A stretch of 64,000 bases of DNA. Source: Fasciolopsis buskii (taxonomy: Eukaryota > Platyhelminthes > Trematoda > Plagiorchiida > Fasciolidae). Position numbers and translations under genes: made by a program. Of this stretch, positions 1 to 64,000 are shown piece by piece. Position 1 is the first letter of the stretch; each line of letters starts with the position of its first letter. Location of the stretch: positions 1 to 64,000 of the forward strand of contig LUCM01004767.1 in assembly GCA_008360955.1 (NCBI GenBank), written 5' to 3'. The notes under the pieces are model-generated. The model was not told the origin of the DNA. It worked only from the letters and a program-made list of their open reading frames with translations, and did not search any database.

Positions 1-1312
1 ACACACATCGTGCGCATATCTCTCATATAAACAACAAATTATCAAATTAGATCAAACAGCCTCTGACAGACAAACAGCCCACACATCACCCTCCCACACT
101 AAAATACATTCCCAATTCGGAAACAAAAACCCCATTTTCTCCATCACCCCCTTTCACCCACAAAACTTCGCTCAGCCCAACTGACAAACAATTATAACAT
201 CACAGTTCCGTTCTTCGTCGAACCCATTGACAGCTTCCTGCACACATCTCAATGCTACACATTCGATTCGACGAAGACAGAACATATCAAATCGAGTGTA
301 CAAATATGTGGATGTTTGGACAAGGCACCGGTACGCATACCAGAAGCGAACAAACCAGCAAACCGCGTCTGTGCTCCCCGGCCAAATTTTGTTTCACCCT
401 CCACATACCACGACATCGTGCTAGATCTTCTATATACTACAATAAATGAATACTCGGCCATTCGCATCGACCTCACTCTAACTAGACTTCCGCTCAGCAA
501 ACGAAACAACATTAAACACAATTCACAGTTTCTCGTTCCTTCATTGATGCCCCCATGACACTTCTCATCACACTCGCTCATCATCACCAAACATGACCGA
601 TACACGAGACAGAGCATATCAGAGATGGTACAAGTGATAGTGAGATGTTTGGACAAGACACCGGGTACGCCATACCTGACGAGCGACTAATAAACGCCAA
701 ACCGGCTGTGTCGCTCCGCGGCCACAAATTTTGTTCACCCATCCACATACTAAATCGTGCTGCTTCTATATATACATATGTATATTCTCGGGCATTCTGA
801 CCTCCTTCCTAAGCTTCGCTCAGCCCAACTGACAAACAATTATCAACCAATCACAGTTCTCGTTCTTCTGTCGACTCTCCCATGAACAGCTTCCATGCAC
901 ACTCCTCATGCTACACATTCGATTCCGATGAGACAGACATATCAATTCCGAGTGTACAAGTATGTGGATGTTTGGACAAGAGAGCACCGGGTACGCATAC
1001 CTGACGAGCGACAATAACCGCCAAACCGGTCGTGTGCTCCCGGCCAAATTTTGTTCACCCATCCACATACTAAATCGTGCTGCTTCTATATATACATATG
1101 TATATTCTCGGGCATTCTGACCTCCTTCCTAAGCTTCGCTCAGCCCAACTGACAAACAATTATCAACCAATCACAGTTCTCGTTCTTCTGTCGACTCTCC
1201 CATGAACAGCTTCCATGCACACTCCTCATGCTACACATTCGATTCCGATGAGACAGACATATCAATTCCGAGTGTACAAGTATGTGGATGTTTGGACAAG
1301 AGATCACCGTGT
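1..1312. repeat. Tandem array, about 320 bp unit, ~4 copies
   Basis: The landmark cttcgctcagc recurs near 166, 490, 813 and 1133, a spacing of about 320-325 bp. The last two copies (roughly 670-990 and 990-1312) are almost identical, including a block with a tatatatacatatgtata core and the phrase agacagacatatcaattcc. The first two copies are recognisable but carry many small indels. The array may extend left of the window. It ends abruptly in a TA run. Open frames inside it differ from copy to copy, so I treat it as a satellite or minisatellite-type repeat and not as coding sequence. Confidence 0.85.
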
Positions 1313-1333
1313 ACATATATATATATATATATT
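1313..1333. repeat. (TA)n microsatellite
   Basis: An alternating TA run directly terminates the 320 bp tandem array. Confidence 0.8.
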
Positions 1334-1953
1334 AATTTTGACATCATGTTTCTCTTTCTGAGTCACAGAAACTCTTTCTGCCTGATCTGTTCGACCTATG
1401 ATCATTTCCCTTCCAAAGCGCTTTACACGCCAATTAATGAAACATGGCCCTATGTTGTGCCAATAAGACCATAGAGGTAAATTTGCACAGATCCCCGCCA
1501 CACAATTAAAATTATCAAGTGAAAATTTTCGTTTTCAGAACAAATACAAAAGTCGTTATAAAACAGCAGATGGAGATGGGAAAAGTGTAGCTTGGCCAAA
1601 GAATCACGTGTCCAAAGAGACCAGAGAAGGGCGGTTGAATAGTGGAGATCAGAACGAGGTTGGAGGCACGTAGTTCAAGCCCTCTGTGTTGGCTATTGGT
1701 TGTGGCAGCCTAGATTGAAGACGAAAAATTCCAAAAAGGTCGACATTAACGCATGCATAAACACAAAAACGAAGCTTAAAAGGGCCTCTAAAAGTAAGTG
1801 TACAAAGATCTCATGACAGATTACTTTACCCCAATCCCCATTTTACTTCGAATTGTGACTTAATCGGAATTACGCCAGAACTATTAGGAACAACCACTTG
1901 CGAGCATGAGATCTCGCAGACCTTGGTACATTTGCGCAACTGCGCTAGAACGC
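1334..1953. other. Unassigned stretch
   Basis: Short frames only. I recognise no domain, RNA gene or retroelement motif. Confidence 0.4.
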
Positions 1954-2481
1954 TCATTGTTTGGTTGTGCGCCAATCCATACTTTGAGGGCTGACACACG
2001 CTGTCCAGGTCTTGCGGCGAAAAAGCTTGTTTGCATTTATTGTCGGACAATTTTGACAACTCCGAATCAAAGTGAAAAATGCTGCATCTGAAGACAATCT
2101 GGCTTGACAATTCCAATTCGATGAATCAACTGGAACTCTGATGCCGACAGTCGATAACAATTGCAAAAAACATTCAAACGTTTTCAAATGAATACAAATA
2201 CGACTATCATTTAGCCGGGCCAATCGACTTTCGTTTAAACCTAATTCCGTGGGTATAAAGAACTCTTCGGCGAACCGAATCCACTTCGGAATGAATGTGA
2301 GCAAAAAATCACCAAGTGAAGTACGACAGGAATGCGGATTATCATGCAAAACAAAAGCGTGTTGAAATGGAGTCTTCAAAAATTCAAAAGTGAGACGTAG
2401 TATGCGATCATGGGGTTCATGTGTTTGTTGGCTATCGAGGTCCTCAAATTTTTCTGCTGCCTTGTATGTTAGACCATTTAG
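1954..2481 (-). CDS. Unidentified 176-codon open frame
   Basis: The minus frame from 2481 to a stop at 1954 is open without interruption, long for this AT-rich DNA. It has no obvious start at its upper end, so it may be an internal or 3'-terminal exon, or part of an old repeat. The translation is mixed hydrophobic and polar, with a stretch FLLTFIPKWIRFAEEFF. I see no signal peptide, zinc motif or reverse-transcriptase motif. It lies about 1 kb downstream of the last PIGK exon found, on the same strand. It does not resemble the expected PIGK C-terminus (a lumenal linker plus one membrane helix). I do not recognise the family. Confidence 0.35.
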   Translation of the reverse strand, partial: LNGLTYKAAEKFEDLDSQQTHEPHDRILRLTFEFLKTPFQHAFVLHDNPHSCRTSLGDFLLTFIPKWIRFAEEFFIPTELGLNESRLARLNDSRICIHLKTFECFLQLLSTVGIRVPVDSSNWNCQARLSSDAAFFTLIRSCQNCPTINANKLFRRKTWTACVSPQSMDWRTTKQ

Positions 2482-2666
2482 TCAGCTCTCTACTTCGGTT
2501 TGGACAACCAAGTAGTACCAAGTAAACTGACAAATCATGAATCCAGATGGACAAACGATGATGTGGAGGTGGAGAATGGAAGAGCTAGTGCATGTGTGCA
2601 AAAACTTTTACATAGTGTTTTATTTTCTTCTCTCTCGTTCTGTCCTTTAAATATGGCCTGTACATA

Positions 2667-2669
<3 letters not shown>

Positions 2670-2699
<30 letters not shown>
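2670..2699. repeat. (TA)n microsatellite
   Basis: Uninterrupted TA dinucleotide run of about 30 bp. Confidence 0.85.
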
Positions 2700-2703
<4 letters not shown>

Positions 2704-3468
2704 ACGACTATTAAAAAATCATATTGATCAGAGTAAGGTACCAGTGACAAAAAGGATGGAATGAGCATGCAGTTGAGTGTGCACAATCAGGTAACAAACG
2801 TGTCAAAAAGCGTGAAAGGCAGGCCGCGTGCATGTGCACATTCACAGGAATAACGATTTTTTCCATCAGTCGACAGAAAGTCGATGAAGTGACGGGAAGC
2901 AACAGAAAATCTGGGGCTTCGCGTCTGTGGTAGTATGATACTGGGTGTCATATAATTCATACCCCTGGGTTATATCAAAACTGCCTTAAAAGTTCGATCC
3001 CTGTTACCGTGTTGTTTCCTCGTGCTCCTACCCCATGAATTTATAGCTTCGATGCAGTTCCAATGAGGTGAACAGTTTGTTAACTTCTAACCCAGTTCCT
3101 ATAACAAGCCCCATTGAACTGAGAGCACAGTGGATACTACAATTGTAAGCTTTCTATAATAAAACAACGGCCTCATTGCTCAGCAGGCAGCTAAAGTGAA
3201 CTTAGAGTCGACGGAATGAGCTGCGTGTTTCTCTTGATTCTATCCCGTAAGCAGTGAACGACAAAAGTCATTCGCCCAAGTAACTTCTATTCAAGGGATT
3301 CAAATGATATTCAACTGAACAGCGAGAAGACAATAGAACTTCATAAGGACACTCTTCTATAGAATCAAACAAGATTTGAGAGTATTTTCATAGGACTAAA
3401 CGAATAATAGCTGTCAACTAATACCCTATCTAATGGCATGAATCAAGCCGTCGCTGATATCTCCTTAC
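2700..3468. other. 3' side of PIGK, final exon not located
   Basis: Exon 7 ends in phase 2 with a good donor at 3463-3468 on the minus strand, so at least one more exon is expected at lower coordinates. I looked for the W-x-P-P-G-G pre-membrane motif of PIGK on the minus strand here and did not find it. No other feature is recognised. Confidence 0.4.
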
Positions 3469-6400
3469 CGCTGAAACGATTGACTGGTTTGCTCCCCGAT
3501 GGTATGAGCAGTAACCAACTCGATATCCAACGGGCCCGCCTCGACACGGCGAACGCTACCAAAGAAATCCGTTACGGGTACTGCTTCAATAGGACGCCGG
3601 AGTAAATCAGTTCGATACTTCACAGTAGAATGACACTGAGGCCAGGGGCAAACGGTAAGCTGCGAAAGGACGTTGTTCAGACAACCATTACATTAGAAAA
3701 TTCAAAAGGAAACTTCGATGCACCTAGGAAAGTTAAGAATATTCCTCCATTATTTCAATGCATCCGCACCATTATCATCCAGTGCTAAATATCAGAGTGA
3801 GCCACATGAATGGTTGCCATTCTCACTAAGTTACATGTTGCAATAGAAAGAGTAAATATGAAAATAGACCGGGAGTAGACCTATACAGCGGTGAGAGAAA
3901 AGGATGCCGTCGCAGCCAACAAACAAAATGCAGTCTAACTGCACTTCTTAAATCATTCTGATTTGACGGAAGACGACAATGCGATCACCACGGTTTGCGT
4001 TTCGCTGCCATATCCTTCAGTGTCTCAAGGTCAATGCTTGTCGGATCTTTTGTGCCCCAGTCACGAATAGGAGAGAAACCTACTTTGCCGAAGTTCGCTG
4101 TACACTTTCTCATCCTGCGCTGTCATATCATCTGTTGACCTCCACGTGGCTACTTCCATCCCCTGGGAGGAACGGAAAATAGGGCACGATATGCTAGACA
4201 AGTATTCGTCATACGCAACACATGGCCCAATCAACGAAGCCTACCAAGCTTCATACGCTGTGATAAAGTATTCTCCGAAGTGGTACCCAATACTCGATTC
4301 CTAAGTTGCACACTGCTCACGCAATCACTTCATCCAGTCCTAGAGATACCAAGCAAAAACTGTTGATTAAAACCTCCAAGAGATGAACATCTTCAGCACG
4401 CAAGCTTCATGTTTTGCAACCATACAAGAAAACCGAGCGCACCGTGGTACAGCTTTTACATGACGTGCTCAACGCATAAGTGTAGTGGGAGTGTACCATT
4501 ACCACTAGGGTCCATTACCCAGAGGAAGGAACCGGCGACCGTAATCCTGAAACGTGGAGTGGCATACAACCATATGAGGTCTCATTAGGTCAGATGTGGT
4601 AACTACTCGGGCACACAAACTTTCAACTCTGATGAAATATGAAACCGGCGCTGCAAGTGCTTCAGTCCAGCCTACGTCAGTGTACACTTTGCTTATCGCC
4701 CAGACATGAGACCCAACAGGCGGTGGCAATTACTCAGAAGAAGTAGCTTTGCAACGCCGTCGCCGCTCTGGTCCCCAGGAGCAAAGGCTCTAACATTCTA
4801 GAGGTAGCAGTAGTTTATTTAACACACAACTTTTAAGACAGTACGGTAGGTGGACATTGCACCTTACTCACTATTTACGCATAAGACGGAGATGGGCTTA
4901 TCCAGTTTTGTGCAGACACTTTTATCCCCGTCTAGTATGAGCTCCCGACATAGTTCGCGTCGCACAACGAAATAACGCTCCAACTCCACAGGTAATCCGA
5001 GTCAGGTCGACATTGTGGTAATAAGCTACCTTTGGAGAGGTTCTGTTCAAAACTGCAATCCCTGCTGGTCTACGTACGTGAAATCGGGTCATGCGTTAGT
5101 TTTAATACAATGTCTGTGCAGTTCGTCGCGAAGCTCGCTGAGCCATACAGCTACAGGCTGACATGGATGTTCGTATTAGGGATGAGCATAAACTCAGGGG
5201 AGCTGAGAACTCCGGCGAGCACCAACGTAGGTGAGCATAGGCCAGGCACTGAGCAACAGGTTTTACCAGCGGTCCTAAATCCTACGTCCATCAAATACAC
5301 TGGGTCTCTCGAGAGTAGCTGAGTGTAACGGAGCAAAAACTAGAAGTAGGTGAGTAAGGTGGGACGACACCAACAACGTCAAGTGACGAAAAGCCTAAAG
5401 GAGGACCGTGAAAACTGGTAGGTTGAGGTGTCCGAAGAAATGGGATTCACAGCTGCTTCAGGTAACAGTCAAAGACATCAAGCTTACACGCAACACAAAT
5501 GGGCCAAGAACTTCGATTAGTGAAACGGTATGTGATATGAACGGAGAGCCTTTCCTTAGCATACAACATTGTCTGGACATCTAAAGGAGCAGTTTAGCTG
5601 ACCATGCACTAATGTGGTTACTCCAACGTTACCAACTGCGAATCCGTTTCAATCATCAAACGGAATTAGGAGTAGAGCACAACATTTGTCCGATAGGGTG
5701 GGGAAAATCGACTGGTTCAAAACGAACTTTGATCTGTTCTTTCCAGGATCCGTGAACATACTTCGATGAAAGCATTCACTTCCTCGCGCCGGGACAGTCG
5801 GTAGGAGAAGCGTGTTCCGTTATTGTGGAACGAGTCACTGATTGTATCCATGTTCAAGAAGGGAACACGCGGTGATCGTAGTCGTCATCGGGGGACCATT
5901 TTAATTCCGACTGTCAACAAGGTTTTAGCTTCGACAGTACTGCACCGTTTGACACCGGTTCACGACGGTAACATCCACGAACAGCAAGTCGGATTTTTCC
6001 CACGTCGAGGATGCATCAACTAAGTTATCATACTTCGCCATCTACTTGGAATGCTCCATCCAGACGCACCGTCACATGACAGTCGTTTTTTCTCAATTTA
6101 GAAGGGGCCTATAACTACGACGACCCAACAGTGCTGATCAGTGTACTACATCGAGAAGGTACGCCAGAGAAGTTCGTAAACTTGCTGTGAGCATTATGCC
6201 CACGTATTTCTGATTCTTTAGGGTACGTGATGAACTTTCAAGTTCACTCTAAACGATCTGTGGTGTATGACAACAACGTTCCATCTGTCTTAGTTCAACC
6301 TTGCCATCAACGAGATAATTTAAGATGCTTCAGGAGGTCTCCAGGATGCATGGGTCGGACGGGAACGGAGAAAGGTTGTTACTTAGATTACTCCGACAAC

Positions 6401-9400
6401 GTTGTCCGCTTGTCCCATTCTGCGTACCATGTGCAAATTGTACGAGAAAGACTGTTTAGATCAGCAGCTCCACTAGCGTATGTGATCTCCACCCTCAGAG
6501 TGTACATTTCTGTTGCAAGACTGAAGGACAGTAGCCCCGAACGTGGTGCTCGATGAGGAGCCAGCCAATTTTCGGCGCTTCGTTCACCACGGAAGCCGTG
6601 CGCTCGGTTTTCTTGTATGGTTGCAAAACATGAAGCTTGCGTGCTGAAGATGTTCATCTCTTGGAGGTTTTAATCAACAGTTTTTGCTTGGTATCTCTAG
6701 GACTGGATGAAGTGATTGCGTGAGCAGTGTGCAACTTAGGAATCGAGTATTGGGTACCACTTCGGAGAATACTTTATCACAGCGTATGAAGCTTGGTAGG
6801 CTTCGTTGATTGGGCCATGTGTTGCGTATGACGAATACTTGTCTAGCATATCGTGCCCTATTTTCCGTTCCTCCCAGGGGATGGAAGTAGCCACGTGGAG
6901 GTCAACAGATGATATGACAGCGCAGGATGAGAAAGTGTACAGCGAACTTCGGCAAAGTAGGTTTCTCTCCTATTCGTGACTGGGGCACAAAAGATCCGAC
7001 AAGCATTGACCTTGAGACACTGAAGGATATGGCAGCGAAACGCAAACCGTGGTGATCGCATTGTCGTCTTCCGTCAAATCAGAATGATTTAAGAAGTGCA
7101 GTTAGACTGCATTTTGTTTGTTGGCTGCGACGGCATCCTTTTCTCTCACCGCTGTATAGGTCTACTCCCGGTCTATTTTCATATTTACTCTTTCTATTGC
7201 AACATGTAACTCAGTGAGAATGGCAACGCTTAGTGTGGATTTCCCTGCTGTTTAATTTTGAATGATATTGGTCATGATTCTGTTCGTGTAAACAGAAACT
7301 CTTTAATAAAAGTTTGACACGCCAGCACAAGAAATTCTCCATCCTACGCCACTTGATACCATAGAAACTGCTAAGACCCAGGTGGAGTAATACGGTGTTT
7401 TCAACTTTCCGGTTTATCACGGTTTGACGGTACGTTAGATGACCTTAGTATGACTCCATTTAGCTGCTTATATGCTTCGAACTGACGACGTGCAGCCTCC
7501 GAATTTCTGTTAATTTTGGAGATTTTGACCAATACTCCCTGCTTTTATGATGGTTAACTACAGATATCCTAACTGCATGTGACCGCTGAAATCAAGCGAA
7601 GCTCAGCCACAGGAAATCCTTGCATAACTTCTGAGTTTTTGAAATGTCCAAATAACCTTAAATAAGACCCCACATGCACAGGTGAATACCACTTTAATAC
7701 TAGTATTGATATCCTTCCAAGCTGACTTTTGCACCCTTATTAGCTCAAGAGGAATAAACTCTACAAAATCCAATTTCGTAGGATATCCATTGTATCATAG
7801 AGCAAAGGCGTTAATATTAGCGAACCGCTGGCTCCCAAATTAGTTGAGTAAACTGATATCCTGCTTTGAGTAAAACTGGCGTACGTTGACTAATAAGGCT
7901 TTATACTAACGTTTTGATGACTCATTAGAAAACATTTCAAATACGCCATCGTTAACCACAATTTGTGGTACTTAAGCGATAGATACAGAGATTACTCCAA
8001 TAGGTTGAAAAAGATAAGTGTTAAAGACTTACAAATTGATCCATGGTCTTGCTGCTATTTGGTTCGACGGTCTTGAGGAATTCCGCAGCATAGTATGAAT
8101 AACGGTCAGACATGAAAACACCAATATCGTTGTCCACATGCAACTGAAAATCAGAGATAAGTGATATGCATATGATGCAATTGAGAGCCTCGTCACACAA
8201 TGTAATCATTACTCCTAAACCTGGTTACAAGTTGGATTAGATGCTTTCTTCTTTAAATACCACCCCGGAATAGTAACAAACATGAGGATTCACGTGGCCT
8301 GACTAGTAAGAGGTGTTAAATCTTTATTTCAGTTAGAACAAATCTGAAAGAGACTATCCAGCCTAGGGTGCTCCCAGATAAGCCAAAAGGCGGCAGACAT
8401 GAAACTGGATAGGAAGTACCCATTCTTCTTCAGCGTTTCATTGGAAAAGACACCGGAAGATGAATGAGCTGCAGTCCTAATTCCGAACAGCAAAAGATGC
8501 CAGCAGCATTGATGATTCTAAAACTCCATTGGTTTCATAAACTTTTGCTGACTAATCCAAATGTTCAGGTCGTGACTACTTTACCATAAGTAGATAATAA
8601 CGACTGATAACGAACTGCTTTCGACTTACAAGCGATCAGCGGTTTGTATAAAAACATGATGGTTATCACGAAAATCAACCGGGCTACATATCTGGACCGA
8701 TATTTGCACAAAGCCCGGATTTTCGGCCAAGTAGGGATGATGAGAAACGGAGAAAGCGAAAAAAACTCACGGATAACGAATCCTCACCAACAGCGCTACT
8801 TCCAATGGTGATCACGTTCGGAGAATAGACTAAGAGACCCATGGATTCAGCCTGGCATGTTTCAGCGATAAACAGAATCTCGTGGTACCTAAAGATCAAA
8901 ATGAATTCCCGATATTCAGCGTAAGATCAAGAAGCAAATGTAATGAACAGAAAATATCCCAAAACTACGTTAAGAGCAGGAAGTTTCGCTAGAATCATCA
9001 TAATATGTTCTTGCGCAGATTTCTACAATTTTTAAGTGCTTTAGCTGAAAAATTGATAGAAACCTATTTCGGCATTTCCCTGAATCAGATGAGTCTTTAC
9101 ATCATCTTCTGGCACAGTGTGATCATTCGAATGAGATGGGAGACCAGAAACTGTCACCGCAGTATTGGACCCACCCAATGTCTGGGAGACAGCAATAGCT
9201 AAATATAAAAAGATTCAGAGCGTCCATATCGCTAACAACGGCAGAGGAAATAAAGCGAGAGTTTAACAATAGGATGTAATTGCAAAATTCACAACCAAAT
9301 GAAACCTACCTCAGACGCATTCCATATTACAAAACGTCAAACTTTAGGAGGTCAAAGCATTAGCAAAACCGCATACGAAACCTAAGGAAAGCAAACTCAA

Positions 9401-12400
9401 CAACGAATCTTATACCAGAAAAAAGATGGATCACACGTGTTTAAGTGTCAAACGAACGATAAAGAACACGAAAATAGAAGCAACCCGCATAAAGATGAAG
9501 CAAAACGGTTACTAGATAGCAAAATAAAAAATATTGTTATGTGGTTGTGAAAACTGAAATAAATCCCACCTCGTGGACAGTTACCAACACTCGAAGAGAA
9601 TCCCTCGAAACGATCAGTGACGCATCCTAACTAACGGACCACGGCTGACTGGCACGGCATAAAAACGAAACCAATTGAGGATGTTCCAGTATTAACTTTG
9701 ACAAGCATGTCGCGAAACACGGATGAACAAAAGGTTCAATGCAACAGGACGAATGCATTAGGTAGCAGTATTTACTTACCTAGTGCTGGAAAGAGCCTAT
9801 CTGTTTAGATTTCCATAACCAGTAAAATTTTGAACGGTGTAACTATGAGTAAAAAGTCAAAATCATAATAGAACAGTATTTGATTTTAAGGGCAAACTAA
9901 GGTGGGCTCTCCTGTAATTCCGCTTCTAGCACTAATGCGGAAGTGTAATATAGAAACATTCACGATCTTTAATTTGTTCTTTAGACTTGGAGAGAACACC
10001 ACAGCCTCAACAGATCACGAAGAACAATTAGCAAAAGCAAAATACCCTTCACCGCCCGTAAAGATAATAAATTTCTAGGGTTACGTCTCGTAAGCCCGTA
10101 CGCCTATAGTCGGCCATTCAATATTTATCATTCTAAGGAGTGACATTGACACATGAGCAGTCTACCAGCCAATATTTAACCAAGTTGAATCGAACCGAAA
10201 AAACATGGACTTTGATTTGGCGGTAAACAGCGATTCGCCGTTTCCCGGCTCGTTACCTTGTATTTTTCTTGTTACTTCGAAAATCGAGGTCAAGACTGCG
10301 AATTTATCTCCTCACTGATACCGCGAGCCACATAGATTATGTGGTCTCCCTCCTTCACTACACTTAAACTTCAAGCATGTAATAAAAAATAAAAAGGTGC
10401 AAACGATATAAACTTTTTTTTACCTCAATAACGACTGTGTCGAAAGCGCTTCCGAATCGACATAGATCGTGGTAACAACAAACAGGTGCAGCATAGCCAG
10501 AACTCACACAGACAGCACCAGTCCCCCAACTGAGAGCGATAGTTCAGGTCATCACTCCTGCCAATCGGGTTAACACACCCAGAGGGAGGTCTAAAATAAC
10601 GAAAGCGAGTGTTCCGCACACAGTCGAATCGGCCACTCCATTGGTTAAGGTTTTCTTAGGTCTCTGCCATATCATCAGCTGGCCATCTCGACTTCTCTTC
10701 CTAAAACTGACTTCCTCGGAGTACAGCATGCAATAAGGCAGACAATCTGTGGGTACGCGCAGAACATGTCCCAACCACCTTAACCTATTCTGATTCAGTA
10801 CCTGTTCTGAAAATTGACCCCAATGAAGTACTTTTTTTCCTAAACTCGCAGTCACTCGCAAAACTCTTCCACCATATTCCGTCAATATTGCAAAGACAAC
10901 GGTATTCAAACACCAAAAGTCTTCGCACATCTGTCCTCAGCAGCCATCTTTCTTAGTCGTATAACGGGGCCGACGATCCAAAAATGCAGATCCATGTGAA
11001 CTGTGTTATATGTTACGCGGAATAATTCAATGTGTAGTATTAACGCTCAACTCACCGATGACGCTTATTTATTAAGCGTTGACGTCCGATAAACAACTGA
11101 GAACCAGTGCGAGAGACTAGGATGTTTGACGCACAGTCGTTTATCCCGGATCCCTGTCCCAGTTAGGATGTGAGTGGTACATAGCACCCGTGATTCCTAG
11201 CAATACTGAAACAGCGGCACAGTGCTTCCATGGTGTTTCAATGGCAAGTTGAGGGTTGACAGAGTATGACGAACAACTTAACGTAAATAGAAAACAGCGG
11301 ACAGTTGTCGACCGGGACAACAACGCCAAAAAATCACTACTTGAAGACAGATATCCAGGTTCGAGAATCTCCGAGATAGTTACTAGCTTACAAGTAGCAC
11401 CAAAATAAACTTCAGAGCAGATGAGGACTAAGTAAATTCCAACAGCCAGTTGGTGGAAAACTACCGGACGGAACTTTACGACCATAGAGCGGTGCGTCCA
11501 AGTTGTTCTCTAACCAACCTGTCAGTCACACTGAGATATGTCTGCTGACCGTTAATTATTCGTTATCACTATTATTATTATTACCACTATTTACTTTGCG
11601 AACTGCAAACCATAGACTGAGAGGTGGAACAAATAAGCATAGATGTACTCAAGGAAAATGAAGAACTAATGTGGACTGGAAAAACGAATTAACAAAAGTA
11701 AATTAATTTAGGTTAAACATTATAGCTGCAAATCACCGATGCAAACCAGGGCATTAGTGAGCAAATTTGACACGTCTTAAGCGAAATTGAAAAGCACTGC
11801 GTTGTCCAATGAAGCATGATTTCCGTGCACTCCGAATGCCTTAATAAAGTCAGAGCTCAACGCATCAAACTCCGAGTTGGTCACTTGCCTTGAACACATC
11901 CAATGGCACTATCAGATGATTGTGGGTATCAGAGAGACTCTAATGAGAAAGTCCACTTGGTCAAGGTGTTTCCGTCAGTGTAGGGACAAAGATGAGGGCA
12001 CGGTATTCACTATCGGGTACTCAGTCTAGAGATTAACCCCAAGCTGTTTCTATTTCTTTACTATCTCTTCCGCACTGTTTTCCCCCTCTTGCAGACTCTA
12101 ACGTTATCTGACTTGTGCTAATATACACATAGTTACACTCAACAGAAGCCCAATTACGACAATACCAACATGTTTTAGAAAGCATATGCTTAATAAAGCT
12201 GAGTGCAAATAACATCTGCCAACATTAAAATCAAAGAAGAAAATCTCCCCCTGAAACAAAGTAACATGCTAGTACAATGAAATCAATTGACCTTCATTGT
12301 GTACCTTTTCTTCTGCCACATTTGTTCGATTGCATCGGCTAATTCGCTATTAGAAAGTTCGCTGTCATCCTGGAATTTCAAGAAACCGTCACCTCCATGG

Positions 12401-12979
12401 CCTGTCATATAGATAAGGATATTGCTGTGCTCGTCAGTGTTTAGACGTTTGGAGGATGGCGTAGAAGGGGGCAAACGACCAGTTAATAGTCGGATAAAGT
12501 TTTCCACGGTAGCTTCATTTCCACGATAATCGATTTCAATGGACTCTCCGTACAAATTTATACGGTCGTACGGATGATTGTAAATGTTGGCTGAATAAAG
12601 AGAAAATACACCTCAATGAAATTTGGAAATTCACCTGGCCGGGGATTTCTCGCATTGCAACTGGCATCGTCGGAGACCATGAGAATTATCCGGCTGGATG
12701 AAACGTTTGGTGAGACTAGGTGATCTGAAGACAAACCTGTCGGGTATGCCCAAACGTTTGATATGTCGATACAGTGCGAGCACATTTGAAAGATGTCGGT
12801 AATTGAACCAGAACCGTGACGTATCCACTAAGACGGCCCAGTTGGATGTATGACGTGCTTCAGTTAATATACACAGACTGGAGATCTTTACAAAGATTTC
12901 AAGTGTATGTGTGCATAGTACTTACCAAAGAAGCAACTAAGAACATCAGCATGTTAGTAATTCGCATTAAATGGACCAT
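3469..12979 (-). CDS. PIGK: GPI-anchor transamidase catalytic subunit (PIGK/GPI8), 7 exons, C-terminus missing
   Basis: GPI8/PIGK is the caspase-fold (C13 legumain-like) catalytic subunit of the ER GPI transamidase, which cleaves the C-terminal signal of precursors and attaches the GPI anchor. Exons (minus): 12926-12979, 12737-12885, 12635-12693, 12305-12590, 8771-8888, 8033-8143, 3469-3635. All boundaries are GT-AG and all phases agree, giving 314 residues. Residues 5-28 form a signal peptide; the mature start RHTSNWAVLVDTSRFWFNYRH is family-typical. The catalytic His is in TGHGG (residue 152) and the catalytic Cys in ETCQ (residue 194). They are 42 apart, as in human PIGK (164/206). Exon 7 carries RTDL and TDFFGSVRRVE. 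Introns are 40, 43, 44, 3416, 627 and 4397 nt; the two long ones hold RTE sequence. The start could be 12979 or the in-frame ATG at 12967. The membrane-anchor exon is not found. No stop or frameshift is seen, so the gene looks intact. Confidence 0.93.
3813..4442. repeat. Inverted repeat 1, left arm
   Basis: This 630 bp segment is the reverse complement of 6598-7227 with a single difference near the outer end (ctaag here, ctgag in the complement of the right arm). I compared the whole length by eye. It contains the 3' end of an RTE-type retrotransposon in antisense, homologous to 16430-17000. Identity stops sharply at 4442. Confidence 0.95.
3813..4740 (-). mobile_element. RTE-like retrotransposon 3' end, minus copy
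   Basis: Read on the minus strand this matches the C-terminal part of the RTE element at 16858-17379: the remnant of RSVLLYG-x-E-T-W near 4430, then the tail DWGTKDPTSIDLETLKDM near 4000. Beyond 4442 the copy continues in diverged form to about 4740, where a block such as ctttcaactctgatgaaata parallels 17068-17090. It is truncated at the 5' end and sits in PIGK intron 6. Confidence 0.75.
5150..7227 (+). mobile_element. RTE-like retrotransposon, 5'-truncated, plus copy
   Basis: Non-LTR retrotransposon relic. At 5360-5470 a linker similar to LKEDRENW/AASGN parallels 18133-18429 on the other strand. At 5823-6023 reverse-transcriptase block 1-2 residues are readable (FKKGTRGD, then VLHRLTP and a diverged form of REQQAGF). 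At 6580-6640 the RSVFLYGC thumb motif leads into the 3' tail forming the right arm of inverted repeat 1. Several frameshifts and stops remove coding capacity. It faces away from the minus copy at 3813-4740, 5' ends towards each other, inside PIGK intron 6. Confidence 0.75.
6598..7227. repeat. Inverted repeat 1, right arm
   Basis: Reverse complement of 3813-4442 over 630 bp with one mismatch. The spacer between the arms is 4443-6597 (2155 bp). Identity begins abruptly at 6598 in the RTE thumb region and ends at 7227, where both flanks diverge completely. Confidence 0.95.
7228..8032. other. Rest of PIGK intron 6
   Basis: No further exon is supported: exon 6 (ends phase 0 at 8033) joins exon 7 (starts phase 0 at 3635) without a gap against the family alignment, apart from about seven residues absent relative to human PIGK. 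No repeat is recognised. Confidence 0.6.
8900..10424. other. PIGK intron 4, distal part, unassigned
   Basis: Stop-rich, AT-leaning intron sequence with no domain or repeat motif I can name. Confidence 0.5.
10544..10930 (-). mobile_element. RTE-like C-terminal fragment in PIGK intron 4
   Basis: The minus frame carries the family tail motif NQNRLRWLGHVLRVPTD followed by a Leu-Pro/Tyr region and a Trp-Gln-Arg block. It parallels the diverged copy at 20750-20900 (same nucleotide phrase ttctgattcagtacctg). It lies in the same orientation as PIGK. No reverse-transcriptase core accompanies it. Confidence 0.75.
10931..12304. other. PIGK intron 4, proximal part, unassigned
   Basis: Contains a short ATT-rich run near 11565-11590. 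Nothing else is recognised. The donor GTACAC at 12299-12304 (minus) is supported by phase agreement with exon 5. Confidence 0.45.
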
Positions 12980-13001
12980 TATCGGGACCACTGAAAAAAG
13001 A
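12980..13001 (-). promoter_or_regulatory. PIGK 5' leader with candidate trans-splice acceptor
   Basis: On the minus strand a T-rich tract followed by CAG ends at 12991, leaving an 11 nt leader before the ATG at 12979. Flatworms are known to trans-splice a spliced leader onto many mRNAs, and such a position and sequence would suit it. A normal acceptor for an upstream non-coding exon is the alternative. Confidence 0.4.
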
Positions 13002-13387
13002 TATTCAAATTCATGAACAGCGCACCAAAAACTCAATGCAGCTGTATAAATACGGTTAGTTTTACTGCAACCACCATCATAAAACTTACGTTCCAGTCAG
13101 AATTAACAGCAGGGCAACATCAAACAATGCAGGCAACCTTCAGTCTCAGCCCCAGTGGACTAAAAAACGAGAAATAATGACAATAACGGAAATCGTCAAT
13201 TTATTATAGGGACCAGTTTTTCTCAGGTAGTTACGAACTTGGTTGGATGGATTTCACAAATGTATAATTAGTCCAAATTAGAAGTCGCCGATCTCAGGAT
13301 CTATGGATGTGTCCCGTGAGCGGCAAAACTGCTGGGTGAGCTCCGAATGGTCCCTTGGTGAAGCACCCGACCATTTCCACCGAATGG

Positions 13388-13440
13388 CCTCCTGGTTCAG
13401 CTGGTAGAGCATGAGGTACAAACGCCTGAGTTGCGTCCAT
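13388..13440 (+). other. tRNA-like segment (A-box match), possible SINE head
   Basis: tggttcagctgg at 13393-13404 fits the internal A-box consensus TRGYNNARNNGG exactly and is followed by tagagc as in a tRNA D-arm. A weak B-box-like gagttgcgtcc sits at 13428-13438, at tRNA spacing. I cannot fold a complete cloverleaf, so it is more likely a decayed tRNA or tRNA-derived SINE head than a functional gene. Confidence 0.3.
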
Positions 13441-13839
13441 GTGTTGCATCAAGTGCAGACTACTCCAAAGAATGCCGACATTTCAGTCAATTTTCCGCTG
13501 GCCGAGCAAATTAAATATCTGCGATTTCAAAAGGACAAGCGTCAGAATCCTAGTTCAGCCGGTCACTTCAATGATAGGCAGCAGTTCAGTCACCCGACTC
13601 CTTACCACCACCGATCTGTGGATAATTTCACGGTTCCGAGCCGCTTCAGGTTCCAGATCCATGACTTTTGGTCCACCCTTGAGTTAAATTAGTTGGCCTC
13701 GAAGACATTATAGTCAGATCGACAATATCGCTGTAAGCAACCGTTGGCACGGTTCTATCCAAAACTTTAGATCCTACTGGTCCATGTAAGCACAATCGCA
13801 TCATCCATCAGTTATAGTATTATGTTCTCTGCAGCACAA

Positions 13840-14420
13840 CGATCATCAACGAAAACCGCAAACTCGGTTAGTCTTAAAACATTCACCTGATGCGGGTGTT
13901 CGCACCGGTTACGAGAAGAAACTGCCAAACGAGCTAACAGCCGCGAAAAGCAACAACGTAGATGAGCATGGAGATCAAATCAAGCACGTCGTGTGTTTAG
14001 GAGCGGGTTTCGTCTATAATCTTAAATTCAATGTCCAGCAAAGTCACTGGATCTCGCAAGAATTACTGAGTCGAATGCACCAAAGAACAGCAGCTTCCTA
14101 ACTGTAGAGTTGAGTAGGATGGGACGACATCTACAGCGTTAAGCAGTGGCAAGCCTTAAGAAGGACCGAGAAAACTGGTGGGTTAAGGTAGTCGAAGAAA
14201 CTAAATTCGCAGCTGTTTTAGGTAATGGCGGAAAACTGTTTACGCTCATACGCGGCACCGGCAAGCGCCGAACTTCGGTAAGTGAAACGGTACGCGATTG
14301 AAATGAAGAGCTTATTCATGTCAGACAGCAAATACTCGGCTGCTGAACACTTAAAGAAACACCTTAGCCAGCCGCGGTCTAATGCAATTACTCCGATGTC
14401 GACAAATGGGATTCCTTGGA
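13840..14420 (+). mobile_element. RTE-like internal fragment
   Basis: Homologous to the plus copy at 5220-5640: shared phrases include gggacgacat, aggaccg-gaaaactgg and agtgaaacggta. It covers the linker between endonuclease and reverse transcriptase, with stops in all frames. Truncated at both ends. Confidence 0.65.
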
Positions 14421-14751
14421 AGACTCCATCTGATCCCTCCCATAGTGAATATTTTATCGTAGTTTTGAAGTATTTACCAGTACTCCAGTGTTGTTCTTAC
14501 CATATCGGAAATGTATCAAAACTATTCAGCATTATGTCAAGTATATCAGAAATTAAGTAGGAACATACCTGTTTCACAAGACTACCCAAGAGTGGACCTA
14601 CTTGTAGACCGTCGAGCAATGCATATGCAATTAGTGCACCTTACAGTGGGGCGGTACGTACGCACAAATGCGCCCACGTAAGAAAGATCGTATTTGCTAT
14701 TAAATAACAGCGTCGTCGAAAAAACCCGTTAATTTGTCGTCGTTTCAAGTA
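14421..14751. other. Unassigned
   Basis: No motif recognised between the RTE and Penelope-like relics. Confidence 0.4.
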
Positions 14752-15600
14752 TCATGAATAACCATTCTCAAGACTAGTTATCGAAAGAATGAAACTGGAA
14801 CGACAACCTAGAACAATCGGATGTTGAACAGGGTGTGTCCATGTGCTTGTCCATCTGTGTGCATTTGCAGGGCTTCGCGTGGTGCTGTGAAGTGTAAGGC
14901 TGGATGTACAGTCTTCGTTTCTACTATTTGTGGCCATTTGAGATCAATCGGGTGTTTTGACTCCGGTGGTAATCCACTGAAGTTTTCAATATCATCCATA
15001 TACCATCGGTCCGGTTGAGAAATGCAGGACTGGCGGTAATTATCAGGGTCTCGACTTAAAGGTGTTCGTTGTGCGTGAAATCCATACTGGAGGACTCCGG
15101 TATTATCACATTCAATGGCGTGGCCTTTGGAAGGGCGAAGAGTGATTACAGAGTGGAGATTTAGTTTATTCTTCGGGTGGTATGATCTGTTGGACTGTAT
15201 TTCTCCTTCCTTTGGGGTCCAGAGATTCTGGATTTTGTGTTTCCATGTTTGGCCAATAAATTGAGCCGAAGCCTTTACACCTAATCATGTAAATACAACT
15301 GTTCTGGTCGTGTAGGTGCTGAGGATCCTTAGTTTTTTTTGGTCGATGTTGTAATGCGTTATCTGTTCGGTAGAAAACACGGAGGTCATACGAGCCAAAT
15401 ATTTTCCTGATTGCTTCCGATGTCCGAACATGCAGACACATAAAACCAGAATCTCAGAGCATCGAAGAAAGGAGAAATGCACCTCAACAGGTATCCACCC
15501 TCACAACACCACATAAAGCCATGCAAAAGCAAACCGAGGGACAAACTCATAAACGGACCTTTCTTAACACCCGACTGATTCATGCTGTCATTCCAGTTTC
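14752..15600 (-). mobile_element. Penelope-like element 3' region with decayed GIY-YIG domain
   Basis: On the minus strand 15441-15166 reads TSEAIRKIF, then a basic linker, then CIYMIRCKGFGSIYWPN. This matches the order in Penelope-like elements: end of the reverse-transcriptase thumb, linker, then the GIY-YIG endonuclease start (VVY-x-I-P-C-x-x-C-x-x-x-YIG-x-T). The YIG core and second Cys are degraded. The following 14752-15060 holds further frames with stops and would be the element's 3' end. No intact ORF remains. Confidence 0.65.
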
Positions 15601-16339
15601 ACTCTTCTAAAAACCAGTCTATTTTGACACACTGAACCGAACTCAGTTCTGGCACGATTAAGATAGATCACGTTCCAGGCCTATGCACGAAATCTTAATA
15701 AACCAACTGAATGACACTTTCCAATAGTTTCGACATAATACCGAATAATTTTGACATCGTTTCGAAATAATGTGGAAAATCATACAACCGTTACTTCTTT
15801 TTTTACAGCCGATATCTCGTTAGTGAGATGAATAAAGCCGTAAAAATAGGCCACTCATTCTTTCGTTGATTGTGATTGACTGAAACCGTACTACAACTTA
15901 TTCACATCATTTTCCATGGATCGCTATCTCCGCCCATAACCTTTCGATGCGGATCCAAACGCATAAGATGCTTCCGAATCGTGAACTCATTGTCGTAGTG
16001 CCGTTATTAATTTCCTGGAACCTACCGAACATCACGAGCCCAACAAGCTAAAAGGTCCGCTCAGCTATTGGCAAGTTCGGCTTTTCGCCATGGGACAAAT
16101 TATCCCGATTACGACATCGCCTTATCATCTCTTCAGTCTACGTATGTGAAGCCGAAAAATGAAGTGCTTGCCTGACATCTACTAATGACAAGCAAGCAAA
16201 AGGCTGGAGCACTTCCTCCAAAAACTGTACTCTCTTGAGAGACTGCAATTAACATGCAGCTATTGCCGAACAACATGAAAGAGGCTCTCCGTGACGGGTT
16301 CACTCAGGGACTTAAGTTCAGCACCATCCGTAAAAACTA
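15601..16339. other. Unassigned
   Basis: A T-rich tract at 15800-15810 and scattered stops; no recognisable gene or repeat. Confidence 0.4.
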
Positions 16340-19300
16340 GTGGGACATACAGCACCTAAACACCATCATTGTTCAGCATTACACAGCAAGGCAAGCCTCA
16401 CTGACCGCTGCCTTTTCCCCAGAGTTACATGCTTTTATAAAAAGAGTGAATATCCAAGGGGAACAGGGAGTGGACCTACGCAGCTGGGGAAAGATATACT
16501 GCTGCAGCCAACAAATGAAATACAGTCTAACTGTACAAACACACTCTTTCGATCATTCTGATTCGATAGAAAATGACAACGCGATCACCACTGTTTACGG
16601 TTCACTGCCATATCCTTCAGTGTCTCCAGCCAGCTAGTTGATGAGTCTTTCGGACCTCAAACACGAAGAAGTGAAACACTTAATTTACCTAAGTTCGCTA
16701 TACATTTTCTCATTCCACGTTGCCACGTCATCTGTTGCCCTCCAGACGGCTTCTTCTAATCCTCGAGAGAAACACAAAATAGGGCACGGTATGGTAGATG
16801 AGTGTTCGCCATACACAACACGCGACCTAACCAGCGTAGTCTACCAAGTTTCATAAGTTAGAACAAAGTGTTCTGAGAGTCGGCGCCTAGTACTAGATTC
16901 CAGATCTCTAAATTAGCCACTCGGTCACTCCATTCAATCCTAGCCATACTACGTAGACATCGGTTGTCGAAAACCTGCAACCGACAAACATCTAGCACAC
17001 GCATACTCCATGTCTCGCAACCGTACAACAGAACTGAACGCACTGCGACACAGTACACACGACCTTTCAACTTCAGTGAAATATCAGGCCGACGCCACAA
17101 GTGCTTCGGTTCAGCGTAAGCTGTCCGAGGATTGGATATACGCGTATATACCTCCACTACCGAGCTACCATCATTTGACACGCAGCTACCAAGGTAAGTG
17201 AAACGGTCCACAACCGTTAGTTCCTCTTCGCTCGGCACCAAGTTCGGTAATGCTGTCGTCCAGTCTTGCAACAGCACTTTGCACTTTGAAGGTGCAAAGC
17301 ACATGCCAAAGCGAGCAACCGATCTCGACAGTCTATCTAGTGCCCATTGTGCATGGTCCGAACAGGCATACAACGTCATCCGCGTAATCTAGACCAAATA
17401 GCTTCCCTCCATTTCACAGTTCGACGCTTACATCTTGGAGACCTCCTAAAGCATTTTCCATCACCTCGCCCATGACGAAGTTTAACAGGAATGGAGAGAC
17501 AGGACACTCTTTCGAATGCTACTAGTCGTTTCCAATGAACTTGATACTTCACCGTATACCCTAACGCGACCATAGGCAGGCGAGTACAATGCTCGCAACA
17601 GTTTCACGAACTTCGCTGGCATACCCTTCCGGTGGAGAGCACTAAATAGTGCTGGTCGATCCACGAAGTCGAGAGCACCTTTCAAGTCCAGAAGGAGTAC
17701 GATCGTAAGGCGGCGATGCGTGTGGCGCGTTTCTAGTATCAATCGGAGATTGAATATCTGGTCGATGCAACTTCGACCTAGCCGAAATCCGGCCTGTTGT
17801 TCGCGGATATTACTCTTGCGAATCGGCGTCAAACGGCACAGCATTATCGAAGCTAACAACTTAGTAACTATCGGAATTAAATTAATCCCACGATGACTGC
17901 TACAGTCACTTTGTGTGCCCCTCTTGAAGATGGGTACAATCAGCGACTAGCCCCACGATAACGGAATGCGCTCCTCGTTCCAAATATCACGAAGCAAGGA
18001 GGTGAGTTCATCAAAGCTTACCAACAATTTGAGAAGAACTGGGGGAAGGTCGTCGGGACCGGCTACTTTTCCCCTCTTCAGAAGCCGAACATTCGACTGT
18101 ACTTCCACTTCCGTTGGAGGGTAGTCAGACACCTACCAAGGATGTGCAGCTCCAAACGTCGGACTAAATACGTTAGCGTGTGGCCAGCTAAACTCATCCT
18201 TGAAGTGCTCTGCCCAACGGTCCAGTCTTTTCTGTCTACCATGAATGAGCTCTCCAGTACTATCGCACACGACTTCACTGATCAAAGTTCGCCGCCCACG
18301 GCTGTCGCGCATAAGCTTAAAAAGTCTTAGACTGTTACCTGAAGCGGCCGCTTCCTTCATCTCTTCGGCTACCTTAACCCACCAGTTTTCGCAGTCATCT
18401 TTAAGGGCTATCGTCAACTCACGGTACAACTGTCAACGCACCTTATTTAATTCCTTGTAGTTAGGCAGCTCACGTTTTTACTCCACTGGACCCAGCGACA
18501 CTTGCGAGATCCAGTGCCTTTGATGAACGCTAGATCTAGGACCACAGGCGAAATCTGCTGCCTAATGCATGGCCGGCTTAATTTGCTCCCACTGCTCGCC
18601 TACATTGTTACTCGTTGTTCTCAGTTCTTCGAGCAGTTTCTGCTCATAGCTGTTGCGAACAGCCGAACCAGACAGACGTTCGACAGCCAATCACACTTGT
18701 AGCCTTTGTCCTTGGCCTTTTAGCTGCGGCAAAAATCGCATTAAAACTAACGCATAGTTCGATTCGACGTACGTGGTCCAATACGATCTAGGATTCTGGA
18801 CATAACCGCGCCAACGGTAGCTAACTGCAATATGGTCGATCTGACTCAGACCACCTGTCGAGTTAGAGCGCCATGTTGCTGGACGATGCGAACTGTGTCA
18901 GAAATTCGAACGAAACAGACTTGGAGAAGTCTTTACCCGTTAACGGTTCGCTGAGCAGGCAAGGCCCACCGCCCACCTAAACAGGACTCCGATGCACTGT
19001 TTTCCAACCTGTGCATTAAAATCACTTGCCGCCACTACAATGTCAGAGCCTCCGCTCTCTCGAACAAGGGTGACGAGGTCATCATAAAGCTCGTCTTTCT
19101 CCATGTCAGTGCTGCAGTCTGTTGGAGTGTATACCGAGATAACAAATAAACTGCGCTTAACACTACTATCCTTCCGGACGCCCACTAATCCATGCAGACT
19201 CACGGCGTACAAGCGACTGTTGACTGGGATCCAGTCTAAAAGAGCTGTTTCAGCCTCCTCGCTTAACACTATTTCTACACCGCGTTGACCCACAGCTTGA

Positions 19301-19640
19301 GCTGCTTCGTCTCCCGAAGCGCGAAGGAAATATCTTGACGAGACATGTTGGGGCAGTTAGTTGAATTACTCTACTCGAATCCTGAATTCGTGTTTCACTC
19401 ACAGAGCAGAAATCAATCGAAAGTGAGTCCACTGTGAGAGCCAAACACTCCTGTCGGCCAGCCCGCATTAAAGTGCGCACACTGAGGGAACCGAAATTCA
19501 GAGGCTGACGACGCTTGAGAAAATGTGAACTAATAGGATGGAAACCACCGACTACACTATTTGACAACGAACCGTTGCGAGTATCGGGCGTGTTATCAGT
19601 GGGGACGCTATGGGTAGGCAGAGAGGGCAAAGAGATTGGG
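16340..19640 (-). mobile_element. RTE-like non-LTR retrotransposon, nearly full length but decayed
   Basis: Reading down the minus strand: 19630-19250, AP-endonuclease start (LNFGSLSVRTLMRAGRQ, then SETRIQ); 19293-18940, endonuclease middle with SVYTPTDCS and SDFNAQVG (normally GDFNAQ); 18429-18133, linker DDCENWWVKVAEEM; 18132-17947, fingers start GKVAGPDDLPP; 17859-17482, reverse transcriptase with REQQAGFRLGRSCIDQIF; about 17391-17376, the catalytic YADD in another frame; 17379-16858, thumb with FTYLGSCVS and VRSVLLYGCETW; then a 3' tail to about 16430 homologous to inverted repeat 1. At least four frameshifts or stops separate the blocks, so it is inactive. Confidence 0.88.
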
Positions 19641-20700
19641 TCGAAGACAGAGAAAACAGGTTGAGTAAAAGAGAGGGAATTCTGAGCAGTAGCATGCTAA
19701 TTATTACCCACCCCACCTGCGCTCGATGCAATGGGCAGCGCGGTCCTTATTATCCTGGGTGACAACCGATGCCGTATGGAATTATTTGTAGGCGTTTAAC
19801 TCATGGGGTCTGATGGACGGGTGCACCTGAACTGAAATCCGCGGTCGACATTACGAAGTCTCCATAGAAATCACAGGAACAATCTGATCTATTTCGCGCG
19901 CCAGCTGAATTCCCTGTTTGCGGTGCAGTTAATACAACTCTGACCTCTCCCGTAAAACTAAGCAACTTAGCCGAATCGATCAGCCCATGCAATCTTCCCT
20001 CCGTAAAGCCAACTTGTTTTCTCGTGATCTTCCACTATCGTTATAAATGTCCATCCCGGAATGCTGTTTGTAGCCTGTGGCAAAAAGGATCACTTCTAGG
20101 AAGTATGTAATCTAAAAATTCCTCTAAGGAAAAGACAAAGCTAATTGGTTCGTACCTATCGACCACAATACTTTCGGTGGTTCCTGTAACATTACCTGGT
20201 GCACTTAATACTGTGTCCGTTAACGATACAAATCTTCGGGCCTTGGTGGGAGTTCGGAAAGTCACATCTCGTTTCAGGCCATCCGACTTTTTGATTGTAA
20301 GGTTGACTATGGATTAAACCCATCTGAAAAGTGGGACTCTCGGCTACTGTTTTGTGTCCATCATACATGAAAATAAATTCTACCGCAGTATTCATCCATC
20401 AGCTTCGCCTGGTTTTGGTTGATGTACTGTTTGGTCGGAAGCTTTTTAGGCTACAACACAAAGTTGAATGGTGAGAGGCCTTATCCTTCACTCTGTGGAT
20501 TACCATCTACAATGCTACCGCCCCTCGGCACTTCGCACGTTTATCCGAAGAATTGGCTGCAGCATTCATCCATGTTGCCTACTGTCTCCAAACACCGCGT
20601 TTCGAGAAATCCTGTGATCATCAATTCGTGGTCTAAATGTACCTACACGAACCAGTCCACTGGATAAAGTTTTCATACTTCATACCCATGCCATCGACTG
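19641..20700. other. Unassigned
   Basis: May include the RTE 5' leader near 19640-19800. The rest shows no recognisable coding or repeat signature. Confidence 0.4.
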
Positions 20701-21190
20701 GCCACCCCGAATCCTCCTCCTGCCTCGAAGAACAGCGTGCAGCGAGGTAGTCTTTCTGTGAGGATGCGCAAAACATATCTCAACCACCTTAATCTATTCT
20801 GATTCAGTACCTGTTTCATAGACTGAACCCGAGGACCCGAATACCTTGGGACTAACTTCCGAGTTACTTACAAAAGGCTCTTACTATATTCTACCGGTAT
20901 TACGAAGACAACGGTGTGCAAACGTCGCAAGTCTTCACCCACCTGCTCTCAATTGCCATGTCTCGGATCCGTAAAGCAATACAGATCTTACTGACTGCAT
21001 GTACACTCGACCTCTGACCGACACACGGATGTCACGCCGACGCCACAGATGCCTCAAATTGGCACAAGTCGATCGGGCCTTTTGTATGCGCCAGCCAGCG
21101 ATAAAACTAAACTACGGTCGAAAGATTGGAGTTTGTCCATAGACGACGATAAATGCGCCAGCATGCCAATGGGCAAAGCAGATTAGCAAA
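20700..21190 (-). mobile_element. RTE-like thumb and tail fragment
   Basis: The minus translation contains an I-x-KAR start, LRHLWRRRDI and VRSVLLYGSETW, then a diverged LNQNRLRWL tail near 20790. Same family as 10544-10930 and related to 16858-17379. Frames are broken and no palm domain is present. Confidence 0.75.
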
Positions 21191-22318
21191 CATTCCCTAT
21201 CGGCAGAACTTCTGTTTTACCTAAAGTCGCCTGCCGCATAATTCCAAGTTTCCGACTAGGGAGCAACCCTTTTTTCCATCACAACCACCTAGACGTTCTG
21301 GACCTGATTCGCAAGTCTTCCGCTGGCAGCTCGACCGATAACTTCCCGATAATCTACAGAGCATTTGACTTCCCCCTTCTAGGGTATCGAAGCTTCGACT
21401 GAGATCAAGAGGCATTAGAAAGAGAGCAGTCTCCAGGAAAACCGTGAGCTCACTTTTTATACCCCACCAGACAAACGGAGCTTGATACTTTATCCTCTTG
21501 ACTTAAGGCGCGCCGAAGGAGATCAACTTCTATTATGATGCATCATTTCACACCAAGGCTTCAAACATTCCTGAGCTAAATTTCGAACTTAGAGTGGTAT
21601 CTTTGTGGAATACACTCCCCGTTGAAACTGCCGTTTTGCCGATCAAAAATGATTTTGGAAGGGCAGTGAACATTCGCTTGGCCTCACAGTGTGGCCCCTC
21701 CCAAACTCCAGCTTCATCAGTATAAGATAAAATAAGCACGACGCAACCGTCATACATTGTACTAATTAGGAAGATGCTACTTAAGTAGCATTACGCTGTG
21801 CAGCATGCACTAGGGCAGCGATCTTTGATGCAGTTGCCGGGCCAACATGGAACTAAAACATTACGACCAGAGTGCCACAAAGACCGGTAGCCGTACCAGC
21901 CAGCATCAACATTTACCCAACGGATCTGGTGTAAAACGCCGACCGCGAGACTGCTCTAGAGCACCCATCGGAGCTCCGATGGGGTTCACATATGTCAAAA
22001 CCTGCGACCGAAAACCAAAAAAGGAAGCCTGTGTGATCCAAACCCCAGTAAGCGCATCCGCGCGCAACAATACTCATACAACAACGTCCCACATCGCAGT
22101 TCAAAACTTGTCCCGCCAACCGACAACGCCAGAAACGACGCCGGCCGAGTTTCGCAACGTCCCGAACGTGACCCAGCGTCAGTTCCGTTTAGACCACAGG
22201 ACTATACGGCGAGATGCCTGAGCGCCCAGATTCTTGCATTAAGAGCTCTTTGGATCTGACGATCCTTGGGCAACAGGAGGGTGGAAATCCTCTTCAGTTT
22301 CCACAGGGGAGGAAACAA
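21191..22318. other. Unassigned
   Basis: A 124-codon plus frame at 21847-22221 is polar and low in hydrophobic residues, with no motif. It may be chance or part of a repeat. Confidence 0.4.
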
Positions 22319-22946
22319 TTACTGAGTCGCTTTCCTCTTGACCATCTCCTCAACCTCATATTTCACACATCGTCCTCTCCAAAAACAGATAGTCATGCAT
22401 TTGAATTCGCGCACCGACCCCACCTCTCTCACTTCTTCCGGTAGCTTATTCCAATCACTCGCCACTCGTTTGGCAAACGATTTGCTCCTCAACCCCGTGG
22501 TTACGTGTTGCCGCACAATCATTATCCCGTTCCCTATCAGTGTATCGTTCCCCCTTATCTCGAATAGGTCTCCACGGTGACCTCGTACCTCGGCCAGACC
22601 CTCTGATGTTCTTGAAGTCTTGTATTAAGTCACCCCTTTCCCTACGTGTTTTCAGGGATCACAAGCCGAGCGCCCTCATCCTCTGCTCATATCCCATGTG
22701 CCTCAAGTGTCCAAACCATCGTGCAAAAACACGCTAAACCTGTTTCAGCATTTTCCTATCTCTTATCAAATACGGCCTCCATGCCTGGACAACGCATTCC
22801 AAGTGCGGTCTGACGATCACTTCGAACAGCAGCAGAAAAACGTTAAGCCTCTTAGATCCCACAGTCCTCGTAAGAAGGCGTAGGGCAAGCCATGCGCTCT
22901 TGGCCGCCTTCCGACATTGCAAGCTAAGTTTCATGTCCGCTCCCAA
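22319..22946 (-). mobile_element. CR1/Jockey-type reverse transcriptase tail
   Basis: 22946-22734 (minus) reads VRPHLECVVQAWRPYL, the typical post-palm block VRPHLEY-x-VQ-x-W. 22522-22319 carries FAKRVASDWNKLPEEVREV, matching the F-S-x-RV-x-x-x-WN-x-LP-x-x-V terminal block. The stretch between them is frameshifted. 5'-truncated relic. Confidence 0.75.
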
Positions 22947-23144
22947 GGCTGTTCCAACGCTGACGTTATGCCCATTTTCTTCAGTTCAGTTCAGATTTCA
23001 TAGGACATACCTGAACTCGTCAGTCCACAGCGTGCATATGTGACCTCTGATAATGCCCCAGATATTTTCACATCATTAGTTTCATCTCTTTTTTTCCGTT
23101 TTATGTTTGTCCCGTTGATCCTCCAATCAGGTAAGATTAAGGCT

Positions 23145-23350
23145 TATATTCAAATGACCGTGCACATGATGGAAATTAGGCTTCCAGACACTCGATGGTT
23201 GAAGGTATGGGTAGCTAATATGCGCATTTTTCTCTTTTGAGTTTATATGAGGGAAAGCACTGAGCAAAGTATCGTTTCGAACGGATGTTTTGTGTCTACA
23301 CCTGAAATTTCTGGCTTCAGCTCTGGTATCCGCCGGATTACATTCACTTC
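23145..23350. repeat. Diverged repeat shared with 40780-41010
   Basis: Direct repeat, roughly two-thirds identical by eye. Aligned landmarks include cttccaga/ggcactcga, atcgtttc, and cacacctgaaa. It flanks the BEL/Pao pieces and could be a very diverged LTR pair or a shared 3' element. Confidence 0.4.
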
Positions 23351-25373
23351 CCTAGGTGGTACGGTCTTCATGTCCTTGATGTTCCGGCGTCCTGGTTTAC
23401 ACCACATGGAAATATATTTTGTAGATAGCGTTTGCCGTCCATTGTCCAAGTTGATCTTAAAACGTGCAACGGGGGAAAATTATAATCATTCTTAGGACCG
23501 TTTACTCCGTGTCAATGAATTTGCGCGAAAATCATGTCTCCTAAATGCTTGTGCGGGCCGCGTCTTTTTCACTTCCTGGGATAATTTCTGAGCCGTATGC
23601 GGCGCAGCAATGAACGCATCATCCCCTCGCATGATGATCCCACTTGGCCCAAATAAGTCGTTGTGAGTGGTCGTCGGCCTTCTTAAATCGTCCTGTTTCT
23701 GGGGCTTCGAAGTCTTCGAAGCTGAGACCCAGTGGTAATTTTGCAGGTGTATAACTGTCCTACCGCCTCTGGAGCAGTACAGCTCTCCCTCCAGCCTGCT
23801 GGTTGCAACAACAATGCTTTGATGCTTTGAAGGACTCACCGAAAATCACTCACAAATCCTTCGTATGCGTCAGCTTTTGTCCATCATATGACTTCCCCTG
23901 AATGACCAGTTGTTTGCAATTCCTTATATCCAGTGGCATCCATACTTATGCAGCTTCGAATTCCCCCTGAAATTCATTGTCAACAGAACTGCCCGCATTA
24001 TTTGTCTGTTCGGCGGACAAGCAACAATTGTATCTGAATTCCATTTTCAGGTTGTTGATGAAAGCAAGGAGCAGCAGTCGGCCCCGCACCGTATTCTGCT
24101 TAGCCCCACTGCTGGTACTTACCAGGGAGGGTTGCAATTCATTTACCCTTAAGCAGAATTTTCGTGTGCAGCGGCAGTGGACAACCCATCCAGTGACCGA
24201 GCCATTTACTGAGGAACCTCTTTTCGACAGGAACAGTCTGCGATTAACGAATCGGAGGACATCCGAAATTCCAGACAGCACACCTGACCTCTCAGTTCAA
24301 TAGCTTGGCGGTCGTGTCGTCCAGAAATTATAGTGAGTACGTCTGACATAATTTTTGATCGCCAAATAAAGCTAGTTTGAGGTAATCCACTGATCCGTCC
24401 TTTGGCCTTTAACGGCTTTGCTCTGGATGTTCCTTTCAATTACCTCGAGCTCCACAAGTAATTTTCTTGTTGCTTCTCGTTTCTAAACCCTCATTTGTAA
24501 GCTGACACCAGTCCCGCTATCCACTTGACTGTCAGTGATTTTCCCAGCAGATTGAAGGAAGACAATAAGTGGAACAAAACTGCTCCCTTTGGTGGTTTGA
24601 GAACACCCAGGTTAGACTTGTTCGGGCCTCAGACTTTATGTCCAGGTGTCCGAGCAATTTGTAGGTCACCTTTGGTGGTTTAACTACTGGGCAGTTAAGT
24701 TTTGGCGCTGTGGATTCGAAACGTCGTCCGAAGTGGTGTTGAGATCTTATGCGCACGCCAACTGAAAGTACATAGACATACCTCTCGTTCCTTTCTATTG
24801 CAGCCGCCGGTCACTATTCTCCGTCAGTGCCAACTCCATCTGCCCAATGTCACCGACTTACTTGGGAAATGCTTCCAGAAACCGCTGGTATTCTGGGCTA
24901 ATCAGTGTTCATACTAAACTCGATTCAGCTTATGATTCACGATCGAAAGGGCAAGGGGAAATTTTCGCTCTTTTCTGATGCGATATCATATGGGTTTACG
25001 TTCAAGCCACCCGGTGTGGTCCAGTGCGACTTCGCACTGACCTGTATGGATGAGCAATCAATGAGAACTGCAACGACAAGCGGTCTTGAAATCCAAAACA
25101 TCCGCGAAGACGACTGGGCAGAGAGCACCTCGCCGATTGTGATACCCACGATTTTGTGCACGAACACCGAGCTGTAAACCCAACCCAAAAGTGTTTACCT
25201 TCCGCCAATGTCTTCACATTACATTAGTCTGTATTTGATGCAAGTCTAGTGCCTAGTGGTAACCAACTTCCTTTCATTGCAGTGATTGACCAAATTTACT
25301 ACACTTATTTTAGGTCCGGATATGATATAAATTCTCCAAGGGAGTTTCCATTTTGTGTTATTCTTTTGACCAT

Positions 25374-25560
25374 TCACCCTCGCCACTGTGTTGCACCACT
25401 TCTGGAACACTTATAGCAGACTTTTTCTAGCGGGAATCGGGTCGCAGATGACGTGCATCCGTACCACTTTTGCCATTGCGCCATCGACTTGCCATCGTAG
25501 GCAGAAACATTTTTGTGAAAGCCCTCAGTTTGGCTTTTATGTACGATGTCCTCCACTTGG
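25374..25560 (-). mobile_element. BEL/Pao segment after the reverse transcriptase
   Basis: AQWQKWYGCTSSATRFPLEK fits the conserved BEL/Pao stretch in which a W-x-x-W helix precedes the I-P-R-C motif before RNase H. The I-P-R-C itself is altered. Short and without other domains, so the call depends on its place downstream of the BEL/Pao RT. Confidence 0.5.
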
Positions 25561-25719
25561 CTTCTGGGAAACCTTTCCCATCCCGTGGCAGATGGGAATG
25601 GTAGGAATGAACTAGCCGGAACAGGGCGTTAACTTACATGAGACTTCAATCTTCGATCTATGTCCAGTGCCACGTTGTTACCATTTTCGCTGGTACCTCA
25701 TCCAGATTTCGTCATGCGG

Positions 25720-26790
25720 ATTGTTGGGCAGCAAAGAGAGTCAGCGTTGTTTTTCAGAAAGCGACGGCTGACTCAAATTCGCGCTTTTCCCGGATATAGG
25801 TGTTTGTTGGCTGGAGGATTTGGGTGGCGCTTAGGTAAGCATTTTGTAGCATCCTTAAAATAGGATTACCCATATGTGCAGCGAGTGGTGATGGAAAGTT
25901 AATTCCAAGGCTTGGAATGAACAACAGGAAAGAAGTGCTACCCTGAAGAGGAATTGGAAATTTATGTGTTGATGGTTTGAGTTCTGTGACGGAGAGGGTA
26001 CGGCCCGTCGGAGGCGAATATTGGTGGGCAGGTGGAGAAGGAACGCCTGTTCATAAGGTTGCGTAGAAAAACCAGCTTCATTTTCGGTGGCCATGGTCAG
26101 AGCGGCTGAAGTTTCAGGGCTAAACAACGTGATTTTTAATTCGAAGTCGTCGACCAGCCCATCCCCTGCTTGGTGAAGCATATCTGAATACTTTCAGTGA
26201 AAATCCTTCCATCCCTTACAAATGTTAAATTGCCTTATTCAGGGAGTGGTTGAACGTGTTTTATAAATGCTAAGAATGATGTCGGGTAGTCTGACTGTGC
26301 GGAAAATCAGAATTATATTTCGCTTAGCTTTATCCCACTGAATGACTGCTTGTTCTGAGAAAATTAGGGAGACTTAGTAGTTGAGACAGCGGTCACGAAT
26401 CGTGGTTGTACATAAAATGGGAGATTCGCGTAGCAAAATTGAATTCTTAGGCATTGTAAATCTGCATTTGTATATTTGGTTTTTGTCGATAATGGAGCTA
26501 ATCAGCCAGGAGGTGCAATAACCTTCGAAAGCAGACAAATAGGCAAACTTCTCTAACCGCAATACTAACTTACTTGGACTTAAGACGGTTAACTATTTTT
26601 ATGTCGTAAGCGAACAGGAAGGGAACACCGTGGGATATTGGGTTCAGTGCGTCATTGATACAGGTAAGGAATAACAGGGGACCAACTAATCTGCCATGTA
26701 TGGCGCCAATAGTAGCAGTCCTGGGGTTAAAGCTAGGGCCGTCAATGGAGACCACCGGTGCTCCTTGGTTTCGATAAGGCATGATACTAT
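25720..26790 (-). mobile_element. CR1-like element copy A, 5'-truncated
   Basis: 26782-26570 (minus) shows a decayed palm: VVSIDGPSFNPR, GAIHGRLVGPLLF, then FAYDIK where FADD is expected. 26562-26374 continues as TMPKNSILLRESPI, matching copy B at 31400. The C-terminal and 3' part to about 25740 parallels 30710-31000 (shared gatggctgactcaa-type phrase). It starts abruptly at about 26790 next to the BEL/Pao RT. Confidence 0.8.
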
Positions 26791-26819
26791 GATCTCCCTA
26801 CGTGTGACTGGCCAATTTT

Positions 26820-27540
26820 GGATGTCCTGCCGGAAAGGAACCCATCGGCCCCGACATCCCAACGCACCCTGAGAGTACTTTCGGTCAGTATGGGGAATGT
26901 ATGGCCGACAAGTTCCCTTTGCTCATTAGTTTGTCGATTTGACTTACAAGACGCCAGGATTATCGGATATCCACTTCTTAAGGTGAAAATCGGTCTTTTT
27001 GAGGAGTTCCATCAACTCCATCACTAGTGCCTTAGCTGTTTGCCCCTAAACAAAGAAACCGAGAAAGTCGTCAGCGTGAAAGTTGCTATTTGTTCTATGC
27101 AATATGGCTCTCTTATTTTGCATTCCATGCATCGCCTTTATCTCGCAGCGCTTAATTCACGCAAAATGGGTGCAGTAACGCATCCGATGGATAAGACGTC
27201 ATGCCGTACTCCGTCATCGGCCCTTCTGCGTCGCTTTCAGTCCACCACGAAAAACGCAATGTACTTCTGTCTTCATCTGGCATTTTTGCCCTCAAAAATG
27301 TTTCGCTTATGTCGTCGGGTATGTTGACTGAATCCAATCGAAAGCGGTGCCGAACCATACCCAGTGGTGCAGTCCAATCTTCCCCTGCAATAGCCGATCG
27401 TTGAGTGCAGTTCGTTAAAACTTTGCTGCCAGGCGGAAAACTGCGAATTTGCTCCGGTTTCTTGAAGTTTACTGCAGGATGATGAAATAACTATCATTTC
27501 ATCGCCCACGGTATGCTTAGCCAATTTTTGGGTACCCAAA
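26820..27540 (-). mobile_element. BEL/Pao reverse transcriptase fragment
   Basis: The minus frame near 27300-27152 reads ETFLRAKMPDEDRSTLRFSW, the hallmark of BEL/Pao RT (x-F-x-x-V/A-x-V-x-x-x-DR-x-x-LRF-x-WW). Further on, FHADDFLGFF replaces the catalytic Y-V-DD-x-L, and LMELLKKTDFHLKKWISDN follows as in the family. Stops and a frameshift interrupt it. Flanked by CR1-like copy A below and a TAA microsatellite at 27573 above. Confidence 0.85.
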
Positions 27541-27572
27541 TGTTCCGCAATGCAACATCACCTCGGAGCGGC

Positions 27573-27606
27573 AAAGTAATAATAATAATAAAAATAATAA
27601 TAATAA
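27573..27606. repeat. (TAA)n microsatellite
   Basis: Imperfect taa run next to a motif resembling that at 51099-51140: gcgca-g-caagatcaaat here, gcgcaagacaagatcacat there. On the minus strand each would be a (TTA)n tail at the 3' end of a non-LTR insertion. Confidence 0.75.
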
Positions 27607-30600
27607 GTATATTTCTCGACTTTCGAGGGTCCTGCGCACGGCAAGATCAAATTTACACAAATTGGTGCAATGGAAAATCGTGAAAGAAAACGTTATTCGT
27701 GAAGATGTAGTTTCTGTGCTCTCATGAACATAACCTGCAATAAGATGGGCTAATCACGAATTTTTGGGCTTTAAATCAGAGCTAGACAATCCACCGCCAA
27801 AACTTTCTGGGGCTGACTGAGTCGCATACTGTGAGTCAATCCTTGTTTAGATGCATCAAAGGTGCGCATCGTAGATGCAAAACTTGGCTGGGTGGAAATG
27901 GTGGTTGTTGTCAAGCGGCCGGGTTCATGAAAAATCAGGAGGGTAATATGGTAAAGATGAAGATCAATTTGGATGTAGTAACGGCATGGAGAATAGTCGA
28001 AATCACACTAAATATCATAGGAGTTCGATGAAGAATGGTAATTAACAACATTCAATAGTCAAAATAATGCTTAAAATGAAACAGCAGGATACCTTCAAGG
28101 TTGCATCAAACAATTTACGGGACGAAAATATATGAAAAATTGAACTTACAAAAATGGTTACTGGACCTATCCGGCTGGGAGTGAATTGTGATGTGTGGCG
28201 CGAAGGAAACCAGTACGTGCAAGATTTACAATCAATCCTCAAATACACTTGCCATGAATGACGTGTTGTCCGTGTTTAATATCGGAGATTATGCTGTTCT
28301 GTGGCGGTATGGGTTTGGAGGTTGGGGTTTGCGCGGCATTTAAGTAGTGTCAGTAACTATTTGGACAATCGTGATGGTCCATCTAAGATGAGGCACCCGG
28401 GGCGGTCATTAGCGTGGCTTGGTTGATCTTTGGGTTGCACGGCCAGGTACTGGAGCGTCAGATTAGGATAGCAGCCTCCTAACGGGGATAGACAACCAGC
28501 GCAAATGATGGAGTGGAGCTGTCGGCGATAGTTTGCGTTGAATCTGTGGTCATTGGCGAGCCTGGAGAAGAGCCGGAGGAAGGGGGCAGTCTGGAATTTG
28601 TTCCAGCTGGTGTTAAGGTGAGCAAACAAAAATGGGAACAGTGATAACAGTCAGTTTCTTACGAAGATTACAGGGACCATAGAACTGTCATGGGGGTAGT
28701 TTCCGTTGACGGGACGTATGCAACAAACATCGGCTGTTTGCACCCTATAGAGCATGTGGCTCAGTCAGTCCTGTGCTTTATAGTCCTTATTTGAAACGCG
28801 TTCCTGTTTGTCTTCCGACATCTTCGCAGACGCAGATTACAGTGGTCTGATAGGACGGCCAGCGCAATGGTTAGGGAATAAAGTCACTATTTGCTCTGTT
28901 TTTGGAACTCTTCTGGTCTACGCGCCTGGTATACATGCTACAGGGAGTCAATTATAACTGATCATGTGATCTACCAACGATGTTCACTACTTCCAGTTGC
29001 CAGGAAAGGGCACAACTGAATGGGTCGCGGATGGCAGTGTGGGCTGAATGGTAGGATAGGATTTGTCACGAGAAGTCATAGAAAGAAGAGAAGGGAGAAG
29101 CATAAGGATATCGGGATCAGTAATTCGTGCTTGAACAGGACGACAAAAACCTGTACCACAGTAGTTTCAGTAAGCTTGCAAGAATAATTAAGAAAGAAGA
29201 ACGACGGCAATTGTTCTAGACGTCAGCATACGTACCAAGTGAGCGGCTGGGGGAACAGGGGCATGTTGAAAAATAGAGTGGTGGGTGGTGAAGCATAAGT
29301 GGATAGTCCGATGAGCTAATTCCCCAGACCATCCAACAAAGTAGCCAAATGTTTATCTACCGAAAAGGGCGGTGTGCGGTTTCCTCTTTTGCAGGGTCAG
29401 ATCTGGGCTGATGGCATATATATCCATTGTAGAAGGTGGCCCATTCCTTCGCAGCCCGAGTGTGCTTTGGTTGCTGGGGTCAACCTGATTCAGCAGAGAC
29501 TTTTATTTTTTTCTAACCGAATAGTGGTTGAACCCATATAGGAACTTTCCATAACTCCTCCGCCTGACCTTAATTTGCCGCGTTGTTGTTTTCGCAACTG
29601 CTGGGGGTGGTCTGTTTTCCCCACTTTCGAAGACGCTGAAGCAAACCTGTCGCAGTCATTTGTGTTTCCGCACGGACTAAAAAGCAAAAGTGGGGATAAG
29701 TAAGCACACGGAGGATGGTGGTTTAGGCCGTAAGACGCACACTTGTACGTTGGGCTCCGTCATCGTCAACGCTTTATCTTGCTTTCATTTACGAGTGCTG
29801 CTTGAAACTTACTAATGTGGGCTTGTGTGTTGCATAAGCGAACCACATCGCCTGTGTGACGTGGACAGATTTTCCTTTTTTATAAATGAAACTAGGCTGG
29901 GTGCTTAAAGGAAAGGAGTCTTCCTGGTTCGCATTAGCAGGTTATTGGGGAGCAAGATAAATAGGTAGGAAGAGCAAAAGGAACCTCGAATATGTTCTCT
30001 GAAGAAATGTCTACGAAGAGAGAAACTAGTTCCGGCAATACCCAGCATAAAGACAGGACCCTTCATGTTGGCAGAGTAAATCAGGGGCAGGGAAGTCTAT
30101 GAAGAAAGGAATCCAGGGTGAGAAGACCGATATAAAAAGGGTTAATTGCGGTTATAGGTGTCATAGAATCCATCATCCTTCTGCTATCACGGACCTTAAT
30201 GTTATTTAGTGTTGTTGGCTGAGATCCAGGTTTTGGAGACTTTACTGTAGTAACTGTTATAATCCTAACCAAACTTAGTACGCCCGAGTCTCTGAGAGAT
30301 AAAGATCGTACAAGCGAATAATGGTCTGAACAGTCACCAGTTTCCGGACTTCGTTTTTGAAGGCGATGTTAGGCTGTTGGGTCAATGAATTTCACATGGG
30401 ACAATATTTTACAATACAAAGGTCCGACTTAGGATTGGCTGACAATAAAGAACTTATGTGGTATGGTGACCAGGGTAGAACCGAGGAGTATGGGAGTGAA
30501 TGGTATTTGCACGTCTGCCAGTTTGGAAGCGTTTGGCCTAGTGGTGGGCCAGAGGTAGGTGCCCCTTAAAATGGTCACGACTACCCCATTTACCCAGCGA

Positions 30601-30700
30601 TCAGCGAGGGTTAATGTTCGGTGTTGTCCGTATTACGTTAGTATACTAGGTTTCCTTGCGCCCTCAGATGGAGTGTAATGAAAAGCAGGGGGTGGGATGT
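27607..30700. other. Unassigned, probably repeat-derived
   Basis: A 90-codon minus frame at 28357-28629 and short frames elsewhere show no motif. The segment lies between a possible 3' tail at 27573 and CR1-like copy B, so it may be a long 3' region or a further insertion. Confidence 0.35.
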
Positions 30701-31035
30701 GTATTTAAAAATCGATGGCTGACTCAAAGGCACGCACTTCCGAGATAGGGGTGTTGGTCGATTGAACGATCTGGGTGACACTTAGATAAATATTTAAGGC
30801 AGCCTTAAAACTGGATCGGTTCTGTGTTCACCGAATGCTAACGGGAAGTTTGTTCCAATGTTTGGAATAAATAACAAAACGAAATGCGACCTTAAAGAGG
30901 ATTTGGCGATTTCTGTATGGATGGTTAGGAACCTGTGACGGAGAGGGTAGGGGATGGCAAAGGATAACATAGGTGGGTCGGTAGAGAAGGACCGCGTATT
31001 CACCAGGTTATGCAGAAAACCAGGTTAATTTTCAG

Positions 31036-32110
31036 TCACCGTAGCCAAAGTGGCTCAAGTTTGAGGGCTAGACAGCGTTCCTTGTAATTCAGAGTCGTCG
31101 ACCAACCTATCACTTGCTTAGTTGAGCGTCTCTGAATACTTTCAATGGGGATCCTATCCGACTTTGACATACTGGAGTATATCAAAGTGCCATACTCAAG
31201 GAGTGGACGAAAGTGTGTTTTATAAATGCTGAGGATGCTGTCGGATAGTTTTATTGTGCAAAAAATCAGACTTACATTTCTCCTAGCTTTAGCCGACTGA
31301 ATAACTGCATGCTCTGAGAAATTTCGAAAGGCTGAGTAGTTGAGGCCAAGATCACGGATTGTGGGTCTACATGCAATAGGAAATCCATGTAACAAAATTG
31401 AATTTTTAGGTAGTGTACATCCATATGTGAGCAGTTTGCTCTTATCGGCGGAGAAGCTCATCATCCAGGGGGCACAACAGTCGTCTAATGCAGACAAATC
31501 GACACAAATGTCTCTGACCGCAGTACTAACTTCATTTGATTTAAGAGGGTGAACTATTTTATGTCATCAGCAAACAGGGAAGGGACGCAGTGAGATACTG
31601 AATCTAGTGTATCAATAATGTACATAAGGAATAGCAGGGGACTAAGCACGCTGCCCTGTATGACGCCACTAGTTACAGGTCTGGGATTGGAGGTAATGCC
31701 GTCAATGGAGACCACCTGTGATCTTTTGGTTAAGTAAGACGAGAGCCAGGATAGAAGAGGATCGGTGATGCCAAAGGAGCTTACTTTGGATAAAAGATGC
31801 AGGTGAGGGACACGGTCAAAGGCTTTAGACATATCGAGGTAGATGACTGAGAATGCCATACCCCTGTTTGCTAGGTTAGTTATGAAGTTTATGAAGTCAA
31901 ATTGACAGGTTTAGCAAGAACGAGATTGGAGAAATCCGTGCTGTTTGGGGTTAAGGGGTTTGAAGGCTACAAGGTGGTCCAAGATGGATCGTTTTACCAC
32001 CTTCTCCATAACCTTGGAGGTAACAGGCGTGTGGTTGATGGGACGGTAACTGGACATATCATGCAGAGACCCCTTCTTCCAGTTGACTGAAACTACACCA
32101 GAGTTAATTG
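31036..32110 (-). mobile_element. CR1-like copy B reverse transcriptase domain
   Basis: Blocks in order on the minus strand: YRPINHTPVTSKVMEKVVKR (fingers), HGFLQ, one stop, YLDMSKAFDRVPH (first catalytic Asp), SGVIQGSVLSPLLF, FADDIK (catalytic DD), then thumb blocks FRPLLEYGTLIY and IQRR. Catalytic aspartates are retained, so decay is limited mainly to one stop near 31908 and a frame break after FADD. Confidence 0.88.
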
Positions 32111-32781
32111 AAATTATGAAGGGGTTGAGCAGCAGCTAAGGTAGGTCAGGGCCGCAACTAAGAACAGCTGATGGAGGGGTGCCATCAGGGCCTTGGTAAG
32201 AACCTGGTTTGAAATTGTCTAAATGCCGTTCAATAGTCTTAACATCAAAGGATACAGAAGATAAGGTGGAGTTAGTCTTATTCTGCAGTTCGGGTGGGTC
32301 GCTGACTGCCCTTGGGGCCATGGAGGAGGCGAAATATTAATTGAACGCCTCAGCTATGTCCTTTAGGGATGTCGCAGACTCACCATTAGGCAAAAATAGG
32401 GAGTTCACTGATGGTTTGCGATCATGGGATCTTAATTTATATAGTTTTGAAAGCATTATGGGGTGATTTTTATGCCTCAATGCCTTAGCTTCTTCTTTCC
32501 GTAGGAGAGATTCAATTAGGCGAGAGAGTGTCAGACAGATGGTGCAAAAGAATAAACTTGGAAAAGTCATATGTCAAGGAAAAGTGCCGTTGCAACCTGG
32601 AATATTTGGCTTTCAGGGAGGCAAGTTGTGAAGTCTTTTTTCTGTTCATTCGTTCTATAATGGCCAGTTTCGAGATGCAGGTGGCCATGTTGCTATAAAA
32701 TTCATCTGCAACCGTCTGTGGGTCAGTCGCTAGGAAAAAGCTTCCCCAGTCAAGTTGGCGTACTAGAGAGGGAAAGTGCTG

Positions 32782-33529
32782 CTAGTTAAGATAAGGTGGA
32801 CGAATTGTATCAATAGGATGGTAAGGGAGGGGGGCATGGACATGGATTCTACCGTGAACCACCCTGTGGCCGCCCCTTGGAGATTTTTTTTCGACATGAA
32901 CCAAGATGTGGTGATCAGTATGTGTAAAGATGAGATCTAATATATTATTATTTCTGGTGGGTGACGCTACGTGCTGTATCCAACCCCATGGTGTAGATGC
33001 TAGGCGAACGATGTCAGACTTGGTGGAGCCGTAATCGTGGACCAGATTAGGCCAGAGAGATTGAAGTATCAGGCAATGATTTCCGATGTTGATGGGAGGG
33101 ATGCAAGATGGCCAAATGCGTCCGCTAAGGGGGGAGCCCAATTTCAGTGTGAGCTGGAGGGCGAGAGATACAGGCAGTATGGATAACACAGGACGATACC
33201 TTGGTAGTGAGTCATACCGATTCTTGGGTCCGTTCGAGTGTGGGACGCGTAAAAACGGAGACTGATTGGTCTTGCCTTACATAATTAAGGCAACCGCCCC
33301 CACGGTGGTCGTCTCTAGTACCTCTAAAGGATTGGTATCCCGCAAGAGGAGTCGCATTATTAGGTGTTTCCTCGGTAAGCCAAGACTCAGTGATGAAGAT
33401 TATATCCGGGTTGGAAGACGCAGCGAAGCTTTTTAAGTGAGTGAATTTATTTAGGATTGAACGACAGTTACTTAGCGCGAAAGCGAAGGGTATTTTGCCG
33501 CCTAGGCGGGGTGAATGAAGGGGTTGCAA
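32782..33529 (-). mobile_element. CR1-like copy B endonuclease domain
   Basis: AP-endonuclease-like start NCRSILNKF, catalytic-Glu motif ITESWLT, then DDHRGGGCLNYVR. The second half has RNNNILDLIFT, the usual LDL-x-FT block before the S-DH motif. A frame break lies at about 33200. Confidence 0.85.
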
Positions 33530-34524
33530 AGATAGAGAGACGGTGCATGGAGGGTTAATTGTAATGGGAGTAGTTGGGTAAGAAAATGGAATTACTTCTA
33601 TTTTAGTGGGCGTTAAATGAGATACGACAGAAGAAGGTGGAGGTGAGGAAGAACGAGGGCATATAGCGTGCTTTTTTATGCTAGCATGGGGGTAACTCGA
33701 AGTACTGGAGGGACTATTGTGGAGGGAGGCAGAACGGGAGTGGGTTTGGGTAGGAAAAAAGAAGTGTCGGTGGTGGTTCCGGAGGGGGGAGAAAAAGAGA
33801 CTTTTCTGGCTGGGTAGGTGTGGGCAAAAAAAGACATTAGTGGAAGGAGGCGCGGTCCTTGTGTTTGGGTTGAGGCGCTAGTAGGCGGAGGCTGGTGGTA
33901 GTACCGATATGACGGTGGAGGTGTGTTTAATGGAGGTCAGAGCCAGCTGTCTTGGGAAATCTGACGCAACAGCGAAGGAATTTAGCGGGGAACAGCTGGT
34001 GCATCGCTAGGTCTTGTAAATCTACGGTGCAAGTCTGCAGTTTTCTTCCGGCTTGGAAAAGCTCTCGGCAGTGACCTTTCGGTCCCCGTGAAACGAACGG
34101 CGGGCAATAGAAAGTCAGCGCGATTACAGTCAGGCAGTTGAGGCACCGGGGTAATGGGACTAACAATGGGATGGAATAGAGTGGGATTGGAGTACTTTGG
34201 TCGCTGGGCTAATAACGCCGGCGTTGCTTCACCGGGGAGTGGTATGATGCTTGTTGATGGTGTAAGCGCAGGTTTACCATCAGTAAACTATTATCTTAAG
34301 GGTATGGATGGGCCAGGGCGAGTTTTGGTTGGTGCTAGACATTTTTGCTTTGTGGGGAGGAGAGAAGGTATTGAGGCCCACGAAGAAAGTCGTAGGTTAG
34401 GGGTTTATAAGCGGGTGTTTCCGGGAAGGCCGTGGCAAAGGAGACGGTAATGAGCTGTCTAAGTCAACACTTTCCTGTGGCTGTGGTGGGGCTACAGGGA
34501 CCGGTTTAGTTACCAACCTCCTAG

Positions 34525-34997
34525 CTATGCCGGGTAGCTTGGGGGATTTATGTTTGCTGGAACCGTCTTTGAGTCCTCACCTGCATTCAGTCTGAGGGCC
34601 TCCTTTTGAATAGGGGTTTTATCAGGGGTAATTTTTATGGACTTGAACGGGGTAGTTGAGGCTATCTTAGCTTCACTCCCCAAAAATCGCTCTGCAGCAG
34701 CGGAGCTAAGGAACTGGAACAATACAGGACATGATCTGCTCAACATTCGTTTAAGTAGTCTTAAACAGTGGCAAGGCTGTCCTGTCATATTGCAAGCAGA
34801 AAGGACAGTGGTTTTGAACAAGCCTGTGGAATGCGGTCAGGGACATTGTAAACCATAGCATTATAAGATCTTAGGTTTCTCTGCTTGATTTCTGATGATA
34901 TTGAGTCGAAAGCCCGACAGACACCAGCGAGATGTCCGCGCAGTGGATATTCGGTTTTCTTATTTAGGTAGGTAAGAGGAAGCAGCCTTGAAATCAC
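34525..34997 (-). mobile_element. CR1-like copy B ORF1 RNA-binding region
   Basis: Two overlapping minus frames together show SEIKQRNLRSYNAMVYNVPD and a later SRSCPVLFQFLSSAAAERF. These resemble the RRM-type region of non-LTR ORF1 proteins, where a basic R-x-x-N-x-V/M-V strand is followed by a P-x-x-V-x-F strand. A frameshift lies near 34800. Confidence 0.6.
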
Positions 34998-35028
34998 TGG
35001 TTACATCAGTAATATTTTGTTGTTTATC

Positions 35029-35193
35029 TCATAAATCGCTTGCTCTAAATTTTTGTACTTTATTATTAGTCTCCACGAACGCGTCTGTGACACTAATAGT
35101 GCACGCTGGAGGCCGGCGAATGGGTTGTGAGGGTGTGGACGCGGTGCGTCTAGCCGCTACGATCTTAGTACGTTTATGCCTAGAGACCGCCAT
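35029..35193 (-). mobile_element. CR1-like copy B ORF1 N-terminus
   Basis: ATG at 35193 (minus) opens a basic 54-residue frame beginning MAVSRHKRTKIVAARR and ending at a TGA at 35029-35031. It directly precedes the RNA-binding region, so I take it as the ORF1 start cut by a stop. 5' UTR may extend past 35240. Confidence 0.55.
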
Positions 35194-35249
35194 TTTAACG
35201 AAGTGGGACGATGTGTATGGATGTATGGTTGTGTTATAAGGGATACACC

Positions 35250-36770
35250 TAGGGGTGCCAAAAAATTTGTCAAATCGTATAGTGGAAACGTCATTATCTG
35301 AATTGAGATTGTATCATTACCAGTGTGGTGACAGTCAATGGTTATTCAAAATATAGTCAGATAGAAATGGAACACTGAAAATTTATATGGAGAGGAAGGC
35401 TCTATCTACGTCAAAAAACGTTTTAGGCAGTATGTAAACAATAGAGAGTATAAAAACCAGCTAATTTCGACGGCCGCTAAGGAGGGTGGTAGAAAACTGT
35501 GGAAATGTGACGATAAAAGAAGAGTATCTAGCTGTCTATGTGTCGCGTTGGTGTTGGGCGACTGGACAGTGACGATAATTTACGGGACTGGTAAAGGAGA
35601 AAGTGAGTAGACGGGCTGCCTGGTGCAATTAATCGTGAAAAGGGAGTGATAGATCGATGTTGGTTACGGTTTGCAATATAAAGGCGTTTACTAGAACGCT
35701 GTGTCAAAGCTGGGTGTTGCAGTTAAATCTCAAGTGGAAAATCAGCTGAATTTTTACCCGGGATCAGCGCCAAATAAGATGTCCAGAAAAATTTGGCAAA
35801 TTTTCTTGACCAGAAAAAAACTCTAAAGGTGTTAAGACTACTATAAAGATACCCTAGTTGACTGGAAACTAAATAAGAACTCACTTCGAGGAGCGGTGTG
35901 ACGCAAGTTGACATGTTCCTTTTCTCTCAAACAAACCCTGAAGCACACATGGTCTGTTATTCACAGTAAGTCTGTCTGCAAAAGCCACATTATCTACTTC
36001 AGATTACCAGGGAGAGGTCTCATCCTCTTAAACACTGCCTCCAGTGTCACAAGATCTTCTTTGGGTGCTTTGGGGCGATCATCCCCATACAGCAGGAAAT
36101 TCTTGACCGCACAGTCGGTTCAATTGGTTTTCTGTAATTTCCGTCCCCGCAGCAGTGTGTTTGGCCAGACCTTTTATCTCTGAAGGAACACACTGTGTCC
36201 ACCCTCTTGCCTTGAACACTGCGGATGACACCTGACAATCAACGACTCCCCGCTCCATAATTCAGTGCAACTCTGACGGATATTCACAATGCAGCAAGTC
36301 AACCTTTTTACTTCCCCAGCCGACAACTCACGTTCCGCAAATGCGGTCACCCGGACAAAACTGTATCAAATGATTTTAAGGGTTGCATGTGCAGGTCGAC
36401 CATTGTAATATGAACCCACTGGCTGGATTTGTTCACTGTTGTGCAGCGAACCGAGGTACAACTTCTTTTGACAGGTAGCAACAGCCTGCGGCCTGTCCAC
36501 CTTGTTCAATCTGAAGACATCGGAGTGTTTGAAAGTCGCTGTTTGTGTACAAATTGTCCAGTCGAAATTAAAAAAACTTATCCGCCCTTACGAAGCTGGC
36601 GTGGGTGATCACTCTCACAGCGACAACACCTAAGCAAACTGGTTTATGGGTGATCGAAAAAATCGATCGAACCACACCGGTTTTGGAATTAATTTGGTTG
36701 GGCAACACCTCTGTCTTTTGAGGCGATTTGTGAGGCCTGCTCAGGTAATCCTCTTCATCAAGGTGGGATT
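35250..36770. other. Unassigned, expected BEL/Pao gag-protease zone
   Basis: If 36771-37088 is gag and 26820-27540 RT of the same element, this stretch should hold the zinc knuckle and protease. I could not identify either securely. Confidence 0.35.
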
Positions 36771-37088
36771 TTATCTGATAATTTTCTGCGACTTTTTCAG
36801 GTAATAAAGCAGATTCTGTGTCTTTATCATGATCAAGAGCTTTTTCGTAGAGCCTTCATGATAACCGAAAAGTTTATAATCTGTGTTCGATGCTGAAAAA
36901 TTTGGACGCGGATAACGCCGCGCCACCACACGAAATGGCATGTGCATTTTCGCGAGGCAACATTCGGCCACGATCTCTGCCTTCGATCCAATGCCTGCGA
37001 TTTGATGAAATTCTCCAATTGCTTCACGAACTTGCAGTACTGCTCGGGGCGCCAGCCCAATTTCAACAGGTCTACCCTGGGTGAGCAT
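36771..37088 (-). mobile_element. Probable BEL/Pao gag fragment
   Basis: The minus frames show RPEQYCKFVKQLENFIKSQ, fitting the BEL gag block G-x-P-x-x-Y-x-x-F-x-x-x-F-E, and later YKLFGYHEGSTKKLL, fitting the LFG-x-x-x-x-x-x-x-x-L block. The two are in different frames. The order and spacing suit BEL/Pao gag, but no zinc knuckle is seen. Confidence 0.5.
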
Positions 37089-37099
37089 AAGGACTATTG

Positions 37100-40000
37100 A
37101 GCCAGAGAAGTGACAGGCTTGGTTAATGCGAGTTATCTGCTATTCGACCTATGTCTTCACACCGATCTTCAACAGAAAACCGTTCTGCCTTCCACATCCC
37201 GACGTTGTCTCTTATCTCAGATAGCTCCTTGGCGGCAGTTGACCCTCTTTTTTATTCTGCAATTCTACGCTTATAAGCATCACTTTTCTTACAGTCAATA
37301 ACACCAAAACACGAACTAGCACCGACGGGACTAGAAGAACTGACAAACGTTACGGAATCAAAGACAACCAAAGTTTCACCAGAGACCTTCCGGGTCAGTT
37401 TTTTGGCTTGTTCCATTTTTTATCCTTTCTCTCGTTCTAAACTGATCAAACTGAGCATTGTAGACAGCATTTGAACAATGAACAACCCAAGTCGAAACCC
37501 AGATTCAAAACACGATTGATTCACAAATCCTGCCCTACTGGATCCTAAAGGTAATCATTGTAAAGGTGCAGACCAACCTCGAATATGCGATCACAAATGT
37601 CTCAACTTCAGCGCCAATATCACCGTGGCGAAATAATAACGTAGTTCACATGGGTTCCAAAAAGTGAGTGTCAAAATCGCGCGGCGAGTGCGAAAGAACA
37701 AAGTTTCGAGCAAACGAAAGCATGCATAAGACGGGGTACCGAATTTATTTGTGACAGTGATCTAATGATTTCCGGCCTTAACGATGTTATTTTGGAGGAT
37801 ATTTCGTAGCTTTACGCCACACAGTAAGCGTCCATTCACTCATCATATGAACATATATATCGGCCCGGTAAATTCCTGCACTGCAAAACTCCTTGAGAAA
37901 CACCCCCATCCGTAATCCATTCCCTCTGTATGTATTTCAGAACTTAAATGTTTGCCCTCTGGCATTGCGCAGAAATCCACTCTATTTTTAGCTAATTTTC
38001 TTTATGTGACGAAATTGCAAGCGTCTGCATCAGTAGGTCGTCTCGAGCAACTGTCTGTGCGTGACAGCATAAGAATCATCCAAACTCATGTCCTTCCAGA
38101 CTTCTTGCGCTCCTCCGTTTCCAAAGTCTCCTGGAGCGCCCGACTTCTGTTTTGCGAGCACAGGGCGGGGTTTATCCGAGCCAACTTTAAAGCCCAAGTA
38201 GAATGAATAATCTTATTTATCTAATTGAAATTTTTGTTTTAATCTCCTTAAGTGGGACTGTCGGAGTATTTCAAAAAGTGGCTTGGTGGTTTCTATCCAT
38301 GTATCTAGTTAATTTGGGTCTCCATGTTCAGCCGGAGCTGGCTTGATGTGGTTCTTGGGTTGCCCCTCGTCAGATGAGCACTCAGCCGACAGAAGGAATG
38401 TTTGTTCAGCCATCACCTGGGAATCCTATTTGACTTGAAGGACTGACCGGCCTCTGGAACGAATTCTCTGCCTCTTTAGGAATTTGTCTTTCAGCACCCT
38501 CTTTTTCCATGAGCAAAGCACAAGCCCGGCGTGGATTCTGTTCTCCTCTTTGAGTCGGTTGTCCAACCGGACTTATGAAGCCTCTGGTTCTGTCAAGAAA
38601 CACTCGACAGAGAAAATCATTTTTGACCTAAGGATGCCATATTCCAACTAGTCTCGTGATGATCGCTCATCTTGAGACCCCATTACATTCGGATGTCTTG
38701 GTAAGAGTACTCTTTTTCACCCCCGCCTAGGCGGCTAACCCCACAGGCTCCAAATATAACTGAAACTGAATGACCTGCAATGCAACCGGCTGCTAGGCTC
38801 CCCAGGGGTTGGATCCTTTCCCACCCCGTTCCCATTATTACATAATGGGTTTGCTGTCCTAGCCCCGCAGTCCTGCGTGCACACATGTACACACTGATCA
38901 GACCAATTTCAGCTGATTATGCAAGCGTGTTTAATGTCCTGTGGCACCTGACGCTTAGCTTCTTAATGATATGGGTTAACCTCGTAGGTTAGTTGGTTAT
39001 TGGTCCATGGCGGTTTTCTATCTCAGCATTCTTCTTTATCAATCGCAGTTTTATCTAATCACCCCCAGTACAACAAATCCATTCGTTTTGATGAAAGTTT
39101 AGCCACCCAAATCATCGGTCTTTCGTATATTCACTCTCTGCTGGCTGAATAGTTTATCGCTCTATGACCGAAATAAAGCCAGGAGGGGTGACCACCGCTC
39201 TTCCTCGGCGACATTAGAGACTTTGCAGTACTGGAACAACATTTCGTTGAGTATGCCAGCTGATCATTTTTTCGCAGTTTCCAGCCGAGGGATGATGACA
39301 GCCTTAGAGTGTAATTTTGGGACTTCTAGCACCCTGATTTGCAACCAAGGAACCTGCCGCTTACTTATATCTAGCAGTATCTCAAATGCATTCAGGATTT
39401 TGGGCTCGCTGGCCTTGGTGAATGTTCATTCCGGCCACCAATGGCGCTTTTGCCGGCGGCGCTTTTAAGTAAATACTGTCTAGAGTCTGTCTTCCGCAGA
39501 TCGGCGCAGTTGCTCTCTTCTAATTTTTCGTTTTCAATTCCGTACTCACTTTTGTATAGTAAAGGACCATTCACGAACCAAGAACTAATATCTACGGCTT
39601 CAAAACTGCCTAATTCCTCAAGAATTCAAGTCGCTTCAAGTATTAATCTGTATCAATCTCTGTCTGAATCACCAGTAAAGGTCTGAAGAAAGCAGCTTTC
39701 AACTAACCGCATCCCAGAATGATAGGGTTAAACTAGTAAGGGTAATTTCAACGCAAATGCAGAGGGGTCACAGTGGCTAAATATGTATTAAGGCAGATCA
39801 CCAGAGAGAATAAAAGATCGAGTGAACCTTGCGGGAAACCTAGGCTGTAAAGGGCGGTGAAAATTCGAGTGTGGCTCCAGGCTCACGAAAAACAAGGGGA
39901 CGCATAATTTCTGCGTTCGATGTGACCATTATCCACATCCGAATTCGGGGTGAGGAATTCTACCGATTGCATTATGCCAGGGACAATATACGATCACGTA

Positions 40001-40770
40001 TTGGATAGGATCAAATTCAAACTAAGCAACTGAAGTGAACAAGAATCTCAATGAGACCGAAGGACAAGCTTAACTTTGCCAAGAAATCATTCAACTCCAG
40101 GTCACGATTACTACATCACCGGGGCCAAACAAACCGGGCTTACACCGGATAAGCTACCAGCGCCTGACACCAACCACAGCAAGCAAAACGTCTGTGCCTT
40201 ATTCAAAGGCATTCCTGTGGCCAGAAATTTCCCGTGTTTTCGTACTTTCTCAAGTTGCAGTCAGCGTACCACCGCACACTTTTGCCTTTGCTCCCGGTGT
40301 ACCTCTTTTCGTGGGGCAGCAAGAAACCTGAGTCACTTTGGTGAGAGGTTACTGATTGCGTAAACTGGGCCATTTGCATATGAAACTAAATCACCCTTCA
40401 CCAGAAACTGATGGCTTACATAGATGTATTCTCACTTAGACTCCACACCAACCAGCTTTTGCACGCCATGGATATTTTGTCTAATTATCAAAATCCGAAT
40501 TTAGAACGTCTCACTGACCCTAAAGCAAGTAAAATAGTTACCATGTACTCAATTCAGGCTCAGCCTCCTTCTAAAGTATATTTTCCTTGCCACATTGTTC
40601 TTATTCTTCCAAGTTTTGTATAATCATAGTAAGCCTCCGTGCTTCCTCACGTGCATCTCTGATCAGTGCTGAAAAGATACTTAGTCTTTCATGCTAAAGT
40701 CATTGCATTTTCTCGCTGATCAGCTAGTCGTGCCTAGGCCAACTCCGAATTTTCTTTCACTCAAACCTAG
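37100..40770. other. Unassigned
   Basis: About 3.7 kb with no frame longer than 100 codons and no motif I recognise. Probably old repeat or intergenic DNA. Confidence 0.4.
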
Positions 40771-40779
40771 TTTGGTCTA

Positions 40780-41010
40780 CTTCAGTTCAATATGCTGTGC
40801 ACAAGACGAAAAATTGGCTTCCAGGCACTCGAGAATCCAGTTTGGGCTGTTGTCGGCCGGCACAAGTAGCTTACAACACCGCGTAATTTATTTTTATGAA
40901 TTTCTGTGAAGCAAAGCTCCTGGCACAACATCGTTTCCGAGAAATATATTTTATGTTCACACCTGAAAATTAGGGCTTCAGCTTTGTTTATGCGGCCACC
41001 CAGCGGGCCT
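40780..41010. repeat. Diverged repeat shared with 23145-23350
   Basis: Same orientation as the copy near 23.2 kb. See that entry for shared landmarks. A coding reading on either strand is not conserved between the two copies. Confidence 0.4.
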
Positions 41011-41220
41011 TTAGAGCTATTGTATTCCATCGACATTATTACTACTAACCACGTGTTCTGGTAGTCGCTAGTTTAATAGAATCACGTTGCTGCGAATGAT
41101 CTAGCTTTAATCAGAAGCTTTGTGTGGTTTAGCCACAGTCTTTTGCTATCTGATATAATAGTGAATATTCAGTCAGAATTCGGACTTGAAGTAGCTTTCC
41201 CTAAGGTGAGAGTCTCAGTT

Positions 41221-41445
41221 ACGTTACCACGCATGCGTCGGTGTCTGCGATGGAAATTTCTAAGTCCATGAAGTGCTCCGCCATAGCTTTTTGCCTTATG
41301 CCAGCTATGAACTTAGTAGCACGCTTCTATGCCTTTTCTATGCAACTAATACCCTTTTGTAAGTGTGGCACCCAAACCGGATTGCGATACTCTATTAGCG
41401 GTCTTACGACGGTCCCGTACACGGGTCCGAAGAATTCGGGTTGCC
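41221..41445 (-). mobile_element. CR1-like reverse transcriptase thumb fragment
   Basis: Minus frame: YGTVVRPLIEYRNPVWVPHL, then a block ISCIEKA, one stop, KRATKFIAGIRQKAM. This is the post-palm VRP-x-x-EY-x-x-x-VW-x-P-x-L and Q-x-RATK motif pair. It differs from copies A-C, suggesting another family. Confidence 0.75.
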
Positions 41446-43869
41446 TGCAAGTTTGAAACAGTGCAGGACGACTTAAGACACAGTGCTTTGACCGGCGCAT
41501 GTCAAACGGGTAAATTCAGTGGCAGTGATATAAAGTTGCAGTCCCGCTGGAGGATCACTCATTTATAGCGATTTTCAGTTTGGTGCCTAGGGACTTCCAA
41601 CCCACCTACTAGGACATTCGGCTGGTTTGATTTTCTGTTTGCTTGTTATTTTTTGTCTATTTTGCCAGCCACCCAATAAATCTACGCGGTCTCAGGTCCA
41701 AACCGAGCTGCCATCAGACAAACCTCTTTGCAAAACGTTTCATGGATTAACACATCACAGCATTCTTCGCACTTCTTATTTGCGATCTTCCCGTTTCATG
41801 TAGTTCTGTGTAGGGCCCCAATTTTCCTTTCTGAGTTATCGTTATTTTACTCGGCGATTTTTTGGCTCTTCTTATTTTAGTGTTATAATCATAACCCCAT
41901 GGGATATAACTTTGAAGGCCATCGTCTCCAGTTTTTTAGCCAAACATTTTTCCTAAATCTGCCAATCCATCGCATCTCATTTTATTCTCGAGAAGTTCCC
42001 AATATAAAATCTAGTTTGCTTTGCTTGCCTGATACTCGGAAACTACTTACTTCGGTTTCCATTGCGACTAACCTGGTCGACAGAACTACCCTTTTTCTTC
42101 ACACTGGTTGATTATCGAACATATCATGTGCACGACCACTTTGACAGTGAAGGTAGTAAGGTACTTGTAGTTTGGTTCACAGCTGCACATCTCGATTAAT
42201 TCTCTCTTTTTTCTTGTTCGCCACAACTGCCGTTATTTCACTCTGCATTTGTTCTTGCTGGGCTTGCTTGATTCTGCACCACACACCGACCAACTGAACG
42301 TTATTTAAAAAACGTCTGGGTTGTACTCTTCAGGGGCATTATGACCCACCCAAGGTCTTTCAGTGGAGCGAAATGGTGTCTTCTAGCTACTTTGTGAGCA
42401 AACACAGCCGAGCTACTGCAAGAAACAAAGGCAATTTACAGTAACCGATCAGGAGGGCCTAACATGAGGCACTCAGTGAACTGGTTCTAACTAGCAAGCA
42501 AGTTTAAATTTTTAGGTATAGCTGAGGCCGAAACATGAGTGAAACACCCTCTCAGTGAATGTGGCTATTCTAATTCGGTCAGTATCCACGAATTTAGATC
42601 AGATGACGAGAGCGAAGCAAAAGAGAATTACTAAGACCCGGGCTTCATCTTGGCTTTCCATTCAAATAGCAAGAATGTATATGTCCTAAAACTTAGAACT
42701 TGTAGGGTCATGGTCTCCTCGTAAAGATTGACTGCAGAATCTAAATAAATACCGATGGCTGACCGAAAACTCCAGAAATTTCAGTGTTTAACCATGGTCT
42801 GTCTGCTAATGGTCGAATTGTGCAGTGTATGACCGTGCACGATTTTTAGTTGTCAATCCTCCGTAAGGTGGCCGCCAACAACAAAAAGAAGTCCCAACTA
42901 GTCCAGGTATCTCATTGTCGCGCAGTGAACTGGTTTTATGCCACCGTAAGTAGAAATGGCGAGCTCTAGTTTAAACTTTCTGCTCGATCCTCAGTTTCTC
43001 TGCCTTGATACTTGCTTATACATGAATAAGACTGCACCGTGCACGTTAAAGTTGCAACCAAAAAGGTTCTTGTACCCTCAGATGCGTTGAGCCTACCGCT
43101 ATGCACCTCAATGCTGACCAGGTTTTACTTAATTTCTGTTTAAAACGCCGTCTGTTACGATATTCCCCGTCGATTTTTTCCTTCTGTTTTTAGTTATCCT
43201 CAACAGCTCTGTCAATTTCAATGGTAAAAACGTTGCCGTAATGCTGAGAAAAGCAAAAACTAAAATACGAATTCGGCAGAGCGTCGATTAACAATTATCC
43301 GGGGTCACTACTTGGCTCCTCAAGACATCCCAGTCTTTGGTGCACAAAAGCATTCCGTGTCGACTTATCGCATTACCATGGTTGGTCTCGAGTTATCGAG
43401 CTCATTTCGTGAATCGTTTCACCTCTAACAAATTGTTTTTATTTTTCTGGCTGCAGACACATTCTAAAATCTTCAGCATATATTACCGCAACCAATGCCT
43501 TTCCACCACCCAAAATACACAGAAAGTTTTGCCGGAAATGTGAAGTAGTCCTGCCCAGAACACAATGTCATTCTGACTGAACCACAGTTCCCTTCCTCAC
43601 TATTTCACAGTTAAATTCTTCATACTCTCTTTTCTTCGATATTACTGACCGTAATTGCATCCTACTCTAATCCACTTCTTAATCCCCCATTGCGTTGAAA
43701 ACTTCAAGAAATCCGATCGCTTCTTTTTTAATGCTTCTGCACCAACTGCCTCTGTGCACCACAAATTCAAAACATCTATTCGCAGAAAAATGGCAAATAC
43801 TCTTGCAGCAGGACTCCTGACGGTTCAATGGCGCTGAGCCAAATCATGGTTAGTATGAAAAACCACTGT
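41446..43869. other. Unassigned
   Basis: T-rich, stop-dense sequence with no recognisable gene, RNA or repeat family. Confidence 0.4.
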
Positions 43870-44160
43870 CCTTTCTAGACATGAAACATGGCGGAACAAG
43901 GATTTATTGCTCTGGATTGCCTATTTAAACGAACGTTTACTGCCCAACGCGGTTGCCATTTGCACAGCGCTCACGCAATTTCGACCCGCACGCTCTTGCC
44001 AAAATGTACTCAACCTTCCACAGCTTCCGACTGCCTTTTCGTTGTACAGGTCAAGGGTTTCGGTTGTCAGTATTGCAATCGTTTAGGGCCCAGCAAGTGT
44101 GACGCACAAGTAGTCACACAGTTTAAGGGCAGGCAAACGTAATAAGAGAGTGGTATTAGG
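43870..44160 (+). repeat. Dispersed repeat with open frame, copy 1
   Basis: The frame at 43888-44142 (84 codons) is homologous to 61112-61375. The two proteins agree at roughly 60 percent of aligned positions, including KPSTASDCLFVV-type and GCQYCNR blocks, and both end in a TAA followed by similar bases. A C-x-x-C pair is conserved. I do not recognise the family. It could be a retroelement fragment. Confidence 0.55.
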
Positions 44161-45020
44161 AAAAAAGGTTCTGAGAAATGAGGAACCCGACGTGATTAGC
44201 TAACCAAGTGAGTCTTCATTCCTTTTTGCAAAAGCCCCGTTTGTCTGTTCTCACGAGTAAATATTGCGTCTCATTTTTGTGGCGAATAGCTTTCCTGCGT
44301 TGATTTCTACTGGCTGCGTTTTTCTATGGGTAGTTTTCAGCAGGTGTATGTGCATATATTATATATGTTGGTATATTTCTGGAATATACCGAGAAGTATG
44401 CTCAGTTGCATGATAAAAAGTTACAGGGATATTACAAGCCACACTGAACACATAAGTAAACATATGGGTACAAAATGAGGAGAAATAATAAACCTGGAAA
44501 TTTAAGAGGAGCACTGTGTTTATCCACACCAATGGTGGGTATCGCAGGTGCAAAGTTCAATTTTAAGATGGCGGCGGTTGTGGAATTATGTTCGGGTATC
44601 GACGAAACATCCAGCCGAACGAAACGGCCATGTTTTGCGGGCATTCAAATCGTTGGACGCAACTTATCCACCCACGATGACTGATAAACACCAACTGTCC
44701 ACCCGGAGATAACTGGTAAGGGTTGGTGTTAAATCTCAGCTGCTGTTAGTTTGCAACGTGGTGAAAAAGTGATGAATCAGAAGGAGCAAATCTTGGAGGA
44801 TAGTATTGATGTTATTATTTACAGAAAAATAAAAGACGTCTATTTGGCATGCCAAACCCATAAAATGTATTGGCTGTAATAGTGAAAATTAACTTGCTGT
44901 GTTGCATATTTTTATGAATGGCCGCAAAATTGAAAACGGTGTATAAATATCTATTTGCCCGATGACTGTGAAAAAGTTGTATGAATATGTATAAATTACA
45001 CATATATACGTGTGCACCAA
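44161..45020. other. Unassigned
   Basis: A short plus frame begins at a good-context ATG (aagatggcgg) at 44568 and runs 39 codons. It has no supporting splice or domain evidence. The rest is AT-rich. Confidence 0.35.
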
Positions 45021-46260
45021 GGTGATGCAATATTTGTAAATATGTTTGTTCCTTGATGTTTGTATAAATTTAGTTNGATAAGTATATGCGTAAAGCTATT
45101 TCATATATCTAAATAGTGATAATCATATGCATGTAAATGCAGATATATATCAGTCTATATATACATATAAAAATATATACATGTATAAATAAACAGATGC
45201 GCATCTATAAGTATATAAATAGCAGTGCGCCTAAAAGCAATAATAAACACCAAGTTATCTAGTACCCACCGCAGGCATGTTGAGGCTCGAACGTAAAATT
45301 TCAATAAGTACATGTGTGAAATAGACACATACGTACATGAAAATGTCTACAAATAATTTCAAATAAACAAATACCCACACCTAAATCTCTGTATATGAAG
45401 CTATGCACGTTCCCGCTATACATGTATATCAAATACGTTGTTGCATCGACATGCACAAATTACGTAATGAATGAATGTTCATAAACATTTGTTGCCCCAT
45501 GTGGGAAGACTATATGCATATATCGGTATGGCAATTAATGTCTACGCATGCGACGATTTCCCACATAATGTGACGCATTATTTTCTCGTTCTTCGCCCGT
45601 TTACCCTTAATCGTATGACATATGAATATATTGCATTTTGCCTCGTAAGGGAGTTATACTGATCTTAAGTGCCCGACGGCAAAACGTGCGTCAACTCTGG
45701 CAGCCTCAGGGTCATTTCTATCCCAACCTGCCTTTAGTCGGGTATATGTCTAACGACACCTATAAGCATCTTTAGACCAACGCAAACCTATTTCTGCCTC
45801 AGCATACGCTTCTAACATTTGCATGCGTACAGTGGACTAGTTTCACTACTGCCAAACGAATGAGCACCAAAACCCCCACCTTTGTTGCGCAGGTGAAAAA
45901 AGACTCAATTACCAACAACCTAATGCAAACAATGAAGCCATAACAGAAACAAGCGATTTTGGAAATCGGTGCTGGTAATCGGATAGTCGTGGCCCCGAAG
46001 GGGGCCGCGGTGCCGTTCACATCATTCCCGTCTCTCCCGCGGTCCTTGTTCCTTGCACTTCCGTCGTCTTCCGTGGGCCCCCGGGGTCATCTTCATCCTC
46101 TTTGTCCATCCTACGTCGTCTTGGGCTCTTCAGGTCTACCTGCAATAAAAATGGGGAATATAAATATTATTATTGCCTACCTTTTGCTGATAGGCAATGC
46201 ACACAGATGTAAACTCCTTGGCCCGAGTAGTCGGCGCAATACGAGTGAATCCAATGTTGG
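45021..46260. repeat. Inverted repeat 2, left arm
   Basis: Reverse complement of 48703-49942 over 1240 bp. By eye I find one substitution near 45250, one inside ccaatgttgg at the inner end, and an N at 45076. The outer 650 bp is AT-rich. The inner part is an inverted copy of the PHD gene 3' end. Flanks differ completely and I see no target-site duplication. Confidence 0.95.
46111..46260 (-). pseudogene. Inverted partial copy of the PHD gene (exons 4-5)
   Basis: By mirror coordinates this holds the second half of PHD exon 4 (46181-46260), the 41 nt intron (46140-46180) and exon 5 with stop (46111-46139). The first zinc-ligand cysteines and all upstream exons are missing: at 46261 the sequence switches to CR1-like DNA. 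Splice signals are preserved in the copy. It is a truncated duplicate, not a gene. Confidence 0.9.
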
Positions 46261-46545
46261 TCAGGAATGCAATTTGTATATATATAAATCACATGTAAGA
46301 CCTTTTTTGGACTACTGTTCCATCGTGTGTTCAAACATGCGGCAGAGTGACAGACTGGAGATCGAGAATCTTCAACGAACATTTACAAAACGACTTCTGG
46401 GCTACTCTCCCTCGATAAACTACATGAAATGTTGCGCAAAACTACACCTCGATCCCTTATCACTGCGTCGAGTTCAGCCCAGCCTCTCCTTTTTTAATAA
46501 GGTTATTGGTAAAATGTGTGCGTCTCCGCATCTCAAGTAAGGAAT
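46261..46545 (+). mobile_element. CR1-like reverse transcriptase thumb fragment
   Basis: Frame from 46262: KSHVRPFLDYCSIVCSNM, IENLQRTFTKRLLGY, then LHLDPLSLRRVQ and FFNKVIG. These are the standard post-palm blocks of CR1-like elements, open to a stop near 46540. It begins exactly at the inner edge of the left arm of inverted repeat 2, so the junction may be an insertion or rearrangement breakpoint. Confidence 0.85.
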
Positions 46546-47190
46546 ATCTCTTCCTGTGGCTTGCCACACGCATCGAGGCCACATAATCTGATGCCCAACG
46601 CTTGCGATTCTTGAGCGGAAAAGTCCGCCCAACTGCCCATGTTTACTGCTGGAGCCGCCCGTGGCTAAAATGCCCACCTTGTTGACATCCAATCGCAACG
46701 ATTGCAGCCATACTTAGGTTCCTGTTTTAGATGCCGCCACCGTTGTCTACCGCGAACATCACTCCCAAGATTCGCCTCGACAACAGTGGCTATTAGTATA
46801 TCAATAATTGCTATCAGCTAGGCCCCCAAAAGCAAACAAATAAGCAAAAAACCCGTTTTTATTTCACATTGGCTTACCAGCGTCAGATATATTATTCAAC
46901 GCATACCATATTAATCCTCATTCGTCTCAATGCCGATGGCATTTCCATTCTTCATGTCTTCAAACATTGGTTAACCAAAACTTTACATCATTCTTCGCCC
47001 CTCCGCGTTTTCAAGAGACTTTTGCCTAGTCTCTTGGCTCCAGGATCCATGGTAAAACTCCATGGTAACATAGGGCATCTATCGGCCATCAGCAGTCTTC
47101 CCGCCAGCTGTTTTGCTCCGTATCGACAATATTTTATCTTGCACTCATGGTCTTCGAAGACTTTCGTCATGGCAGTTTACATTCATGCCC
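46546..47190. other. Unassigned; short minus frame at 46988-47170
   Basis: A 60-codon minus frame starts at an ATG (47170) just below a TATAAAA on the same strand. It begins MTKVFEDHECK and is basic at its end. A divergent transcript is possible but has no domain support. Confidence 0.3.
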
Positions 47191-47191
47191 A

Positions 47192-47362
47192 TTTTATAGA
47201 CCCGTCAAATCCAAATACTGCGGACATACGATAGTGACGAAACTTCCACGTCGAAAATTGGGTCATGTGGATCTAAAAAAGACTTGTTAGAGAAGTGGAA
47301 CAAGTTAATCTCAATCTCCTTGACCTGCTCATTGTGTAAAAGAATGATTTTGGGTATAAATA
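47192..47362. promoter_or_regulatory. Candidate promoter region with two opposed TATA boxes
   Basis: TATAAATA at 47355-47362 on the plus strand lies 43 bp before the PHD gene ATG, the right distance for a start site near 47388. On the minus strand TATAAAA is at 47192-47198, 28 bp before the ATG at 47170. The arrangement would fit a bidirectional promoter, but AT-rich DNA can give TATA words by chance. Confidence 0.45.
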
Positions 47363-47397
47363 CATGTTAAACCGGAAACCACGTTAGCTGCGCCCCC

Positions 47398-48852
47398 ATG
47401 GCTGCCATGACTGTTCGTAGGGACGTGACTGCTGCCTATATAGATGATTCAGAAGTGTTAAGCCGCTATGTTTGTTCACTTTTGTGCTATTTATTCGAAT
47501 TGTCAATGTGATTTTAGGGTTTTTCAGCATACGACGCATGTCATTTTGCAGATATCATAGTGTCATCTCCGGAAATTGGTTCCGAAAGCATCCGCGATCT
47601 CTTCCCGCTTTTTTTCCGTAATATCGCATCAAGTACTGCTGCTTCCACAAGCGTCGTAGAAATCAAAATGGTCGTCGGTAAGTCTGCCACCTTTTCAAGT
47701 AATATTTATTTGCCGATTTCTAAATATAAACTGCCCAGCATTTGTTATGTTGCGTGGAGTTAGCAGGCAATACCAGGTGGTAGGTAGCTGTCTCCAGCGC
47801 AACCATTCCTTCCATTGGTCTCATGACCGTTATTACGAGCGCACTTAGCTGATCGATACTGCGAAGTGATGTTAGCAGATGCGACCCACCAGCTTAACGG
47901 CTGTGGGTACGTTCTTTGGCATGCTACGGTAGTAGACAATAATGGGTTAGGTCGGTCAGTTTTTGTGCTTCGCTCCCTAACGAAAGCGCAGCAGGGCGAT
48001 TGTTGCCAATAAGGATGTTGCCCGTGACGGGTAAGGCTAGGACGATCATCGTTTGCCGCAGCTTGGCGCAATTGAACGCCTTTCAAGCTGCATGCCCGGA
48101 AGCTGGTGTAATATTTTGTCGGTTTCATATCTTCATGGACACGCGTCACCGCTGCGGTAGCCTTAAGGTAGGTGTGGAAGGGGACGGGAAGCGCACTCAT
48201 TAGGACATTTACGTGTTTTCATTGACCGTAAATGTAGAAGCATCACGCGTTTGTCAGAGCAACGGTGACATATGGCTACGTTGACAGGGGCGGATGAAGA
48301 ATTCTTCATGATGCCCACAGAGAACCACGCAGAAAATAGTGCATTCATCAGTAACATCGTTTGCATTATTGGGACAGGGAGAATTAGGAAGAAGTTTGAA
48401 CTGATGCCCAGCACGTCCTCATCCGTTCCGTTGCCTGCGTCTTCAAAACGCAAGGCTTCCGGTGCTCCCATGGATACCGACGACGTTGATATACAGCATG
48501 TTGGTGATCCCTTACAGTTAGTAAAATTCGAGAGGCATGCCGTCATGACTTAAGATGGCTACAGCCTGCAGAAGTTGAAGAAACGCAGGCAATCGGGGCC
48601 ACCACCGTCACTAGCCACACAGGACCTTTGCGGCGCCTGCAGATTGGAGCGGCCCGTGGTGGATTTGGACGAAACACCAGGATGGGTGCAATGTGATGCA
48701 TGCCAACGTTGGATTCACTCGTATTGCGCCGACTACTCGGGCCAAGGAGTTTACATCTGTGTGCATTGCCTATCAGCAAAAGGTAGGCAATAATAATATT
48801 TATATTCCCCATTTTTATTGCAGGTAGACCTGAAGAGCCCAAGACGACGTAG
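47398..48852 (+). CDS. PHD-finger protein, 5 exons, 234 residues, family unknown
   Basis: Exons 47398-47469, 47518-47677, 48288-48520, 48572-48782, 48824-48852; introns 48, 610, 51 and 41 nt, all GT-AG and phase-consistent, with no stop over 705 nt. Residues 24-155 have no recognised domain and include a Ser/Pro-rich part. Basic clusters SSKRKASG (129-136) and KLKKRRQ (156-162) suggest nuclear entry. The C-terminus is a full C4HC3 PHD finger: C175, C178, C196, C199, H204, C207, C218, C221, with GWVQCDACQRW typical of chromatin-reading PHD domains. The last loop (10 residues) is short and Tyr takes the usual Trp place before C218. A TATA box lies 43 bp upstream. The intron 1 and 3 sites are chosen by phase and could shift. 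CR1 elements can carry PHD domains in ORF1, but four introns argue for a cellular gene. Confidence 0.72.
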
Positions 48853-49942
48853 GATGGACAAAGAGGATGAAGATGACCCCGGGGGCCCACGGAAGACGAC
48901 GGAAGTGCAAGGAACAAGGACCGCGGGAGAGACGGGAATGATGTGAACGGCACCGCGGCCCCCTTCGGGGCCACGACTATCCGATTACCAGCACCGATTT
49001 CCAAAATCGCTTGTTTCTGTTATGGCTTCATTGTTTGCATTAGGTTGTTGGTAATTGAGTCTTTTTTCACCTGCGCAACAAAGGTGGGGGTTTTGGTGCT
49101 CATTCGTTTGGCAGTAGTGAAACTAGTCCACTGTACGCATGCAAATGTTAGAAGCGTATGCTGAGGCAGAAATAGGTTTGCGTTGGTCTAAAGATGCTTA
49201 TAGGTGTCGTTAGACATATACCCGACTAAAGGCAGGTTGGGATAGAAATGACCCTGAGGCTGCCAGAGTTGACGCACGTTTTGCCGTCGGGCACTTAAGA
49301 TCAGTATAACTCCCTTACGAGGCAAAATGCAATATATTCATATGTCATACGATTAAGGGTAAACGGGCGAAGAACGAGAAAATAATGCGTCACATTATGT
49401 GGGAAATCGTCGCATGCGTAGACATTAATTGCCATACCGATATATGCATATAGTCTTCCCACATGGGGCAACAAATGTTTATGAACATTCATTCATTACG
49501 TAATTTGTGCATGTCGATGCAACAACGTATTTGATATACATGTATAGCGGGAACGTGCATAGCTTCATATACAGAGATTTAGGTGTGGGTATTTGTTTAT
49601 TTGAAATTATTTGTAGACATTTTCATGTACGTATGTGTCTATTTCACACATGTACTTATTGAAATTTTACGTTCGAGCCTCAACATGCCTGCGGTGGGTA
49701 CTAGATAACTTGATGTTTATTATTGCTTTTAGGCGCACTGCTATTTATATACTTATAGATGCGCATCTGTTTATTTATACATGTATATATTTTTATATGT
49801 ATATATAGACTGATATATATCTGCATTTACATGCATATGATTATCACTATTTAGATATATGAAATAGCTTTACGCATATACTTATCTAACTAAATTTATA
49901 CAAACATCAAGGAACAAACATATTTACAAATATTGCATCACC
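48703..49942. repeat. Inverted repeat 2, right arm
   Basis: Begins in PHD exon 4 just after the codon for C199 and runs through exon 5 into 1.1 kb of 3' flank, half of it AT-rich. The inner edge is a self-complementary 10-mer, ccaacgttgg. The spacer between the arms is 46261-48702 (2442 bp) and contains the rest of the PHD gene. Confidence 0.95.
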
Positions 49943-50256
49943 CTTTTGAATTGGGACAATGATCTTGATGGGGAAATCGCCAAAACTTAAGGAAAGATTA
50001 AATTGATTTCAAATTCGGTGCTATGTCCTTGGAGCAAAATCTGTCACCAGAACCAGCAGCACGTTTGATTACTTTCAACATATCCTCGTCCATGCCTTCC
50101 GAGTCCCAAATCTGTTGAGTTGTTTTTGAACTGGATTTCGAGAATTGCAGGATAATTAGCGGAGCTATCTATTTTAGTCGGACCGCTGGTTGTCTTCTTG
50201 CAGGTGTTGCCCTTTAAGTCAGGGATGTCAAAGTATTTTCGCGCATTGAAAACGCG
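49943..50256. other. Unassigned
   Basis: Between the right arm and the first recognisable gypsy gag residues. No LTR or primer-binding site is evident. Confidence 0.4.
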
Positions 50257-50465
50257 TTGAAAAAGCTGATCCAGAAGTTGCTTCGGGGGGTCAAGGTTGG
50301 GAATAAAAGGCGCCGAGAGCTACTGCAGGGTATGCGGCTTCTCAGGTGCGCAACGTTCGGTGACGACCCGGCAGTAATACAGCTGTGGCTTCAACGGCTC
50401 CCGCCACATCCAGCCCCCTTGCTTAGTACTGTCTGTATGTATTCACTAGAAGATAGTTGAAATCG
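50257..50465 (+). mobile_element. Ty3/gypsy gag fragment
   Basis: The frame contains RRRELLQGMRLLR, then LWLQRLPPH and SLED. This matches the C-terminal half of CsRn1-type gag, where a short R-x-x-x-LL-x-x-x helix precedes LFLQRLP. No zinc knuckle is present; flatworm CsRn1-like gag proteins often use another Cys/His pattern. Confidence 0.6.
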
Positions 50466-50784
50466 TCAATGACAACAAGTCGCTCTATAGCTCGGGTGTT
50501 TTGGCATTAAACACTTTATCTTCCCTCAGAGTCGCATCCTCACCTCCACAGGAAGAATTAACAACTATTTTTTACGAGGATTGACGCATTGCTACAGCGA
50601 CCTTTCCTGATGTCGGCGAAAGGGTACTGTAAGTAGCATAATCGCTTTGGTAGTTTAGCAAAGGGTATGACCCCGAGTGCACATTCCGAAGTAGGAATCA
50701 GTGGAGTTAGGCTGCCCGTTAGTGGTCGCGACACCCCAAGCCTGGCTATCTACCAATTGTCGCCTCCTTTACTTCAAGGGCTTC

Positions 50785-51050
50785 ACGACTAAAAACTATT
50801 CTTGGTGAATACCGGTGCTAAGGTTAGTGTAATTCCTCGTGATCAAAAATATTGGGCCGCTGCTCAGGCCGAGAACTAAAGGCTGCGAACAGCACCGATA
50901 TTCACACGTAGGAACATCGTCCTCTCACTCTCGATCCAGGTCTGGATCGTAAATTTCGTTGGGTGTTCATAACTTATTCTACTCTTAGCACAGATTTCCC
51001 CAACAATTTGACCTGCTGGTCAACGCTCGGCACTGAAAAATAGCAGAACC
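50785..51050 (+). mobile_element. Ty3/gypsy aspartic protease fragment
   Basis: KLFLVNTGAKVSVIPRD at about 50791-50841 is the retropepsin site, with N where the catalytic Asp of DTGA belongs. After a stop, RKFRWVFI and NNFDLLVNARH follow in the order seen in CsRn1-like proteases. Sequence homology ends just before the taataataata at 51099. Confidence 0.75.
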
Positions 51051-51097
51051 GCAAACGTCGCCCACCGTGACCGGCTCGGATGCCGTCGTCAATCAAG

Positions 51098-51420
51098 TAA
51101 TAATAATAGTGCGAGAGGCATGCGCAAGACAAGATCACATTTTAACGAGGAACAAGCACAGGAAATGCAAATAACAAAGCAAAAGGGATAAGTTGAGAGA
51201 GCAAACTTGAGTTATTGAAAAAGCACACTGGAAAGGGAAATGAGATGCTGGAAAGCAATGGGGAAAGTACAAGTATTTCAGTGAAAAGCAAAAAACGGGA
51301 AACTAATTTTTCAAGACTGTTTTCGAACAGCGAACTACGAGTCATTTCGTTTGCAATCGCATTAAATGTGCGCATTGCTGGCGTTAAACATGGACGGAGC
51401 TCAACGGCGGATGTCTAGAT
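51098..51420 (-). mobile_element. Probable non-LTR 3' end with (TTA)n tail
   Basis: On the minus strand a 77-codon frame (51375-51142) ends in a hydrophobic tail, then about 40 bp later comes gatcttgtcttgcgca and a TTA run. The tail interrupts the gypsy element directly after its protease, as expected for target-primed insertion. It may be the 3' end of CR1-like copy C or a separate copy. Confidence 0.45.
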
Positions 51421-52520
51421 ATTGCCGGAGCTAGCAAACCTCAAGGGCATTACGCAAAGGACGGAAACGCTGATCTGAGGAAATGACAAGCAATAGTAAT
51501 ACGGTAGTAGGATAAAAGTAGTGATATCTAGGAGGGAAGTCATGCAAAACAGATAAGACAACAAAAAACGGCCAAAAAATATTAAATGTAGAGGAAGACT
51601 GTCAAAATTGTCTCAAACTATCTGGAGGAAATTTATTAAGCTACGAATGCGGAACTTTCAAGATTAGTGATTATATTTAGATGCGGATGGCAGTAAGCTC
51701 TACTGGAAGGTGCGTCGAAGAAGAGGCATTTTGTGTAAGAACATTCCCTAAATAAACTAACCAAGAAGGTCCTCTATGCTGTCATTTTTATTGTCGTAGC
51801 TTTCGACCATAGTCAGCAGTACGGGTGGGGGATCTGAGGTGCGCGAGCCGTTCCGGAGGCAGTAGTAATTGTGATTTTGCCCAGTCGCAAAAATGCAAAT
51901 TGAGCTATCCAATGAAATAAGTGGCGTAGTTTCGGTTGAACGGGCCAGTATGCGGGCATCAGTTCTGGCTAGCAGGTTCCCAGTAGACGTGATGGGATAG
52001 CAGATTTAGAATTACCATTAGTAAAGGGAAACCGGTTATAGCGCGTCTACTCCGGGTGCGAGATCTGAAACGCAAGAGGGAAGTCATCTGGCTTGGGTGC
52101 CAGCTTAGGGTTATGTTGACTACTGGATCAGGACAACATGGCTGCAACACTGCTTCTGTTCCGTAACGTGGTAACTAGAACTGCGTTAAGGTGGCAGTTT
52201 TAGGGGCAGTTGGATGTTTTGGGCCATGAAGAACGACCCATTCAGCCATGCCAAGCCAGCAAAGAGGATAAGATGACACGAGACGCGAGGAGTACACAGG
52301 CGGGAAGTATTTGAAGCCACGGAAGGTGATGAAAGCATGGATCCGTCAAGAAGTACGTTGACATTTTCGTTGGCCCACATTGGGAAAAGCTCAACGGGTA
52401 GTAACCAATAAAGAGAGTACATAATTGCAAGAGAGTTCAAAGAGCGCAATGACGTAGACGTGCGAGGTGGATCCGAATCCCATGAATCCCAGATGGTGAT
52501 CTCAATATAGACGCAATCAT
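51421..52520. other. Unassigned, within the non-LTR insertion
   Basis: No motif recognised. It could be 3' UTR of copy C or an additional truncated element. Confidence 0.35.
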
Positions 52521-55500
52521 GAACTAGAATTCTAACCCATGTTCGTAAGCCTCGTCTAGTTCAATGTTAGCTGGTGTCAGGTTAATTAAGAGCGGGACAT
52601 CTAGTAACTTTGCTAGCTGTGCTTTGAACTGGGTTAAATTTGGACACGATCTCAGGGAGCTAGGGACTATTTTCCACAGCTAAGAGTACTCCACTGTGAA
52701 GAATTTCGCCCTGATAGATAGTCAAGTCAGGAGTATTCCTAACGAGTGGTATCTACTACGAAGTGGATACGGGAGACTACTAGCGTCATGTGTGATGTTT
52801 TTAGTTGAGTGGACATTATTAGGGCAAAGACTAAAGAGGACTGAAAGGTTTAATTTAACTCGACGGAGCCACAATGGTTCAAGTCCGAGCAGCTCGCATC
52901 TGGCCCCATAGTTTAAGGTAAATGAAGGACCTAGAAGATTTCTAGTGAATGCACGCTGCACAGTTTCGATTGCGATTCAATCGACTTTACGCATATGCGT
53001 AAAGATGATCGGGCAGTACTCGAGGTGGGACTAGCATGAGACTTGAAGGTGATAATTCTGCAGTTCTGAGTGCGTAATGCCCTTAAGATCATTTTGGCGG
53101 TTCACTTAGCTATAGCGGTCTGATGGTGGGCCTACTCGTGGAAGCTGAAAGAGCAAGAGCATTGTAATCCCAAGTCCTCAACCGAGTGTGATATAGAAAT
53201 AGCATGCTATTTATAGATAAAGAGCCCTGGTGAATATGGCATTTATATGTTAGTAGAGAACCCTTGTAAGCAGGGAACTTCATAAGCCACTTGCAGCACC
53301 AGTTATCAAGGGCCTCCAGGTCTTCATTGACATGTGGGGCTACATGAATCAGTCTCAAATAGTAGATTATTTTATTGCCACCGGCAAAGAGAAATGATTT
53401 GCTTTGACGAATAACTTTAAAGATATCGCTAATGTTTACTAGGAATAGTGGAGCACCAAGGACGAGCCCCTGAAGGACCCAACTGGTAATAGCATGGCTG
53501 AAAAACAGCCGTTATTGTTGACTACCTGAAAGCAATCGGAAAGTTGGGATGATAGCCAAGATAAGAGTGGATTTGTTACCTAATAAGTCCTAATTTTGGC
53601 TAGAAGTCGGGAGTGGCAAACACGGTTAAACACTTTACACATGTCAAAAATTATGAGCATCGACCGGAGGGAATCAGCACTGTTGGTAACTAGGTTCAAG
53701 AAGACAAGCTGACGGGTGATGCAAGACTGTCCCCTCAGGAAGCCTTGTTGGGAAGGGTTGATAAGGCTGTGTGTAGCAAGGAAGTCAACCAGCTGTTCTT
53801 CAACAATATTTTCCATAAGCCTGGATAAAACTGGAGTGTGGTTAACGGGTCGAAAGTTTCTAGGCTTAGGCATAGAACCCTTTTTGTGGCGTGCAACACT
53901 AATGGAGGTTTTCCAATGTGACCGAAAATTATCAGAAGACATGGAGAGTGAGGACAAATTTAGAAGGAGCATTGGAAGATGTGGACCCGCGGTGCGAAAT
54001 AGGGCTGGTGGGATGCCATCAGGGCCCGGCTAGTGGGAAGGCCTGGTATATTTCATCACTCTCATGATGCCGGCAACTTCGAATAAAACGTAGGATGATC
54101 CAGCCGACGGTAGCATTTGGTGGATTTCGGAAAGTGTATGATCGTCATTAATGCAAACGGAACAGAAATATGTATTGAATGCTTCTGCGATGTTAACAGG
54201 AGACTTTATGCGCAAGCTATTGAATACGATGAAGCTTGGAATAGCTGACGAGTTGAGCTGCTAGTGAGCTTTGAAAATACGAGAAGTCTTCCGAACTGGG
54301 TTAGGCGACCCAAGAGCTAGCATTTCCTGCCTTTAATGTTTAGTTCGGACTCAAAAAGAAATTCGTGTTGCAATCGGTTAGCTTGCCTTAAGAGTGGGAA
54401 GTCTCCCGCCTTATTGAAAGGTTTTGAGCCTTTAAAAGCGTCATCTGGAGCTGGCAAATCTTGCTAGGCTTCCTGGGTTTATGTTGGGTAATCGGAGTGG
54501 ACAGACGGGTAGTATTAAATTTTTTGCGTAAAGGTCGCCTGCCGCATTCTGCGAGTCAGGCGATAAAAGGAAGCTGGACTAATCAACGGTTCACAGAGCG
54601 TCCGGGATCACCTCGCAACGCGTCGACATGTAGGAAGTGACAGATTGATGGGTACACATGGGTGAGAAAGCTTTGTTATTGAGAGGTAAGCTACACGTGA
54701 CTATATTGTGGTCACTCCCAGGGAAAGGTTTTATTACTGAATCCTTAACATTGGCATTGCTATGCGCTAACCTAGATCTAACATATTATGAAACCCCGTG
54801 GATGTGGTCAGATGCTGAGTCCATCCTCCAGCGTGCGTTTCAGAAACGAATTCCAGTAGTGTAACTGATGCGGATAAAGAGGACCAACAAGTTCTAGGGG
54901 CAGTGAAGTCACCTGCAATTATCTTACGACTGGGGGGCGGCAAAAAAGATGAAGGCTTGGGTTAAACGAGAAATATCAGAACTGTTTGAATTTGGTGGTC
55001 GGTATATATACCCTATGTGGATTGGGAGCTCGGGTAATTGTACCAGAAGCCAAATGGTGTCAGGAATAGAATCAGAAAGTGGGTGATGGAGAACGGAAGC
55101 TTTGTGTGGCTGCCTCACGTAGGCTAAGCAACCGCCTCCTCTACGGTTCGGTTTATTGGTTTGGTGGGGCGTGTAACCTGCCAACGAAAAAGACGAAGTG
55201 GGGCTGTGGTCTGTTAGCCAAGTCTCTGTTATCAAGATAATATCGCAAGAGGTTTCAGCTGCTAGCAATCTTAGCTTCCTTAGTTTATGAGGCAATGAGC
55301 GGGAGTTCAGGAGGAGCGGGAAAACTCACTCGGACATTTAACTTCCCGTGATATCCAAGAGGTGGGTTCAGTGGGTGTCAAATAATCAAAGGATACATTA
55401 TAGGTTCGGTTGGTGCATAGCTGTGATGAGGGAGTAAATCCAGTGGAGTTGGGCAGACTGGCCGTCGAGGGACTGTCTTTGTTAAGGGATTTATGGACTG

Positions 55501-55990
55501 AAGACCAAGGTGATAGAAAAGATTTGGGAGTTAATGAGCGGGTTGCCATAAGGTGCCGGTATGGGGAACGTGGCGTCAGTGGGGGTGGGGCAGTATTAGG
55601 TGGCCGAATTGTGATCTTGTTACGGCGGAAATGACAATTTAGGGAAATGTGAGGGAGAGGGCTTTGAAACATACCGGAGAAGTCGCTTAGCAGGAAAGTG
55701 CATGAATTTTCTGGGGTAGGCGTTGTGTTCGCAGTTCGCAGGAGTCAGGGGAGCAGTGTTTTTTAGTTGGGGCAGTTGGGGTAAGCGCTGGACAAGAGTG
55801 GGATGGGAAAGCGATCTTAAGATAGGTTGTGGATCAAAGGGCAAAATACAGTTATCTGAAGTTTACCGGGTAGCCTGGGGGGTGCCAGGGCTAAATCGTG
55901 CAAAGTTATGAGGGTACTGGCGATTGAGTTGTGGGTTTGGGCTCACAGGAGTAGAAAGAGGGTACTGCAGTGGTGCGAAGACATCTAAAT
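52520..55990 (-). mobile_element. CR1-like non-LTR retrotransposon copy C
   Basis: Order on the minus strand: Pro/Ser-rich region 55844-55307; endonuclease 55295-54924 with ITETWLT and RRGGGCLAYVRQ; linker 54215-54030; reverse transcriptase 53972-53580 with HKKGSMPKPRNFRPVNHTPV, QQGFLRGQSC and FDMCKVFNRVCHS (Asp retained, Ala of KAF changed); thumb 53358-53110; tail 52961-52722 with LEPLWLRRVKLNL. Same layout as copy B but diverged and broken between blocks. It lies inside the gypsy element in reverse orientation. Its ORF1 is not found, so the copy is probably 5'-truncated near 56000. Confidence 0.85.
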
Positions 55991-56149
55991 AAGGTTAATT
56001 TTAAGGGGTCAAAGTAGGGAGAATAAGAGGTAGACCATAATCCTCGAGGGGCACTGGTATCATACTAGAACGTGGCAACTGTGTTGCCGAAGAAGGGTGG
56101 AGGCAGGAGTACGGAGGGCCAATCATCTTGTGATTGCCGCAGTATACGA

Positions 56150-56800
56150 AACCGCCGGCCCAACAGCAATAAAACGAGCTGGTTTGCGACATCCCGGACA
56201 TACTGCTGCGAGTCCAGTTCCCGCCCTCAATACTAAGGTAACCCACCACATAGAGACCCCAGGACTCCAAGATTTTAGTTGGCCTCGTCGCCTAGCTCCT
56301 GGCGAATTCCGCTTAGTCGAAGCAGAATTTGACCAAATGTTTGAACTGGGCACTATCCGTCATTCTAATGGACCTTAGTCCTCTCCTCTTCGCATAGTTC
56401 CTAATTCTAATGGCACCTGGAGGCTATGCGCGGACTGCGCAGCCCTTTACGGGGTCACCGTATATATATACAGGACCACAAGTCAACGCTTTCGACTTGC
56501 AGGATCATCATCCCCAAAGATTCAGTAGGGTAGACAGGCATAATAAAAACGGGTAAGGCCACATCTTTTGGACTGTTTAAGTTCGTAAGGATTCCCTTTG
56601 GGCTCAGCAATGCGGCTAAAAGCTTTCAAAGGTTTATGCACGAGGTCAAACGCGGTTTAGAGAATATGAATATGCAACTAGACGATATCCTAGTAGCTAT
56701 CCGAAGGGAAAACACTCCACTCGCCTATGTGCAGTTTTCGATCGGTTCAGCCGGGTTGGGGTAAAAATTAACGAGTCACAGTGTGAGCTTGGGAAACAGT
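56150..56800 (+). mobile_element. Ty3/gypsy reverse transcriptase, first part
   Basis: HHIETPG, PRRLAPGEF, AEFDQMFELGTIRHSNGP, SPLRIVPN, then QLDDILVAI at about 56670-56696 where the family has Y-x-DD. Blocks in between lie in shifted frames. The copy breaks off after ESQCELGK at about 56800 and resumes beyond the BEL/Pao insertion. Confidence 0.85.
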
Positions 56801-56809
56801 GTAACGAAC

Positions 56810-58400
56810 GAACTTTCGAGTCTTGTTCCGGTTGAAGTCGATCGGATCGAATGCCACCCATCCCGGCAAAGTGCGCAAGGCATATAAAACTCTTTCAGAC
56901 CCCAGCCTTTTTTTCTAGAACCGATTCGGTTTCTGGGATGTCACATCCAATTATAACAGAATTTCCCTTTCATTTTCTCCAATGGGGCCACGGCACTTTC
57001 GGAGTTCGCCTACTCCGACTCGTCAATTGGCAACATTTGAAACGCGCTGCTCAATGAGGTGATCTCCGTGGTCCCACTGACCGTTTTTATTGCCAAAGGC
57101 TCATTTTCCCTCCTAAGACCTAACCGGGCTAGCGCATCGGTGCTGATGAGCGTCCTGTCGGACACGTTATCTAACATTGTGCAGCCTGTTATCTCTCGAT
57201 CCACGGATTTTAGCTCGACGGGCAGGATTCCCAGTGAGAAGAGGTCTATCTGCAACTTCCTGGCTGGGCAGCAACCCTTGCAGAGCTCAGATCTGGGCAG
57301 GCTCACGCCTAAACAAAAGCTGGGATGTTAGACATCAGCAATGTAACACCGTCAATTATATCTGTACCCGCCTTCGCTGGTAGGTTGGCGCATTCTAATT
57401 CCTTGGCAATCCATTTAGATCGCCCGTAATAAATTGTTAAATTCTATTATTAGCTTTAGCGTTCTCTACTGAGCGAATATATAATCTGTGTTCCAACTCA
57501 TCCGCCAACTTAGCTGCCTCAAATTCTTGGCGAACAGCTAACAACTCACTCATTTGTCCCTTCTGTAACATCTTCATTTCGTGAGAAACCCTTTCTTTGA
57601 CGTGCCGTTTCTTCAATTAGATCATAGACATGCTAGCTAAGGGCTAAAATGTGCTGAATAGAACCATACTTCCCGGAGCCATGAACACAAATAATATTCG
57701 TACGGTTTCCTGATTGTCCAAATCGTCACCATTAACCCATGACCATTTTTGTCCGTGTTGCCAAAGGGTGTTTTTATATACCTTGTAATGAGAATTGTTA
57801 TAGTATTGTAAGCATCAAACGTTCGAGTTTTGATTCTGGTGAAGTTGGTGGGCGCTCCACAGTGTGGTTCGCGAAAAACAGAATTCCCACGGTCTGGGTA
57901 GCACTTCAAAACCTCAAAGTAAAGCGTAGCCCAAACGGATGCAAGGCCCAAGAAAGAACAAGACTGCACCCCAAATTCTACGGTACTTTAACAGTGGGTC
58001 TCTGTCAGTATCCGGTTAGTCAAAAACAAGATAAAATCTGTTCGTGGTTCAATCACATACAAGAGATTCTGCAAGCTTGATCAGGTCCAACAATACTTGC
58101 CTGAGCGCGACAACCAAAAATCACTGTAAACGAATGGAACGTCTACACTCGACCAACGTGAGCAATAAAATGAAAGTGGACTGCAACAAAATAAGCTGCC
58201 TCAATTCAGGTGATTCTTGACTGCATCAGATGTCTGCAAAATGATCCGAAATAATGAGCACAGGGACAAACCAACGAAGGGTAATACATCGAGAGGAAAA
58301 TAAGCAGCCACCAAAATCAGTCATTACAAGCAAGTTGGACAGGAAGATTTAAGTATCAGGCGATTGACGTAAAGAAGGGAGAGAAGAAATTTTCGATCAA
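56810..58400 (-). mobile_element. BEL/Pao fragment inserted in the gypsy element
   Basis: 57600-57427 (minus) gives a coiled-coil-like LAVRQEFEAAKLADELEHRL, as at BEL gag N-termini. 57306-57010 gives a protease-like block. The lower and upper ends fall between CELGK and FFGHIV of the gypsy RT, which are normally only a few residues apart. 57637-57969 could be LTR or leader; I see no matched LTR pair. Confidence 0.5.
57010..57306 (-). mobile_element. BEL/Pao protease-like fragment
   Basis: Minus frame: CTMLDNVSDRTLISTDALAR then LGL and IKTVSGTTEI. This parallels the BEL/Pao retropepsin order (A-L-L-D-x-G-S-x-x-T-L-I, then L-G-L, then x-T-x-x-G). The catalytic DTG/DSG appears as DNVS, so it is inactive. 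Confidence 0.6.
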
Positions 58401-58960
58401 TTGGAATGTTACACACAGCGTCATATTCTTCGGTCATATCGTCTTGTCCTCCTATGCCGGATGAAGTCACCGCTATATTGGACTACCTGGTGCCTCATTC
58501 CTATCGTCAATCACGGCGATTTTTCGGCCTGGTTAACTTCGATATGCGTTTTATGCCTGATTGCGCAGAAATATTTAATTCCCCAACGGACACAACGATG
58601 ATTTAGGCGTGAGATTGCGTTTCCCGAGACTACTAATCAGTCGTACATTTCCATTAAGGACGCTATCAACAGAATAGCGCTGCTCGCACATCCCGACCCT
58701 GCAACACCCGCATCTCTAATAACCGACGCCCCAAACATTGAAGTCGAAGGTGCATTTCATTAGTGCACCGACGGTTCTTGGAAGCCTTTAGCATTATTAT
58801 CCAAGCGCCTGCAGCCGGTGGAGTCTGGATGTAGCGCATTAGACTGGCACTTGGTCGCCGGCCATCCTGCCACCCGCCACTTAAGGCACGCATTAGAAGG
58901 TAGCCCATTCAAGGTGTTCACAAATATATGCGCTGCATTCTGCTTCCGACTGGTACTCGC
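58401..58960 (+). mobile_element. Ty3/gypsy RT thumb and RNase H
   Basis: FFGHIV near 58427, then frames with FRPG-x-x-LRYAF for the usual R-R-F-L-G-L-x-N-F-Y-R-R-F block. RNase H follows: DAINRIALLAHPDPATPASL, TDAPNIEVEGAF, SWKPLALLSKRLQPVESG, ATRHLRHALEGSPFKVFTN. Order and spacing match Ty3/gypsy. Stops near 58605 and 58760 break it. Confidence 0.85.
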
Positions 58961-59229
58961 CACGCAAGATCCGCCACTTAGACTTTGTTTCATAGTTCGC
59001 TGTGGACATATGACATATCTTTGGGGTAGATAACTCGGCCACTGATGCACTTTCTCGTACACACCAGCTTCGTTTGTCTCCAACACCGAACATCGGCCTC
59101 AATGCGGTGTCACAAGCTCAGGTGATAGATCCTGATATCGACAAACCTCGAAGAGACAGCTCGGTAAACTTATCAGTCGTACCAACACGGCTTCTTAGAA
59201 TACAATTCTCTGCGACATGTCGGAAGATC

Positions 59230-60043
59230 CTCCAAGGCCGGTGGTTTCAGCAGCTCATCATTATACCACATTTCTCGTGTTACACAACCTCGCCCACCCG
59301 GGTGAGGCTAGGGACAGAGGGTTTTGTATAATTCAACGTTAGACGTGATGTGCGCCAATGATCCCGCGCCTGCCTCCAGTGCCAGAGAGCGAAAATCCAT
59401 CGACATACCAAAGCTTTGTTGGCTACTTTCCCCGGACCGAAGACACGTTTTTATCACGTACACGTTGATCTCGTAGGCACTCTTCTGCTGTCTCACAGCT
59501 ATGTCCACATTCTCACCTGTGTAGACCACTTTACTCCCTGACCGCAGGCCGTGCCAATTCCCTGCCGTATGTCACAAAAAGGCCGCAAAAGCCTTCTTGT
59601 CTGATTGGATAAGCGTATTTGGTTGCCACGCTATAGTGACCACCAACCGTGACTCGTATTTCGATGAGGCGTTTCCAAATATGATTAAAATACTTGGGTG
59701 TAAGCATATTAGAACGACCGCCTACAACCCGCAAGCTAACGGTCTGGTGGAAATATTTCTTTAACAGCTAAAAGCTGCTCTGCGAGCCGGGGCCAACACG
59801 CTTTGGAGCGAAATACTGCCGTTAGCACCGTTAAGTATTGGTAGTTCTGTTAAGGAGGGAATGCGTACTACAACAAACAAGCTCGCGTTTGGTTGCACGC
59901 TCCGCCTCCCCGAGGAGCTAGTGCCCCCATCGAGACCTACGCAATTCAACTGCGGCAACTATGCAAAACGTCTTGCAGAACACATGCCAACGCCTCGTGC
60001 CAATCCACCGCGGGACCAACGAACTTCGGACCACATTCCAACC
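59230..60043 (+). mobile_element. Ty3/gypsy integrase
   Basis: LHNLAHPGEARDRG keeps the start of the zinc-binding region. The DDE core follows: YHVHVDLVGTLLLSHSYVHI (first Asp retained), a second region VTTNRDSYFD (TTDRG expected, Asp changed to Asn), and NGLVEIFLQQLKAALRAG (Glu retained). The C-terminal part continues as KLAFGCTLRLPEELVPPSRP up to the gap. Several frame changes; inactive. Confidence 0.88.
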
Positions 60044-60183
60044 NNNNNNNNNNNNNNNNNNNNNNNNNNNNNNNNNNNNNNNNNNNNNNNNNNNNNNNNN
60101 NNNNNNNNNNNNNNNNNNNNNNNNNNNNNNNNNNNNNNNNNNNNNNNNNNNNNNNNNNNNNNNNNNNNNNNNNNNNNNNNNNN
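60044..60183. other. Assembly gap (140 N)
   Basis: A run of N interrupts the integrase C-terminus. It lies in a repetitive element, so the true length is uncertain. A single N also occurs at 45076. Confidence 1.
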
Positions 60184-60427
60184 AGTGTCTATCGGTCGTA
60201 CTAAACCTGTCACCATAGAATGCAGGTTTAACGACGGATTTCTTCCACCTGATGAGCCATGTCAACCTGGCTGAGCCCAGCCATTACCAGTGCCGCACGT
60301 GGAGACTGCTGGTGGAGCTGAAGCCACAACAGCACCGATCACACCCGAAGTACCGGATATGCGAAGTGGCCATAGCGGCCACAAGATAAGACAACCCGTG
60401 CGTTTATCTGATTTTGTTGCCATTTGA
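60184..60427 (+). mobile_element. Ty3/gypsy pol C-terminus
   Basis: After the gap the frames read SIGRTKPV, and then, after a stop at 60273-60275, the end MRSGHSGHKIRQPVRLSDFV with a TGA at 60425-60427. This agrees with the R-x-x-R-x-P-x-R-L-x-D-F-V ending of CsRn1-like pol. No 3' LTR is recognised after it. Confidence 0.75.
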
Positions 60428-61089
60428 CATCAGATGGCTGGATAATCTCCTGTCGTGAGTGCACGTCTGTACTTAATAGGATGACACGTTTGCCGCGATA
60501 GTTTATGTGCCGATAGACATGCCGCCCCCATGTTAAACCGCCAAGGGCAGCACCGGCCGATGTTAGGTGCCCGCCACCAAGTCGAATATCTACCGGTGTT
60601 CACGAGAACTATTTCCACCAGTTTGTCATTGTCTTACCCTCTCTCATAGAAGAATCCCACGGCCGAGTCGATTCCAAGGACTCAGGCATAACAACAATCG
60701 GCCTCATGGTCAACATCATGCACGCACCAGAGAGGGAAAGGTACCCGAGGTCATACACTCATCTTCAACCACTCTGGCAAAGATTATAAACGAGGTTGAG
60801 ACCTGTGGATTTGGGATGCGGTCAGATTCACCATTTTGACCGGCGCACATCGGGCGGGAATCTCGGCTGCAGTTTTCTGCGGGAGCAGCTAGGCTGAGGG
60901 AACGCACTTCCTGCATTCACCTCCTAACGATATTTTTCAAAATTGATGTCGAGGGCATGGTCAATTCCCAACAATTAACATCCACGGGCCAACAAATGAG
61001 CGACCCATTTTTTTCATTGGCGATCGATGCCAAGGCCCCAAGGTATCCACCAATCTCCGGCTTGTCCCCTATTGTCCAATTAAAAGCCA
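60428..61089. other. Unassigned, possible gypsy 3' region
   Basis: The expected place of the 3' LTR. With no surviving 5' copy to compare I cannot delimit one. Confidence 0.35.
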
Positions 61090-61400
61090 TTTTCCGACGG
61101 TTTTCTTCGAGATGGCTGCTTGTACGAAGCACGGATTTGTTTCTCTTGATCGTTTGTTTAACCGAACGTTGACTGCCCAACATGTTCGTCATTTGTGCAG
61201 TGCTCACGTACACTCCATCCGCACGCTTCTGTTAAAGTATACTAAACCTTCCACCGCTTCTGACTGTCTTTTCGTCGTACCGATCGAGGGTCTGGGCTGT
61301 CAGTATTGTAATCGTATAGGTGCGAGTAAGAGCGACGCACGAGTGATCACAAAAGTTAAGGACCAGCAGACATAATATGAGATTCGCGGTAGGAAAATCC
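61090..61400 (+). repeat. Dispersed repeat with open frame, copy 2
   Basis: Homologue of 43870-44160 (about three-quarters identical in DNA by eye). The 87-codon frame at 61112-61375 keeps TASDCLFVV and GCQYCNRIG. Both copies end with taat followed by similar bases, so the repeat unit is longer than the frame. Confidence 0.55.
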
Positions 61401-64000
61401 GTTCTACATACACCTTCGAAGCAAGAGTTGGACCGTTTTGGGTCACTTATCGAATTCGACTGACCTTATCAAAACCGCTTAGTAAGGTTCGCCAGAACGT
61501 TTGAGGCCTCAGAGACTATTTCTTGGTATATTCTATGAGCATGCGTAATTTTCATGAACGAAAGAGATCAACCGAAGCCTATTCGCATTTCCTAAAATTA
61601 TCAACTGCTTTACTCAAAATATGAAATCGGTAAGATACCTTCCGTTTCTGCCGGAAATGCTCACTTTACGACTTTAGCGGTAAATTTGTTAGAAAACCCT
61701 ATGATATAATACCTTTTTGAAAAACGGTCTATAGCGGACAGTTTTGGGGTGTTTTGGCGCTCCTTGTGTTGACTGGGTGAGCTCCGTTTAATGGCTTCCA
61801 GTTTGAAAAATGGAGTCTGCAAAAGGTGCTATTGCCGTAAAGTGTTGCAGAAACAATCTCCCTACTCTCCCGGATCAACCTCATAGGGGCCAATTTGGAG
61901 TTACTCAGGAGACTGATTTTGGATACCTAAAGCACAAGCGAAATACAAGGGTAGTGGTCTTAGCCTCAGTAGTTTAGCTTTCCTCCGTAACACCGTGGCG
62001 ATTTTGAGACAGCCATATTTCTTTTTCATAATACTTAAACCACCTTCTAAATTGTTGGAACTTAATGCTTAGGAGTTTGGTAGCAGTTCAGTGCTGCAAG
62101 GTTACAGCTGTTGCTTGCTCAGATACCAAAATGATATTTGGATTCTGCTAACTGAGAGACAGAAATTTGACTATTCTTTTTGCGGACGGTCACATCCACA
62201 GCTCCCCAGCATAGTCTGGTGTCCGTGGTGCCCTCAATTTAGCAGGTAACCACCCCCACGTCCTTTTAAATAGGAGTTTAGTTTGCGTGAATCCCGCTTT
62301 CTGAAGTCCACAAGAACCTTGGAATCCTTTGATTGTTGCTCACTACCTTAATTCACTTCGTGAGTAGTAAGCATCGCCGCAGTAGTTACTAAAGTTGGCG
62401 TCTCTGATGCAGGGCTACCACAGTCGTGAAAGTTAGAGCAGCATATATTTATATAAGTTCCTAACAGATCGTATGGAGTAAGAAAATGTTCCCCAAATCA
62501 CAAAGCTCACCGACTGACCTGCGATTAGTACCCCTGATCTTTGTTAAGACCGCCACTGCTATTTGGGAATAAGTGTAATGTTCATTATGGTGAATGAAAT
62601 TATGTAATATGCACAAACTGTTAATCCAAGCTGGATTTGCTACCAAATCGTGATGCACGGAATAATAATTAATTTTAAACAAGAGTAAACTTCGTAGCAG
62701 CGATCCCAAGATGAAAAATTACGAAGACAATGCAGGATGAAGCGGTGCTAATTACATAAGCAAATGGCCTCGAAAAAATTGATTTAACGAAGCTATTGGT
62801 CTAAGCGTGTATCTGCGGTAGAATTTTTAAATAACACGATGCTGACCTAACGGCTTCAGATGTTCTGTTGAAAAGAGGTTCAATCAGTTAGGTATCTAAT
62901 TATATGAAATTCTGAAAACACCGCGCGATCACAGTTTTCCAAGGTTTTCTTCGCCGGGGCAACTGCGAAAATTCATCAGGAAGATTCAAGCCCCTAAGAA
63001 GGGCATCAGAACGAAATCCGTCCACCTCTTCTTAGGACAAATTTAGGTGACAACTGAGTGCCCTTCTGTGCTGCTTCCGTAGTCAACAAAGATAAGTGGA
63101 ATAGCGCTGTCCAACTGCATCTACGTCACCACAGCATTATACTGGCAGGAAAACGCCCTGATTCCACGTGAACTATTAGACTAAACGAAAAGAATCGCAC
63201 GAGCCAAATCAAGTTATTTTGCAACTTGGCCATGTGTAACCAGCAGAAGGTTATGACAAGCAATTTACTCCTACCAGAAACTTGATAAAACTTCAAAATT
63301 AGCAGTTTGGGTGGATAAACCTTACTAAATAGGTTTAGATGAAACGTCGGTGTGTAACTTGTGGAGGATTTTCACATTATGAATAAGAAATCCACAGGCA
63401 ATAATAAAGACACAAACTGCAGCAGTAAGATTAGAATTCGGGAACTCAGTCTAGAATATGCATGAAACCAGGATAAGAGCGACGAGTATGAAGCAAACTT
63501 CACAGATGATAAATACTCCCGCATGCGAACCAAAAGAAACGGGCAACAAGTCAAAGATTACGACGTTTTCCCGAAATTCCCAAAACAGTATTCACGCGAA
63601 TGACACGTTTATTTGAAAAGTATTCTCGGTAAGCACGCCTCTAGCCTAACACGACCGTGATACCAATTAGTGTTCAGGGAGCTAGCAATTCAACCATCCG
63701 CAAGCAGCGCAGTAAAACATGTTTTTTAGTTGATCGAAAGTAACTGATAGTTTAGAAAGTTGATAAACATCACCCGAAACCTTGTGATGCCAATCTTTGA
63801 ACAAACTGCTTTGCGCTAAGTTGCGTTTATTTCTGAGCTGTTTAAGCATTTTGGCAGGATTCTTTGGACAATCGAACGCGGTCCAGTTATATTTTTGAGT
63901 GTAATTTTAGTTGAGTGAATCGTTTATACGGAGGGAGGAAATGTTATTTACTACAATAAAAGATTTTCCATTTTTCCTTTCACTTGGCAACATGTTGCAC
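61401..64000. other. Unassigned
   Basis: Only short frames, the longest 82 codons on the minus strand (62461-62709), with no motif. No retroelement signature. Probably intergenic or intronic. Confidence 0.45.

Follow-up and report, generated by a model that had tools for sequence, protein, structure and literature searches.

The window, a stretch of 64,000 nucleotides of Fasciolopsis buskii DNA, contains at the locus described here a broken copy of a likely Mutator-like DNA transposon lying in LINE sequence, and 1,240 bp of this copy are present twice in opposite orientations, as a left and a right arm (Table 1). Pairwise alignment of 45021-46260 with the reverse complement of 48703-49942 gave 1240 columns, of which three differ (N45076/A, C45250/T, and T46255/C), that is, 2 substitutions in 1239 comparable bases, and the flanks diverged immediately on all four sides, outside and inside the arms. 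A second listing of inverted repeats in the window returned this pair as the only long one, with a spacing of 2442 bp. Chance is ruled out for arms of such length and identity. The first base of the right arm is the third of a cysteine codon (48701-48703) within the PHD-finger open reading frame (ORF), and a micro-intron (48783-48823) falls within the arm; a preliminary description of this DNA had given the same coordinates, the same two bases and one N, the start inside the PHD finger after a cysteine, and the inclusion of the micro-intron, all of which we reproduced.

The segment of LINE reverse transcriptase (RT) next to the left arm matched another LINE of the window (52976-52725) at 51% over 45 amino acids, and the RT stub past the right arm corresponds to sequence lying about 770-830 bp upstream of that 46262 segment. 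Among the matches listed for the neighbouring repeat, several begin at query base 65 and many stop at 1154. Another ORF of the window had Schistosoma reverse transcriptases as its best named relatives (57-59%), and the Rfam and tRNA scans gave no matches.

Table 1. Features in and around the inverted arms (positions in the window)
Feature	Positions	Strand	Basis
LINE 3' segment beyond transposon 3' end	44354-44594	-	homologous in 5/20 fetched copies (L009, L014, L016, L018, L023)
Presumed old 9-bp target duplication, one copy, CGAACATAA	44586-44594	-	7/9 match to 47221-47229
3' end of likely Mutator-like element with terminal inverted repeat (TIR); left arm only	44595-45020	-	homologous in 18/20 copies; continues from arm
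Left arm, element sense minus; rarer base at both substitutions, N at 45076	45021-46260	-	arm alignment, family comparison
Junction J1, arm end/LINE RT segment, one unassigned base between	46261		sequence comparison
C-terminal part of LINE RT ORF	46262-46564	+	76-83% to 6/20 loci; element order in 5 of those 6
LINE 3' region, upstream of transposon	46572-47229	+	family comparison
Presumed old target duplication, other copy, CGGACATAC	47221-47229	+	match to 44586-44594
Likely Mutator-like element, 5' TIR (47230-47250) and body to right arm end	47230-49942	+	family order, TIR
Putative transposase fragments	47827-48203	+	ORFs 47827-48009 and 47943-48200, domain profile matches
PHD-finger ORF piece, in-frame stop ahead	48554-48793	+	ORF and domain profile
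Right arm; family order breaks at 49942/49943 (junction J2)	48703-49942	+	14/20 copies align across start (48663-48763)
LINE RT stub, 65 bp	49944-50008	-	matches in 4/5 RT-bearing loci tested (L018 being the exception), best E 2e-7
Neighbouring unrelated repeat family, bounds LINE stub	50007-51096	+	80 matches listed

The sequence carrying the arms had been taken for a PHD gene. Its 3' half, however, has dozens of relatives that are 74-83% identical (of 455 candidates 40 were scored, giving 54 matches). We compared 20 fetched copies, all paralogues from one genome, and these share an order corresponding to 46262 through 48203, 48202 through 49942, and then the reverse complement of 45020-44354, with gaps that vary by copy. 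The junction 48702/48703 is spanned by unbroken alignment in 14 of the 20, the 3' piece 44595-45020 is found in 18, and an intron is kept in all. The TIRs read GATAGTGACGAAACTTCCAC at one end and the reverse complement of GTGGATGTTTCGTCAATACC at the other; both element ends were located in 12 of the 20 loci, one or both being missing in the remaining 8. In 10 of the 12 testable loci the element is flanked by direct repeats of about 9 bp that are specific to the locus; the mean score was 6.5, whereas 2000 shuffles averaged −1.7 and reached 1.0 at most.

Domain profiles gave matches below their cut-offs throughout. ORF 47827-48009 matched the ZSWIM1-3 RNaseH-like profile PF21056 at 26.7 bits (cut-off 27.2), ORF 47943-48200 matched the MULE profile PF10551 at 17.2 bits (cut-off 27.6), and copy L013 reached 26.7 bits with the latter profile; three of the eight pieces scanned for transposase domains had no match. 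Both PF10551 and PF21056 occur in P0009, the one database relative at E ≤ 0.001. For the PHD ORF, PF00628 scored 22.4 bits (cut-off 24), comparison with PHD structures gave weak matches (best E 5e-4), and a protein search with a query whose middle was garbled gave no match at E ≤ 0.001; the C4HC3 ligand spacing is visible in the sequence. Because of the TIRs, the flanking repeats of about 9 bp, the weak MULE transposase matches, and the intron in 20 of 20 copies, the PHD unit is likely a Mutator-like DNA transposon; the first three of these, with the dispersed relatives, led us to reject a host PHD gene. The antisense or hairpin RNA proposed earlier would, if made at all, have no single unique gene as its target, because the unit has so many relatives.

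A PHD finger is also known from ORF1 of CR1-type LINEs (PMC4120745). We set this identity aside because the unit lies 3' of the reverse transcriptase and is bounded by TIRs and TSD-like repeats of its own. In 15 of the 20 copies the fetched stretch shows no RT segment upstream of the unit (L009 and L012 among them begin at a contig end), which also counts against it.

TIRs are missing in some MULE groups. The target duplications of MULEs are given as 8-11 bp (PMC6446971), and the present element resembles MULEs in its 9-bp target duplications and its putative MULE/ZSWIM RNaseH-like transposase fragments. Table 1 of the same source lists Rehavkus with a PHD finger, a minisatellite, and arthropod or annelid hosts, and Curupira with a flatworm host, SWIM, and no TIR (PMC6446971). 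Our element would share the PHD finger (PF00628 below cut-off) with the former and the flatworm host with the latter, likenesses that concern listed features; in contrast to the families as listed, the present copies are broken and their domain scores fall below the Pfam cut-offs.

When the arms were placed in the family order, the left arm ran from 45020 to 44595, through the element's own 3' end, and on into LINE sequence to about 44354, a continuation absent from the right copy; the element's 5' end (47230), with LINE reverse transcriptase ahead of it, preceded the right arm. Judged by this order, the left copy is headless and the right copy tailless. The earlier view of the left copy as a headless antisense copy was therefore correct as to the missing head, but it is not merely a pasted copy, since it carries the 3' terminus of the element (44595). 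The left arm carries the rarer family state at each of the two substitutions (G 13, A 3, T 1 at one site and A 14/14 at the other, gaps set aside). The best relative of the arm among the 20 copies was 82.5% identical (ungapped), the copies being 79-89% alike; because the arms differ at only 2 of 1239 bases, their identity would be later than the insertion. Because no scored relative of this copy comes near the likeness between the two arms, the duplication is recent, the arms have been kept alike, or the assembly is in error; these are the causes named in the preliminary description, and all three remain live.

We lean towards the view that the arms are parts of one old broken transposon copy nested in a LINE, the middle of which was inverted locally with 1,240 bp left at both ends. 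The starting state would have been a single minus-strand LINE carrying the transposon, with one break at 45020/45021 in the transposon and another in the reverse-transcriptase gene; the 1,240 bp could have been filled in twice, through staggered ends or through template switching in replication, with about 0.8 kb of the LINE lost at the other break. Such an event would be much younger than the insertion, unless gene conversion has kept the arms alike. The RT stub directly past the right arm lies in the original (minus) orientation; it is only 65 bp long, its alignments are gapped, and it has no match in L018. At the element ends, 47221-47229 and 44586-44594 match at seven of nine positions, as expected of one old insertion into the LINE. 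If the 2.4-kb spacer is misoriented in the assembly, the same data would describe an inverted 1,240-bp patch replacing about 0.8 kb.

Inverted duplications at the breakpoints, one-sided cases included, are described for staggered-break inversions of Drosophila subobscura (PMC5080602). As in those, one sequence stands in opposite orientations at both ends of the presumed inverted segment, and the arms, the family order, and the RT stub fit such a flanking inverted duplication; those are chromosomal inversions, whereas the present one would lie within a transposon and its LINE and span about 3.7 kb, with the loss at the other break. Several findings count against a local inversion: the flanking repeats of the window are only 7/9 identical; L016, L018, and L023 have homologous LINE flanks but differing TSD-like repeats; the left arm contains one N, 55 bp inward of its outer end; and near-identical local duplications recur in the assembly, which could indicate a technical cause.

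Were the cause technical, there would be one true transposon copy, of which 1,240 bp had been entered into the assembly twice, and the assembler or gap filler would have created the junctions 46260/46262 and 49942/49943. We regard this as unlikely but a serious possibility. The N at 45076 fits it, although that N is in exact register with the opposite arm and, in the stretches read, no N lies in or beside the arms of the other four pairs. An overlap of k-mer length might account for the 55-bp distance to the N, but the register of the N argues against contigs having simply been joined. The near-identical pairs themselves favour an assembly error: among 14 local pairs (299,757 bp scanned) 4 were near-identical, with a fifth found later and none between 87% and 97%; in several the arm differences gather at the arm ends; and one, on C31, is a direct pair, 915 bp long, in sequence that is otherwise nearly unique. 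On the other hand, the C1585 arms have three interior differences, and two pairs have diverged flanks in register, which misjoining does not easily produce. The latter two look like gene conversion, with an identical tract inside longer diverged homology. On C4958 a pair of LINE copies in opposite orientations shares 99.6% identity over about 2,186 bp, and short stretches outside are 82%, 81%, and 74% alike; between 3813-4442 and 6598-7227 of the window there is one difference in 630 bp, followed by 16 in the next 45 outer bases.

By analogy, the arms at 45021-49942 might stem from an old rearrangement and have since been rewritten to match. Like gene-converted inverted repeats they are of kilobase length, near 100% identical, and a few kb apart; unlike the two pairs just described, they showed no diverged homology in the alignment of their flanks. 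Because no homology continues beyond the arms, a conversion signature would be invisible at this pair. Close pairs that are not homogenised also exist (C6284, inverted, 75%; C3802, direct, 82%), and we consider this origin improbable. Twin priming at LINE insertion, in which one part of an element is likewise inverted relative to the remainder, or two independent head-to-head insertions would account for two opposed element pieces that touch at their inner ends; both seem to us highly improbable. Twin priming should leave a short overlap or none, with the inverted piece beside target DNA, whereas the overlap here is 1,240 bp, against a median of 12 bp given for human L1 5' inversions (PMC12016303), and the right arm adjoins the LINE RT stub, with LINE sequence on both sides. 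A search for a LINE target duplication at about 44354/49943 found none convincing, only an 8-bp chance-like match. Both readings are further opposed by the 3' and 5' termini of one DNA transposon lying in separate halves with matching flanks, and by the absence of a near-identical source copy among the 40 candidates scored.

These results remove a false lead, in that they lend no support to a host PHD gene accompanied by a mirror copy able to form a hairpin. Copies of the PHD-bearing element could be miscalled as host PHD genes, and recognition of a likely Mutator-like flatworm family with a PHD finger, TIRs, and 9-bp duplications may aid annotation. That several local inverted pairs of a single assembly are near-identical would mean either a systematic fault in the assembly or that inverted repeats are being actively rewritten. 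We suggest, with considerable doubt, that nearby transposon copies in this genome are rewritten time and again into almost perfect inverted repeats of kilobase length, through gene conversion or arm-to-arm template switching in replication; if true, long palindromes would be continually formed from transposons that have otherwise drifted 20-25% apart.

The inverted duplication had been described as two arms of 1240 bp each, 45021-46260 and 48703-49942, and we recovered it exactly so; the only differences between the arms were N45076, C45250/T and T46255/C, and the left arm carried the rarer state at both substitution sites. The claim that it starts inside the PHD finger after a cysteine also held, as its first base is the last of a cysteine codon within a PHD-like ORF at 48554-48793; this ORF scored 22.4 bits against PF00628, under the cut-off of 24. 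Antisense or hairpin RNA from transcription through the arms, as proposed with the original description, would be a purely hypothetical product. The single N at 45076 belongs to the left arm, exactly 55 bp from its outer end; the right-arm base opposite it (T in element sense) was seen in 0/20 relatives, of which 19 had A and 1 had G.

The arm is repetitive DNA. A scan of the assembly that contains the window (703 Mb, 6974 contigs; the window is C2847:1-64000) gave 54 arm matches among the 40 scored of 455 candidates, and in this sample the longer matches besides the pair itself had 74-83% identity. Twenty copies were fetched with their flanks. In element sense, the relatives ran 46262-46564, 46572-47843, 47841-48203, 48202-49942, and then the reverse complement from 45020 to ~44595 or 44354, with gaps that varied between copies; ~0.7 kb at 48203 and ~0.85-0.89 kb at 46567, each present in several relatives, are missing from the window copy. 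Alignment continued straight across 48702/48703 in 14/20 copies, and the 3' piece 44595-45020 was present in 18/20. These alignments and the shared 3' piece indicate that the right copy is in family order over 48702/48703 and broken at 49942, and that the left copy is in family order over 45021/45020 and broken at 46260.

The ends of the unit carrying the PHD-like ORF are inverted repeats of ~20 bp. Both ends were found at 12/20 loci, 10 of which had locus-specific direct repeats, ~9 bp long (range 7-10); the mean score was 6.5, versus −1.7 in 2000 pairing shuffles (shuffle maximum 1.0). The 41-nt micro-intron (48783-48823) was kept in all 20 copies, as expected under DNA transposition; three had gaps of 3-6 nt, and the GT and AG ends were present in most. 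ORF pieces upstream of PHD matched MULE and ZSWIM RNaseH-like domains weakly (best score 26.7 bits for both, against cut-offs of 27.6 and 27.2), the domain scan giving no match for 3/8 pieces, and the sole database relative at E <= 0.001 has both domains. In Table 1 of PMC6446971, 9-bp duplications and a PHD finger are given as features of the Rehavkus group, and Curupira is entered with flatworm hosts; compared by such listed features, our unit resembles Rehavkus in its ~9-bp duplications and its PHD finger (weak score). Leaving clade aside, the unit is likely a Mutator-like DNA transposon. At three fetched loci (L016, L018, L023) homologous LINE sequence flanks the transposon on both sides, yet the TSD-like repeats differ; is this a shared insertion, or were there repeated hits on one LINE site?

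Judged from sequence, the arms appear to be parts of a single transposon copy rather than of two. Of its termini, the 5' one (47230) belongs to the right half and the 3' one (44595) to the left, and the 9-bp flanks, CGGACATAC and CGAACATAA, agree at 7/9 positions. Outside these, the right half has a LINE reverse-transcriptase C-terminus (46262-46564) and the left half LINE 3' sequence (44594-44354), each in order in 5/20 copies; RVT_1 was over the cut-off in L013, L014 and L016. Adjoining the right arm, 49944-50008 (minus) matched reverse-transcriptase sequence that lies ~770-830 bp upstream of the segment at 46262; this held for four of the five RT-bearing loci tested (best E 2e-7), with no match in the fifth, L018. 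From ~50007 onward the sequence belongs to a different repeat family.

We also searched for local repeat pairs of at least 150 bp, ~50 to 15,000 bp apart, in 299,757 bp (contig positions 1-104000 and the 20 loci), a sample chosen around the transposon family and not random. Four of the 14 pairs found were near-identical, namely 45021-49942 and the first, second and fourth pairs of the table; the other ten were 64-87% alike. The table's first pair appears to be a gene-conversion tract shared by two old RTE-like copies. From its pattern, the C4958 pair also looks like gene conversion: 6/8 differences lie <=16 bp from its ends, and the surrounding homology drops to 82% over 96 bp, 81% over 105 bp and 74% over 150 bp. 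On that contig a LINE with a PHD-transposon sits inverted within another LINE. The C1585 pair, a fifth from outside the scan, was picked for the equal scores of its two matches; its arms have an internal deletion in common relative to the window's LINE. Elsewhere in the genome the C31 sequence had only partial matches (66-77%), and the C127 pair is possibly another recent local duplication. Both close control pairs examined lacked homogenisation (C6284, inverted, 75%; C3802, direct, 82%). Two further inverted pairs are visible, on C2556 and C3089.

Repeats and local pairs on the window and on other assembly contigs (C numbers)
Feature	Coordinates	Fetched loci	Details
Inverted pair, window	3813-4442 / 6598-7227		630 bp, 1 difference; wider homology 3768-4442, 6598-7272; next 45 outer bp, 16 differences
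Inverted pair, C4958	277737-279922 / 281215-283400	L033, L011	~2186 bp, 99.6% alike, 8 differences
Inverted pair, C1585	4487-7757 / 8974-12244	L035, L034, L036	3271 bp, 3 differences, 1216 bp apart
Direct pair, C31	41766-42680 / 48616-49530	L018	~915 bp, near identical, flanks a PHD-transposon copy
Direct RTE-like matches, C127	89438-90558 / 96855-97975		same query end points, similar scores, 7.4 kb apart
Dispersed repeat, window	50007-51096		among 80 listed matches, several start at 50007 and many end at 51096

The best explanation, probable though far from certain, is an inversion with a duplicated end that followed insertion of one nested transposon copy. A minus-strand LINE carrying the transposon would have been the start, and 46262-49942 would have been turned round with 1240 bp retained at both ends, an arrangement that would account for every piece. 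The other isomer, with the spacer (46262-48702) flipped, would be that LINE with ~0.8 kb replaced by an inverted patch of 1240 bp. Drosophila inversions with inverted duplications, one-sided ones included, are described in PMC5080602. Twin priming or independent insertions, taken jointly, are very improbable; for human L1 5' inversions PMC12016303 gives a median overlap of 12 bp, against 1240 bp here.

The 20 arm copies were 79-89% alike among themselves (ungapped) and the one closest to the window arm reached 82.5%, the two window arms differing at 2 of 1239 comparable bases. Because arm identity far exceeds copy identity and the left arm has the rarer state at both sites, the arms would have become alike well after insertion, unless the assembly, or the set of 40 scored candidates, lacks a near-identical source copy. 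Such late likeness could also come from an old rearrangement whose identity was maintained by conversion, which we consider unlikely, or be the product of an assembly error, a doubtful reading but a more serious contender. Local-pair identities were either under 87% or over 97% (over 99% inside tracts), and this gap is compatible with conversion that is still active, with events of very recent date, or with some technical cause.
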